NCBI GenBank assembly: GCA_006384855.1
Contig: VCJN01000188.1
Location: 62,001-126,000 of the forward strand
Direction: 5' to 3'
Length of the DNA: 64,000 nucleotides
Origin: Tetraselmis striata
Taxonomy: Eukaryota; Chlorophyta; Chlorodendrophyceae; Chlorodendrales; Chlorodendraceae
Position 1 is the stretch's first letter; the number at the start of each line of letters is the position of its first letter. Under the pieces are notes generated by a model. That model saw only the letters and a program-made list of their open reading frames with translations, searched no databases and was not told the DNA's origin. Made by a program: the position numbers and the translations under genes. This document shows, in pieces, positions 1-64,000 of the stretch.

Positions 1-140
1 CATGCTCATTGCGGACATCGTTGCAGCTGTTGTTGTCATTGCGACGGGGCAATGTGAGCGCCCGTTGCCCTCTTGCCAAGAGATGCGGTCGCCCCTCTGA
101 CCAACGCCGCCCCTCCCTGTGCGCCGAGTAGGAGGCAAAG

Positions 141-3100
141 GTGGCGAGGGGCGCCTACGCAGCGGCGCCCGAGTTCCTGCGCGCGGTGGGCCTCGCGTTT
201 CGGTGCTACCTCATCGCTGCCGACGCTGCGCCCGGCACGTGCGGCGGCACTCTGCTGGAGAGCCTGTCCTCGCTGTACCGCACGTTTGTGGACCCGCAGG
301 CGCTGCAGGGTACTAACCCCCCCCCCCCCCCCCCCCCCCGGCCCCCGGCTGCGCCCCTCATTCCACGTCCCAGTAATGTGGGTCAAATAGGCATGTACGT
401 GTCAGTGTGTCCTAACAACCAGCCCCTCACATGCACATGAATACTTATGATTATGTGCATGTATGCCCGGAACATTTAGTTTGCAGGTTGGAAAAATGGC
501 GGTGCATCATCGTGTCGGAGATTACTTGCTGGTTTGTGGTGAATCGTACATGTCCTGGTGAAAATAGTACATGGCGAGTGGGGCAGCATCGATGATACAT
601 GTTGCACCCAAAGCGTGGTGACGGTATGCGGGTACTATGTAGTCGCTTAACCTAGGTGTATTGTGCATACGTGTACCGATGCACCTGTGAGAGCCCTTAT
701 ATTACAGGCCTTAAATTGGGTTTGCGAGCAACATATAACAACATCCGCCATAGTTCCGCCAAAGTGTCTAACTTCTGGATTTGACCTCTGGCAGGCAGGG
801 CAGGTTCTTTTTCGCGGTGTTCGTGTTACCGCGTTGGCACTTGTAGGTCGTGGGTACATATCAGGCGACTCTCACATCTCTCACCTCTCTTGCCATATCA
901 CTCCCCATCGAGCATATCCTCATAGCGGACCAAAACAGCAGGTCATTTACATCCGCGCCGCCCGTGCTCCCGCACCCCTTTTGATCGAACACAGGCCAGG
1001 GGGTGGCCGACGCCGAGGCTCCGGACGCCAGCGACCCCGCGCTCGTGCGGCTGTCCCACACGGTGGTCGTCCTGGCAGACGCCGCCCTGCTGCGGCAGCC
1101 GCTGCTCCGCGCGGAGCTGGCGCAGGCGGTCGGCTGCGCGCGGAGCCTGCTGCTCGTGGCGCCGGCCGGGCTCACCCTGGACGCGCTCCTCGAGCCCGAG
1201 GGCGGCGATGGCGCAGGGGGTGACGCGCCCCCACTCTCGGCTCCAGTCTCCCCCGCCATCTCTTGCCCTACTGACCCTGAATGAGTGATCATCTGGCGGC
1301 CCGATTGACGCCGCCGCACGCCGCTGCCCTCTCAGGTGACGAGGTGATGGCCGCGCTAATGGCGGCATGGCCTTGCCGGCTGCAGTTTGACGCCGCGCGC
1401 GGGGGCGAGTGGGCCGCCGCGCTGGCCGCGCAGCTGCCGGCGAGGATCGGGCTGCCTGACGAGGCGCTCGCGGCGGTGCCCTTGGAGACCCTCCGCCTGC
1501 TGGTGCCCTCAAAGTATGCCAGCAAGGTGATGACCGCCCCGCCCCGCCCTTCGCAAACTCCCACATTGAACCCCCTGCCACATATATGTAAGGGCACGCG
1601 TTATTAATGGCTGCGGCCGACGTATTGGGTATCGTGGTATATATGTTAAGACCCAGGTACGAAAATGCTCTGTGTATACACAGGTCATGAGCAAGCAATC
1701 ATGACCCCATGTGCAAGCAAGGTATCGGGTTTTAGGTCTGTTTTTGCATTGGTGACCCATGTATACACAGGTCGATACCGTAATGACCTGTGTGTACACG
1801 GGTCATGATCACTTTGACCTGTTTGTACACGGGTCATAAAAGGTGACCTGTGTGTACACGGGTCAAAGTAAACATGACCCGTGTACACGCAGGTCATTAC
1901 GGTATCGACCTGTGTATACACAGGCAAAATAATGACCTGTGTGTACACAGGTCAATTTAAAATATGACCTGTGTATACACAGGTCAAATTGATGACCTGT
2001 GTATACACAGGGCGACCTGTGTGTACACATGGCATTTTCGTACCTGGGTCTTAACGTATATGTCATCAATATAGTGATGCGGTGCGATGTGACCTGATGT
2101 GATGTGATGTGATCTGATCTGATCTGATCTGATCTGATCTGATCTGATCTGATCTGATCTGATCTGATCTGATCTGATCTTATGGCATTTAGTTTTGTTT
2201 TGCATAATAAATGCATGCGGGAAATCGGCTCGTACGGATTACCATCACGATCCGGTCTGATTCGCGCCGTTAGCCCAGTTCATCAGGCCTGAAAGCTCCA
2301 TGCATGAGGTGGATTACAGCTTGGTCTCAATTGATATTGTCAAAAGATTAGATCGGTAAACGAACCAAAGCCATAATGATTGATGCATTTGATATCAAAT
2401 TGGCACCTGAAGGTCAGCGTCCCCATCATCCGATCTTGACCTGCTTGCTGCGGGCCCCAACCGCATGCACAACAGCAACCGCTCAAGTGATGAATTGACC
2501 CCCGTGGGATCGCAGGCGGCGCCTGGAGCAACAGGGGTTCGCGCCACGGTGGGCCGTGCGGGTGCGGAGGGCGCCACCCTGCGCGGCTCCCCCGACAAGT
2601 CTGGCCACAGGTGCGCCCGGCTGCCGCTTCCATCGCCTTCGTTCCGGGTGGCAGTGAGAAGGGTCCCCACCAGGTCGAACTTGGGCAGTGGCTCGTCTGG
2701 GCATGCGCCTGCGTCACAGCCGCAGTGTCGGGCAGTTTCTGTCTTGTCGTGGACGCTTGGGTCTGTGGTGGGTGTACGGGAAGCTCGCCGGGCGCAATAC
2801 GGTGCTGACGGACCTATAGCAATGATGCGTGATATCAGCGTCGCGTCAGGGTTAGACTTGCATGCTACCTAGGGGGTATTCGCTGTCGTAGGTCCGCTGT
2901 AGTTTTGTCTATGTTTGACCACCGACATAATGAAGGACAAGTTCTTACTCGTGATGTTCTTACTACCGCGCCGGCACCTGCGTCAGAACCCCGGGACGTC
3001 TGGCGTGTCTAGCGGCGCTTGCTTAGCTTTGGACCACGCTCGATCTATGCTTGTTTGTTTGGCTCTGGGCGGGCGAGAGGCGGGCGCTCTGGTGCAAAGC

Positions 3101-6100
3101 ATGTCATCACAGCGCATGTACCGGGCAGAGGGGCGTACATGTCAAATCCGCGTCTGTGCATCATCCGTGTTTGTTAAGGAAATTGTTCTGCCGACTTTTA
3201 TAATTATAGGTGTTGACACGACAAGGTTAAGTACGCCGTTTTCAGCATAGTTCACCCCTTCAGTTTTCAGGTTTAGCCTTCCCGTTTTGCCTAGAGGCAG
3301 CTCGTATTGATTTCGGATCCTTGGGTCTGTAAGCGTGAAAATTACGCATGTACGGTGATTACGTACTGTGCGCTGTGATGGAGGTGCGCCGGCACCCGTC
3401 CCTACGCTGCAATCAGCGCTCTGGCGCCACCCCCCCCCCCCCCCCCCTGCCCCCGCAGGCTCGCCACCGCCGCGCTGGACCTGGAGGCGGTCCCCCCGGG
3501 CTCCTTCCTGCCGGACCTCGTCTCCCTCAGCGCGCCTGGCCTCAGCGTTCTGCGGCTGGACCTGGGCCGCGGCAAGGGCATCACCGTCGGGCACATCGTC
3601 GACATCCTGAGGCATGGTCTCCCGCCATGCTTCGACGCTGTGCGCCGGGCAGCAATTCTTACGGCATGGAGTACGAGTGCACCGACACGGGGGACTGTTG
3701 CATTGGGGCGAGATGGCTGCGGACTGACTGGCCCTGCTGCGCCCCCGTCTCCAGGTGCAACACCAGCCTGCGGAGCCTGGCGCTGCGGGGCGCCACCGCC
3801 GCCGACCTGCCCAAGCTCGCGGACGCCCTGATGGCGCCGCCCCGCGCCGGCGCCGGCCTGCAGAGCCTGACGCTCGGGGGCGGCATCGAGCTCCCGGTGG
3901 GCCTCCTTCGCGCCGGCGGCGCGGTGGCGTCGCTCCCGGGGGACAACTGCCGGCCGCTGGACGCGGACTTGTTGGCGCGGCTGCTGCAGGGCAGCCCCTC
4001 GCTGCAGGAGCTGGCCATCGGGGCCACGCCTCTCCTGAAGGCATGCCCCACCCCATGCCCCTCCATGCACGCGTTATTATACCCTCCCTCTTTCCCGAAC
4101 ACGCACATCCACACATACCCCCCCTTTTCCCCCCCCCACACCCCCCGCACCACACACACAAACACACACATTCTCTGCGAGATGAGCAACAGCTTTGTGC
4201 GCATCAGCACAACAAATTGGAATTGACAATTGTTGCGACTCGATTCCTGCCAGCCTTCCGACTACTTCACAGCCCAGCTGTCTTACAGCCCGGCCGCATG
4301 AACCCGCATAGGTTCGCCCGTAGCATGCGGCCCTCCGAAGGCCACGTGCTCGATACACTCTGCAGAAACATGGTGCTGTCCTCATCGCCGCCTCCACGGG
4401 CTGCCACACTGCCTCAGGGAGCGGGCCGCCAGTCTCAGGGCGGGAGAGACTACTGTCTCCATCCACATTGCGCCTCTCGGCAGCTGTCACGGGGATGCTT
4501 ATCATAAGCTCTGGCAGTCAGCGTAGCGGGCCAGGGATTCGTGTCGTACCATCCACTTCAGAGACTCCAAAGTCGCCCCTGTTGTGAGGTTGTCGATCAT
4601 ATACGTCATCGTGTGTATAGCGAGGGCGAATGCAAGGCACTCGTCGTGTGGCCAGCTATTTCGGCAGCATCGCTACACTGGCCACAAACTCCATCATGTT
4701 CAATGCCGGCCATCCCGCCCGTGCCGCACATCCTCGCAAAATAATTTTGCCCACTGGAACGAAGAATGCTAACGGGTGTCCACGTACGCCTTCTGTAGTC
4801 GGCACCCAGTCTCAGATATCTGCTATTTAAGACTACTAACCAATGTAGCGCCTACCGGGCATCGGCATGGGGGCGGGCCACTGCCGTTGGGTGGACCGCC
4901 CTGCTAGCTGTGTCTTACCGCCGACGCCGACGTTCTGTGCCGCCCACCAAACGCGCAGGCGAAGGACCTGGAGCCGCTGCTGCGGGCAGCGACGGCGCAC
5001 CCCGCGCTGGCCATGGCCAACGGCCTGCCGCTGCGCACGCCCCGCCCGCGCGGTGGCGGCCCGCTCGTGCTGGCGGGCGACGTACTCGCGCTGGGCGAGA
5101 CGGAGCTGGGGCTGCTGGGCGCCATGCTGCTGGAGCAGGGTGGGCCCTCCCTTCTCTTGCCCGGCCTGCTGCTGCTGCCGCCTCGCCACAGCCGGCGTGA
5201 AACCTGGCATAATATGATATAATGATATGTATAACAGTCCACATTACATTACATTACATTACATCACATTACATTACATTACATTACATTACATTACATT
5301 ACATTACATCACATTACATTACATCACATCACATTACATTACATTACATTACATCACATTACATTACATTACATTACATTACATTACATTACATTACATT
5401 ACATTACATTACATTACATTACATTACATTACATTACATTACATTACATCACATTACATTACATCACCGCGACTTTGGTTGTGAAACAGGCCGTCCCACA
5501 GCCGGTCGGCATAGTCACACGGGGAATGCTTCCGTGCGGGTGTCCCCCGGCCCCCGGAGTTGGATGCTTACATTCTGCACCGTGCTCTTCTGAGGTTCCT
5601 TGTGCACCTGTGACTCAGCGGAGGTTCCACATATACACCGCAGTTCGTGCGATATGTATTTGTCCCCCATACACTCCGGAATACTCCACTTGCTATGATC
5701 AGTGCCGGAAGTTGTGCAGTTGTGCCTCGCCCTGTACCGTCCTCGAGCAGTGCCCGTCCCCCGGTAGTCTAGTGCGCACATAACCCCCTAACTAGCTAGT
5801 TTCCACTTGTTTGTATCCACTTTTCATGCGTGGCGGTCAGTAGCCACATCCTTTCCGCTGTTTTGCATTGCAATTGGCAACATGCCCCCCCCCCCCCCCC
5901 CCCCTCCCGCTCTCAATTCCCCGGCCGCCCCTTGCATGCCGGCAGACTTCCGCGGCGCTGCAGCGCCCAAGCTGGCGGAGCTGGAGGTGGTGTCCTGCGG
6001 GCTGGGCGCCGAGGCCACCGGCCGGCTGATGCCTGCGCTTCAGGCATCCTCCAGCGCGGAGTCGCTCCGGCTGCTCAGCCTGCAGGGCAACAACTTTGGG

Positions 6101-9100
6101 CCCGCAGGCAATTCCTCCCCCCCCCCCCCACCCCCTTAGCACTCCATCCCACAATACAATCCATCATAATACAATCCATGTATACCTCTGGAGGTTCCGT
6201 TTTGATCTAATAATCTAGCTGTTTATTACCTATTCTGATGCGTATTGGAATCGTACTGTGTTTGCAGTTTATGATAATGGAATTAATCCATTCCGAAAAC
6301 AAAGACTGTATTTCGCACCGGCGTTGTCAGCCGGCGTAGTTGTCTCTCGCACATACTCACCCTACCGGCTGCCTGCGGTCTGCGCTGCGTGCGGCGTAGG
6401 GGCGGCCCACGTGGCGGGCGCGCTGGGGTCGCTGCCCTCGCTGGAGCGGCTGAACCTAGCTGCCGCCGGGCTCCGAGACGACGGCGCGGCCGCGGTGGGG
6501 CGCAGCCTGCGCGACGGCCGGCTGCCGCGGCTGACGGCGCTCAGCCTGGCCGGCAACGACATCACAGCGACGGGCGCGCAGGCGCTGGCGCCCTTCCTGC
6601 GCTCGAACGCGGCGCTGCTGGAGCTCAACATGCAGGTGAGGGCCAGGCGACGAGGAGGCGAGGACACATGGTGCCTGCCGTCTCCCGGACGAGAGGGGGG
6701 CGGTCGAGTATCGTGGAGGCGCGAGTCTGTGAAGCGCCCTTCCCGCCGTCGCCGCCGATGCATACTGCGAGCATTTGATGTGGCAGAGCCAGGTGTTGTG
6801 GTGCAGGACGTGAAGCGACGATATAATGACGACGACACCACAGCGCAGCATGTAGTCGCTATTGCGCGTCGCCCGGTACTGAGCAGGGTACCGGCAGTAC
6901 ATTGCTTCTGGCGTACCGGTAGTGTACAGTCATCGGAAGCGCATCAGCATCATCAGCGTCATATCAGCAGCAGCGCAGCGCATCGTCCAGCAGCATATAT
7001 CATCATCATGCTGCGCGAAACCTTTGTGGCTCGGTATATTTTGTATGTTCGGGTGGTCATCAACATACTGCCGCCTGAGCTCGGCGCGTGGACGAGACAC
7101 AACTCTCCGGACGACCATTCACACTTTTTTCTAGGATGTCAAGTGACTGTCGATATCGGCCAGGCGAGCAGCGATGTTGCGGAGGTGTCGGTAAGGTTGC
7201 TGCAAGCGGGCGTGATATGGTCGCTCAGGCGTGACTGACAGTCGACGACGACGTTAGTTTTCCGTCGTCGCTTATTTTGCGACTCTGTGTTCCCGGGCCG
7301 GGCCGAAGCCACCTTCTGCAGTCCGAGCTTTCGTCGTGCGCCACCGCCAGGCGATGCGATTTCTGGTGCCAGATTGTCGAGGGTGGTAACAATATTATGG
7401 GGTAGGTGGCGTTTGGCCGCTCGCTAACCCCCCCCCCCCCCCCCCGCCTGTCGAGAGCTGCGTATCGATAATCGAGATTCTCACTCGACCTGATGATTGG
7501 ATGGTCCCCTACACCCTGTGCGCTGCGGCTCGCCTCGAAGCTCGTGCCGGTGTGCTTGTGCGGGCCGAGTTCCTGACGCTGCGTTTGCGCTGCCCCGTCG
7601 GCCTGACCTGCAGGGCAATCATGTCGGCGATGCGGGCGCTGCCGCGCTGGCTGGTGCGCTCGCGCGGCCCCGAAGCTCCAGCCTGCACCTGCTGTCGCGT
7701 CTACGCACCTGTCGATCGGTCGGTGCCCCTGTCGTCCGTCAGCACGCAGGCAAAGGCCGATTGCTATTGCGAGCTAAGGTTGCTCTCTCATATGCCAGTT
7801 GTAACGGAACCTCGCCATGCATCCGTCTACAGAATAACGAACCAGCCCCGGTCTAGCGCCACACGAATTCACGATAAGCGTTATCTAAATATGCCGGATC
7901 AGACTCGGTCATTTCGTTCCCTTTACGATAGGATTGCTCGTTGCTGACGTCGCCAACTGCCGCCCTCGGAATTACTTCAACCCCGGGTCAGGAAGTCGAA
8001 TAGCTCTCACTGCCATTCATTGAGCTCGCAAACGTCGTAGCGCCGTCGTTGCGGGTCTCACTCCGCTATCAATGGTCAGCATTAGGTTTCTTCCCTGCTG
8101 ATGTGGACTCTACCCCCCCCCCCCCCCCTCTGGGCATCAACAACACCTTTCTTCTCTGCCGGTCCCCTAGCCACGCTGCTGTCAGAGCCCGCGCCCGCGC
8201 TGCAGCGGCTCCAGCTGAACGACAACTACAGCATCGGCCTGTCGGGCGCACGCGCACTGGGCAGCGCGCTGGCGGGCAACACGGTGCTGACGGCGCTCAA
8301 CCTGGCCAACAACCACCTGGGAGCCGCCGGCGCGCTGCAGCTCGCTAACGGCCTGCGCCACAACCCCGCGCTGACAAGCCTCAACCTGGGTGCGCCTCCC
8401 CTTGGTATCTACCTGAGTATCCGGCCGTTGGTAGTAGTTTTTTTTTTGCCGCCGGGGAAGGGAGAGTCTGTAATGCTGCGGTTGTGTTGAGATGCCCTGA
8501 TCGACCGCAGCCGCTCTTGCAATTACACCATATCCTCTTCGCGGCAGTCTGTCTCCCTTTCATTATCACCTGTCCTTTAACTGTTATAACTATACGGGTG
8601 CCGACTCACCTAAACAGCCCTTACTATAAGCCCCAAATTAGCGTTGTATGTTTCCTATGACAAACATTTGCTATAGTTTCGTCTAGGTCTGACCTCTGAT
8701 AGGCAGGGAGGCCTTTTATTGGCAGTGTTCTTCTCCCCGCGTCGGCGCCCGGAAAGTGGCTGCGGTGATGTTCATGTGCCGCCCCAGAGAGAGAGAGGTA
8801 GAGAGCCGCCATCCACAGCGCAGTTCCAGGTGGTTTCATGCCACCATCACATATTTACGGATAGGACAAGGTTGATGTTATACATGCAATGGTGCGGCGC
8901 TGAAAAGGAGCAGCCGCGCGTCGAATGGTTTCGGAGCAGTCGCAGCTCCGACATCGCAGTCATCAGGCTGCGACGGCGCGAAGCCTTTGCCCATGGGGGT
9001 GTTGGCACGAAAGAGGCGGCAGCGCGCGTAGCAGCAGATGGCAGGCAGATCGGTGCCGAGAGACTTTGGTTGCCCGTCGTATTGGACGCAGGCATGTGCA

Positions 9101-10773
9101 AGCTCAAGGCGGAGGGCTTCAGCCACATCGCCGACAGCCTGTCGACGAACACCGCCCTGCAGGTAGAGCCTCCCCCCCCCCCCCCCCCCCCCCCCCCGGG
9201 GCAATCATCACCATGACCGTGTTCATCACTCACCGTCGCTCTGTCCATTTCAATTGAAATGAACAGTTGTTGCAGCTTTATTCGGAGGCTTGAGACGGCC
9301 AAGGTCCGTTGTCCATTTCACCCCCTGTGCTGCACGCGGCGCCGTAGGAGCTCGGCCTGGCGCGCAACTCCGCCGGCGACATCGGCGTCTTTGCGCTGTG
9401 CAAGCAGCTGGAGGGCAACGATACGCTGCGCTCGCTGGACCTCACCAGCAACACCATCACGCCAGCGGGCGCCAAGGAGCTCCGGTGCGCTGCGACCCCA
9501 CGACGCTGCGCGCAGACGCTGCGCTGCTGGGAGCCGGCATGCAGTCGTCCCACGTCGACCACGCTCCCGCTTGCCTGTATTGCTAGCAGCGGCAGCGCAT
9601 TTGCATGCAAGCGTTTCCTCATGATGCCGACAAACTGCGTGGAACCTATCGGAACAACTGTAGATGTGAATCACATCCATGCTGGGGCAAGATTTACACC
9701 GCTTTGTATGTGTGCAAGGAAGCCCGTGGTGAAATGATAAATCCCCAGTCACGTAGCCGCAAGTGAGAGCGGTAGCTGAGCGGCATGTGGTGTCCTCTTG
9801 GCAGGCGGTTGCTGGAGGGGAAGAACGCCGCCCTGCTGCAGCTCCACCTGGCCGGCAACCGCCTGGACGCCGACGCGTGCTCCGAGCTGGAGGCCCTGGC
9901 GGGGCGGCCGTGCCCCCGCAGCGCGCGGCCCCGGGCGCCCGGCGCCACGCTGGGCATGAAGGTGGCGCCGGCGGGCGGCTCGCCGGGCAAGCCGTACGCG
10001 GGCGGGGCCGACGCCACGGACGGCGCCAGGAGCGCGCTGAAGCAGGTGCGGACGGGAGGCTAGCTTGTGCGCATGCCGAGCGCCCCCCCCCCCCCCCCCC
10101 CCCCCTTCCTCCCCCTTGCTTCCTCACCAACGCCGGACAGAGCAGTCTGTCGCGGATCCGTTCGCGCTCTCCTTGCGGCCATAGTGACATATAGACAGGA
10201 ACGTGGTAATCTTTTATAGAGCTGTAGGCAAAAAGCGGTCACCGCACCGCTAAAAGGGGGTGACACGCTTAGCCCCATTTAGAGCGCACACCCCATAATA
10301 ATTAATTTTAGATGTCTATAAATGCTGTATATATATGTAAGTATATATAACTCATGAGCGGAACGGTGATGTTCATTAGTGGGTTTCTGTGTATGTTTGC
10401 GGCACCTTTGTCGATTTCTTGCCTTCCAGTTTCTTAGGAGGGCAACGTCTTGTAGCAGGCGAGGAGAGGCGGAGAGAGAGATGGATGGGGCTATCCGGGG
10501 GCCGGGGGGTAGTCGATAGTTGGATGCACACTTACGTGAATGCCCTGTCACTGGCACGGGTAGAGTGGTGGGCGCGCCAACGGGCGGCGGCCCCCGGAGC
10601 AGCGCGCCTCGTCGCCCTCGGCCCCGGCCGCCAAACTCGGGGCTGCCGAGGCGGTGGGGCCGCCTGCTGGACGGCAGCGGGCGGCGCGGGAAGTGCAGCT
10701 CCCGGGCACCAAGCAGGAGCCCGGCTCTGGCAGCTGGGCGCTCAGTTTTGAGTACTCGCGACCGAGCCAGTGA
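141..10773 (+). CDS. TIR-like / leucine-rich repeat protein, 5' end outside window
   Basis: Fifteen exons fit: 141-309, 995-1219, 1336-1526, 2516-2610, 3459-3611, 3755-4040, 4959-5139, 5946-6107, 6400-6635, 7614-7653, 8171-8389, 9092-9162, 9348-9484, 9805-10045, 10564-10773 (TGA). They sum to 2616 nt (871 aa) with phase closing at every junction. Exons 1-3 read like a TIR domain: beta-A 'FRCYLIAAD', beta-B 'RTFVDPQAL', beta-D 'HTVVVLADAALL', then 'LLRAEL' with Glu where TIR NADases place the catalytic Glu. Exon 4 is a linker. Exons 5-14 carry RNI-type LRRs, e.g. 'CNTSLRSLALRG' and 'NTVLTALNLANNHLGAAGA'. The C-terminus is a low-complexity Pro/Ala tail. No P-loop NB-ARC exon is seen. Donors after exons 5, 6 and 8 are GC. 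An in-frame stop at 129 and no ATG mean exon 1 is internal. LRR is firm, TIR moderate, exons 4 and 15 least certain. Role inferred: intracellular sensing. Confidence 0.72.
317..339 (+). repeat. Intronic C homopolymer (23 nt)
   Basis: The C run begins 7 nt after the donor at 310. It is one of the intronic C/G runs treated together in the findings. Other runs of 15 nt or more on the + strand: C at 3430, 5885, 7428, 8113, 9172, 10083, 13213, 23973, 26931, 31879, 44039, 45903, 49195, 51604, 51745, 55956, 56409; G at 22375, 23604, 23900 (38 nt), 29949, 44257, 45131, 45379, 48299, 50302, 61974, 62196, 62583. Confidence 0.95.
688..846 (+). repeat. Intronic interspersed repeat A, copy 1
   Basis: A diverged ~140-bp repeat in the first intron of the TIR-LRR gene. 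Its core resembles TTTGACCTCTGCCAGGCAGG, followed by a 'gcggtgttcgt...accgcg' stretch. Six further copies lie at about 2856, 8622, 43546, 45713, 47714 and 48748, all in the same + orientation and all inside introns. Confidence 0.8.
1641..2059. repeat. Nested palindrome array with inverted-repeat ends
   Basis: About 11 copies of a near-perfect 20-bp palindrome, GACCTGTGTRTACACAGGTC, are spaced 20-40 nt apart. The array is bounded by 28-bp inverted repeats (1641-1668 and 2032-2059, one mismatch). A second inverted pair containing 'cgataccgtaatgacc' lies inside (about 1772-1807 and 1874-1909). The block sits in the TIR-LRR intron 1527-2515. It could form a long foldback; a foldback MITE is the most likely origin. 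Confidence 0.9.
2091..2181 (+). repeat. (GATCT)n pentanucleotide microsatellite
   Basis: About 14 tandem GATCT units (2111-2180) are preceded by degenerate GATGT units. They are intronic and directly follow the palindrome array. Confidence 0.95.
2856..2996 (+). repeat. Intronic interspersed repeat A, copy 2
   Basis: Diverged copy in the TIR-LRR intron 2611-3458. It is recognised by 'gtaggtccgctgtagttttgtc' (split over two shared blocks), 'tttgaccaccgac' and a terminal 'actaccgcgccggcac'. Confidence 0.65.
5235..5466 (+). repeat. (ACATT)n pentanucleotide tract
   Basis: About 46 tandem ACATT units are interrupted by ACATC variants, giving open reading in all frames with no coding meaning. The tract is intronic (5140-5945) in the TIR-LRR gene. 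Confidence 0.97.
8622..8757 (+). repeat. Intronic interspersed repeat A, copy 3
   Basis: Copy in the TIR-LRR intron 8390-9091, with 'aagccccaaatta', 'catttgctatagttt', 'gacctctgataggcaggg' and a terminal 'cgcgtcggcgcccg'. Confidence 0.75.
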
Positions 10774-10904
10774 GGCGCGCCGTCGAGGGGAAGGGGCGGC
10801 CGACCGACCGCCCGACATGTGGCCCCATCGTCGCACATTAAGAGGCATGGGGCACACTACAGGTGTAGCGGATTCTGTGGCATATATGAAAGCAGCGGGG
10901 CTTT

Positions 10905-11142
10905 GTCCACGAAGTTATTAAATGAGCTAGCTGCATGAGGCGATATCAGAATATCACCGGAAAAGGACAATCGGAAAGGTCCTCTACTGCGAGATGGAAG
11001 CAGTAGCAGGAGAAGATGCAGAATGGGCACGAGCCCACACATCGGACTTGGCCATCTGCACACCGGCAGAGAGAATGCCGCCCAGGGTACCATGCACGCA
11101 AGCAGAGACCCGCTGCAACAGCCCCCGCCGTGTCCACCAAGT
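10905..11142 (-). mobile_element. 5'-truncated LINE copy with imperfect TSD
   Basis: About 215 bp (10916-11131) is the reverse complement of the 3' end of the LINE at 19285-21670: the last ~150 nt of the ORF plus the 3' UTR ending in 'gctagctcat'. It is flanked by 11-bp direct repeats GTCCACGAAGT (10905-10915) and GTCCACCAAGT (11132-11142) that differ at one base. It is not expressed. Confidence 0.85.
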
Positions 11143-11347
11143 GAGACTCTGATTTAATTTCACTTTAATCAGCGAATCGTGATTTACCATTATTATTATT
11201 ATTTTGTTCGGGACTTTTTTTTCGCCCCCGTGACCTGACTGGCAACAGTGAAACCCTTGCAGCGACCCTACGACGGCCGTTTAGTTAGGCAGCGATCCAG
11301 CTAAGGGAAGCCCTGGGTAGGCGACGCTCCGTTATTGTCGGCGACTT

Positions 11348-11530
11348 GTTGTGCTAAAAGTAAAGTACAGTTCGCCCAGGGACATCGGCCGAAGCCGCCC
11401 CAGTACTTGGCCGCATGCGCCAACTGCAGCCGTAGGTCCGGCATAGCCCGTAAAAACCATGGCATCATTCGAACCCGCCAGAAGCAGGACTAATGCATCA
11501 ACCGGGTAAACCCGGCCGGGACACGCCCGG
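11348..11530 (+). repeat. Short interspersed repeat B, copy 1
   Basis: A ~180-bp repeat with blocks 'gacatcggccgaagccgc', 'gcgccaactgcag', 'taatgcatcaaccgggtaaa'. Related copies are at 32985-33178 (-), 38324-38515 (+) and 57958-58116 (+). It is SINE-sized and non-coding. The block 'tggcatagtccg' followed by 'attcgagcccc' recalls Pol III A and B boxes, but their spacing is too short to be convincing. Confidence 0.8.
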
Positions 11531-13212
11531 ACTTGTTCTGCTGTGGTTGTCTTAATTCATCTGGCGCCTTGCACGTGCGGCTAGTGCGTGTCTTGGATCG
11601 AACAATGCAGCTGTAGTAGGTGGCGTCCGACGTGGACGCGGTGTTTGAGGGTGTAACTTTGCAGGAGTATGTGCAGCAATTGCATCGCGTGTGCATGCAT
11701 GCAGTGGAGCAGAGCCGTGACCTTTACCGGGACCATCTTCTCCGGCAAGTCGGAGTTTGTCGCCGCTAATTGTGTGATGCGAGGCGGCCGTCGATATTAA
11801 GAGTTACGGCGGCGTTCATCGCTAGTGGGATAATGAACCGGTTTCGCAGCTCGCACGCAGCATGTCGGGCTTACGGCGTTTCGGTTGATTAGAGCGGGGC
11901 AGGACGACGGCGTCCGGAATGGTGACCAAGACTCTGATGACGCCGTCGTCAATTCCGCCTTCCATATCCCTTACTCCGGAGTATATATATACGTGTCGAG
12001 GGCGTGCTCACGGGTGCGGGGGCCAGTCCGCTGGTTCGTCCGGGCTTGTTGGGAGGTCCCGCATTTCATCCTCCGCCAATAGACCCGCCAAGAAGTTCGT
12101 TGCCGGTTTGATTCCGTAGTCCGCGGTGAGCGTCTTCCGTGGGCTTCCGTCTATACCTTAGCGGTCCCCTTGCGGAAAACGTAATAATGTTGTGGTGATA
12201 TCGCGTCAGGACTACGCTCCATACCATATGCCCGTTACCCTCTCAGACATTAAGTAGGGCGTCCCTAGAGCGCTGACGCAGCATACAAGTGCGACATATG
12301 TCACATTTTTTTCTGATACAGCTCAGTAGGCTGGAGTTATGTCTTTCGAACCCGGATAAGGTCGCTCGGGTAGGCATGTCGACCTGCATGTCGACCTATT
12401 GATAAGGGCGAGTCCCTACTCGTAAGAGAGTGGTCCGTCCCCCGCGGCCCGGCCGGTTGCGACAGTCTCAGCCGTTTCGATACTCAAAGACAGACTCAAA
12501 GGTGGTGTGCAGTTGTGATGCAAAGACGAGAGGTTTACGGGGTAACTGTACTGAGAACACAAATATATTGGTTAGGCAATTCCGACAAAAATGACATGAT
12601 TTAGGTTACACCCCCTCCATTTTGAGGCCCGGCCTCCGGTTTGTTTGTAATGATTTTCTATTACTTTATGTACTGCGGCACACTATGTAATTCATTGTGA
12701 CATGTGGCGTGCACTTCCAACAACGCGATGCACCATGCCTCTCCCCCACCAACTGCCTATGGGAAGTCACTAACATGCGGACGGGTGGGAAAAAATTGAG
12801 AGCATAAGCGTTGAGTAGTGCCCCGGCGACCCAGCAGAGGGCACCTGTCGGTGTAGCGGGCTTGGTGCGGCTGTTGTAGTGCTGGTTTTGGATACTGACT
12901 TTGTTGAGAGTCGTCCCGGCAAGGCATGAGCGGCAGTGCGGTGCGCTGCGGTGGCGGTTCCATCATTCCGTGTAACGAATTCTTGATTTCGCAGCAAATT
13001 CAGCGTGCAACACGCATCGCCGCTTGCTGCCGCCGAGCTGTTGCCCCACCAGCCCTTTGCACATGCCGACAGCATACCCACTGGGTGATGTCCCGGCAAC
13101 GCAGCAGCCGTGCGGTGCTCTGCGGCGACGGTTTCAGAACTGGTTTCGGAGCATTTATTTTTGGAGCTGCGTTGTTCCCGGCGAGCATTCCGTGTGTGGG
13201 GTGGGGGCCATA
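11531..13212. other. Intergenic, no gene recognised
   Basis: No gene can be supported here. A ~50-codon open stretch at about 11618-11770 (+), with 'LQEYVQQLHRVCMHAVEQ', has coding-like composition but no start or splice partner; it may be an element remnant. Two diverged direct copies of a ~55-bp block starting 'tcccggcaa' lie at about 12913 and 13090. Confidence 0.4.
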
Positions 13213-13265
13213 CCCCCCCCCCCCCCCCCCTCCAAAAAAAAAATTGTTTGTGTGCTGATATGTAG

Positions 13266-13266
<1 letters not shown>

Positions 13267-13319
<53 letters not shown>

Positions 13320-13328
13320 CATATATAT
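13267..13328. repeat. (TA)n microsatellite
   Basis: A run of alternating T and A about 60 nt long, just after a C18 run (13213-13230) and a short A run. TA-rich microsatellites also occur at about 30540-30900, 47510-47670 and 49500-49640. Confidence 0.95.
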
Positions 13329-15320
13329 GTGGTCTAGCGATCCCCAGCGCGAGAACATATTCTGCGTACTTTTGGTTGGTGGTATACATGCACTGCCGTA
13401 TGGTGCGGTAAACACTGCAAAGTACGCTACAGAGCGGCAGAAAACATATTATACTCGGATAGCAATCGCGACTTTTTGAGCTGCAAATCATACCATATGC
13501 TGGCTATACATATTCCACTATGCCACCATGATTTGAGCTCGAATAGCCACCATATTGGACAGCATCATGGCGTTGCCGTGCGATTTCAGTGCTATAATTG
13601 GTTTCGGAGCAGAAGTAGCCCGGCGGCAGGACATCAAGATATGCCTACTACTCTTACAGGTATAGTAGCTTGCTACACCCCTCCACATAAGTCCGGGTTT
13701 TGCATTTTCGATCGCAAAGCGCATGCATGGGCGAGGATAACGCCGGCTGCATGTGCATACATGCTAACTACAGTGGGAATAGTTCGGGCGAACGCCTATT
13801 GTGCGCTTTATACCCACCCGCGCGACAACACGACCATTTGTGGGCGCCCTTTCAAAAACGCGAAATCATTGCATGATGCGTTGGCGCCAGAAAGTTGTGG
13901 GTTGGGCCAACCGTCCAAACCTATGGAAATTGCGGCACTCGTCGCACCAAACTCGGTGGATACGGCCCTTGGCATAAGTTGCGCACACCGTGCGTGTAGG
14001 CCACTGAAAGCATGTCGCTATAGGCACGACGTGACACCCCAACGACAAGTTGGCCACTGTGGGGAGCAGTTTTGGGGTGAAAATGCTGCTGTTTCTGTGG
14101 CGAACGCACGTAGGAGAGGCGCTCGATGGCCCCCTTGGTGTAGGGCAATGTTCTACTATGGGGGCGCGTGGTGGAATGCCAGTTGCACCGTTTCGTGGGC
14201 GGGGTGGCGCGGTAGGGGCGTGGATTTTGATTAATATGAAATTCCTTGAAAAATGCTGTGGAAAATGGCATTTTGGTTGGAAGACGTGTGTATCGCTAGG
14301 AGGTGGCACATGCCAAGTGTTGGTGGTCCGTGGTCATTCACATACATAACTCTCTCGTGCAACTGAGTATGGGGCTTAGACACGCACTTGGCGCAAAGCC
14401 ACGAGCCCGATATGGGTGGGCACATGAGGCAGTGAGGGGCAACTTGGATGATCATCTTTGGGGATTTTTTCCGGGGACCCAAAAAACGATTTTTGATTAT
14501 GGAAGATTGTTTTCGACGCAGATTTGAACGAGGAATCGCGTGGTTGTTTAAAAAAGTTTTTCTGAGCAAACCCTGAGAAGTTATAGCTTTTTAAAGCCAA
14601 GGGTGTGTTGCTGCGCGTGGCCGACACTGATGCCATGCCAGTATCGCAACGCGACATGTACTGGCCGCCGCCCACACGGCCGCACCCCAACCAAATGCAC
14701 CCGAGCCCCTCACCAATGTGTTTCCTCACGCGTTCATGGCCATCCCGCCGTTTGGTTGTCTATTCACGCGCGTCGGCGTGTGCGTGATAGCGACCCCGGT
14801 TTTGGTGCAGTTGCATGCGACGCCCATCCACGCACCAAGTGCAGCGTGATTCCCTAGTCAAAGGTCTTTAAGCTTCGGTTTGAGCCACTCGTCATGCAGG
14901 TTTTATAACAACCTCTGAGATTCCAGGGTTTCATCTCATATGCCCTACGTTCAGGTACCCTAGACTTATGAAGTCTTGAGACTGCCGAAAAGGGACCCCA
15001 AACTTATGTGCAGGGGTGTAGTATATTCGGGCCGTTCCTTCCACAAACCGCATTAGCAAGTGGATCCGGTAGCGCGGCGGAAGTGGCGCGGAGATTGAGA
15101 GACCACAATATGATAATACTGCATATGTGTGTGCAATGCAGTATCCAGACAATGATGGTGATGTTCATGAAAATGTTGAAAGCTAGTGTAGCACAGGGCA
15201 GCATTTGTGTGAAAATTGTGCACACTGGTTTGCACCAGTGTGCATGGTCCCCACCCCTGTCCCTGCCCTTTACATGTGCTACAATGTCTACGGCTGGCAT
15301 TGGCAAACGATACAATAGCA
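13329..15320. other. Intergenic, no gene recognised
   Basis: Long open frames on both strands between 13476 and 14310 lack splice sites, recognisable motifs or consistent codon bias. They are not called as genes. The stretch may hold an old degenerate element. Confidence 0.35.
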
Positions 15321-15973
15321 CTAAGCGCCTTCAATGGCCGACTCGGCAGGCGCAGCCGCGGTGGCGGCTGATGCCGCCGACGCTGACGTTGACGCCGACG
15401 GGGCTGTCGCTCCCTGCGGGTGCCCGCCTCGCATGCCCTCCAGTGTTTTCCTGGCCATCTGCTTGTCCATGTTCTTGAGCGACTGCTGGCCGTTGGGCGT
15501 GAACCTGCGTACGGTGTGCTTCAGTCTATCTGCCTCGCATGCCTGTGCGATCTAAGCAAACATTTGTCAGTGACGCACAATACAGTTGCAGCCAGCAGCA
15601 ACGAAAAGGGCAGGTTGTACCTCGCAAATGGGCAGCACGACGTGATAGACGTCCTGCATGTCTTTGTGGCGCCGTCCGGCTCCGCGTTGTCCAACACACT
15701 GCACGCACATGTCCGGGTTGAACCACGCCACGGACTTCTTTTGGTGGATGTAGTACTCCCACTCCACCCTAGACTCGCATGTCAAGGCATCATCACAAAC
15801 GAGGGTGTCGCAAAAGGGGTGATACTCTGGCAAGGGCTGCACGCCACGTTGATCTCCACCCAACATTCTTGGCTCTTGAGGAGCAGCTTGTCGGTGACGC
15901 CGAGGACTTTATCGTTCCACCTAACGGAAATGCGGAGCCTGGGCATAGGAACAGGTCGTGACGACGACGCCAT
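15321..15973 (-). CDS. Hypothetical protein with two CxxC pairs, two exons
   Basis: Exon 1 is 15973-15621 (ATG), exon 2 is 15542-15321 (TAG), with a 67-nt GT-AG intron joined in phase 0. The product is about 191 aa if one base is missing from exon 1 near 15868. There the frame moves from '...LKSQECWVEIN' to 'LPEYHPFCDTLVCDD'. Two pairs, 'CVQC' and 'CEAC', about 30 residues apart suggest a zinc-binding site; the second pair is created across the splice junction. The C-terminus is an Ala/Ser/Thr-rich tail after 'NMDKQMARKTLEGM'. Codon bias is GC-rich like the neighbouring genes. I do not recognise the family. It sits alone among repeats, so an element-encoded gene is possible. Confidence 0.5.
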
Positions 15974-17619
15974 GGTGGTGCGCGGGCGCTAGTATGTTAG
16001 ATTTGGCGGCCGGCATAGGTTGCTGGCCGGCGATGGAAGTGTGATGAGGAGCTGTCGTCAGTCGGTAGGAGGCAGCTAGAAGGTAGATAGGTTTGCATGC
16101 GGGCGAGCACGGTGGCAGCAGCGACGGCGGCGCAGGATATGGACAAATAATGGGAGGTGCACGGGGGCGCTGGAAGGCTGTATACTGCTTAAAGTACTAA
16201 TTACAACACTTTCGCAATTTACAAAACCACCTCCTCCCTCCGTTTCCACGGATAATACTGACCTAAACCAGGTCATTCGTTTTGTCGGAATGGCCTTACA
16301 AGGTTCCCACCACCTGCTGCTATATATACTATGGCTAGCTTCGGCACTTGTCGTCTGGCCATGCCGACCTATAGCAGCGCGCTCACTGCAAAGAGCGTCA
16401 CCATGGAGAGTCGAACAGAAGACAAAATGTCTGCCTCGTTATTGTATGTCATTACTTAGCATATAGCCTGGTATTGACAAATACCGAGCAGACGTATACG
16501 TACCTCGGGTAATCAAAACCCGGTATTATGAGTACTCATCTCTGATCGCGTCGTGCGTGCCCACGTACTAGTACGTGTTGTATGAGGCTACGAACGAGAA
16601 TAAAAAAAGAGTTAGACGCAATATGTATTTATGACATTAAAAGTCATCCTTAGACCCATTGCAGGCGGAGTGTGGAATCCATAGAGCATGCCGCAACGAT
16701 CAATCGTAGTAAGTACTCACTAGTTGCTACATGGTACAACCCCGCGTCCCGCCAACCCGCCGACCTAGGGCCCGGCGTCCGTCGACGGACGGGCGGCGAG
16801 GCGGACGGACGACGGTCGTCCGGTGTCCGGCGACGGACGAACGACGGCGTCCGGCGTCCGGGTCCGGTCCACACGGCGGGGCGGCTCGGCGCTTCGCGCC
16901 ATGCCCGCCCCGAAGACTTGACAAATGGCGACGACCGGCCCGCGACTGGCGGCGGCCGGGCGGCCGGTACCCGTACCGGTACATGTAGTCAGCGGGTAAG
17001 CGCGACGGTTATTTTGGCCTGCGCGGAATCATGACGGAATCTGTAACGGATACGTTGTCGATCTATCTAATAATCTATGCGAAACCGTTCCGAAAGTCGG
17101 CGACACACATACAGACTCATAGACTCACCTCGTAATTAATGTGGTAAGATGGTAAGATGCGGGAGCCGCAAATCCAGCCGCGGGTGCGCGCGTATAGTAC
17201 CTCGATACAACCCCATTAGCGCTCCTCGCGGGGCGCCCACTCCCACCCGCGCGGCTAGGCTTACCCGGCGGCGGCCTAGCTGCTTACACACGATGACACG
17301 ATTTGTCGTGTCATGGGAATAAGCATACTCGGCACCCTTTATCGATGCTTGCCGAGATACCCAGTCGCGGCCCGCCGCGGAGCAAGTGATTATTAATCAA
17401 ATTAAAGAGCAAAGAATTCAAATAACAAATTCAAGTAGCTCACGGAATCACGCCACCAGTGGGGCCACCCCCCGCCCTTACTCCCTTGCGTGCCGTCCGC
17501 GGCAATGTATATATAGGCCCGGCGCCAAGCGGCATTGAATGTATAAGAAGGCGCCTAGATGGGTGAATGGCGGTGTGCAGCAGATGTTGTGGAGGAACCA
17601 TAATACACTATCAAGTATC
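15974..17619. other. Intergenic; GC-rich low-complexity block
   Basis: No gene is recognised. 16740-16990 is a block of 'cgacgg/cggacg' motifs that stays open in several frames because of composition. The region upstream of 15973 would hold the promoter of the small minus-strand gene; no motif stands out. Confidence 0.4.
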
Positions 17620-17850
17620 CTAGATAACCTTAGATATACACCGCGTACATGCGATGTAACGCATTTGCATCTGGCAAGATGCATGTGGCATTTCACCAAG
17701 CAAGCAATGCTAGATGTAATTGCGTATAATTATGTCCACCATACGCAATCGCGCATTCATTGTGCGACTTCCATGGGCGGCTAGCTCGAGGGAAGACGAG
17801 GATATATGCCCACACGGCGTCAATATCAGTTTGGCGATATGTGGCGTGCA
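17620..17850 (+). repeat. Direct repeat D, copy 1
   Basis: A ~230-bp sequence with 'catgcgatgtaacgcatttg' and 'gtgcgact...gggcggctagct' recurs about 1.1 kb downstream at 18712-18905. Downstream of each copy lies a further shared block, 'gacgcctgtagtaaa...gagattctcacgat' (18130-18170 and 18959-19000). Confidence 0.85.
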
Positions 17851-18711
17851 ACTGCTGCGCGCGGATATATAGCGATCTGAAGAATCCAAGTCCACAATGA
17901 CAGAGGCAAATTATTGTGATTTATTAACATCACAATAATCTGAAAAATAATAAGATTTTTTTGATTGAATCGGTAGCTTGTCCTATGCTCTGTGAGTTTC
18001 CGGCTCTCGATCAACTGGACTCAGCACTCCTGCATTGTCGTAGCGGCAGACCTACCAATACACACAGTCACGCAAAGAACGTACCTGTACTAGCGGCAAC
18101 CGTACCGGACCGACCTGTTAATTACTTTTGACGCCTGTAGTAAACTGCGATGAGATTCTCACGATGTACACTGTACTACAAGCGTCGAAAGTAGTGAACG
18201 AGGTTTTTCAACAGCCGAACTTCAAATCGGTGCCCCGCGCGGAACAGCGAGCCGTTCGATGCCAGGTGTATATAACAAAACAAAGCGAGTCTGTCACTTT
18301 CGGGCTGCGGCCTTAGTGGCGTTTAAGTGACGCTCTTTGTACGCGCGCAAGGCCGTGCGCAGGTTCGATTCGCCATCGGCATGTTCCTCGTACTACTAGT
18401 GAGGCGGGCCCACCACGCGGGAACCCCTAGCGCGGACTGCTTAGAGCGGACTTAGCGGGCGCGGGACTAGGTATCGAGCACACAGTTTACAGCCACACTA
18501 TGACTTCATATAATGGGCGCTTATACTGCGATTTTTTGCACATTCGCTGCTAACTGGCAATTTCCGTTTTTCCGGGGCGCACTAGCGGGCGGGTTTCGCT
18601 AATTCCTCAAGCGTACGCCAAGCGCGGCCACGGGCTCGCGACGCAAGATACATGTAGCCGTAACATGACCCCGCATGTTTTAAGAGTAGGGCATACAAAT
18701 GCTCTAGACAA

Positions 18712-18905
18712 CCCTATATGTACACATCGTACATGCGATGTAACGCATTTGCATCTGGCAAGATGTAGCATTTCGTCAATGCTAGATATGCCTGTATGTC
18801 CACCATACGCCATATCGCATTCATTGTGCGACTACTAGGGGCGGCTAGCTGGAGGGAAGATGATATATGCCCACAGGGCGGCAATATCAGTTTGGCGACA
18901 TGTGC
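18712..18905 (+). repeat. Direct repeat D, copy 2
   Basis: Second copy of repeat D, with small deletions relative to copy 1. The 'gagattctcacgat' block that follows it (about 18980) also recurs at about 21750, on the far side of the LINE, so the LINE lies inside or beside an older repeat. Confidence 0.85.
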
Positions 18906-19270
18906 GCGTGGCTGGAGCCTGCGCACGGGTTAAGATCCACCAGTTCATTACTTTATTGACGCCTGTAGTAAAATGTGAGGAGATTCTCACGATAAACACG
19001 GCAGCGGATTGTCTGGCAGCGTGCCAGCATCCAGCACGGCTCCTCAGCGCTTTTGACAGACCGCGGCTATCAATCAAAGCTACAACCTCCTTGTACTTTG
19101 TACCTCTTTCAGTAGTCCACGGATTATCGATTCCCGGTGTCGGTCGGTTCGTTCGCGGACGTCGCGCATTACAAACGATCTAATATGACCAGCTAACATC
19201 AGTGTCATTTTTAAATCATTTCACGGATACCATGATATGAGTACATGACCAAGTAACATGTAGTCATATC

Positions 19271-21684
19271 ATTTATACAGTGGCTCGTACCGCCGCTGAT
19301 ACTTTTTGCCAGAGTTTTGCGGATGATTGCGGCGCGGCCACTGCCGCGGCCCACGTTCCGCGCGTTTTCGACGAGTACTGCACGGAGCTTTCCAAAGTCG
19401 GACTGGTGGTACAGGACAGTAAGACGCGGTACGTTCGTCACCCCGGCGACAGCGAGTCCGAGTTGCGGACAGTACGGGAGAAGTTGGCCCCGGGAGGATT
19501 TCGGACCCCGGCCGATGATCCTGTCCAGGATGGCGCCGTGTACCTGGGTGCTCCTATTAGCCATTACCCCGAGTGGATGACCGGCGCGTTGGGGCGGCGC
19601 CGGGAGGCCCACGCCACACTGTTGGAGCGCATCGCCTCCTTTGGCACGTCGGGATACGGCTGCCACCATGGGGCCATGCGGTTGCTGGTCGTATGCGCGG
19701 TGCGGCAGACTGGCTTCCTCAGCCGCATGATGCCGCCGTCGGAGCTGGACCCTTTCTTGGAGGCCGTGGACGCCGCCAACATTTCGGCTGCGTTTTCGCT
19801 GCTTGGCCTGGACGCTTGCGACCAGTCTACACCGCGCATGGAGGCTGCAATCGTTCAGATGAGTATGCCCGCCGATTTTGGCGGTCTGAATCTGGCATTG
19901 CTGCAGTCCGAGGCCCCTGCGGCGTTTTATTCCGCGCAATCGGTTGTCCTGCCAAAGCTAGTACGGGAGTACGGGCCCGCCCTTGGCCCCTTATACGAGG
20001 CGGTCCGCGCCGAGGTGTCGTCCGTGGCTACGAGTGCTTTGCCATGGGCGCGTGAGACGCGCCGCGTGTACGAGACTGTACGGGCCCTAACCACGTTACC
20101 GCAAGAAGATGTGCGGCGCGCACGCGCGGCGTATGGGCACGCCCACGAGATCTTCGAGTTACTTACGGGCAGTAATGCTACGACCACCGCTGCATCGGAT
20201 CCAGCAGCTGGTACTACGACCCGTACGGGTACGAGCACTAGCGGAGGATTGCGCGTCACCACATCTCCTTTTACGGCCACTCCTCTTGGAGTTGGTACTG
20301 GTGAGGCCGCCTCTGCTGCCCAGCAATTGCTTCCTATCGGTGGTACGAGTACTGCCAATACCGTTACTACATGCGCTTTTGTAGCTCTGAAGATACCGTC
20401 GCCGGGCGAATTAGTGGCACACCCTCCGTCAGCAGCCACTGTTTCCCTCCCAGAATCGCTGCCAGGTTCTACTGCTCCGCCCTCGGGTACGGGTTCGGGT
20501 GCGACCTCCGATGATCAACCCACGACCATGGTTGTCCAACGCCACCTCAGCCGTGCGATTCGCTTGCGTGACTTCGTGGCCCTCGATCTCAGCTTCCAAC
20601 GTACTGGTGCAGCGGCCTCGCGACTTGATACCCTGCGCCTGTACAGCGCGTGCGGGCCGGGCTCCCTATCGCTTTTCCAGTCGGATCACGAGTCCGCCCG
20701 CAAGATTCCCCATGCTGCTTATGCGGCCGCCGCTGCGCGGGTACTGGGCCTTTGCCCGCGCGGAGGTTCCGCGCTTGTCACTTGCCCTGGCCCAACGTGT
20801 GGTATTGATCCCTTATGGCTTCGCTCTACGGATGGCTCGAACCGGAGCGCTACGGATTTCATCGTGGATCATCTACCTATATGCCCCGTAGCGAACTACA
20901 AGCACCGCATGCATACCGCTTTGAAGAATCTGTGGGCATCTGTGGCAATTGATGCGGGGGCGGTGCTTGACCGGGACCGCTCGGGAGCCGGCGACTTGAC
21001 CCTTGAGACGAGTGGGCTGCGCCCAGCGGACCGCTCGCGGCCGTCGGACCTGACGCTGGCGGGGTGGGGAGGGGCAGCGTGCGATTACATGATCGACTTC
21101 GCGTGCGTGTCCTCCACGACCCCCACTTGGAGCAACGACCCCCGCTGGTGCATCCCGGGAATCGCGGCGACCGAGGCGGAGCATGCTAAGTTGGCAGCGG
21201 ACCGGGCGTCTTCCGCCCCAGTGCAGGGTGTTCACCGGTACTACCCTTTTGTGGTTGAGGACCGCGGCCGACTCGGGAAGTCCGCTTTGACTGTGGTCTA
21301 CATCTTCGCGGTGCTGTTGGCTGTGCGCAACTTCCCTGGCGGTCCTTCCGCCCCGACCTCTTGCTTTCTTCGTGGTCAATCCGTTCAGGCACTTCGAAAC
21401 TTTGTCGCCGGCCAACCTGCTGAGTTCCGCCGTCACCTGTCGCGCACACGGCGGGGGCTGTTGCAGCGGGTCTCGGCTTGCGTGCATGGTACCCTGGGCG
21501 GCATTCTCTCTGCCGGTGTGCAGATGGCCAAGTCTGATGCGTGTGCTCGTGCCCACTCTGCGTCTTCTCATGTTCCTGCTTCCACCCCGCAGTCGATGTA
21601 GAGGACCTTTCTGATTGCCTTTTATTTTGGTGATTTCCGATATCGCCTTCTGCTGCTAGCTCATGTAAATATTTATACAGTGGC
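19271..21684 (+). mobile_element. Non-LTR retrotransposon (LINE), 5'-truncated, 14-bp TSD
   Basis: The insert 19285-21670 is flanked by exact direct repeats ATTTATACAGTGGC at 19271-19284 and 21671-21684. The body starts inside the reverse transcriptase just before its catalytic motif and ends with a ~65-nt 3' UTR finishing 'gctagctcatgtaaat'. Loss of the 5' part with a preserved 3' end and a TSD is what target-primed reverse transcription leaves. Tail copies of the family lie at 10916-11131, 38839-38881 and 63106-63389. Confidence 0.93.
19286..21601 (+). pseudogene. LINE ORF: C-terminal RT plus restriction-like endonuclease (truncated)
   Basis: An open frame of about 770 codons to TAG. The N-terminus has 'QSFADDCGA', the RT catalytic motif in FADD form, then 'VGLVVQDSKTRYV' (motif D region) and 'VYLGAPISHYPEW' with the RT thumb-like 'FGGLNLALL'. 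Residues ~300-420 are Ser/Thr/Gly-rich. A CCHC-like knuckle follows (TCPGPTC ~503; DHLPIC ~530). The C-terminus resembles a PD-(D/E)XK nuclease: 'RPSDL' ~587, 'YMIDFAC' ~603, 'AEHAKLAADR' ~632, then 'YYPFVVEDRGRLGKSAL'. That order (RT, knuckle, nuclease) is typical of early-branching LINE clades such as R2/CRE. RT motifs before FADD are missing, so this copy cannot be autonomous. The frame is intact to the end, so the insertion looks young. Confidence 0.85.
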
Positions 21685-22047
21685 CAACTACTGGTAACAG
21701 AGCCAAGCGCCACACCTACTACCGCGGAGGATCCGTGGATGGATTTTGACGAGATTCTCACGATTTACATCCGATACTACACTCTCGCAGTGTGTCATCC
21801 ACGGACCCTCCGCGCTTTTGATAGCTTTCAAAAGCTCCCTCCTTGCACATACGTACAGGTACATCCTCAAGCCAGCCGTACGGCCATACCGTACCCAAAT
21901 CATTCGGTGGTTGTCACTTGCCCGTTCCTCGATACGGGGTAATCGCTCCCGCTCACTTCTACTCGCGTCAACCGCGTTTCCCACCTGAAGCTATCTACAA
22001 ACGAGATACAGCGTCCTCTGGCAAAGGTAGACCCAGGCGCCACTAGC
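21685..22047. other. Intergenic between LINE and PDE gene
   Basis: Contains the third 'gagattctcacgat' block (about 21750). The remaining 200 nt before the ATG at 22048 would carry the PDE promoter; no motif is evident. Confidence 0.4.
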
Positions 22048-23896
22048 ATGCCAGACAGCGCGAGCCAGCGCGCCAGGCACGTGGCGCCTCTGCTGCTGCT
22101 GCTGTCGGCGGTGTTTTTGACGACGACAGCAGGTCCGACTACCTTGGTGGCTGCGCAAGTTGCGGCGCGGTGCGCGACAAGTCCGGATTCGGTGCGCATG
22201 CAGCTGCGCTGGCTGAAGAACGGCCAGTTCGCGGGCTACTACGCCGCGCAAGAGGCGGGCTACTATGCGGAGGTGAGCTAACAATAAGCCTAAGAACAAG
22301 CCGGCGGTTAGCTGTGAGTTCGAGCTGTGCGGACTCGCTGGGGATGGGGGAAAGCGGGAGGGGGCGCGGGCCCCGGGGGGGGGGGGGGGGGGGCAACACT
22401 CCATACTCCATGTCCGTAGTATGTACACTTGCAATTCGCTGTGGTCTTGCTTCTCGACATCCACCTTCGATCATATATGTCAGTCGGGTACCGCTATACA
22501 GTACCAGTACCCGTAGCCGCGACTAGTACCTGTACGGTGTGCTGCGTGTGGCTCGCCATTGCTAGCGCGGAAGTCTCCGTCGCTAGGTTCCAATCCTATA
22601 TAGAAACCTTAAGGATCAGTCGCTACCTTCCTTCCCAAGTACTTTCCGTGCATTCTCTCGATGCTCTCCCTGTAACCAACATCAATTAGGCCAGTTAGAT
22701 TTAATTTCTTTTTTAGGGTCCTTCTCTGGCCGAAATCGGAGGGGGGGGGGGATTTATCCAGTATAACCCCGACAATTGTGTGGCCAGTATATTGGCAGTA
22801 CTTCCAAAGCCGTACTGCAACCGGGCCTAATAGTGTAAATATGTGTCGGTTACAGGGTAACTGTTGTCGCGCGCACACTCACGGCAGACTAATGTGGGTA
22901 TGCAAGAGCCGCCACCGCCACGCCGCTGCATGCAGCAGCTGCATGCATACGGGTACCTGCCGGTGCGCAACCCTGAACAGCAAACACCATTACACCAACC
23001 TGTGCCAGTCCCTAGCGCCGGAGGTAGGGTCCGTAAGCGGCCGCGTCGTCGAGCTAGTACCAACGGCGCGATGGCAAGCAACGCCAACTGCACTGTTAAA
23101 GTGGCCGCCGTGACCTGGGATGGCTACTCGGTGGGCGGGCAGCGCTGCATGCCTGCATGTCCTTGACAAGCGCTGGCTACAAGCACACACTTGCTATGAG
23201 CTGATGCGGCATGTGGCGAAAAACATAGACCCGGAGTTGTCCTTTGATCTCGTGGAGCAAATGATGATGGTGTGCGTGGAGCACGAGGACATGGTCACAG
23301 GCTCCGGGCCAAAGCGACGGCGGCCCTCAGCTATCCCTGAACTGAACAAACAGGCGCTTACAACGCAGTTTGCGTGCTGGCACTTGGGTGCACAGTACTT
23401 TTAAATAGAATATCACCCAGCTACAGAATTTCTGGAGGGGGGGCAAATCGGAAGGGGGGGGGACCTAAAACCGATAATTAAATCTCACTGGCCTTATCAG
23501 TCGCTACCTGTACTCGTACCGTCCGGCCTCCTCGCGTCTGAAAGCCTCGCAGCCTGCTCGCGCGCCGCCGCCGCCTTAATCCTTATCCTGTAGTACCCGT
23601 ACCGGGGGGGGGGGGGGGGTACAGATCGCTAGACGAGGATCCGCACCCTGCTGCTGCTGATGACATTATTTTTCCATCAGCAGATATTATTAGAAACTGG
23701 TGGACATCAAGAGGATGCACATGTATAGGTACCATCAAGTGTAAGTATATCATAGAGCTGATTGATATCTATAGCGACTTATCTATACATGTAGTCGCTA
23801 CACATAGATAAAATATAAGTACAAATATATAAGTATAAGTACACACTGAGGCGTTTCACAATTGGGCGTCAGCACAATTGCAGTCCGGCCCGGGGG

Positions 23897-23927
<31 letters not shown>

Positions 23928-26900
23928 TGACAGCCTATTTGGGCTAGGACTGGTGCAAGACACCAGGACTGACCCCCCCCCCCCCCCCCCACCCCCCACC
24001 CCCCACCCCCTCCCCCTCCCCCGCGCGCGCGCGCGTCACCCTCTCTCGCGCGGTCTGTCTTTCTCCCCGCTAACGCAGGAGTGCCTGGACGTGGAGCTGC
24101 GGCAGCGTCTCGGCGGCGACACTGCCGAAGAGTCCGTGCTCCAGGGCGACGCGCACTTCGCGACGCCGTGGGCGATGAGCGATGTCGCCCTGCGCGAGGC
24201 CAACCGCACCACCTATCGTACCCTGGCGCAGGTGTTCAACCGGCCCGGCTCCACCATGCTGGTGCGCAACCTGTACGCCCCCAACCGCGTGTCCTCGCTG
24301 CGCGACATCCCCGCCGAGGCGCGCCGGCTGGGGCGCCCTGTCAAGATCGGCGTCAACGACGACATGTTCGCCCTCTGGGCGCGGCTGTCGGAGCTGGGAG
24401 TGCGCATCTGCGGCGCGTGGTCGGCTCCAGGCAAAAGCGGCCCGGCGTGCATGCCGGGCGATGAGGTCGAGCTGCTGGAGCGCGACTTGAACGGCATCCG
24501 GAACATGAAGCTGCCGCTGGACCACCCCGCCTTCATCGACATCTACTCCGGCCACGTCAACGACCTCAGCAACATCCTGCAGGCGGTGGCTGCGGACGGT
24601 GAGCTGGTGGGCTCGGCGGACCGGCTGAACTTCGTGAAGGTGGGCGGGGTGGAGCTGCTGGAGGACGGCGTGTGCGCGTCGCAGGAGTGGCTGTCGCAGC
24701 CGGGCAGCGAGGACATTGCGCGGCGATTCCTGCGCGCGACGATGAAGGGGTGGATGCTCTGCCGAGACAGCCCGCGCACATGCGCGACGATGATGGAGCG
24801 ACACGACTTGGCGCGGCAGCAGGAGTTCCTCTTCCAGATAGTGGAGGCGAGTGCTGTCTATCGCCCTGTCGTGAAATTGACCACCCTTTGCCGGCAATCC
24901 TTACACGGATGTGTCACCGCTTATTACTAGTTATATTCACTTAAGCACAGTGGCCATCAAAGTGTAAAGCTGAGAGGTTTTACACTCTCTCACACAGCCC
25001 TTCACGGCCATTGTTGTGAACATTTGCATATTTTATAGACAGTGGATTCGGGGGTCCAGATGCAATAAAAATAGCAATAAAACAAAGCTTTTGCTGATGG
25101 ATAGAAGTACAGTACAACGGGTATTAAAGGTAGCCAATGATGTCAGCAATAATAATGATGGACTGTTTCTGTATTCTCTCCCCAGGTGAACAAACTTGTT
25201 TGGCCAGCGCCGCTTGGAATCGGCGGGCCTTGATGCCATCCATTTCCAGCGGGAGTATGACTACTTGGCCGAGATGAACATCACATCGCGCAGCTACGAC
25301 GCCTCAACCAACGTGGTGCCCAGCATCATTAACAGCGTCATCGCCAACCTGGCGGGTGAGGGGCATGACGTGTACGGCTTCCGCTACGCGACAGAGGCCC
25401 ATCAGATAACGCTAGAGTACTGCCCAGGCGACGGGCAGCGCGGGCAGGCGGTGCTGTGCGCCATGCGCTGCAAGCCGGGCTCGGAGCCGCCGCCCGGGGG
25501 GCAGGTGTACCATGCCGAAGACTGCCTGCCTTGCGCGCAGGGCACTGCGTCCCCCGGGGGCACAGAGCCCTGCCTGCCTTGCCTGGAGGGCCATGATGCG
25601 CCGTCGGCGAGCATGGCGCAGTGCGTCGCCCCAAGCTCTCGAGCCCTCTACATCGGCCTCGCGGTGGCAGCCGCGGTGGTGTTTACGGCGCTGGTGCTGC
25701 TGGGCGCGCTGCTGTTCGTGCGGGGCCAAGCCCTGCAGCGGGAGCTGAAGGCGATGCAGCACGCCGACCCGGACGCCATGGACATGGACTCGCCGTTTGT
25801 CAAGGTGTTGGTCTTTCTGCAGGAGCTGGGGCAGGGGGAGCATGCGCACGTGTTGCGGCCTTGGAAGAAGGACGGCATGGAGCGGAAGGCCCGGGAGCTG
25901 CGCGCCATGCTGCTGCAGAGCAAGAACATTTCGGCGCCAGACGTTAAGGCGCAGATGGCTGGCCATTTCTCCGAGGACATTGTCCGTTTTGTGCTGGAGC
26001 ACACCATGGATGACACCCACATCAGCCCTGGAAGCTCCGACCCCTCAATTAGACACCCCAAACGCTCATCGGTGGAGTCGCCGAGGCCAAGTTCCTTTGA
26101 CATGACGCACGCGCGGGTCGCACTGAGCGGGCAGCTGAGCTTGGTGGGGCAGTCCTTTGCTCTCGACTCCTTCCACCTGCACTCCCTCTGCCCAAGCGGG
26201 CTTCTAGCCGTTTTGGCGGTGCGCTTCTGCGAGGACTGGGGCCTTAGCAAGCGGCTCAATCTCTCCATGTCCCGGCTTGCCACCTTCGCCAACGTCATTG
26301 AGAGCGGGCATCAAGACAACCCCTACCACTGCTTGGCCCACACGATCGACGTGACGGCGCGGCTAGCCGCCATCCTGAACAAGAGCGGCATAGCTGCGCA
26401 CATGACTCAACCCTACAGCGGCAGAAAGGGCCCCCTCACGCTTCTCGGAGCCTTGATTGCGGCGCTCGGTAAGTGCCCCCCTGGGCGGAGCGGTTGCGTC
26501 GGCCCCGCCATGCCAACATGCGCATGCCGCTGTCGCCAGTGGATGAATGGGCGTGGCAGCTGCTGACGGTCGGCTGCTGCTGCTGCTGCTGCTGTCAGTG
26601 CACGACTACAAGCACCTTGGTGTGAGTAACAACTTCCTGGTGACCACAGAGCAGGAGCTGGCCATCCAGTTCAATCACCAGTCCTGTCTCGAGGTGCGTG
26701 ACGCGCCACGCATTGAGGAGTGTCGCACTGCCAGGGAATGTCCCACTGTATCCCATGCTGCCTCGTAGGTGTCATCATCAACGAATCTCACCAGTGTGGG
26801 ACTTTCCTCTTTGTACAGAATTACGCTCTATTGGAAGCTCTCAACTATCTGCGCCAGCCGGAGATGTCATTCATGACCTGCTGCTCCTCATCCGAGCAGC

Positions 26901-28961
26901 TGCAACTGCGGTCTCTGGTCATCAAGTGCGCCCCCCCCCCCCCCCCCCCTTCACATTGTACAGCGGGCCATCCGCCAATGCCAGTGCCAGGCCGCTGCTT
27001 TCATGATCGTTTCACCTCCCCCCCTGCCGGAGGCCTGGTGATGCGGGAGGATGGTCGCTGACTGGGTGGTGTGGCGCGCAGAATGGTGCTAGCGACCGAC
27101 ATGAGCCAGCATTTCTCCATCCTAACTCTGGTGCGGACCAAAATCCTGGACGGCATCAACAGCAAAGCGGCGCCGCAGGAGCGCCTCGCGTCGCTCGGCA
27201 CGGAAGGAGTGCCACGTCCTGCTGCAGCTCTGCCTCAAGTGCGCCGACCTGGGCCACTGCAGCCTGCCCATCAAGCTGCACATCCGCTGGACGGAGGCTC
27301 TCCAGGAAGAGCTGTGGGCCCTGGGAGACCAAGAGAGGAGCCTCGGCCTGAGCGTCTCCCCGCTCGCGGACCGCATGAAGCCGGGTGTCCTTTGGGGCGG
27401 CAACCAGGTACCCCCCCAACGCACACGGTACTGCGGTTGATTTACCGCCACATCTTGCGTCATTGCAGTCGGTCAGGCGGTCGCCCTACCTATCCCTCTG
27501 CCCTCAACGGGTCGCTCCCTGACCTGCTTCCGGTGCATGCAGCTGCAGTTCAACTAACCAGTCTATGAGAATGGAGGTCCGGCAGGTCGAAATAAAATAG
27601 AATCGAAAAGGAATAGTACAGGGTTTGAAACTGTGTCGACAGTTGGATTGGTTTGAAATGAACTGACAGATGCGTCTCAGCCGTATTGCGAATCGATTTC
27701 GGAAAGCTCTAGGTGCATTGTTTGAGTTTGTACTGCCCGTTTATTCAGGAAAAGTACACGTGCGTTGTTTGAAATCAGATATCGATGCAGGAAAGCGGAC
27801 CGATGCGCGGCGATAGGACGATGATTTTTCTAACCCGACTGATGGCAACGATTACGAGTTACATATCGGAATGCGGGCCGATGCACAACTATTGGTTCGT
27901 GTTAGGTAATAATCCTTGTACGACATAGCAAAACGCGCAAACGACGCGTGCGCATACCGGTAAGGCTTACATAGCGCGTTCGGTATAAGAATTATAGTAT
28001 AAGGTTACCTAAACGCCGCGTAGCAATCAAGTGTACCAGCTAGGTATAAAGGGTTTTGCATTCGTTACTGCGTCTTGTTAGTCTGTTGCGATGGGAACTT
28101 GCGCAATAGTACTAACAATGGAATAGAATAATAGCAGAATGTAATAGAGTGAAAAACGATAGAAGGGTGGGAAAACACGGCCAGGCATGCTGTTGAAGAG
28201 GTTTTGCCACCTACGCGGTAGTACTATATATACACACACATACACATATACAGACGTGCGCCGACGTGTCCTATGCCTTAAACCGGGCTTGCATGCCACC
28301 CACGAGAACACTTTGGTGCGGTCCTCTGAGAGGATGGGCAGGTTATTATTTGCCGTGTTGTTGATGCCGTACCGGCCCCCGAATCTGGTGTATAATCTAT
28401 GTACTCGTTGAATAACTTCACTGGGTACATGTTTCATGATGCGACGGGTGGCAAGCAGCTCCTCTTTGGGGCCCTTCAAGTAGTCGGGGCTGCTTTAAAA
28501 CCTTGTGCCTCACTGACATACTAAGGCAGGCACCCCGCAAGTAGCCACATCCTCCGCCGACCAGCGCTCTGAGGGGTGAGCCGCCTGCTGTGCAGGTGGG
28601 GTTTTTCCAAGCGCTGGTCTGCCCGCTGTATAACATGCTGGCGGCCATAGCCCCGGAGTGCCACGAGCTGCTGGACGGTGTGAATGGCAATCTCGATTTT
28701 TGGAAAAGCCATCCTGAGGCGCCGCCGCCTGGGCTGCTGGCGAGCAAAGCCTCGAGCGAAGAAAGCTTGGCTGAGGAGACGCCCCCCGCAGAATCTTTCT
28801 CCCACGCACCCCCTCAGCTCGGCGGGGACGCACCTGCTGCTGCATTCCTTTCCGGAAGACTGACGCCCCACGGGAGCTCCAAGCCTCGCACGAGAGCCCC
28901 ACCAAGTAGGCACCGTCTCAGCCAGGAGAGTGGCATCGGCGATGTGGTGCTCTATGTGTAG
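22048..28961 (+). CDS. Transmembrane cyclic-nucleotide phosphodiesterase with NMT1/THI5-like solute-binding ectodomain
   Basis: Exons 22048-22272, 24079-24846, 25186-26468, 26599-26693, 26819-26925, 27082-27407, 28596-28961 (TAG), about 1055 aa after two +1 shifts. Signal peptide 'LLLLLSAVFLTTT'; solute-binding domain starting 'LRWLKNGQFAGYYAAQEAGY' and continuing through 'DAHFATPWAMSDVAL' to 'NKLVWPAPLGIG'; Cys-rich stalk with CxxC pairs; one membrane helix (~25650-25725); cytoplasmic PDE domain with 'YHCLAHTIDVT', 'HDYKHLGVSNNFL', 'LATDM', 'KCADLGH', 'DRMKPG'. The usual HDxDH is HDYKH, and LENHH appears as LENYA. Exon 2 uses a GC donor (GCGAGT). The frame shifts by one base at 25225-25229 and again near 27190-27204. 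Predicted to bind a small ligand outside and hydrolyse cAMP/cGMP inside; ligand unknown. Confidence 0.8.
22864..23404 (+). other. Coding-like fragment inside PDE intron 1
   Basis: The 1.8-kb intron 22273-24078 holds a coding-like stretch ending at TAA 23404, with 'LDKRWLQAHTCYELMRHVA' and a basic 'GPKRRRPSAIPELNK'. It has no recognised domain and no splice link to the PDE frame. It is probably a remnant of a mobile element. The intron also carries G runs at 22375, 23604 and 23900. Confidence 0.35.
27674..27720 (+). repeat. Short shared block, also at 42731-42776
   Basis: 'cgtattgcgaatcgatt' plus flanking bases recurs at 42731-42776 in the last HflX intron, followed in both places by 'cacgtgc.tt.tt'. 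It marks an old dispersed repeat of unknown extent, within PDE intron 6 (27408-28595). Confidence 0.55.
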
Positions 28962-29423
28962 TCAAGGCATCCAATGGGCAGCACGCGTCGCTTGACTCTG
29001 CGCCAGTTTTAATAAGAAAAATGGCATGAGGGTTCCGCGCAGACGCCGCGAGCAAAGCGGCGCCCCTGTCGACCTCAACCTTCGACAGCGGTGGAGCAGC
29101 GGAGTCCCTCACAATGTGGCGACGACCTTTGGCATTACGGGCGAGGAGAATGGGCAGCTGCTCACTGCTTTGCCGGGCGTGCACAGTGTATATATATGTG
29201 CACCAGTCCACATAAGTCCTTGCACATAGAAATCCGCGCGTATCCTTGCCTCGGTGCCCAAGCCATGGGGCCATGGAGCCTGGTAATCCAGTGTATGCAA
29301 ACCTCCCACGCCAAGGAGGCAGCCGTTTCTATGATTGTTCTTCGGCAATGGCATTGCTTGGCACATGGCTAAAATCACAGGAAAAACGGGCGATGAATAG
29401 GGTGCAACTTGTTGGCGGCGTAG
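28962..29423. other. Intergenic downstream of PDE gene
   Basis: No gene is supported. A minus-strand frame around 29109-29378 ('HRNGCLLGVGGLHTLDYQA') looks mildly coding-like and may belong with the unidentified ORF upstream of it at 29424-30013. Confidence 0.35.
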
Positions 29424-29942
29424 CTACCATCCGTCGCATATGCCCGCGCGCTGCCTGTGGTGGGTGGACGTATGCATGCGCTGTACGACGACCGAGCTTG
29501 AGCCCAATCCACGCACGCTACCGATGCAGTGCATGGCATTTCCATGAGAGTGTGCCAGTAATTCCATCGTCGTGATGGGGCCAATCATCCCACAATTTTC
29601 CAAGCTGCAAGATAAGCGCCGTTGGCCGGGCCTCGCTGCTGGGTGAAAGTAGCACACATAAAGTGCCTTCCATTCCACAGGTGCATGCTCATACCGCCCG
29701 CTCCGTAGGCTAAGCGCGGGCTGGCCCCCTCGACAACAATGTCGTCAGTGCTGCACAGGTCTGCGCGCATGTTGTCACACATGTCACCCATCATCCAAGG
29801 GGGGAAGCCAAAATGATGACGGGGTCTGCGCGACGTGGAGACTATCCAAGGGGTCCTCGCGCCTGGGAGCTTGCGTGGAAGGGCACAATACATGCCCCCA
29901 GCAGGCGCCCCCACCCACAGTGAGTGGGCTGGCTGGGATACC

Positions 29943-29975
<33 letters not shown>

Positions 29976-30013
29976 TAACTTTGACAGGCCATAAAATGTC
30001 GGCGTTTTATCAA
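29424..30013 (-). other. Unidentified coding-like ORF region
   Basis: Minus-strand frames here read 'PWIVSTSRRPRHHFGFPPWM', then 'MGDMCDNMRADLCSTDDIVV', then 'GGMSMHLWNGRHFMCATF', with few stops and Trp/Met/Cys-rich composition unlike random sequence. The upstream end runs into a G27 tract (29949-29975) and a hairpin. I recognise no domain. It could be a transposon-encoded protein remnant or an uncharacterised gene exon. Confidence 0.35.
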
Positions 30014-30104
30014 CTTGGGCTGAAAATTAGTGCGATGTAAAGCGCAGGTAACGGACTTTCCATCGCACTACGTTTCAGCCCAGTCTGATAAAACGCCGAC
30101 ATGT
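29995..30104. repeat. Hairpin-forming inverted repeat
   Basis: Arms of about 43 bp (29995-30037 and 30061-30104), containing 'atgtcggcgttttatca' and 'gggctgaaa..tagtgcgatg', are separated by a ~23-nt loop. It lies just after the G27 tract. A small MITE is the likeliest explanation. Confidence 0.85.
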
Positions 30105-30767
30105 TATGAATTAAAACGCGATTGCAATATTACTGCTTCTTGCAGGGCGAACGGCCAGTTTGCGAATGTCACATGTAGCCCGCTAGCTGACCATAGACTC
30201 CAAACCATGCGCCGCGCGGCATGGGGTAGGTGACCAAGACATATATCTCGGCGACCATGGGAGAAAAACAACGGTTCTTTATGTCCAAATCTTGGCGTGC
30301 CGTGCGCTCAAACCGTTAACAACCCGGCCGTGCAGCACTTGTTACACTGGTAGTGCCGCATATCAGGCGACGCGCGCGCCACGCGCGCCGTCGCATTGGC
30401 ATTAGCACACAATGTGCACGCTCTTTCATGGTTATCCTCGCAATGGCTGCAACGGCGTAGACTATGCGTGGGTTTACCGACTAGAAGCGACCAAACCAAA
30501 TCATACCCATTAAAACATGCAGAGAATTTTGTGCGCTGCTGTAGTTATATATCTCTTAGATATGTATTTATTATATGTAGTCATGTACGCAGTAGTGTAT
30601 GTAGCTATAGATATGTATATACCTACAGATACATATACATAGTTACATATGTCCAGTTATATATAGTTATATATGTCCAGGTATATGTCGATATATATAT
30701 ACATACTTATATATAATATAGTTATATATCTAATTATATAGTTACATACAGATAAACATACTTCTAT

Positions 30768-30807
<40 letters not shown>

Positions 30808-31910
30808 TCTTTTATATATAGTTTTATACAGGTAAATACATTTATACTCATGTATATATGGTTATATTTGAAGGTATATAGTCATATATTATATAGAATA
30901 CAGAATATATGCTGTATTCTGAAGTCGTCTACATACCCATCCCGTTGATTACATGCCAGCATATCTATATTATAACACTGCGTATGTAGGAATTATATGA
31001 GGATGAAAAGTGCATGTATTGGGAATCTTATGTATTGGATAAGGGTGCGCAGGAGGTACTGCGAGTGCAAGCAATTGGTATAGCCGGTCACTGCATGCCG
31101 CCCGTAGAAAGGGCCCTACCGGACTCGTATGGTGGCAGGCCAAGGCACAGGGTTCGAGCCATCAGTTCGAGTATCATGAGCATCACGATAACCATCTGTA
31201 GAGCAAGCAATATGATGTTGGCATAGTCGTAACATTTGCTAGAATATAATTACAGCGACACAATTATCAGAATGAATCGCAACGCCGTCCTAAGCATATG
31301 TTACCCCCGGCCGTAACTATATGTATACCGCCGATTGGGCAATCCATGCGTAATAAAACGATTCGTCGTTGAAAGCCCGCCGATAAGAGACGCTCCAAAA
31401 GGCTTCACTGGTGCCAGTCCTGATGTCCCGGGGGCGGGAAAAACGAATATGCGGCAATCCAGCTAATTTGTGGAAAGCCGCCCTACTGGGTAGGCGAGCA
31501 CTCGTACGAGTATCAATTTTCCAATTCACACACGAGTATCAGCGTGCCCCAGCATCATGACAGCAGGCGGGCGGGCAGGCGAATAGTAGGCGATAGATTC
31601 CGGTCCCCAAGGTCGTCCACGAGTGGGTGCACGCTTGAGTGTGGCGCGCCGGTTCCGGCAGTGCACGTATGCTGGCGCTGCGCTTCAAACGCAGCAGTGG
31701 CAAATTAATCGCTCGTTCGAACCGTACCGGTAATCGTTTATCGCCGGTACCGGACGGTACTCATAGCTATTGTTGCTAACTAACTCTTAAGACTGCGCAG
31801 CGGGGTCTGAGTACCATGACCTCATGTAGCAGCGATCACGCGTTAGGCCAGTCAGGATTAATAGCCTGTTTTAGGGAACCCCCCCCCCCCCCCCCCCCCA
31901 ACCTCCACCC
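30105..31910. other. Intergenic, TA-rich microsatellites
   Basis: 30540-30900 is a dense mixture of 'tatata' and 'acatatg' motifs. No gene is recognised. A lone 'gggttcgagcc' at 31149 resembles a Pol III B box, without a tRNA fold around it. Confidence 0.4.
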
Positions 31911-32179
31911 CGATACTTTATACTTTCCGCATGGGCGAAAAGGGCGGGCTGTTCATGTCCAATAGTGACTTTGGCGACTGGCGCAAGCTGGGAGGCACTT
32001 CGATGTCGAAGCCCGGGGCGACGAGGTCGGAGGGCACCAGCCGTGTTGCCGTTGTAGGTAAGGTTTACTCCATTTTCATTAAGCCTATATACTTGTAGAT
32101 ACGAGTCCACATGTTTGAATTTCCTTTGTAATTCTTACATATGCATTGTATTGAGGTTGTGCTCTGTAATGGGTCATGT

Positions 32180-32577
32180 CGTGAACTCCTTTGCCGCGAG
32201 GAGGCCACAACATTACGCCAAAGGCGGACCCCGTGCCCGAGGCAGTTGCGGCCAACGCACCCGAGGCAGTTGCGGCCACCGCGCCCGAGACACAAATGAT
32301 GTTAAGGCAACAGTTTGAAAACGTGCTCGATGTGACAAGGAATGTGGCTCAATGTTGCCTAGTTCCTGCTACGTGCGAGTGCATGTCGCAAACTCCTATC
32401 GCGCGCCGTCTGTGCGTCAGTGGCAACGTCGCGTACAGCCTGTCCGGGTTCGCCCACGCGCTCGCTTCTGCCCCGTGCGCTGCGTCCGTGTGCAGCGTCG
32501 CATCAACCGGACTCCGTGGATTCGCCGTGGCTGTTCAGCTCTTTGGGTGCCTTGCCTGCCACTGCTACGAAACATGA
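32180..32577 (+). other. ORF of unknown origin between propeller exons
   Basis: A frame ending at 32577 carries a tandem 24-nt duplication ('cccgaggcagttgcggcca') and Ala/Cys-rich sequence. It lies inside the putative intron 32058-32685. No domain is recognised. Confidence 0.25.
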
Positions 32578-32984
32578 TTCGGTTTGCAACACCGGTTTGC
32601 AACACGACCCCGTGATGACAAGCTAATACTAACATCGTCATTGCTAAGACTGTCCTTTTACTTCCCCCCTTTTCACTTTCCCCAGGATCCGATGAGGCGC
32701 TTTGGTTCCGCGTGAGCAGCGGAGACGATGGACAGAGCTCCCCGGCTGATGACGACTCCGAGAAAGACGCTTCAGAGTGGCACCACTACGACAAGTTGTC
32801 GTGCATGGATCACGATGGTGCAAGTAATAATACTGTCTTGCCGTAGTGAGGTCGGCAGGTGATCATACCGGATGAAATTATAGTTGACCTATACCGTTGA
32901 GACTGTTGGGATCTTCCCGGTACATCCCTTGTCCGCTCGGTTGAGCGGTCGTCCGCCGTACGCGAGAGGTCCGGGTATCGGTTC

Positions 32985-33178
32985 TTGGCCGATGTATTTT
33001 CGGCAATATCGTCCCGGCGTGTCCTGGGTGTACCCGGTTGATGCATGAGCCCTTCGGGGTTCGAATGAGGCATTAATCTACGCGGGCTGCGCCAATCATA
33101 CGACTGGAGTTGGCGCAAGAGGTCAAGTGGCGGGGGCGGCTTCGGCCGATGTCCAGGGGCGAACTTTACTTTACTTTC
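32985..33178 (-). repeat. Short interspersed repeat B, copy 2
   Basis: Reverse-orientation copy with 'ttgatgcatgagcccttcgg' and 'agttggcgcaagaggtcaag'. It ends next to repeat C copy 1 (33183-33415). Confidence 0.85.
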
Positions 33179-33182
33179 GCTC

Positions 33183-33415
33183 TAGCACCGTCCGATACTC
33201 TAGCACAGCCCGGGCACATTGTCACGCGCCTTTCCGCGCGCGCATTTGTCTCCCGGCCCGGCGCGTCTGTCTCCAAGCCCCCCGGGGCCCGTGATGCCAC
33301 GGTCTCTTTTCCCGCCCACAGTCCTTGCAGCTCGAGCCCGGCTTGCTGCTCCCACTGTAAAATGCTCCGAGCACTTCCAATCACCATCCATCCGCGGTTG
33401 AGCCGTTTAGGTTAT
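33183..33415 (+). repeat. Interspersed repeat C, copy 1
   Basis: A ~230-bp repeat with 'gtcacgcgcctttccgcgcg', 'gcagctcgagcccggc' and 'aatgctccgagcactt..a', ending 'ttgagccgtttag'. Other copies: 35385-35612 (+) and 63777-63990 (-). Confidence 0.9.
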
Positions 33416-34159
33416 GGGCCCTTACACGTCACGTGGGCGCGGGCGGGGTGCAAGGAGAAGTCCGTGCGTCCCGCGCACGTCCGGAGTCGTTCGAAAAACG
33501 GCCGAGGCGGCTGCAACAAAGGCGCCGAGAACAAGCCCGCAAGAGGCGGGGGATGCACGCTGAGCCTCCGGGGCCAGTACATAACCCTCCCGACACCATA
33601 TCGGGGTTCCGCCTGCCGGCACGAGATAGCCAGCCTCCGGCGGGGCGGCGCTCAACAGACAAGTCCCCGGGTTTTTGTCGAACCACCGTTGTACTTAGCT
33701 ATTAGATTCAAACCTCAAAACTATAGTTTATTCAAACACTCACCCTACCTTGCGTCGAGCCAGGCCCTCACTTTTCGTGGTTTCACTAGCAATATCACCG
33801 GAGGCAGACGGCGAAACGACCGGCGAGCCCACTGGTGGCTTTTGCTTAGTGGAAAATGTGGGACAGGTCGTCCCAACGTTTAGACGTTGACGGGACGGCA
33901 GACGTTGCCGGGACGGCAGACCGGCAAGCAATCCGATCATGAATCCAGAATCATTTAGTATCGAACAAATAATAATGCCAGTTGTAACTACACATATACT
34001 AGTACATCCATACATCTATTCATATTATCATCCGCCGGACGACCGTCACGGAGCTGCCGTGCGGATCTCAAAACCTCGGACAGCCATCACACAGTGGGGC
34101 GTCTCAGCGCGGATCGCGTCGTTTAGCAGCCATCCATGATCGTCGCAACGAGAATAACA

Positions 34160-35213
34160 TCACGGAAGCGCCCATGCGCCTAGTATCTACCCATGTCCCG
34201 CCTATCACGTCTCGCCTGCCACCTTCGGCGGAGCGAACGACCGCTGTATTGTGGTGTTGCGGACCACTCGTCGATCGCGCGTACATGGGACAATACGAGC
34301 GCTCCCAATATCGCAGCACACATCTCCAGGCAGCCCGCCTACGAGCAGTCTGCGTATGTGCAGCCCGGCTACGGCTACCCAGCCAGGCGCCTACCTACCC
34401 AGGTCCCACCTATCACATCCCGCATACCGGTCCCACTTACCGGAATCAACAACGTGGTGCTCTTGCCGCCGACGCAAGGTTGCGTAGCGGGCATCCACTT
34501 CGTCGTGCCGTGCTTTCTATTTCGTGCAGTGCTTGGTGATTCGTGCTTCACACAAAAGCAGCAAAACGCCACATGGCGCCTTCTTCGCGGGCCCCCTGGC
34601 GAGAACACGCATATACGACACCGTGCTCGCGGACCCTATGCGCGGCCGCAGCGACGACCCTTGCGCCAACTGCGCCGATCTTCATGGGCAACCCGATGCA
34701 CATGAGGTCGCGCCGAATCTAGAGCTGCCCCCGCTCCTGAGACCGGGGTGCCCCTCTCCGATATTCCCTAAGCGTGCCCTTCGCTCGAAGGTTGCCACGA
34801 CAACGACGACGACGGCGACAAGGCCGGCCACTGCCGCGGCTGGGCGTGCGAGAACACCAACTTCCGCGCCGCGCCCGACGGCTGCTACTTTTGTTGCATC
34901 ATCGGCGAGCGTATTGGCGACCGCCCAGAGGGCGAGTGCACCATCCGGATCTGCAGCGCGACTTTGAGCAGCCCAATGTTAGGTGCCGGAAGCGCAGCTA
35001 CGAGCAACCCGCCTACGAGCAGACTGGATACGAGCTGCCTGCGTATGAGCTGCATGGGCTCCCCCGACTGCGTTGGCTATCTGCCCTACGGCCTGGAGGC
35101 GTGCGTGCGCGATCGGGCTAGCGTCCGCAAGGCCCCAAGCCTCACCGACTGCGCTACTACGACGGGGGACAAGCAGCCATACGAGTCGCACAGCAACGCA
35201 TATGTAGGGTAGT
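34160..35213 (+). other. Tyr/Pro-rich and Cys-rich coding fragments
   Basis: Two Tyr-rich stretches read 'QPAYEQSAYVQPGYGYPA' (~34330) and 'QPAYEQTGYELPAYELHG' (~35000). Between them lies a Cys-rich frame with 'CRGWACEN', 'GCYFCCIIG', 'CTIRIC' (~34795-34980) that stays open to TAG at 35213 via 'CMGSPDCVGYLPYGLEAC'. A ~45-bp block starting 'ctacccatgtcccgccta' (34184) is repeated at about 34388. These may be exons of the propeller gene or of a separate secreted protein; frames overlap, so the exon structure is unresolved. Confidence 0.35.
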
Positions 35214-35384
35214 CGCTATAATTTACTGATGATACTTGTCGGTACTACTAGGGCATGCAAATTTTCTGTGCTAGGGATTACTCAATATCAGATTCCCAGT
35301 GATGTTCCAATTGTACGCAGCGGTTAGCAGTTAGCTGCAAACCAATGTGTGCAATTGAGGGGTGTTCTTGGGATCTGCTCGGGC

Positions 35385-35612
35385 GATACCTAGCACCGCC
35401 TAGACACAGGGTCACGCGCCTTTCCGCGCGCGCACCCGTCTCCCGTCCCAACTCGTGCCTTTCTCCCGGCCCACCGGGCCATGTGTTGCCATTCTTTTTC
35501 TGCACACAGTATCCTCGCAGCTCGAGCCCGGCTCGCTGCTTCCACTATAAGATGCTCCGAGCACTTTCACTCACCATCACCTCCGCGGTTATTGAGCCGT
35601 TTAGAGACTTTT
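35385..35612 (+). repeat. Interspersed repeat C, copy 2
   Basis: Copy of repeat C directly upstream of the PAN-like exon at 35627, sharing 'gtcacgcgcctttccgcgcg' and 'agatgctccgagcacttt'. Confidence 0.9.
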
Positions 35613-36777
35613 GCGGGTGTTCATAGGCGAGAACTGCAAGACTTACCGGGATGTGAACAACATGAGCGGATGCACGAGCATGTGCGAGGACAGCTTGAAG
35701 TGTGAGGCGGTCACATTCATCCGCAAGCACGGCGACTGCTATCTGAAGAAAAAACTGCATTAACCTCGATGCGCGCCATAACGACGACGACTCTGCGGTG
35801 CTCGTGTCCAGCCACGGCAACGACGGCATGGAGGACAACTCGCACTTGGATGACACCGAGGAGGGGTGCAACGGTTGGGCCAGCGTGCCCTCTGGCAAGT
35901 GCACCTCCGCGTTATCGGTTGTCGACGACCGCTTCGATCTACTTTGCTGCGGCACCGACGGCGAACTCTACGCGCACTCCGTCGTCGATGGCAAGCAAGC
36001 AAACATGTTGTCCATGGGCGGCAGTGTCAACTCCGGCACGACCTCCCCCGCTGCTGTCGCCATGGCCATCGGCAAGACTGTCGTCGTTGTGGCAGTCGGA
36101 ACCGACGATCGGCTTCACTGGACCAAGTCGGGTCACGAGCACGGCGAGGACTAGGCGCCCTGGAGTAAGACGCTTCCCAACCCTCCGGAGTCCACGAGCG
36201 AGTGGGAGTCTTGCATGCACTCACCTATTCCGACAACCGCGTGCTTCTCATCGTGAGGGGCCACAGTAGCGGTGGGCCCTAGATGTTGTTGCCGGACACG
36301 GACTGCGACGACATCAAGAGCGACTGGCAGGGAATGGGCTCCGCCAACTGCATCTCATATCTTGCCGCCACAACACAATGCCCGCATGGCAGCTCTGGCA
36401 AGGACTACGCCACGGGGCCATGCTACGGCACGGACCACCAATTGTGGTGTACATCACCGTTGGATCGCGCTTTAACGACGGAAAGTGGACCGCAACCAGA
36501 CTGCACGCCCCCTGAGGGCATCGCCAAATTTCGGATATTTGCTGAGCCGCAAGAGCGTAATAACGAGAAACATCAGCCACTGAGGTCAGACTGTCAGAGC
36601 CTTGCTAGCCCTACTGACCCCAACAACTGCATTTTTGTTCCTCTGTGTTCGCCTTTTTGTAGAGTATTTGCCTGGGAAGTACATGCGACAGCAAGACTCG
36701 CGGAGCGGTTAGAAATAAGATTAGTCAAGTGTGAAAAGTATACATACTACCAAGACGCCCGCATATGCTACATATAA

Positions 36778-38323
36778 CGGCAGTCTACATCCATTGCGAT
36801 TTAATATGCAGTGTAAATAAGAAAGACGGATACCTGCCACCTGGTGGCTACTGTGACATTGCCCAAGTCAATTAAAAACGCGAGTGCAGCGGTGTTAGCT
36901 AGATCGGCTAGACAAGGAGTAGCCATATTTCAAGGAAGGCGTGTTTCGCTACTCCAATATATCATTAATGAGCACCATAACAACTAGAGTATTCAAGTCG
37001 TGCCGATGCGGTAGGAATGAGAACACCGGGAACAAGTCTCTGTTTAACCTATGAAAAGTTAGGCGGTATCGAAAATAATACAGCTGAAGTTTTATCATGG
37101 GTAATAGCGCGCATATGCTTTTATTACATGCATTGGTATGGACCCGCATGGGGTTTCGTGGCTTATAATTCGGGATATTAAAGATGCGCCGTCGGCACCC
37201 GCACTCGTTATTCAGCAAATGAGGCGATAAGGCAGAGTTGGCGATGGTTTCGTGGCTCCCTGAATATGTGCCCATGCACCATCAGACGTAGGCATTCATT
37301 CTATATATTGACGGTGTAAAGAGCTAATGGATAGAGAGCTCATATATTGCAATGCAATCTCCTATTCTCTCACTGGAAATAATGACATTACGTTGTACCT
37401 CCGGCCCTCCATCAGTATGTGCCGGTAAATAATATATGAATTCAGGACGCTACTAAGGAGTGAATGGTACGACCGTAATTGTGGCTTAATATGCGAGCGT
37501 TGAAAAACCATAATGCTGGATCACCTATTCATCAACTTATGCTATCAAGGATTTATAATGCATGCCCCGTTTCCTTACTGCCGATACCACACGGCAAGTC
37601 AGCAAGTAGCAACTATTGCCGCACGTGCCAGGGAGTAGTAAGTAATTTGCTTATTTCTTGACCGGTTGCGGGGTATTCGGATGCAGACTGCACCAGCCCA
37701 CCATTGGTCATGGTAGTATGGTACCACCTCTTGCAAGTTGTAACCGACGGATGCACATAAGATTCCCTTTAATGGGAGTTTCAGAAACAACTCTGCGTGG
37801 CGCAAACATCAGTCCGGATGAGTCGCAACAAGTTGGCATCATGCATTGCAATACTGCGGCACTGTCAGCAAGAGTGTTGGAGTTTGATTTGTGATGTTCC
37901 CCAGAAGGACCACGACGACTTGTTCATAGCAAGGTATTGAGCAATAATAACATGTGGCTAAAAGATCTAACTAAGCATGCAGTAGGGACGGGCTAAATAT
38001 AGTAAGTTTGCGGACAGCATCACCACGTCCATTTCCGCTCCAAGGGTGTCAAACGAAACCTTGAACAAGTCAATATACATGCTGCAGCAGTGCACCCTCT
38101 CAATTTGTAGACAACAATATCCATATCAGAATATCTACCCATATTCAACTAAAAATCAATCCTTAGGACGGTGCCGATGATATCATATATTGGTATCACA
38201 TTATATGCTAAAATAATGCCGTGTATTTTGACATGGTAAGACCATGTCAGTACCACAATCACATCCACCCTGAGTATGTTCCACAGCGAGATCGCGAGCA
38301 TGTATTGAATCAAAACTTAAGAG
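36778..38323. other. Intergenic, AT-richer, no gene recognised
   Basis: Frames are short and broken on both strands. Nothing beyond background is seen. Confidence 0.45.
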
Positions 38324-38515
38324 TAAAAGTAAAGTTCGCCCCGGGACATCGGCTGAAGCCGCCCCAACACTTGACCTCTTGCGCCAACTGCAGTCGTAGA
38401 TCTGGCATAGTCCGTAGACCATTGTCTCATTCGAGCCCCGAAGGGCTAATGCATCAACCGGGTAAACCCAGGACACGCCGGGACGATATTGCCGCAAACA
38501 CATCGACCAAGAGTC
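38324..38515 (+). repeat. Short interspersed repeat B, copy 3
   Basis: Best-preserved copy: 'agtaaagttcgccccggga', 'gaagccgccccaacacttga', 'gccccgaagggctaatgcat', ending near 'gataccgggacccc'. Confidence 0.9.
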
Positions 38516-38823
38516 GATACCGGGACCCCTCCATATCGATACCAGGACTATATACTATAATCTGTCGTCTACTTCGTCTCTATCTACTTTCCTCGGGTGA
38601 ATTACAAAAGCGTACCCGGGCGGTATCGATACCAGTACTTGTTCTCGACTACACTTCGTCCGTGTTGCTTCCGAAACGGATTCAAATATGCACAACGGCC
38701 GAATGGTACGGGATAAAATATGCGGTCCATAATGATCCCGTGTGAACCTACAGCGCATGAACATCTGTACGGGACAGTGTATTGGTCCCTGAACGCTTGC
38801 GTCTCCCAGGGTTCTGCCGATGG

Positions 38824-38896
38824 ATATAATAACCGAGTATCGCCTGATATCGCCTTCTGCTGCTGCTAGCTCATGTAAGTAATATAATAACCGAGT
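38824..38896 (+). mobile_element. Very short LINE tail (43 bp) with 15-bp TSD
   Basis: 38839-38881 matches only the last ~40 nt of the LINE 3' UTR ('gatatcgccttctgctgc', 'gctagctcatgtaa'). It is flanked by exact direct repeats ATATAATAACCGAGT at 38824-38838 and 38882-38896, so it is an extremely 5'-truncated insertion. Confidence 0.9.
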
Positions 38897-38899
38897 CCC

Positions 38900-39121
38900 G
38901 GGACATCACCGCTCGCCGAGCTCAGCGCCTCAGCGGGGCTCTCCCAATGCACGGGGCCCTGTTACTCCAGGTTGGCACCGCTCAAGAACCGCGAGATCTA
39001 CTTCATCGCCGGCGCAGCGACTCAGCCCGTGGGCGTGCCAGTCTTGTGTTACTTTCAGTGGGGCAGCTTACGCGGCGCGACCGAGGCTCGCGCCGCGGTT
39101 TCTCGCAGCTTAAAATCTTGA
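38900..39121 (+). other. Coding-like fragment of unknown origin
   Basis: One frame ending at TGA 39121 contains 'LAPLKNREIYFIAGAATQ' and 'VPVLCYFQWGSLRG', with coding-like bias. It has no start and no clear splice partner and lies just upstream of the exostosin gene. It could be a gene or element remnant. Confidence 0.25.
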
Positions 39122-39253
39122 ATAGACGATCCGTCAGTACAAAGGAACTGTTCGCGAGAGCAAACGACAGCGTACACGAAGACCGCTATCCTTGCAACCC
39201 TCTACTTATTGAGCCGGCGTACACCTGACGACACGGGCTTAGGCGGGAGCGGT

Positions 39254-40873
39254 ATGATGTTGCCGGCCACTGCTGCCGACAGGCGGGCCGGCCGGGCGGC
39301 GGTACCGACAGCGGGGGGGCGCTCGGCTCTGATGAGGCTGGCAGTGGCGTTGCTGCTGGCGTTGGGTTCGTCGAGGGTGGTGGTAGGACGAGGCCTGCAG
39401 CAAGACGCCCCGCGCCGGGATGTCACTGGCGGGGAAAAGGGGCCGTCGCCACGCAGGCCGTCCACACTGGGGGAGCTGCTGGCTGCTCACCACCAGAGGC
39501 TGGAGGAGGTGGACGCGGCCGCGTCGCCGCACCAGATGTCGGAAGCCTATAAAGCGGGCCTGCTGCACGAGCCCTTCTGTCCGACGGTGTATGTGTATGA
39601 CGCGCCGGAACTTTGGGACTATCCGGTACCTTTCGCCGAGCTGCACCACCTGAACCCCGCAGCGCTGGTGGGGACGCCCTGCGGCGACGGCACGTTCGAC
39701 ACGGACCAGTACACGATGGCAATGCTGGTGCTCTACAGGCTGGCGGTGTCGACTCGCTGCCGGGTGACGACGGACCCGACGCAGGCGGAGCTCTTCCTCG
39801 TCCCCGCCTTCCCGACGCCCAAGAACCACGACGCGCTGCACTCTCTATGTGAGCACGAGACGCCCATAGAGCGCCATCTGCCCCACCTCACCGCCGACAC
39901 GGCGCACCGGCACGTCATGTTGCTTTCAAAGGGGCACATCAACTTGCACGACTGCGACTGGTGGCGGCAACCGCAGGGGCTGCTGGCGGGCGCGACGCGG
40001 GTGTCGTACAGCGTGGTGGTGCGGGGCGAGTGGGACCCGCCGGGAGGGGTGGCGCGGCGAAAAGACGGTGCCTCGATCTACGGCCCGTTCGATGGACCAG
40101 AATGGCCCCTGGACCGCCTTGCTGCCGCGCGCGACTATGACGACAGCGGCGCGGTGTACCCGCATGCCTTCTCGGTGCCATACCCCTCCGACGTGCACTG
40201 GGACGTCGACGCGGGCCCTGGGCCCTGGGCGCGCGTGGACCGCCCGCGCCGGTACCTGGCCTCCTTCATCGGCGCCATGCACGGCGAGTACGGAATCGCA
40301 GTGCGGCGGCGGATCGCGCAGGTATGCAAGGCCGCCGGCGAGCCCGCGTGCCACTACGCCGACCTGCGCAAGCTGCCGCACGACAGGACGGTGGCAGTCG
40401 AGGGCGCGGCGGTGCGGCTCCCGAAGGGGCATTGCCACTTTGGGGAGTACAAGCAGGACGCGGTGTTTTGCCTCGAGCCGGGCGGCGACTCGCCCTACCG
40501 CAAGTCCCTGTCCGACGACATCGCGATGGGCTGCATCCCCGTCGTTTTTTCGCCCTACATGGAGCTGGTGGACCCCTGGCACTGGGACCACTTCCGCAAC
40601 GACAGCCACGTGTACATCAACCGGGAGGACTTTCTGCAAGGGCGGCTGAACCTGTTCGAAGTGCTGCAGCGGCTGGTGGACTCGGGGGAGGCGCGGCGCA
40701 AGCAGCACGCCATCGCGCGCCACGGGCACGCGTTTCAGTACTCGCTGCGCGACTACCCCGGCGACGCGGTGGAGCGGCTGCTGGTGGGGGCGGCCCGCGA
40801 GGCGGAGCGCCGGGCGCCTGCGTCGCGCCCCAATGCCGCACACGTCGCGGGTGGCGAGCAACCGCTGCGCTGA
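39254..40873 (+). CDS. Exostosin-family glycosyltransferase (GT47), intronless
   Basis: Single open frame of 539 aa from the first ATG (39254) to TGA. The N-terminus has a hydrophobic stretch, 'LMRLAVALLLALGSS', likely a type II signal anchor for the Golgi. The exostosin domain spans roughly residues 105-505: 'CPTVYVYDAPELWDY', 'AELFLVPAF', 'YSVVVRGEW', 'YPHAFSVPYPSDVHW', 'RRYLASFIGAMHGEYG'. The family hallmark 'FCLEPGGDSPYRKSLSDD' followed by 'GCIPVVFSPY' marks the nucleotide-sugar binding half. GT47 enzymes build cell-wall or extracellular-matrix glycans; the donor sugar cannot be told from sequence. Upstream in-frame codons lack an ATG. It is a paralogue of the minus-strand gene at 58609-60180. 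Lack of introns is unusual in this neighbourhood. Confidence 0.92.
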   Translation: MMLPATAADRRAGRAAVPTAGGRSALMRLAVALLLALGSSRVVVGRGLQQDAPRRDVTGGEKGPSPRRPSTLGELLAAHHQRLEEVDAAASPHQMSEAYKAGLLHEPFCPTVYVYDAPELWDYPVPFAELHHLNPAALVGTPCGDGTFDTDQYTMAMLVLYRLAVSTRCRVTTDPTQAELFLVPAFPTPKNHDALHSLCEHETPIERHLPHLTADTAHRHVMLLSKGHINLHDCDWWRQPQGLLAGATRVSYSVVVRGEWDPPGGVARRKDGASIYGPFDGPEWPLDRLAAARDYDDSGAVYPHAFSVPYPSDVHWDVDAGPGPWARVDRPRRYLASFIGAMHGEYGIAVRRRIAQVCKAAGEPACHYADLRKLPHDRTVAVEGAAVRLPKGHCHFGEYKQDAVFCLEPGGDSPYRKSLSDDIAMGCIPVVFSPYMELVDPWHWDHFRNDSHVYINREDFLQGRLNLFEVLQRLVDSGEARRKQHAIARHGHAFQYSLRDYPGDAVERLLVGAAREAERRAPASRPNAAHVAGGEQPLR

Positions 40874-41335
40874 CCCACGCCGGCCACGGGCGGAGAGGGC
40901 CGCGCCGGGGCGTGATGGCCTGCCGATGCGTGCGAACCGGAGGTCGATGCGGCGGTTATTTACAAAAAGCGCCAGGGGTAAATATAAATCGCGCTAGCCC
41001 CACGAGTAGCGTTACCAGTACTCGAAAGGATTTGCTTCACAGGTCGCTTCACTACGGGCATCGCATCTGCACTGCTTTATAAGCACGACAAAAGCACATA
41101 AACACAAGCACGCGGCGGCGCGCCTTCGTGAGACCCGAGCCTTGTCAGTATTAATTACAGAAAAATGCTGACTCCGGGCCCGGCGCATCCCGTTCCCATA
41201 GAGCCATCTATTTTGAAAAAACACTGCCGGTGTCCACCCAAGACTCTTCCACGCATCCTACAAATCATCCACAGCAGCTGCTGCCCGATATGTTCGAACC
41301 TGCCGCCCTCGGGGAGTGCCGCAGAACTTGACCGG
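40874..41335. other. Short intergenic between convergent genes
   Basis: The exostosin (+) and HflX (-) genes end here facing each other. No further gene is seen. The stretch should hold both 3' UTRs. Confidence 0.5.
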
Positions 41336-44300
41336 TTACAGCCCCTCTGGCGACAGCAGCTCCGCCAGGCGCTCCTGGTGCCCCTCGTGCTGCCTCTCTG
41401 CCGCCACCGCCACGCGCTCCAGCTGGTCATCCAGCTGTGGGAAAGGAAAACCGGGAGGGGGGGGGGGGGCTCGAGGGGTTAGGGAGGAGAAGGGAGGGAA
41501 AAACGGTCGATGTGCTTGCGCAGGACTATACGCAGGGCGAGTGTACGTCTTGGGAGGGGGGACCCATATACAGACCGCCCAGTAACATCTACCTAACCCC
41601 CAATCGCTGTGCGCGCCGCGTGCTTTGCGATGCCCCGCTGGCAACGGAGCAACGGCACAAGCACAGCGGTGTGTTATTCGGGTGGCTGAGACAGCCAAAG
41701 GACGATTGGCGATCCCGCGGTCGCCGATGATAATCTCTTTCCGATGCCGCGACTGGTGCCCAGCAATGCGCCCCGGCCAGCAGCCCCCCTGTACGACAGA
41801 CAGGGTTAGTATCGGCCGGATGTGCGATGCATGCGTAGGTTACTTTGGCAGAATATGGTACTAGTATGGGACTGTCAGCAGCCGCCGGGCATGTGCTTCC
41901 CCAGGAGGGAATGCAGCCCTGCACGCACGCCGACGTGGTACCAAACTACTGACACACAGCCCCGCGCTCATCGCGTGTGAATTTCGGGAGCCGCGGCTCC
42001 ATTTTTGGCAGACTATACGCATGTGGAATTGCGAACACGGCGTGTTTCTCCAAAGTTGCGCTGGTTGACGAGGCCGGTTCGTACAAGTGGCAAGGCGAAT
42101 TATCAAACCGTTCTCTGACTTTACGACAGTATATCTGTTTCAACATACTTAGCGATTTACTAAACAGTCTATATCAATGGAAGCTTTCATCTAATATGAT
42201 ATAATCATTAATCTAATTACAATTAGATTTGATCTGTAATATCTTATGTATTATGTATTAGATAATCCATTATCAAATCTAGAGTAAAAGATTATTGTTA
42301 ATTCCAGATAATCTATTCGTTGTTAAGCACTTAACTGAGTTTAGTCAGACGACGGACCGAGTTGTGCGGTCAAACGACTACCACCTGGAAAATATAGCAC
42401 AGTAGCCAGTCATCGGCTCTGTCTAGAATCTTCCAGGATGGGACAGTGAACAGCGGACTCGCGACCGCACCAGCTCCCGACCTGTTTCCCTGCCTGCCTG
42501 CAGCTACTACTTAGCCAACTGTCTAGACCATAGCGCTCATCCCTTTTGCTGTTGCGCTTCACGCACTCTGTCTAATATTCTATTATATCTATAATCAAGG
42601 ATGAACGTATTGCTATCTATTAAAACAATACAATTTGTTTCCATTCTACTTCAATGGCAATCAGTCAGAAATGGAGGAGAAAATGTGTGCTGATAGTTTG
42701 GATTTTCCATTAAGAAACCTGACACACATCTGAGGCGTATTGCGAATCGATTCCGGAAAGCACCATGTACATTGCAATATACTACGGTATAATTGTTCAT
42801 CGATCACGGATTTCTTCACGTGCATTATTTATGTTCGCCCGGCATTAAGATTTATGAATAGTGGTCCATCGTCTAACTGCTGCTGCCGATTATCACACTG
42901 GTTACGCGGCAATCCCAAACTTTATTTACGCGTATTCAATTTTACGCGACATTTTCGATACGTGTTGTACCGGTGAACTGGAATGCGATGCGCTCGTTGT
43001 CACCGCCGGGAAAAAAAAATGTAACCTATGCGATAGTATCAGTTTATTTATCCTCGAAATGCGATAACTGCAGCACCAGGCATGCAGTACAATTTATTAC
43101 ATGTACCGAGGTACTAGCATCGGCGAGCATCGCGCTACGTACGAGTACCAGTTAGTACCGCTATTCGCCGGGTTCCGTCCAAAGTAGTGCATTTATATGG
43201 TAATGCATGAGTTGGTGCCTGGTTGGCCCACCTGCAGCTTGAGGTCCTCCAGCCCGATGCGGTGCGTCACGGATGCCAGCAGCTGCGCGGGCCGCACCGG
43301 GGACGACTCCGTCGCGGCGGCAAAGCGGCGGTGGAGCTGCTCCAGCAGCGCCTCGGAGGACTCCTCTGGCCGGCACAGCGGTGCAGAAAGTTCAGGGGGG
43401 AGTAAAGGGGGAAGGCAACGCAGGATTGGCCGGTCCCCACCACGTGAGCAAGACTCAATGGTTGGGGGTTAGACCCACAAAGGACGTCAATGTCAATGCA
43501 AGTCATCAGTCATTGGTGCCGCCGAATGTACAAGAACCTTCAACACAAGCCTCAAATTGAGCGAACTTGCACACAACCCATATGAACATTCGCTATAGTT
43601 CCGCCGGAGTGTCGTCTCCATTGACCTCCAGCAGGCGGGGCGGGTTCTAATTTGGGGTGTTCCCAATACCACGGCAGCGCCCCTAGGTGGCATGCAGCAG
43701 CCCTGATGCTGTACTCCGGATGCGTGTCTTCCGGGTTCCCATAGGTGCGCCGTATTGACCGCGGTTTACATGCAAAAGGCTCCGAAACCATGGGCAGAAC
43801 TAGAGCTCCGAAACCATGAGCGCATGCATGCACAGTAAGAGGTACCATTGCCATATCACGTGCACATAGGCGGGCGCGGACACATCGCTGACATCTTCGC
43901 GGATTGCATCCGAAGAAGCACTGCCCCGGGGGGCCGGAAGCAACGACGCCGGGATGGGGCCATGCACGGGATGCTGCGCCCGGTGTGGTTAGTGTCAACC
44001 TTCATCGGGCTGTCGCTAGTACCATTATGATAGGTTCTCCCCCCCCCCCCCCCCCCCCGCCCCTTCACACTTCTCCTGGCGTTGTTGGTAGCGTTGCAGC
44101 GGGGGGGGGAAGAGCGCCCACCCTGTGCCTCGCCTGCAGCATGCGGCTCGCTCTGCAGATGGGAGCCGCCGGTGTGTAGAGCCCCGGGGCTGCCGTTCCG
44201 CGGCAGCAGCACATCCACCTTGTTCCACACCTCGATCATGCCTAAGAGGGAGAGAAGGGGGGGGGGGGGGGGGGCACAGGCTTGGCGGTGATTAATAAAG

Positions 44301-47300
44301 CCAGTGCAACCCCGGCCTTAAAAGGGGATAGAGGTACTGAGGTACCATCTAAGTGCCACAGCACCGGAGTACCAGGGTACCAATGGGCAGCGGGCGGGCA
44401 GGCGGGCGGCGCCACTCACGGCCGTTCATCGACTCGTCGCTGAGGCCCAGCTCCCGCAGCACGCGCAGCACCGCCTCGCGCTGCTCCAGCGCCGCGGGCG
44501 AGCTTGCGTCGATCACGTGGATCAGCACCTCCGCCTCCACCACCTGCGCCATGCACACAAAAGAAGCTCGATCATGCGGTTTACACCATACGCTTCCTGA
44601 GCGCAATGCGTTTGATCACATCGAAATGTTTCGGCTCGCATGGGGTTAGTCTCTATGCGCGCATCGACAGGGACCGATTGAGCGGTGTCACCAAGGATAC
44701 GGATAAGGAATCAATGCCGAACTTGGCGGACCATCGACAGCACGGCCACGTTGGCGTCAGCACAGTTTCGTCCAACACCTTGCCCGTCCCAAATCGCACT
44801 GGATAGTTCGTTGTTCTGGTTATAAGAACACTGCAAAGGAGCTGCCCTTCCTGCCGGACGTCAAATGTAGACGAAACTTTATCGGAACCGTCTATAGCGA
44901 ATGTGTTCATGGTCTGCTAGGAGGCCCAATTTCAGGCTCATCGTAAGTGTTCTCAGAGGTGCGTCGGCATCCCTAAGGATAAGTTCCTGCCGAGGTATGG
45001 CGGCCTGTGTCTGCGAAATCCGTACCGCTAGGCGTGCATGATCACCTCCGGTCGTTGCGCCATGAAGTTCACAGTGAATTTCACGCTATGAAGTTCACGC
45101 TATGAAGTTAATGATGTGGTGCGAGATCACGGGGGGGGGGGGGGGGGGGGGGGGCAATAGGATCACCGGGGATTCACCTCCTCCAACGTGGCGCGGAACG
45201 CGTCCACCAGCTGGTGCGGCAGGTCGTTGACGAACCCGACGGTGTCGCTGAGTATGAGCCGCCGGCCGCTGGGCAGGCGGCAGCGCGCTAGGAGCGGGTC
45301 CAGCGTGGCGAACAGGCGGTCCTCCGCCACCGCGCGCCGCCGGCTCAGCGCGCTCACCTGCGACACGCGGGCCGGGGAGGGGGGGGGGGGGGGTAGGGCG
45401 GGGCTCAGCACGCTGCGCCACCGTCGACTACATGCATGCGATGACATCAAAGAAATGGGAGCCAAGGGACAACATGCGCTGCGATCTGTTGGGGTCCCCC
45501 CTTGCCCGTACTCTTATCTTCAAAAACAACCCAGCCAGGTTACGCGTCCAGGCTCTCGATGTTTAGCTTTGCGGCTAGGGAAAGATCGGACGAGCGACCC
45601 ACGTCGAGTGATGTGCGCATGCAGGCCAGTCAGCAGGCGCAACCAGCACCGCGACTACCTTGTTTATGAAAGGTTTACGGGGCGCCGACGTAAGCTCTGA
45701 GAACCCGTGTTATCAGCCTCAGACTGGAGCTGCATGAAACTCATAGGAACCTCCGCCATATTAGTTCCGCCTTAGTCGTTCGTCTACATTTGACTTCTGC
45801 CAGGCAGGGCGGGTCCTCATTCGCATTCTTTTTATTCCTACCGTGTCAGCACGACCCGCAATCGACAAATGTCCGTTGAGCACATGCACAATTTTGCGAA
45901 GTCCCCCCCCCCCCCCCCCCCCCTCTTCCCAAAAAACAGTAGGACGCTCACATTCCGCATAGGAATGTCTTTTTCCCCGATTCTCGATACTGAATACAAC
46001 ACCGCAATTACATTAATACTTGACGATGACGGTGTTGCAGGTTACCCTGCTGCACCGCGCGTTGCAGTTTGTGCTCTCGGGCGGTGCCGCCCGTCCAGCG
46101 TTTAACGGGGAACCCGATCACACATCTTCCTAGGAAAGCAAGCGGAGAGGGAACAACTCATGTCGTTTAGCGGTGGCAGTGATACACCTGGCGCCCGCGG
46201 TGTGCGCGTCGGCACTAAACGACACGGTCGACCCCATCCAGAGCAGTGCCACACGATCGAGCGAATGAACCACAAACACCATCGCCATACTTCTGCAGTA
46301 GCTTTTGTCCCGCCCCCTTGCAGTGGGGGGCTGCCAGCTATTCAACAATGACCTTTTTTCTGCGTAATGGCTAGTTAAGTCAAAACATCACATGCATTTG
46401 GCCGCTGTGAGTACCCCGCCTGCCGTCATTTAGTCCGTTGCAGGACGTTGTCCATCATCAACTGTAAGGTTGGCTTCAGAGCGATCCGGGATGTTGACTC
46501 TATGTGCGGTGCTCATGGAGTGGCTGCACCCCGCCGGCGCTCCCAGATGGCAGGGGAAGCAGGGGCGGGGCGGTCACCAGGCTGGACTTGCCGGCGTTGG
46601 TGTAGCCCACCACCGCGGCGGTGACGAAGCCAGCGCGCTTGCGGCTGCTGCGCTGCAGCCCGCGCGTGCGCTGCACCTGCGAGGCGCGCGGCGAGGCGTC
46701 GGCGGGCTCAGGCGATGCGTCGAGCGGCACACGGAGGAAAGCGCCGTGCGCGGCGGCATTCTGCGCGCTGGTCACGGGGGTCGCTGCGACGTGCCACGAG
46801 GATCTTCGTGCCGACGCCCTTCACCGGCACGCAGCCGTGTCAGACAGGGGTCTTGGTGTCCGCGACACCATTGGCAACGTGTTCCCGTCCGGCGAGTGTG
46901 AGTTCCAGCAATATATACCCCCGCTCCCCCAATATATGGTTTTCCCAGCTTGGATCGGCGCGGATATTCTTGTGACCTTGTCCCAATAGGGAGGGGAGAG
47001 GGGGATCATTCCGCCTGGGAAGTAACAGGCGCATGGAGACTCGCCCTTGGAGGCTTGCACAGATACTACTTCACGCAGAGGGCACGGGAGGGGAGGGGGG
47101 GGGGAGGAGGGGGCCGCTGGGTGAACGGCAGCCCCCCATCCATGCGGGTTGGCCGGAGCAATGAGGGAGAGCGAGTAACTATGAACCAAGGAAGGTCTCC
47201 CCCTTTCATGGCGTAAACGATGTTAACTGCACCGCCGCTTCCATGTACAGCAGCATCCACACCGTCGCGGGAATACGCCAGCCTCATTGTGAGAGGCAGC

Positions 47301-47598
47301 AGCGTGTGTCATCCTTTCTGTGGTGCTCATGTGTACTTTTTGCCGGCGCATCAGGCTCGCGGCTCCCCCAACGCTCGCGTCATGCCATGTTGTACGTACA
47401 CAAGTTGCTCGAGAAAGTGTATGCCACGCCGAACATGTCGGAGGAGGAAAAACACACAGATACGTGCAATAGTGCAAGCTTGGCGCCCATGCCCCCCTCT
47501 CTCTTCATATATCTATACATGATACTGGTAGATATAAATACATATATGTGTATATATACATATACATACTTATAAACACATAAACATATGTACAGATA

Positions 47599-47644
<46 letters not shown>

Positions 47645-50600
47645 TATACATATATATATATGTACGCATATCTTTACATGAGTGCCGGCGCACCCATAAG
47701 AAACCGTAATATACGCATCAAATTGGGCTTGCATGGAACCCATAGAAACATTCGTTGTAGGTCCGCTATAGCTTTGTCTAGATTTGGCCTCTGCCAGGCA
47801 GGGCGGGGTCTCACTCGCGGTGTTCGTGCTTACGACCGCGTCGGCCCCCGTACGAATAAAGAGACATGCACACAGGCACTGCGATATTCTAGCGTTCTGC
47901 CCAATCGACCCTCCTTGTGTCAACCCATTGGTGTCCTCCACAGCCACAAGTTTTGGAATCCTTCGCACTATCTATCGGGCTTCAGCTCCGTAGTGGTGTG
48001 GGTGCGTGCCGAGGGCTGGCAAGCCTCCACTCGTGATCGTTGCCATGGACGGCGCGCCTGGTCAACCGCGGTCGCGAAGCAAAGGCCGTTTTCGGGGAGT
48101 GGAGAAGCGGTGGTGTCGGGTGTGCCACTTTACGAGGAGGAGGGGGACAAGGTGGGTGAGCCAACTCCGCCCGAAGAAACTCGCCCGGCTTGCTTGTTTG
48201 ATAGGTGGAAGCTTGGCGGTGCAACAATTCGACTTTGCAACAAGCGAGAGGCCGAGTGGAGCCGTCGGGTGAGGCGGGCTCGGCCTCCGGGGGGGACTGG
48301 GGGGGGGGGGGGGGGGGGGGGGGGGATGTGTGCCAGCTCAAGGGGCCGGAGCTTGGGGGTGGCCGTCTTCGCAATCACACCATGGTCTCCCCGGCTCTGT
48401 GTTGCTCGATGCTCCCCCCCCCCCCCTCCCCCTCTCTCTCTCTCTCACACACACTCTCTCTTGCGCGCATGTGGTCATACATTCCGCAGGCAGGGCACGG
48501 CAGAGCCAGCAGAAGGGGCGGCCACCTCCCGCAGCTTCTGCTGCAGCGCCTTGCGCTGCCGCACGATGCGCTGCCTCTGCAAGCGCAGTTCGCTCTCGCC
48601 GCCGCCCGCCGCGCCGCCCAGGCCGCCTGCCGAGCTGCTGCCGCGCCCGCGCTCGCGCGCGCTCACCACCTGCGAGCGCGCCACCCGCTCAGCGCCGCCG
48701 CGCCGCCCGCGCCGTCGGCGGCGGCTACCGCTGCGGGTGCCCTTATCGTAAGCCTCAATTGGGGATCGCATGCCACCCATGACAACATTCCCTATAGCTC
48801 CGCGATTGTTCCATCCAAATTTGACCTCCGGCAACCAGGGCGGGTTCTCGCTCGCGGTGCCCATACTACCGCGGCGGCACCCGTGGCCCGTGTATGACTA
48901 CCTCAGATACTGGCCTACTGGGACTATTCCACAGGCGCCATCTCCCCCCCCCACTCCGACACCCTCTTGTCCCTCCCCCTCCGTCTTCTCGTCCAGGGCG
49001 CACCTCAACGCCGCCGGCAAACGTGGTGCGCTCGCCGCTGGCGTCGCGCCCGCGCACCAGCCGGGAGGCCCGCAGCTGCAGCTCCGCCAGCTCCACCTGC
49101 AGCCGCGCCTCCCTGCCGTGCGGCCCGGGGCGCGATCAGCGCTCGCCCTAGCCAGGCAACGCACGCGCACCAGTAGGCCGCTGAACATCGCCCTCCCCCC
49201 CCCCCCCCCCATCCGATGCATCATGCGCCATTGACTGCAAAACCCGCTGCGCAGCCTGCCGATTGAGTGAAGGTCGCGACGCGGCAAGACATAGGGCTTG
49301 CCTTCAGGGATAGAGAGGGGTCCGGCCGCCATGCAAGGCCCTGCTGCCGCGAGAGTAGACATCAGAGCGGCGCCGAGCCACACCGTCTGCGGCAGGCGAG
49401 CCAGACCAATACCTGTGGTGGTGGCCAGGCAGACGCCTTCGCAGAGGCACCCCCGGGATGTGGATATTGCGTGGTGTATAGGCGGTAATAATACAAATAT
49501 GATACACACATATATGTATGTACATGTGTATATATACAGAGTATATATATAGAGTATAAATACATCATGTATATATATGTATATATAGGTGTATATATGT
49601 ATATATACAGTATATATGCACAGCATATATGTCTTATGACATTATACGTGAGCGCTGCGGCGCCCCGAGAAGTCGCCCAAACCCCTGCATACTGTGATCT
49701 CGAACGCAGCAGGGGATGGATTGGTGGATAGATGTGGGCGTGATGGTGCATGGATACCCTTGCAGCAGGAGATCCTGCCCTGTAAGCGTGCCCGCGTCTC
49801 ATGCGTCATGATGCTCATGTGATGCTCCTCAGCGTGCGTGCTGAGGGTTCCCTGCCTCAGAACATCGGCTACGCCGGGCACTTAAGGATGACCCGAATGC
49901 GTTCGTAGGGGCTAACAAATAGGTGGGTTGCTGGCCACCGGGGCAACATTGCTACCCTCCCTCCCCCCCGGGACCCCTCTGCCTAAGGCGCAGCGGATGT
50001 TCCATGTTGGGATTATGGGTGGCGGCAGGGGCGGGCGGTGGCGGGGGTGCGCGACGGACCTCGTCAGCGCACGCGCCGCAAAGATGTTGATGATGAGCGC
50101 CACGCGATCAATGACGGTGCGCTTCCAGGCGGCTTCCAGATTACGCTGGGGGGGGGAGGGGCGGTGGTGGTGGTGGGCATGTGAGGTGGTGGGCCGGCGG
50201 GCATGTGGCGGGTAGTGAATTGGCCGGGTGGGGTGATGCGCTCACCTGCTGGACTGTGCGCCCGCCGGGGTCAGCGTCCACGCGCCGGGGGGATGGGGGA
50301 GGGGGGGGGGGGGGGGGCGGACGCGTGGCTCAGTCGCCCGCATGCCGGGAGTCTGGGGGCTATTGAGAGAAGGCAGATTCGGGTCTTCAAGGAAAACAAC
50401 ACAACCTGCCTTGTCTCCCTTTAGATGAGTTATTGCTGCCTGAGTCCTATCCCCTCCCCCCCTTACTGACTCTGGATAAGTAAGGGTGTGAGTGCCAAAT
50501 GACGGCAGCCACCAGCAGGCAGCGCGGCATCGAGCAACGGCGCGGGGGGCCCACCGCCGGAGAGCTCCGCATTCACAAAGACGCGGCCGGCGCCGACGGT

Positions 50601-51496
50601 GTCCGCCAGCGCCGCCACGCGCGCCACGCTGCCCTTGCCCAGAAACGTGGCGGAGCGCACCTGCGGCGCGAGGCGGCACTCGCGGGCGATCAGCGGCGGG
50701 GCGGGACGGGGCGAGCAGCGCCCCCGGCAGTGGCCGAAGGGACGCGGCATGTTCCTGCATGTGGTGGCCTAGCCATCGCGAGGTGATCGCGTGGCTCGTG
50801 AGGCACGGCACCGCATCAGCGCCTTGCTCAACGAGGAGCGGGGTGGGGCCTGTCGCTGCTGTTGGGGAAAATGAGCCGAGTTCGCCGGCGGCATTCCCCT
50901 CCTGATCGCCATGCTACGCCTTGCCATGCTATGCTATGCCATTTCACGTCACGCCATGCCATGCTAATCTATGCGATGTGATGCTATGCCATCCCATGCC
51001 ATGACATGCCAAGACATGTGGCTGCTTCATGAGGATCGTGGTAGAATGTGCCGCTGCTGTGGTAGTGCCTAGAGCGACGCCGTGTTCTCCCCCTCCTCCT
51101 CCTGGCCGCCTTCTTACCAGGAGGTAACGCCATGGCGTGCCCCCTGACGGCGTGGCATTGCCGCCAAGGGGGAAGGAGGGGGGGAGGGGGGCATGCCGCA
51201 CCGCGTGGCTGCCGACCGTCACGTGTGGGCACTGCTCCCCCTCCAGCGACTCCGCCAGGCGCAGCGCCTCCTGCAGCGCCGCCGGCGACCGGGGCGAGGC
51301 GCCGGGCTGCACCACCAGCAGCCGCCCCGGCGAGCCGTCCCGTGCGGCCACGCCGCCCCGCCACCGCAGCGCCGCTCCCGCCCAGGCGCCCGCCCGCCCG
51401 TGCGGGCATGTACCGCCCGGTCTGGAGGCGGCCGCCCGGGGGGCGGCCAGCCAGGGGCCGGAGTGCCACCCCAGCGCCGCCCTCGCAACGGCGCCT
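41336..51496 (-). CDS. HflX / GTPBP6-type GTPase, 5' exon uncertain
   Basis: Exons in transcript order: 51496-51223, 50660-50555, 50253-50246 (8 nt), 50145-50060, 49112-49004, 48669-48526, 46676-46578, 45357-45178, 44543-44420, 44241-44134 (GC donor), 43365-43232, 41434-41336 (TAA). Phase closes at each junction. HflX order is complete: 'GRLLVVQPG', 'TFLGKGSV', 'VFVNAELS', 'RNLEAAW', '[16 protein letters not shown]', '[11 protein letters not shown]', a GGES stretch with a helical '[19 protein letters not shown]', G1 '[10 protein letters not shown]', 'RLFATLDPL', G3 'DTVGFV', '[15 protein letters not shown]', 'HVIDASSP', G4 'NKVD'. The family binds ribosomes; GTPBP6 acts in mitochondrial ribosome recycling and biogenesis. 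An Arg/Ala-rich N-terminus fits an organelle transit peptide. The C-terminus after NKVD is short and helical. The start codon was not found. Confidence 0.85.
41435..43231. other. Last HflX intron (1.8 kb), AT-rich part
   Basis: 42180-42300 is AT-rich with interlocking 'ctaat/attag' and 'agatt/aatct' motifs. 42731-42776 shares a block with 27674-27720. No coding signal is seen. Confidence 0.5.
43546..43692 (+). repeat. Intronic interspersed repeat A, copy 4
   Basis: In HflX intron 43366-44133, antisense to the gene: 'cattcgctatagttccgcc', 'ttgacctccagcaggcgggg'. Confidence 0.8.
45713..45860 (+). repeat. Intronic interspersed repeat A, copy 5
   Basis: In HflX intron 45358-46577, antisense to the gene: 'tttgacttctgccaggcagg', 'gcgggtcctcattcgc'. 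It is followed by a C21 run at 45903. Confidence 0.85.
47714..47856 (+). repeat. Intronic interspersed repeat A, copy 6
   Basis: In HflX intron 46677-48525: 'aattgggcttgcatggaacc', 'tttggcctctgccaggcagg', 'ctcactcgcggtgttcgtgc'. It is close to the apparent family consensus. Confidence 0.88.
48748..48893 (+). repeat. Intronic interspersed repeat A, copy 7
   Basis: In HflX intron 48670-49003: 'aagcctcaattggggatcgc', 'tttgacctccggcaacc', 'ctcgctcgcggtgcccatac'. It fills nearly half of that 334-nt intron. Confidence 0.85.
50246..50253 (-). other. 8-nt micro-exon of the HflX gene
   Basis: Minus-strand TCCAGCAG sits between an AG acceptor and a GTGAGC donor. Joining 'NAELSG' (50555) to it and then to 'RNLEAAW' (50145) gives NAELSGVQQRNLE, which matches the conserved HflX junction in length and keeps frame. 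Without it the QQ before RNLE, well kept in the family, would be missing. No AG lies between it and the upstream poly-C that could allow a longer exon. Confidence 0.7.
50900..51020. repeat. Degenerate ATGCC/ATGCT repeats
   Basis: Imperfect tandem 'atgccatgct' motifs lie in the HflX intron 50661-51222. They have no coding meaning. Confidence 0.8.
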
Positions 51497-52214
51497 CTGC
51501 GGAGCGAGCAGCACGGGTAGCGGTGAGCGGGGGGCAGGGTGAGCGAGTCTAAGGGTCCCCCATCCAGCGGGCAGCGAGCACAGCCCCTGCCTGAGCGCCC
51601 GCGCCCCCCCCCCCCCCCCCCCCCCCCCACCCCCCACCCACCCACCCATGCCGGTCTGGTTGGCGCCTCTCCCTCCCTTGCCTCTGCGAGCCCATCGAGC
51701 GAGCGTACATCTGCACTTCCACATGGGATGCCTGAGCGCCCATTCCCCCCCCCCCCCCCCCCCCCCCCCCCCGGCACTTGCTGGTCTGGTTGGCGCCTCT
51801 CCCTCCCTCCCTCACCTCCTAGAGGCCAAGCACAGACGGAGCCATAGCAATGCACCGTTCCCATGGCTTGCGCGCAGCCCCATTCCGAGGCTGCTATTAC
51901 CGGGCGCGTGAGGGTGCATTGGCGCCCCTGTGGTCGTGCCCCAAAGATTGCAACTGAAGCCAAGTGTTCTTGAGCTACAGGTACCCCACGAAAAGCGCCT
52001 GGCGGAACTACGTCAGGCCTTCTCTCCCCCTCCCTCTGTCATCAGTCTCTGGGTCTTCCTTCGCCTCGCGCTGACAGCCCCCCCCTATTGCCCCCCACCC
52101 CCTTCCTCCCCGGCCTTATCTGTAAAAAGGAGTTGCGCATCAGCGCGCGGGGGATCGCGGCCAACCAGCCGCCTGAGGCTCACCTCGCAGCCGCAGCGAC
52201 GCGCGCGTAGCCGA

Positions 52215-52560
52215 TCATCCCTGTTGCTGTGCCCCGCGGGGGTTCGCCTGGCCTGGCCGGCCCTCAGAAAGCGAGACGCTGAGCCACCCGATATCCGTCG
52301 ATGTCTGTCGGTCGGCCGAGGACGACGGAACGCCGCCGGCGTCGCCGGGCGCGCTGCTCAGGCTGGACGCTTCGATGGCGGCGGCGAGAAGCGCGTTGGG
52401 CTTCGCTGGGACGGTTCTACGGACAGGTTCGCCTCGCGTGACGTCGTCTGGACGTGCGCTGCGGTGCTCCAGCGCCCTTACTACCGGGATGGCGAAGTGA
52501 AAACACTGTGCATCGCGGCGTCAGGGTGTCGGAGCGCTACTTTGCGGCTGCCGCTACGGT
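52215..52560 (-). other. Possible upstream HflX exon (transit-peptide-like)
   Basis: A minus-strand frame open for ~115 codons to TGA at 52215 reads 'PVRRTVPAKPNALLAAAIEA' then 'SSLSSAPGDAGGVPSSSADR'. It has Ser/Ala/Arg-rich, acid-poor composition as in organelle presequences. No ATG is in frame and no splice link to 51496 was proven. C runs at 51604 and 51745 lie between. Confidence 0.25.
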
Positions 52561-52574
52561 GGTGCGTCTCGTTG

Positions 52575-55345
52575 TGGTAAGGTGGTTTCGGAGCACTTTG
52601 CACGGAGGTTATTTCTCGCCCAGCGACACTCGGCGCTCGCTCAGCGATACTCGGTCCAGTACCCCGGTACCTCGCCTTAAAGAACTCCGTGAAGGCGAAC
52701 GAGGGAGTTCTTTGGGACGAAAGAACACTTCTTCCAGCGATACTACCTTGCGGTACTCTGTCCAGATTGGCGGCCCGCCCGTCGTCCGGCGCCCCAACGC
52801 GCTTGTCCGGGATTTGTTCAGCTGCCGGCGCCATCCGCGCGGCCTGACCACATAGCGCTACGACATATACCTGGTAGATTGGTAGTCGCTAGGAACAAAT
52901 GATTTCTCGTACTAGTACGGATCGGCCTGATATGCGACCGGGGGAGTCTGCCCCGACGCAAATAGGCGCGGATTGACACCCTGCACCTTCCCGGGGCGGG
53001 TATCGTCGTTCGCCGCAGCGCGCGCAAAACGGCATCGGCAGGCGCCGCACGGCCGCCGCCTATATTTGTCAACGCCGCCGCTGCGCCGCCGCCATCATAA
53101 ATGCAATGCCCCGATTTCACAGACCTCGCCTGAAGCTCCGCCGCGTGCCCAGCACTCGTGCAAGTCTAGTCGCTACTGGCGTTCAGAGCGTGTAGTAGTT
53201 ACATATTTACATTAAAACGCATCATGTTACATTACATTTTATACCATTCTTATTCATGGAAAAAGAGATGCAATATATCTACATACAGCTTAGTATGGCA
53301 CTACTGCTATATTTTTCTTGGGCCGCGTCCTGGATGGGTACATGTCCTTCACTTCCTTTTGTCCAGGTTATTATGGCACCCGCTGGTGTGCATGCCAGCC
53401 CGGCAGGGTGTTGGTTTTAATGATATGCGCCCAGCGTCGTCGGCGATGTTGCCGGCGATAAACACATCAATAGCGAACAATAATGTCTCAATAATTAGTA
53501 TTTTCATTTCACATAATACTACAGGACGGATACTGCATAAGTATGGAAACATATTGATGGTGCATTTCTCGCAGGTATCAAGGTGATTGTGCGGTGTGCA
53601 TGTTTGAGCGCAGGTCATTGGGTGATGATAGTTAATGACATAGTATATTTCAGCTGATTTTATGCATGTAGTAGTTGGAAAGCAGATCTGGAACTCAAGT
53701 CAGTGCACTTTTGAAATATTTTGCCAACCTGCTGCCCATGCGCCCGGTTAATCTTCCAGAGAACCAGGGTCGACAAATAATATTTCACACTAGATTATGC
53801 TCGGCGGGCGGTTCGGACACAGCTTGCGGTACTGAAGTGGTCAATATGATGTTTCATGGCGATATATGCTGCACTTGGCAATACTATGAGTACTAGAAAT
53901 TAGCAGCACGGGACTTACCAACAACCAAAGGTACTCAATGAAAACCGTTTGTGATTTTTGCCTCCAGTACGAGCTTCATAAAGTTGCCCTTAAGAATAGC
54001 AAAGCGGATGAAATGTATACAAACTGATGAGGTTTGCCACTGGGCACAGCTCAACAAACATTTGCCGAGCGATCGCTACAGTTTGCCATTCCATCTTCTC
54101 AGCTTTGAATGTCAGCATTATGCAGAAAAGGGCCAAAGGAAGTCTCAATATACATCACGAATTTCAAATCGTAGCTACGAATTTGTGTCAGCACCTGGAG
54201 CGGATTAAGGACAAAACATCTATATGTAAGTTATATGCGATGCACAATATATGTCTTCACAGCATGCACAGTTTGCAAGAGACTATATATGACATAACTC
54301 CGTACAAGGCCGAGTGCAAAACAAAGTAGCGGCCGCCATACCCATTACTATTGCAAACAAATGCCGTTCCGAACATTTCGAACTTGATGCGCCTTCGAAT
54401 CGTTTTGGCGGCGGGGATATGCGCTGCTGTAGTAGTATAGTGCGTGTCAGTCACAAATGTGTTGCTGTGGAGCGGAGTTTAATCAGGTTATTGTGCCCCG
54501 CGCGCCGTTACAGATAAAGGAGATCCGACCCCCGGGCTCGATCAACAGCCTATTCATCGTCTGCCCGGTGTATCATGCTCGCAAATATTTCAAATTTCGC
54601 GCCGAGTTATGCGACGCGGGGCCCCGATTTCTGCGCGTGGTTGGCGGAGCGATGGCGCCCCGTATCGAGTGCTTGAAAGTGTAATTACTACACGCTCCGA
54701 ACGCCAGTAGCGACTATATTTGCACGAGTGCTGGGCTTCCGGCGCGGGCTGTGAAATCGAGGCAGTGCATTTCTGATGGCGGCGGCGGAGCGGCGGCGAT
54801 GATAAGTATTGGCGGCGGCCGTGCGGCGCCTGCCGGTGCCGTTTTTTCGCGCGCGCTGCGGCGATACCCCGCCCCGGGAAGGCGCAGGTAGTCCCTTCGT
54901 GCCCAGTTGCGTCGGTGACTTCCCCAGTCGCATATCAAGCCGATCCCTGCCGGTACCTGGGGTACGAGTAATCATGTGTACGTAGCAACTACCACTCTAC
55001 CAGGTATATGTAGCGCCAGGGTATGTTGCAGGGTATGTGGCCCAGCCGCGGTACTCGCTACTTGTACAGGCTACAGGGTATGTGGCCCAGCCGCGCTACT
55101 CGCGCGGATGGCACTGGCAGCTGAACAAACAACCGCCAGTATCCCGGACAAGCGCGTTGGGGCGCCGGACGGCGAGCGGCGGCCAATCTGGACAAACGAC
55201 CGCCAGTATCGCTGCAAGAGTTCTTTCGTCTCAGAGAACTCCGTCGTACTCCTTCGCGAAGTTCTTTGACGCGAAAGAACTCTCGATGCGGTACCAAGGT
55301 ACCGGGCCGAGTATCGCTGAGCGAGCGCCGAGTACCCGGTACCGG
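52575..55345. mobile_element. 2.8-kb element with ~630-bp terminal inverted repeats
   Basis: 52575-53195 recurs in reverse orientation at 54688-55345. Matching blocks, outer to inner: 'ctcggcgctcgctcagcgat', 'cgttggggcgccggacg', 'accaggtatatgtagcgc', 'cgccagtagcgacta'. The 1.5-kb centre (53196-54687) is AT-richer. It holds one short coding-like frame ending at 54684 (+), with 'APLQIKEIRPPGSINSLF' and 'HARKYFKFRAELCDAGPRF', and no recognisable transposase. It is probably a non-autonomous long-TIR or foldback DNA transposon. Small indels separate the arms, so it is not brand new. Confidence 0.85.
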
Positions 55346-56404
55346 TACGGCTGGGCAGAAAGAACCCTCCAAGGGTGCAAAACATGGCTACAGGGACATA
55401 CAGGCCCTGTAGGCCCTGTAGGACATACAGGCCCCGCCATTTCCCGTTTTTGCCACCTACGCCGCTACGCGCAAGGTATCCCGTGAATATACTGGCGAGT
55501 TTCTGAGTTATCAACTTATCATACTTATACTTATAAAATGTGATGACATACCAAGCGCGCTATTCTACCCGAACTATCATCTGATCTCACCGCGCTGAGT
55601 CGAAGATGACGGACGAATTGGCGGCGTTGTATCTAGAGCAGATCGCGATTCATTGCCGCCTGTGATGCGACGACCGTCGGACCCAACACCGTCGAATTTA
55701 TCATACGTCGGACCCTTCACCGTCGAACAATCGGCACCGGGAACAACGCTCAGCTCAGGCAGGGTATACCACGGAGCTCCACACCACCTCCTCCTCCACC
55801 ACCGCTACCTGGGATCCCGTTCCAGGTCTGCCTGGATGCCCTGCTGTTCAGCGTGGTAACTTACTTGTGCCTCTTGAGGCCACAGGCCGCCGGTTCGCCG
55901 CTTGTTCCCGTGCGCACCCCATTTTGCTGTGTTCTGCTACTTCTCGAATATCCATCCCCCCCCCCCCCCCCCCCCCCCCGAGCCCCTTGCTATCGTCCCG
56001 TCGACGGAAACAGCTTTCTCTGTACGAAACCACGGCTCGAGGTGTCCACAGCAATTGGCAGGGCTGGGATACCCCTCTGCCCCTTTTCCCCCAGCGCCGA
56101 GGCTCGCCCGAACAAACTCCCCTGCGAGTACCTTTTGTATTTTATATATACATAAAATATATTATGTATATTGTATGCCGGCGTCGCGGTGCGACATCTC
56201 CCCTCCCCCACGCCATCCCACCGCACATATTATCTCCTCTCCTCTTCAAATTCTATACAGCTGCGCGCACTGCGTGCCACATCGCTGGGCGTACTTTCTT
56301 GGAGGTCGAGCACGGATAGACCACCGCTCCAGAATGTTGTACCTCCTGCACGTATCCCGGATGGCGCTTTTACCGCGCTCTAATGTTTTTCACCTGATTA
56401 ACGG

Positions 56405-56437
<33 letters not shown>

Positions 56438-56501
56438 TCCCCCCCTTGGCCCGGACCTTTGGTCGGCAGAGTTACAGGCAATCTCTTACCGTCTTTCCAC
56501 C
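55346..56501. other. Intergenic / 5' region of BTB gene
   Basis: Contains C runs at 55956-55979 and 56409-56436 and a short direct repeat 'aggccctgtaggccctgtag' near 55401. No gene is seen. The C runs may mark an upstream intron of the BTB gene (5' UTR), as elsewhere in the window. Confidence 0.4.
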
Positions 56502-57649
56502 ATGGGAAGGCCAAAGCGGCCAAGCCAGCAGCGCATTTGCCAAAGAATTGTGGACGGGCTCCAGGAACAGAAAGCGAAGAGGATGCGCACCGACCCAACG
56601 GTGAAGCCGGCTGAAACAACAGTTGTTGGTGTTCTACATGCCGTGCTTTGTGTGACCCCCGTTTCAGCAACTGTTGATGGCGATGAGGCGCTGCTGACTC
56701 CCCCCCTGGCGGCCTCCATTTACTGCACCGCATCCAGCTGGCGAACATCACCTGCATTGTCCAAGGACACGCAGGGCAGGAAATCCGAGCCCCCGCACAC
56801 GAATTGGGGGTCGTCAGCGAAGTGATTTATAACGGGTTTTGCGGGGAAGGTGTAAAGGACGCCCAGATATGGCGATTGCCGCGTTCCGTCACGCTCTTTG
56901 GCTTCAACAATGTCCACGACTTTGTGAGGTCCCCCAAGTACAAGCTGGGAACACTGCTGGAAAAGTGCAAGGGGTCGGGGCCGGCATCCGATTACACTTC
57001 TCGTATATGTGCCGCTGTGGTGGAAATCATGGAGGCGGCGGACTATTTCGTGATCGATAGCATGGTGAGCATCATTTCAGCGGAAGTCAAGCAGGGCTAC
57101 TTTTTCGACGACCTCAACCCAGCCGAGGCCTGGAGGGAGCTGCAGGCGGCCGTTTGTCATGAGAAGTATAGTTTGCTGTTTGAGGATCTCGTCAAGCTCA
57201 TGGCGAGGGACCCCAATGAATGGCTGCTCCGCTGCGAACCTGGCAGGCAGCCCTTTGCGGTGAGCCTGTCAAGCACCCAGCTGGCCGAGCTCATAGGCAG
57301 TCTTCGCAAGTACCCTGCGGAGCGGAGTCATTTCTGTCGGAGCAAAGGGCTACGCGAGATTGAATTCGAGGCTGTGATGCTGTGGATCAAACACCGCGAG
57401 GAGGGCCTCAATGGAGGCGGGGTTCCGGCCGGTGAGCTCAGCACCCTGACGGCGTTGTTCGACGCAAAGTGGCTCAGCTACGGCATGAGCGTCAGGTTCC
57501 TCAAGGAAACAGTTGTGCCGTCCGGACTGCTTCCCGCCGATACAATCAATGAAGCGGTATGGGAAATGGTGTCCGTGGCGGAGAAGGAGCTGTTCGATTT
57601 CAAGGCCAGGGTCCGCGAGTACCCTGAGGACACCGCGAGCAAACCCTGA
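56502..57649 (+). CDS. BTB/POZ (BACK-like) domain protein, two exons
   Basis: Exon 1 56502-56628 (ATG in context caccATGG) and exon 2 56688-57649 (TGA) give 362 aa, joined in phase across a 59-nt GT-AG intron. The N-terminus is basic ('MGRPKRPSQQ', 'QEQKAKRMR'), compatible with nuclear localisation. The BTB fold is suggested by 'ANITCIVQGHAGQEIRAPA' followed by 'ELGVVSEVIYNG', then 'ICAAVVEIMEAADYFVIDSM'. A BACK-like helical part follows with 'EKYSLLFEDLVKLMA'. BTB/BACK proteins commonly act as substrate adaptors for CUL3 ubiquitin ligases; no Kelch or other substrate domain is present. The acceptor for exon 2 was chosen because it alone gives an open frame into the BTB strand. The BTB call is by pattern, not strong motif. 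Confidence 0.65.
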
Positions 57650-57957
57650 GCTCATGTGAAGCTTTGTTCACTCGCACCAGTGAAACCTGTACACCGTCTC
57701 TATAACGGCCTTTCAAAGATGAACCGTTCCGGTAACCTGGTATAGCTCTTCCTATGGCGTCGTTGCAACGAGATGGAGAAAGAAAGACAGACAATGTCAA
57801 AAGGACTGCCGTTTGTAACGTAGGCTGTGACGCCACGCTGTCTTGGTAGGACTGTGGTGAAGCTAGTGTAGAGGAATGTATACATAATTCCATGTCTCCC
57901 ACTCAAAAAAACGTCATGCAATCACATGAACTGATTCACAACCGCTTCACAACCGCT
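57650..57957. other. Short intergenic region
   Basis: 3' flank of the BTB gene up to repeat B copy 4. No feature is seen. Confidence 0.5.
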
Positions 57958-58116
57958 TCTAAAGTAAAGTTTGCCGAAGCCGCCCCAGCACTTGACCTCG
58001 TGCGCCAACTGCAGTCGTAGGTCTGGCATACCCCTTAGACCATTGCCTCGTTTGAGCCCCGAAGCGCTAATGCATCAACCGGATAAACCCGGGACATGGG
58101 CCCGGTCGATATTGCC
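57958..58116 (+). repeat. Short interspersed repeat B, copy 4
   Basis: Contains 'gaagccgccccagcacttga', 'gcgccaactgcagtcgtag' and 'taatgcatcaaccggataaa'. It lacks the 'cgggacatcgg' segment near its start. Confidence 0.88.
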
Positions 58117-58608
58117 CTCAACTGGAAGAAGCATGAATTGTACTGGAGACCTCTTGTACAAGTGACCTCCGCTCCGCCCAGCGGACAGACAACGACTCAT
58201 GTTATCCCCCGCTCCCTGCCCCTCGTGGTCTCTTATTCCCCAAGCCCCTCCCCACCCCTGTGCTACTCAACAATTACTGCCTAAAAAACTCTGTAAGCTG
58301 TTAAACCACAGTACTAGCTGGTGCATGCTACAATTTGTCTGTCGTCACCGCAACACGCAACGAGTCAGAGGTCGGAGCTGCAAACTGGCGGAATAAATAC
58401 AGAGACAAAAGGTTTGCATACATCCCGCTTGTTCTGAGTATTATGGAAAATTGACTATTTTTCACACACTAACTATCCTGCTCGGCGTGTGCGCGGTTTC
58501 ATTGACTTTACGACAATCGCTGCAGCTCGGTGGACCTACTGGTTCCTATAACATGTTACGCGGCAGAACTTCAAGCGTAACACCAAATTGCTCATCGAAG
58601 ACTTGCCG

Positions 58609-60180
58609 TCAGTTTCCCACAGTATGGGTCATATTTGACGTGCCCACGATAGACCTGCTCGCGCTGCCGGCCATCCTCCTCTCCCGGCGCTCCGCCTCGC
58701 GGGCCGCCCCCACCAGCAGCCGCTCCACCGCGTCGCCGGGGTAGTCGTGCAGCGAGTACTGAAACGCGTGCCCGTGGCGAGCGATGACGTGCTGCATGCG
58801 CCGCGCCTCCCCCGAGTCCACCAGCCGCTGCAGCACATCGAACAGATCCAGCCGCCCTTCCAGAAAGTCCTCCCGGTTGATGTACACGTGGCTGTCGTTG
58901 CGGAAGTGGTCCCAGTGCCAGGGGTCCACTAGCTGAAGATAAGGCGAGAAGACCACGGGGATGCAGCCCATTGCGATGTCATCGGACAGCGACTTCCGGT
59001 AAGGCGAGTCACCGCCCGGCTCGAGGCAGAATATGGCGTCTTGTTTATAGCGCTTGAAGCGGCAATGTCCCTTTACGACGGAGTCGTCCTTCTTGGCGTG
59101 CTTGGCTTGCTGCTTTTGCAGCTTGGAGAGCGTGGCCATGTTGGCATGCAAGCAGGCGGGCTCGCCGGCCGCCTTGCACACCTCCACGATACGCTGTCGC
59201 ACCGCCACGCCATATTTTCCATGTATATCACCTAGGAAGGAGGCCATGAAGCGACGAGGGCGGTCCACTCTCGCCCAGGGGCCCACACCCCCGTCCGCGC
59301 CCCAGTGCACATCGGAGGGGTATGGCACCGAGAAGGCGTGCGGGTACACCAGGCTGCTATCATCATAGTCGCGGGCGGCGGTAAGGCGGCTCAGAGGCCA
59401 GTCTGGGCCGTCGAAGGGCCCGTAGGCGGCGTGCTTTGGGGGGCCTGGCGCCGGCGCTGCGTCGTCGTCGTCCCACTCTCCTCGCACCACCACGCTGTAA
59501 GACACGCGCGTCGCCTCCGTCAGCAGCCCCCTCGGCTGCCGCCACCAGTCGCAGTGCTTTGCGTTGCTGTGCCCCTTCGACATCATGAGCAAGTGGCGGG
59601 GCGCGGTCTCCGGACTGAGATGGGGCAGGTGCTGCTCCAGCGCCTCCCCGCGTTCGCACATGTCCCCTATTTGCGCGCCGCGCTTGGGAGCCGGGAAGGC
59701 GGGCACGACGAACAGCTCCGCCTCCGCCGGGTCCTTCGTCACCCGGCAGCGCGTCGATGCCGCCAATCGGTACAACACCAGCATCGCCATTGCGTACTGC
59801 TCCGTGTCAAAGGTCCCATCACCGCAGGGCTTACCCACTATGGCAGCTGGGTCAGCCCGGTGGAGCTGAGCGAACGGGATCGGGAAGTCCCATAATTCCG
59901 GGGCGTCGTAGACATATACTGTTGGACAGCGAGGTTCGCTATGCGGCGGGTGTCGGTGCGCTACGAGGTGCGCCGACACCTTGCTGCGCTCCCTGTGCGG
60001 GCCTCGTTCGCGCCGCGCGTGCTGAAAGAGCGCCCGGGCCGAGGTCGGACCCGGCACGCACACTAGGAGAAACAGGAGCGTGGCCAACGCGGCCGCAGAC
60101 AGCTTCGAAAACGCCGCCAGTCTGCTGGCGCGCTGGACGCGAAAGACCTCTGCCGCGCCCGGCGTGCCTGGCTGGGACAT
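58609..60180 (-). CDS. Exostosin-family glycosyltransferase (GT47), intronless paralogue
   Basis: Single open frame of 523 aa, ATG at 60180. A signal anchor near residues 28-48 ('ALATLLFLLVCVPG') predicts a type II Golgi protein. The domain order is the same as in the gene at 39254-40873 and most motifs are identical: 'CPTVYVYDAPELWDF', 'AELFVVPAFPAPK', 'YSVVVRGEW', 'YPHAFSVPYPSDVHW', 'FCLEPGGDSPYRKSLSDD', 'GCIPVVFSPYLQLVDPWHWD'. It differs by a Lys/Gln-rich insert ('LQKQQAKHAKKDD') before the hallmark, a different N-terminus and a different C-terminal tail. No introns or poly-C tracts. Likely a glycan-synthesis enzyme; donor and acceptor unknown. Confidence 0.92.
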   Translation of the reverse strand: MSQPGTPGAAEVFRVQRASRLAAFSKLSAAALATLLFLLVCVPGPTSARALFQHARRERGPHRERSKVSAHLVAHRHPPHSEPRCPTVYVYDAPELWDFPIPFAQLHRADPAAIVGKPCGDGTFDTEQYAMAMLVLYRLAASTRCRVTKDPAEAELFVVPAFPAPKRGAQIGDMCERGEALEQHLPHLSPETAPRHLLMMSKGHSNAKHCDWWRQPRGLLTEATRVSYSVVVRGEWDDDDAAPAPGPPKHAAYGPFDGPDWPLSRLTAARDYDDSSLVYPHAFSVPYPSDVHWGADGGVGPWARVDRPRRFMASFLGDIHGKYGVAVRQRIVEVCKAAGEPACLHANMATLSKLQKQQAKHAKKDDSVVKGHCRFKRYKQDAIFCLEPGGDSPYRKSLSDDIAMGCIPVVFSPYLQLVDPWHWDHFRNDSHVYINREDFLEGRLDLFDVLQRLVDSGEARRMQHVIARHGHAFQYSLHDYPGDAVERLLVGAAREAERRERRMAGSASRSIVGTSNMTHTVGN

Positions 60181-61088
60181 GTCCGTTTCGCCGACAAGCT
60201 ACAGGTGCCTTCCCGGTGCGCTGGGTCTGCTGCCACTCTGCTAGGACACCGTTAGCCTACTATCGTCTAGTGCGCTTGCTTGCTCGCGGGCGCTGCATGA
60301 TAAAAAGCAACTGGTAAGCCGAGCCTGCGGAGTCCTGCCGGCGGGGCCGGGCGGCGGGCTCCGCCCGCTTGCTGCTGCTGGTAAATCCTTACCAGGTACG
60401 CGTCGTAAACGGTTACTGCTACGGTGGTGCTACCCGTACCTACCCTGCTACCACACCTGTACCCGGTCGCTAGGAATAATACATGAAGCGAATTATTACA
60501 TTATATCCGGTAAAATATACCTAATCCCGTAACGAGCTCTGATATTTGCGGATCTTTACCCGTGCATAGGTTCATGTAGTAAATAACACACGCAAGACCG
60601 TTAAACGGTACAATACACTGGTACACGAAAACAATTCTTGGCGGCTTCCAATAATACTTCCCGGCTGTACTATCTGAAAGGCCTCACGCTCCAATGCCGG
60701 CCGTGCTACCTGGATGGGCTTACGGCCATCCATGCCCAGGCCGGCATATCTGACGTTTCAACAGTCACAAGCTCACAACCGAGCTGTTGCGACGATAATG
60801 GTTTGAGTCTTTGGGATACGTTTGCAGCAAAGTAGTACAAGCGGGAACAGCGGGACATGGACTACTGTCCGGTTTTCTGAATAAGAACTGATCTTGCTGC
60901 ACGGTCTTCGACCCTTGTTCCCCCTTCAATATGTATAGATGTGCCTCATATACATCCTTAGTAGATGCACATCACCAACCCACAGGCAAAGCTGAATTGT
61001 CCTGATGCCGGGGACCAATGATGCACCTGTACTACGCCTAGCGTGCGCTTGAGGGCAGCCCCTCCGACCCCTCTATCTTCGCATCTAT
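60181..61088. other. Intergenic between exostosin and glutaredoxin genes
   Basis: Upstream flank of the exostosin gene and downstream flank of the glutaredoxin gene. No gene or repeat is recognised. Confidence 0.5.
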
Positions 61089-62568
61089 CTAGCCGTTAAG
61101 GGCTTCCTTCAGTGACCCGTCCGTCGCCATCTCTTCGACGATGTCACACCCGCCCATCAGCTCGCCGTTGACGTACAGCTGCGGAAAGGTGGGCCAGTCC
61201 GAGTACGTCTTCAGCCCCTGCCGCACCTCCTCGTCTCCCAGGATGTCAAAGGTGCGGAAGGGCACGCCCGTGGCCTGCAGCGCCTCCACCACGCGGCGGC
61301 TGAACCCGCAGCGTGGCGCAGCGGGCTCGCCCTTCATGAAGAGCAGCACGCCGGGCGGCTCAAGCAGCGCCTTGATACGCGACGTCACATCCTCCGGCGC
61401 CGCGGACAGCGCTTCCTTGAGCGACCCATCCGCTGACATCTCCTCCACGATGTCGCAACCCCCTAGCAGCTCGCCGTTGACATACAGCTGTGGGAACGTG
61501 GGCCAATCCGAGTACGTCTTCAGCCCCTGCCGCACCTCCTCGTCTCCCAGGATGTCAAAGGTGCGGAAGGGCACGCCCGTGGCCTGCAGCGCATCCACCA
61601 CGCGGCGGCTGAACCCGCAGCGCGCCTCCTCCGCATTGCCCTTCATGAAGAGCAGCACACCGGGTGCTGCCAGCAGCGCTTTGATGCGGGCGGTGACGTC
61701 CTGCGTGCTGCCCGGGGCTGGGGCTACTGTTGCTGGCGCTGCAGCCGGCGCCACACTGCCACCCGCCAGCTGCTTCACCTTGCCCACCAGCGCAGGCACG
61801 TCGGCGCCGTCCAGGGTGTCTACCTGCTTGCCGTTCTGTTTGCGACAGAAGAAAGTGGAGATTAGGACAAGGGGAGGCTAGATATTGAGAGGTGTGTTTG
61901 TGTGTATTGCGTTGAGAAGTAGCATGGCAGGGTTGGGGTAGACTACCAACAAGACAGCGAGGATGGCTGGCCTGGGGGGGGGGGGGGGGGGGGGGGGGCA
62001 GTGAACCTTGAGGAACACCACGTACGGCACCGAAGCTACATTGTACTTCTCGGACACGTCATAGACCTCCTCCGCCTCTACCTGCAGGCAGCACAAGGAT
62101 GGGCAGCTTAGCAACAGTGCCCAAGGCCTGACGCGGGAAGTTCACGCAACATGGGTGCGTGTGGGTCTAAGTGTGGGCAGGTGTGAGGGCGAACAGGGGG
62201 GGGGGGGGGGGGGGGGGCACCCGCACAAACTTCATGCCGCTGTGCTCCTTGGCCAGCTCCTCCAGCACCATGTCCATCTGCTTGCACGGTTCGCTCCATG
62301 CCGCCCAGAAATGGCAAACCACCTGCCAGAGCCAAGGCGAGAGCCAGAAGACGAGAGGCGGGGGGGGGGGAGGGGTGGGGGGGGGGGCTGAAGGCGTCTA
62401 TGGCATGTGTGAGGTTGCAGACTCCCCACAGCGCGATGTCCTCTGTCACCCCTAACAAGTACCTGGGCTGGGCTGGGCTGGGCGTCGCATCATAGAGAGA
62501 GTGGGGTGTAGATGAGGGCGAGGTAGAGCTGAGTGGTTGCGCACGCGAGGGGGGTGGAATCAAGCAGG

Positions 62569-62599
<31 letters not shown>

Positions 62600-62686
62600 G
62601 GGGGGGGGGGCGCGCCGCACCGTTGGGCTGCCAAGGACTGCTAGGCTGAACTGCACCTTGGACGTCACGCTCTCGACGGCGGCCAT
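61089..62686 (-). CDS. Monothiol glutaredoxin, Trx-Grx-Grx (PICOT/GLRX3/GRXS17 type)
   Basis: Exons 62686-62621 (ATG), 62322-62221, 62081-62007, 61835-61089 (TAG), 329 aa, all junctions phase 0. Residues 1-105 are thioredoxin-like with 'HFWAAWSEPCKQMD'; the first active-site Cys is Ser, as in PICOT proteins, so it should not act as a dithiol reductase. Two glutaredoxin domains follow (~125-215 and ~225-325), each with 'RCGFSRRVV', 'DWPTFPQLYVNGEL' and 'GGCDIVEEM'. CGFS glutaredoxins bind a 2Fe-2S cluster with glutathione and act in cytosolic/nuclear iron handling and Fe-S delivery. There is no transit peptide, fitting the cytosol. Plants have up to three Grx domains and animals two. Each intron has a long C run on the sense strand within 10 nt of the donor. 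Both Grx domains are almost identical in DNA over ~110 nt. Confidence 0.93.
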
Positions 62687-63093
62687 GCCTGCTGACCCGC
62701 AGTCTGACGTTGCGGTCGGGGCTACCAGGGGGGTTCTGCGCTGTAGGGAGCTGTTAACGCGAGGCGTTGGCGGCGGCGGCTTTTGGTGTCGGAGCGCTGT
62801 GCTCTGTGGTGGGCGGAGCGGTGATCTGAAATTGTGTACCGGCAGAGGGAGAGCGGGCGGAACACGTGACCTGTGACCCACACATCATCTGGCGGCGGGG
62901 ACAGGAAAAAACACCCGTCCGGCCCGGGTCCGGCGTTTCGTCCCTCCGCCCGCCCGCGTTCGACACGCGCGCGACACGGGCGCGCGAGCGACAACATGGT
63001 GATGACGATCAAGACGATAAATAATTGTATTTTTTGGGAGGGGCCACACCAGATGTGTACACAGTACATTACAATGTTTGCTCGAAGTGGCCC
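62687..63093. other. Upstream region of glutaredoxin gene
   Basis: Presumed promoter and 5' UTR of the glutaredoxin gene. No motif stands out. A Pro/Arg-rich frame at 62880-63000 is compositional. Confidence 0.4.
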
Positions 63094-63401
63094 TTGCCGC
63101 ACAGTTATTTACATGAGCTAGCACCAGAAGGCGATATCGCTCGGAAATCACCAAAAAAAAAGGGCAATCAGAAAGGTCCTCTACAGCGACTGCGGGGTGG
63201 AAGCAATAACATGAGAAGACGCAGAATTGGCACGAGCACACGCATCAGACTTGGCCATCTGCACACCGGCAGAGAGAATGCCGCCCAGGGTACCATGCAC
63301 GCAAGCCGAGACCCGCTGCAACAGCCCCTGCCCTGCTGTGCGCGATAGGTGACGGCGGAACTCGGCAGGTTGGCTTTAGGGCTTTAGGGTTGCCGCACAG
63401 T
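63094..63401 (-). mobile_element. 5'-truncated LINE copy with 12-bp TSD
   Basis: 63106-63389 is the reverse complement of the LINE 3' end (about 190 nt of ORF plus 3' UTR). It is flanked by exact TTGCCGCACAGT at 63094-63105 and 63390-63401. At its 5' junction ~16 extra bases read 'ccctaaagccctaaag' on the element strand; they are not in the copy at 19285. Confidence 0.92.
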
Positions 63402-63776
63402 AGTCTAGTTAGCCACTCTGACGTGCCCGACTCTAGCTTCATCCATATTCAATATTATCGAAGAGCACCGAATACCCTAGACCTGACTCCTACTCCTCTG
63501 GCTTAATCCCGTACGGCGAGGTGGGCGGGAGCGATTAAAAAGCCGGAACTGAGCCGGATAATACGGAGTGACCTCCTAACTATTTGTAGTGGGATAACCG
63601 ACGGAGGTTTTTACGACCCCCACGGCCCACTACACCCTGACCTAGTGTCGCTTGATCTTCCTCTTCCGTCGCTCTTGCGGTTGTTGCCCGTTCGAGAGCA
63701 ACGCTTCTCCAGCTCGTTCATTTATCGCAATAGCTGCCGGTATGCGTTGAATAATTTATTGAATTATTCGGAAGGC
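63402..63776. other. Intergenic, nothing recognised
   Basis: No coding signal, repeat or RNA gene is seen between the LINE tail and repeat C. Confidence 0.5.
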
Positions 63777-63990
63777 CTAAACGGCTCAACCGCGGAGGTG
63801 ATGGTGAGTGGAAGTGATCGGAGCATCTTACAGTGGGAGCAGCGAGCCATGCATGCTCGAGTTGCGGAGACTGTGGATAGGAAGAGAGTGAAAGCAGAGC
63901 TCCCGGCGGGCCGGGAGATAGCTAGGCACGCGCGCGCAAAGGCGCGCGGAACACGTGCCCGGCCGGTGCTAGGGTATCGGGCAGATTCCA
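63777..63990 (-). repeat. Interspersed repeat C, copy 3
   Basis: Reverse copy of repeat C: 'ctaaacggctcaaccgcgg', 'ggagcatcttacagtgggag', 'cgcgcaaaggcgcgcgga'. It ends a few bases from the window edge. Confidence 0.9.
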
Positions 63991-64000
63991 ACAGCCCCCC

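Follow-up and report, generated by a model that had tools for sequence, protein, structure and literature searches.

The gene at positions 22048-28961 (+) of the window, the whole 64,000-nucleotide stretch of DNA analyzed here, carries in its exons the parts of a receptor phosphodiesterase (PDE) whose ectodomain is a solute-binding domain (SBP) of the NMT1/THI5 type. This architecture is that of a larger receptor-PDE family, and the window copy itself may be broken. We consider it fairly probable that the gene belongs to a family of single-pass receptor PDEs in a photosynthetic alga, in which a solute would set the breakdown of cAMP or cGMP. The host is photosynthetic, as the same assembly has 63 chlorophyll a/b-binding matches.

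Architecture of the locus

The locus consists of seven exons with consensus splice sites, and the introns comprise five of the GT-AG and one of the GC-AG type. The features are as follows.

Exon 1, 22048..22272 (+): signal peptide and beginning of the solute-binding domain
Exon 2, 24079..24846 (+): main body of the NMT1/THI5-type solute-binding domain; the GC-AG intron follows
Exon 3, 25186..26468 (+): SBP end, Cys-rich stalk, membrane helix, cytoplasmic linker and PDE start
Frame break 1 in exon 3, 25219..25231 (+): VNKLVWPAPLGIG in one frame, GLDAIHFQREYDYL in another
Cys-rich stalk, 25415..25624 (+): 8 Cys
Single membrane helix, 25646..25720 (+): Kyte-Doolittle 2.82 over 19 residues
Juxtamembrane motif MDMDSPFVKVLVFLQEL, 25778..25828 (+)
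Class I PDE domain, exons 3-7, 26324..28682 (+): PF00233
Exon 4, 26599..26693 (+): metal motif HDYKHLGVSNNF
Exon 5, 26819..26925 (+): LE|NYALLEAL
Exon 6, 27082..27407 (+): metal Asp within KCADLGH; PF00233 at 2.1e-12 for the second half
Frame break 2 in exon 6, 27190..27207 (+): high third-position G+C switches frame
Exon 7, 28596..28961 (+): QVGFFQ, C-terminal tail and TAG stop

An earlier note, made from the letters of the DNA alone, had proposed these coordinates, the seven exons, the SBP, the Cys-rich stalk, the one helix and the PDE, and splice sites, Pfam and hydropathy confirm all of them. It had also described a single chain; the domains do lie in the exons in the order that it gave, but the two frame breaks in exons 3 and 6 had gone unreported.

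The signal peptide was recognized by hydropathy (1.73) and by eye rather than by a dedicated predictor. Besides it there is one strong helix (2.82), and the stalk holds its 8 Cys within 85 residues; over the last 189 residues the hydropathy maximum is 1.64, located inside the PDE. NCD3G/TNFR-like Pfam scores of the window stalk are weak and below the cut-off, and the ephrin-receptor-like score of the stalk of a paralogue, C2808(-), is also below it. Third-position G+C in the chosen exon frames is 0.68-0.92, and exons 1-6 stand out as coding-like; no distinct signal was found in exon 7 (0.67/0.53/0.68) or in the 39-base piece ahead of frame break 1. None of the chosen exon frames has a stop ahead of its last codon. 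Intron 1 contains an element of ∼0.8 kb (22685-23497) that has imperfect inverted repeats of 37 nt (76%) at its termini and perhaps a TTA target duplication, and we take it to resemble a small PIF/Harbinger-type element.

Paralogues and the unity of the gene

A search of the same genome with the window SBP protein gave 22 matches. They include two loci on C2808, designated C2808(-) and C2808(+) by strand, which match the window SBP at 86-87% in the main exon, and loci on C1798 and C2028 at 42-58%; each of the four has a PDE match downstream on the same strand. A further gene, on C2070, was found by reading upstream of PDEs and has an SBP (1.8e-7) and a PDE (1.2e-25) separated by a helix (hydropathy 2.87), while its N-terminal PDE piece matched no Pfam family. 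C2371 is a haplotig-like copy of C2070 (99.4% alike). In the DNA as read, the window gene and C2070 share the place and phase of the intron that precedes VN[KR], a sequence feature that speaks for a common eukaryotic ancestor of the two, one that lies beyond what the tree can show. At C1798:197814-199780 (-) and C2028:143258-148276 (+), possibly two haplotypes of a single locus, the frame changes within the SBP lie at different places, and each has one stop in a matched piece.

The earlier note had named, as a finding that would count against it, RNA evidence that the SBP and PDE exons are two separate genes. That two neighboring genes were wrongly joined is very improbable in our judgment. 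The 1806 bp between exon 1 and exon 2 would suit such a misjoining, whereas in exon 3 of C2808(-) the SBP end, stalk, helix (2.78) and PDE start share one exon and one open frame of 475 residues, which answers the objection in part. Moreover, C2808(+), C2070, C1798 and C2028 likewise have an SBP ahead of a PDE on one strand. A single gene with an SBP ectodomain on a PDE, recurring at other loci, is supported by these gene structures.

Solute-binding ectodomain

Exons 1 and 2 match PF09084 (NMT1/THI5) at 4.2e-14 and 53.4 bits (cut-off 20.5); the match falls in two stretches, the best of which spans positions 1-83 of the 216 in the profile. The ectodomain has a type 2 periplasmic-binding fold, with sulfonate, thiamin, formyl-aminopyrimidine and Thi5 structures in a near tie. 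For comparison, 80 bacterial relatives were kept of at least 298 confirmed. The window SBP retains 39 of the 70 near-invariant positions of these 80 (the QFAGY subgroup) and falls outside the subgroup; among the residues lost are W119, G122, N123, and E124 (window SBP numbering), presumed to be located in the ligand pocket. The pyrimidine- or sulfonate-like ligand suggested earlier thus finds no support, because the fold is nearly tied among the four structure types and the conserved bacterial residues are gone.

The likeness to the NMT1/THI5 SBPs (SsuA, ThiY, the thiamin-binding protein 4nmy and Thi5) lies in the family score and the fold. The bacterial proteins look like free transporter proteins, whereas the window SBP would be fused to a PDE and differs in the conserved residues. 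The frames of 79 of the 80 bacterial relatives end within their locus, and that of L101 runs past its edge. Judging by the lengths and by the 11 longest frames, which were read, no enzyme follows the SBP in the 80 kept relatives; one of the 11 is a tandem of two SBPs.

Several other NMT1/THI5-type sequences were met in the assembly. L021, L022, and L023 (contigs C1610, C1807, and C2280) are bacterial stretches inside the algal assembly, and the SBP of L023 clusters with a Stappia SBP. On contig C1116 (L025), an NMT1-like frame lies on the same strand as, and near, a frame that we take to be FolD-like, possibly as one fused gene. A THI5-like gene, apparently intron-bearing and separate from the receptor genes, is present in two similar copies on contigs C453 and C232 (L024/L026 and L027/L028).

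Phosphodiesterase domain and predicted activity

With an X placed at frame break 2, the joined window PDE matches PF00233 at 4.2e-53 and 180.9 bits (cut-off 24.8), and exons 3-6 match PDE1B at 1.3e-22. The window PDE keeps the metal motifs NPYHCLAH, HDYKH, and KCADLGH and the Gln of QVGFF; the metal-ligand roles of the HxxxH, HD and Asp residues and the role of the Gln are assumed here from the PDE literature. The metal residues are also kept in C2808(-) (NPYHCxxH, HDYKH, CAD), and the QVGFF Gln motif was read in the window copy only. PF00233 and the metal motifs are common to the window PDE and class I PDEs such as PDE1B and PDE4, from which it differs by its proposed fusion to an extracellular sensor and by LENYA in place of LENHH.

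The earlier note had doubted that the enzyme is active. Its reading of the changes at HDxDH as a defect was mistaken, as in HDYKH both residues of HD and the second His are retained; at the fourth position, PDE1B has Glu, and the sister genes L004/L005, like the window copy, have Lys. The departure of LENYA from LENHH had been correctly seen, and the counterpart reads LENHA in C2808(-) and TENVS in L004/L005. The doubt is misplaced for HDYKH but is warranted for two other members, in which metal ligands are lost: in C2070, HD reads SD or PD, depending on the splice choice, and the third-motif Asp is gone, and C2808(+) has AD in place of HD. Since the window gene keeps its metal residues and these two have lost some, the window-type PDE looks catalytically active, while the PDEs of C2070 and C2808(+) look dead.

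It could be asked whether the window PDE has become a decoy or scaffold that, instead of hydrolysing cyclic nucleotides, binds them or forms a pair with an active PDE. The dead-looking PDEs of C2070 and C2808(+) and the LENYA change would agree with such a role; on the other hand, both motif-1 His, HD and the third-motif Asp are kept in the window copy and in C2808(-), and the window copy also has the Gln, so that we hold this role to be unlikely. On C1502, C1114, C1990, C1552, C1378, C75, C436, C1031, and C554, a roughly common stretch (55-164) is covered by nine PDE-profile matches of 43.6-50 bits, which are perhaps a separate repeated family.

Frame breaks in the window copy

The window exons sum to 3170 nt, which is not a multiple of 3, and the frame that opens with the ATG stops after 346 residues. 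With its two frame breaks, the window copy possibly yields no full-length protein. The place of frame break 1 is continuous in both C2808 paralogues and in the bacterial relatives, and that of frame break 2 is continuous in C2808(-), which is intact: MNKLIWPAPLGIGGLDTILFQRQYDFLAEM lies within one 475-residue frame and RLASLNTEQCGILLQLCLKCADVGHC within one frame of 199 residues. A search of the assembly with the exon 3 DNA found the window copy (C149) and the two C2808 paralogues only, and no second (haplotype) copy of this exon. C431, which is 98.4% alike the window copy and ends in intron 2, is probably its other haplotype and has a small frame-changing difference of its own in exon 2, ∼370 bases from the contig end. 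Since C431, C1798, and C2028 all change frame inside the SBP, an SBP free of breaks is seen only in the C2808 copies and C2070.

Given the changes in C431, C1798, and C2028 and an exon 3 that matches only paralogues, assembly error and recent loss are about evenly balanced. That the breaks are assembly errors in a gene that is whole has somewhat below an even chance. Five haplotig-like pairs differ by small gaps, the worst being L001/L002 with 39 gap openings in 3.6 kb and the others having 2 to 15; frame changes whose position varies among several SBP copies would agree with a general rate of indel errors, and the coding signal is otherwise clean. Against errors of assembly, the breaks lie outside long homopolymers, the long frames at 39122-40873 and 58609-60198 of the window are unbroken, and the exon 3 search gave no second copy. 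The same observations on homopolymers and neighboring frames favor a recently dead member of the receptor-PDE family, whose product would be a secreted SBP fragment of ∼346 residues at most, or nothing, and the frame changes in C431, C1798, and C2028, with the stops in the last two, would fit a decaying family. Such a loss, to which we would also give slightly less than an even chance, sits poorly with exon frames that have no early stop, the coding-like third-position signal of exons 1-6, splice sites that all fit the consensus and metal ligands that are kept; moreover, the break in C431 is close to a contig end, where assemblies are often poor.

Other candidate receptor phosphodiesterases in the genome

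In a survey of 20 stretches upstream of PDE genes in the same genome, six have other ligand-binding ectodomains by similarity. The haplotig-like pair L030/L031 has an ANF-receptor ectodomain (5.6e-12 for L031), to which that of L035 is related, and L042 has a PstS-like one (PstS 1.1e-7), with relatives in L039 and L047. Cadherin-like repeats in C2163 (L040) score below the cut-off. Behind the helix, a pattern scan found a DxDxPxxKVxxFL-like juxtamembrane motif in 3 of the 20 stretches (L039, L040, and L047), and by eye it is also present in C2070, L042 and both C2808 copies. Among the receptor-PDE genes, the PDE tree resolves only the PstS-type pair and one further group. We tentatively propose, at rather less than even confidence, a modular one-component sensing system in which a shared helix-linker-PDE unit carries several heads (NMT1/THI5-, PstS-, and ANF-receptor-like), so that solutes outside the cell, perhaps including phosphate via the PstS-like head, would directly control the breakdown of cyclic nucleotides, and PDEs without metal ligands would be regulatory partners of active ones.

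Proposed mechanism and comparison with known systems

The order of a single-pass Venus-flytrap receptor enzyme (signal peptide, ectodomain, helix, enzyme) is present in the window exons, with the two frame breaks. In the receptor reading, for which the domains, their order, the paralogues and the kept metal ligands are observed, the two-lobed NMT1/THI5-type domain would be secreted to the outside of the cell, and the Cys-rich stalk and one helix would tie it to a short linker and the class I PDE inside. By analogy with receptor guanylyl cyclases and Rh-PDE, binding of a small solute may close the lobes, and closure may move the helices of a putative dimer and so change PDE activity, in a direction that could be up or down. 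Through such coupling to an active enzyme, the solute would set the breakdown of cAMP or cGMP without a G protein.

Receptor guanylyl cyclases and trypanosome receptor adenylate cyclases consist of a Venus-flytrap ectodomain, one helix and a cyclase. What they share with the receptor proposed for the window gene, and what is described for the trypanosome enzymes (PMC6027212), is a two-lobed extracellular binding domain and a cyclic-nucleotide enzyme on one chain. The receptor cyclases make the messenger, whereas the window enzyme belongs to the kind that destroys it; in addition, the window ectodomain is NMT1/THI5, unlike the usual receptor type; the sister gene L031, on the other hand, has an ANF-receptor ectodomain. 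The choanoflagellate rhodopsin phosphodiesterase (Rh-PDE) is described as a membrane sensor and a PDE on one chain (PMC7644710), and its likeness to the receptor proposed here is this fusion. The sensor of Rh-PDE is a light-sensing rhodopsin, in contrast to an extracellular solute-binding domain with one helix. A rhodopsin phosphodiesterase was ruled out for the window gene, in which a single strong helix, apart from the signal peptide, stands in place of a seven-helix domain.

In eukaryotes, outside chemicals are generally considered to act on cyclic-nucleotide levels mostly via G-protein receptors or receptor cyclases. If true, destruction of the messenger by a receptor upon meeting an outside solute would be a different signaling logic. 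With PstS-like or NMT1-like heads, nutrients would be the natural ligands, and PDE copies with and without metal ligands in the same genome make the question testable. Among the literature matches listed, which covered little of the subscription literature, no title or start of an abstract names a receptor PDE with such an ectodomain. Volvocine protein databases may already contain related domain combinations that have gone unremarked.

Other features of the window

Upstream of the receptor gene, an open frame of 786 residues (19241-21601) is presumably a portion of a non-LTR retrotransposon. The two long frames at 39122-40873 (+) and 58609-60198 (-) are similar to each other, lie in opposite orientation and contain CPTVYVYDAPELWD; we take them to be exostosin-like. 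At 61089-61877 (-), there are two tandem domains with CGFSRRVV, which are presumably glutaredoxin-like.
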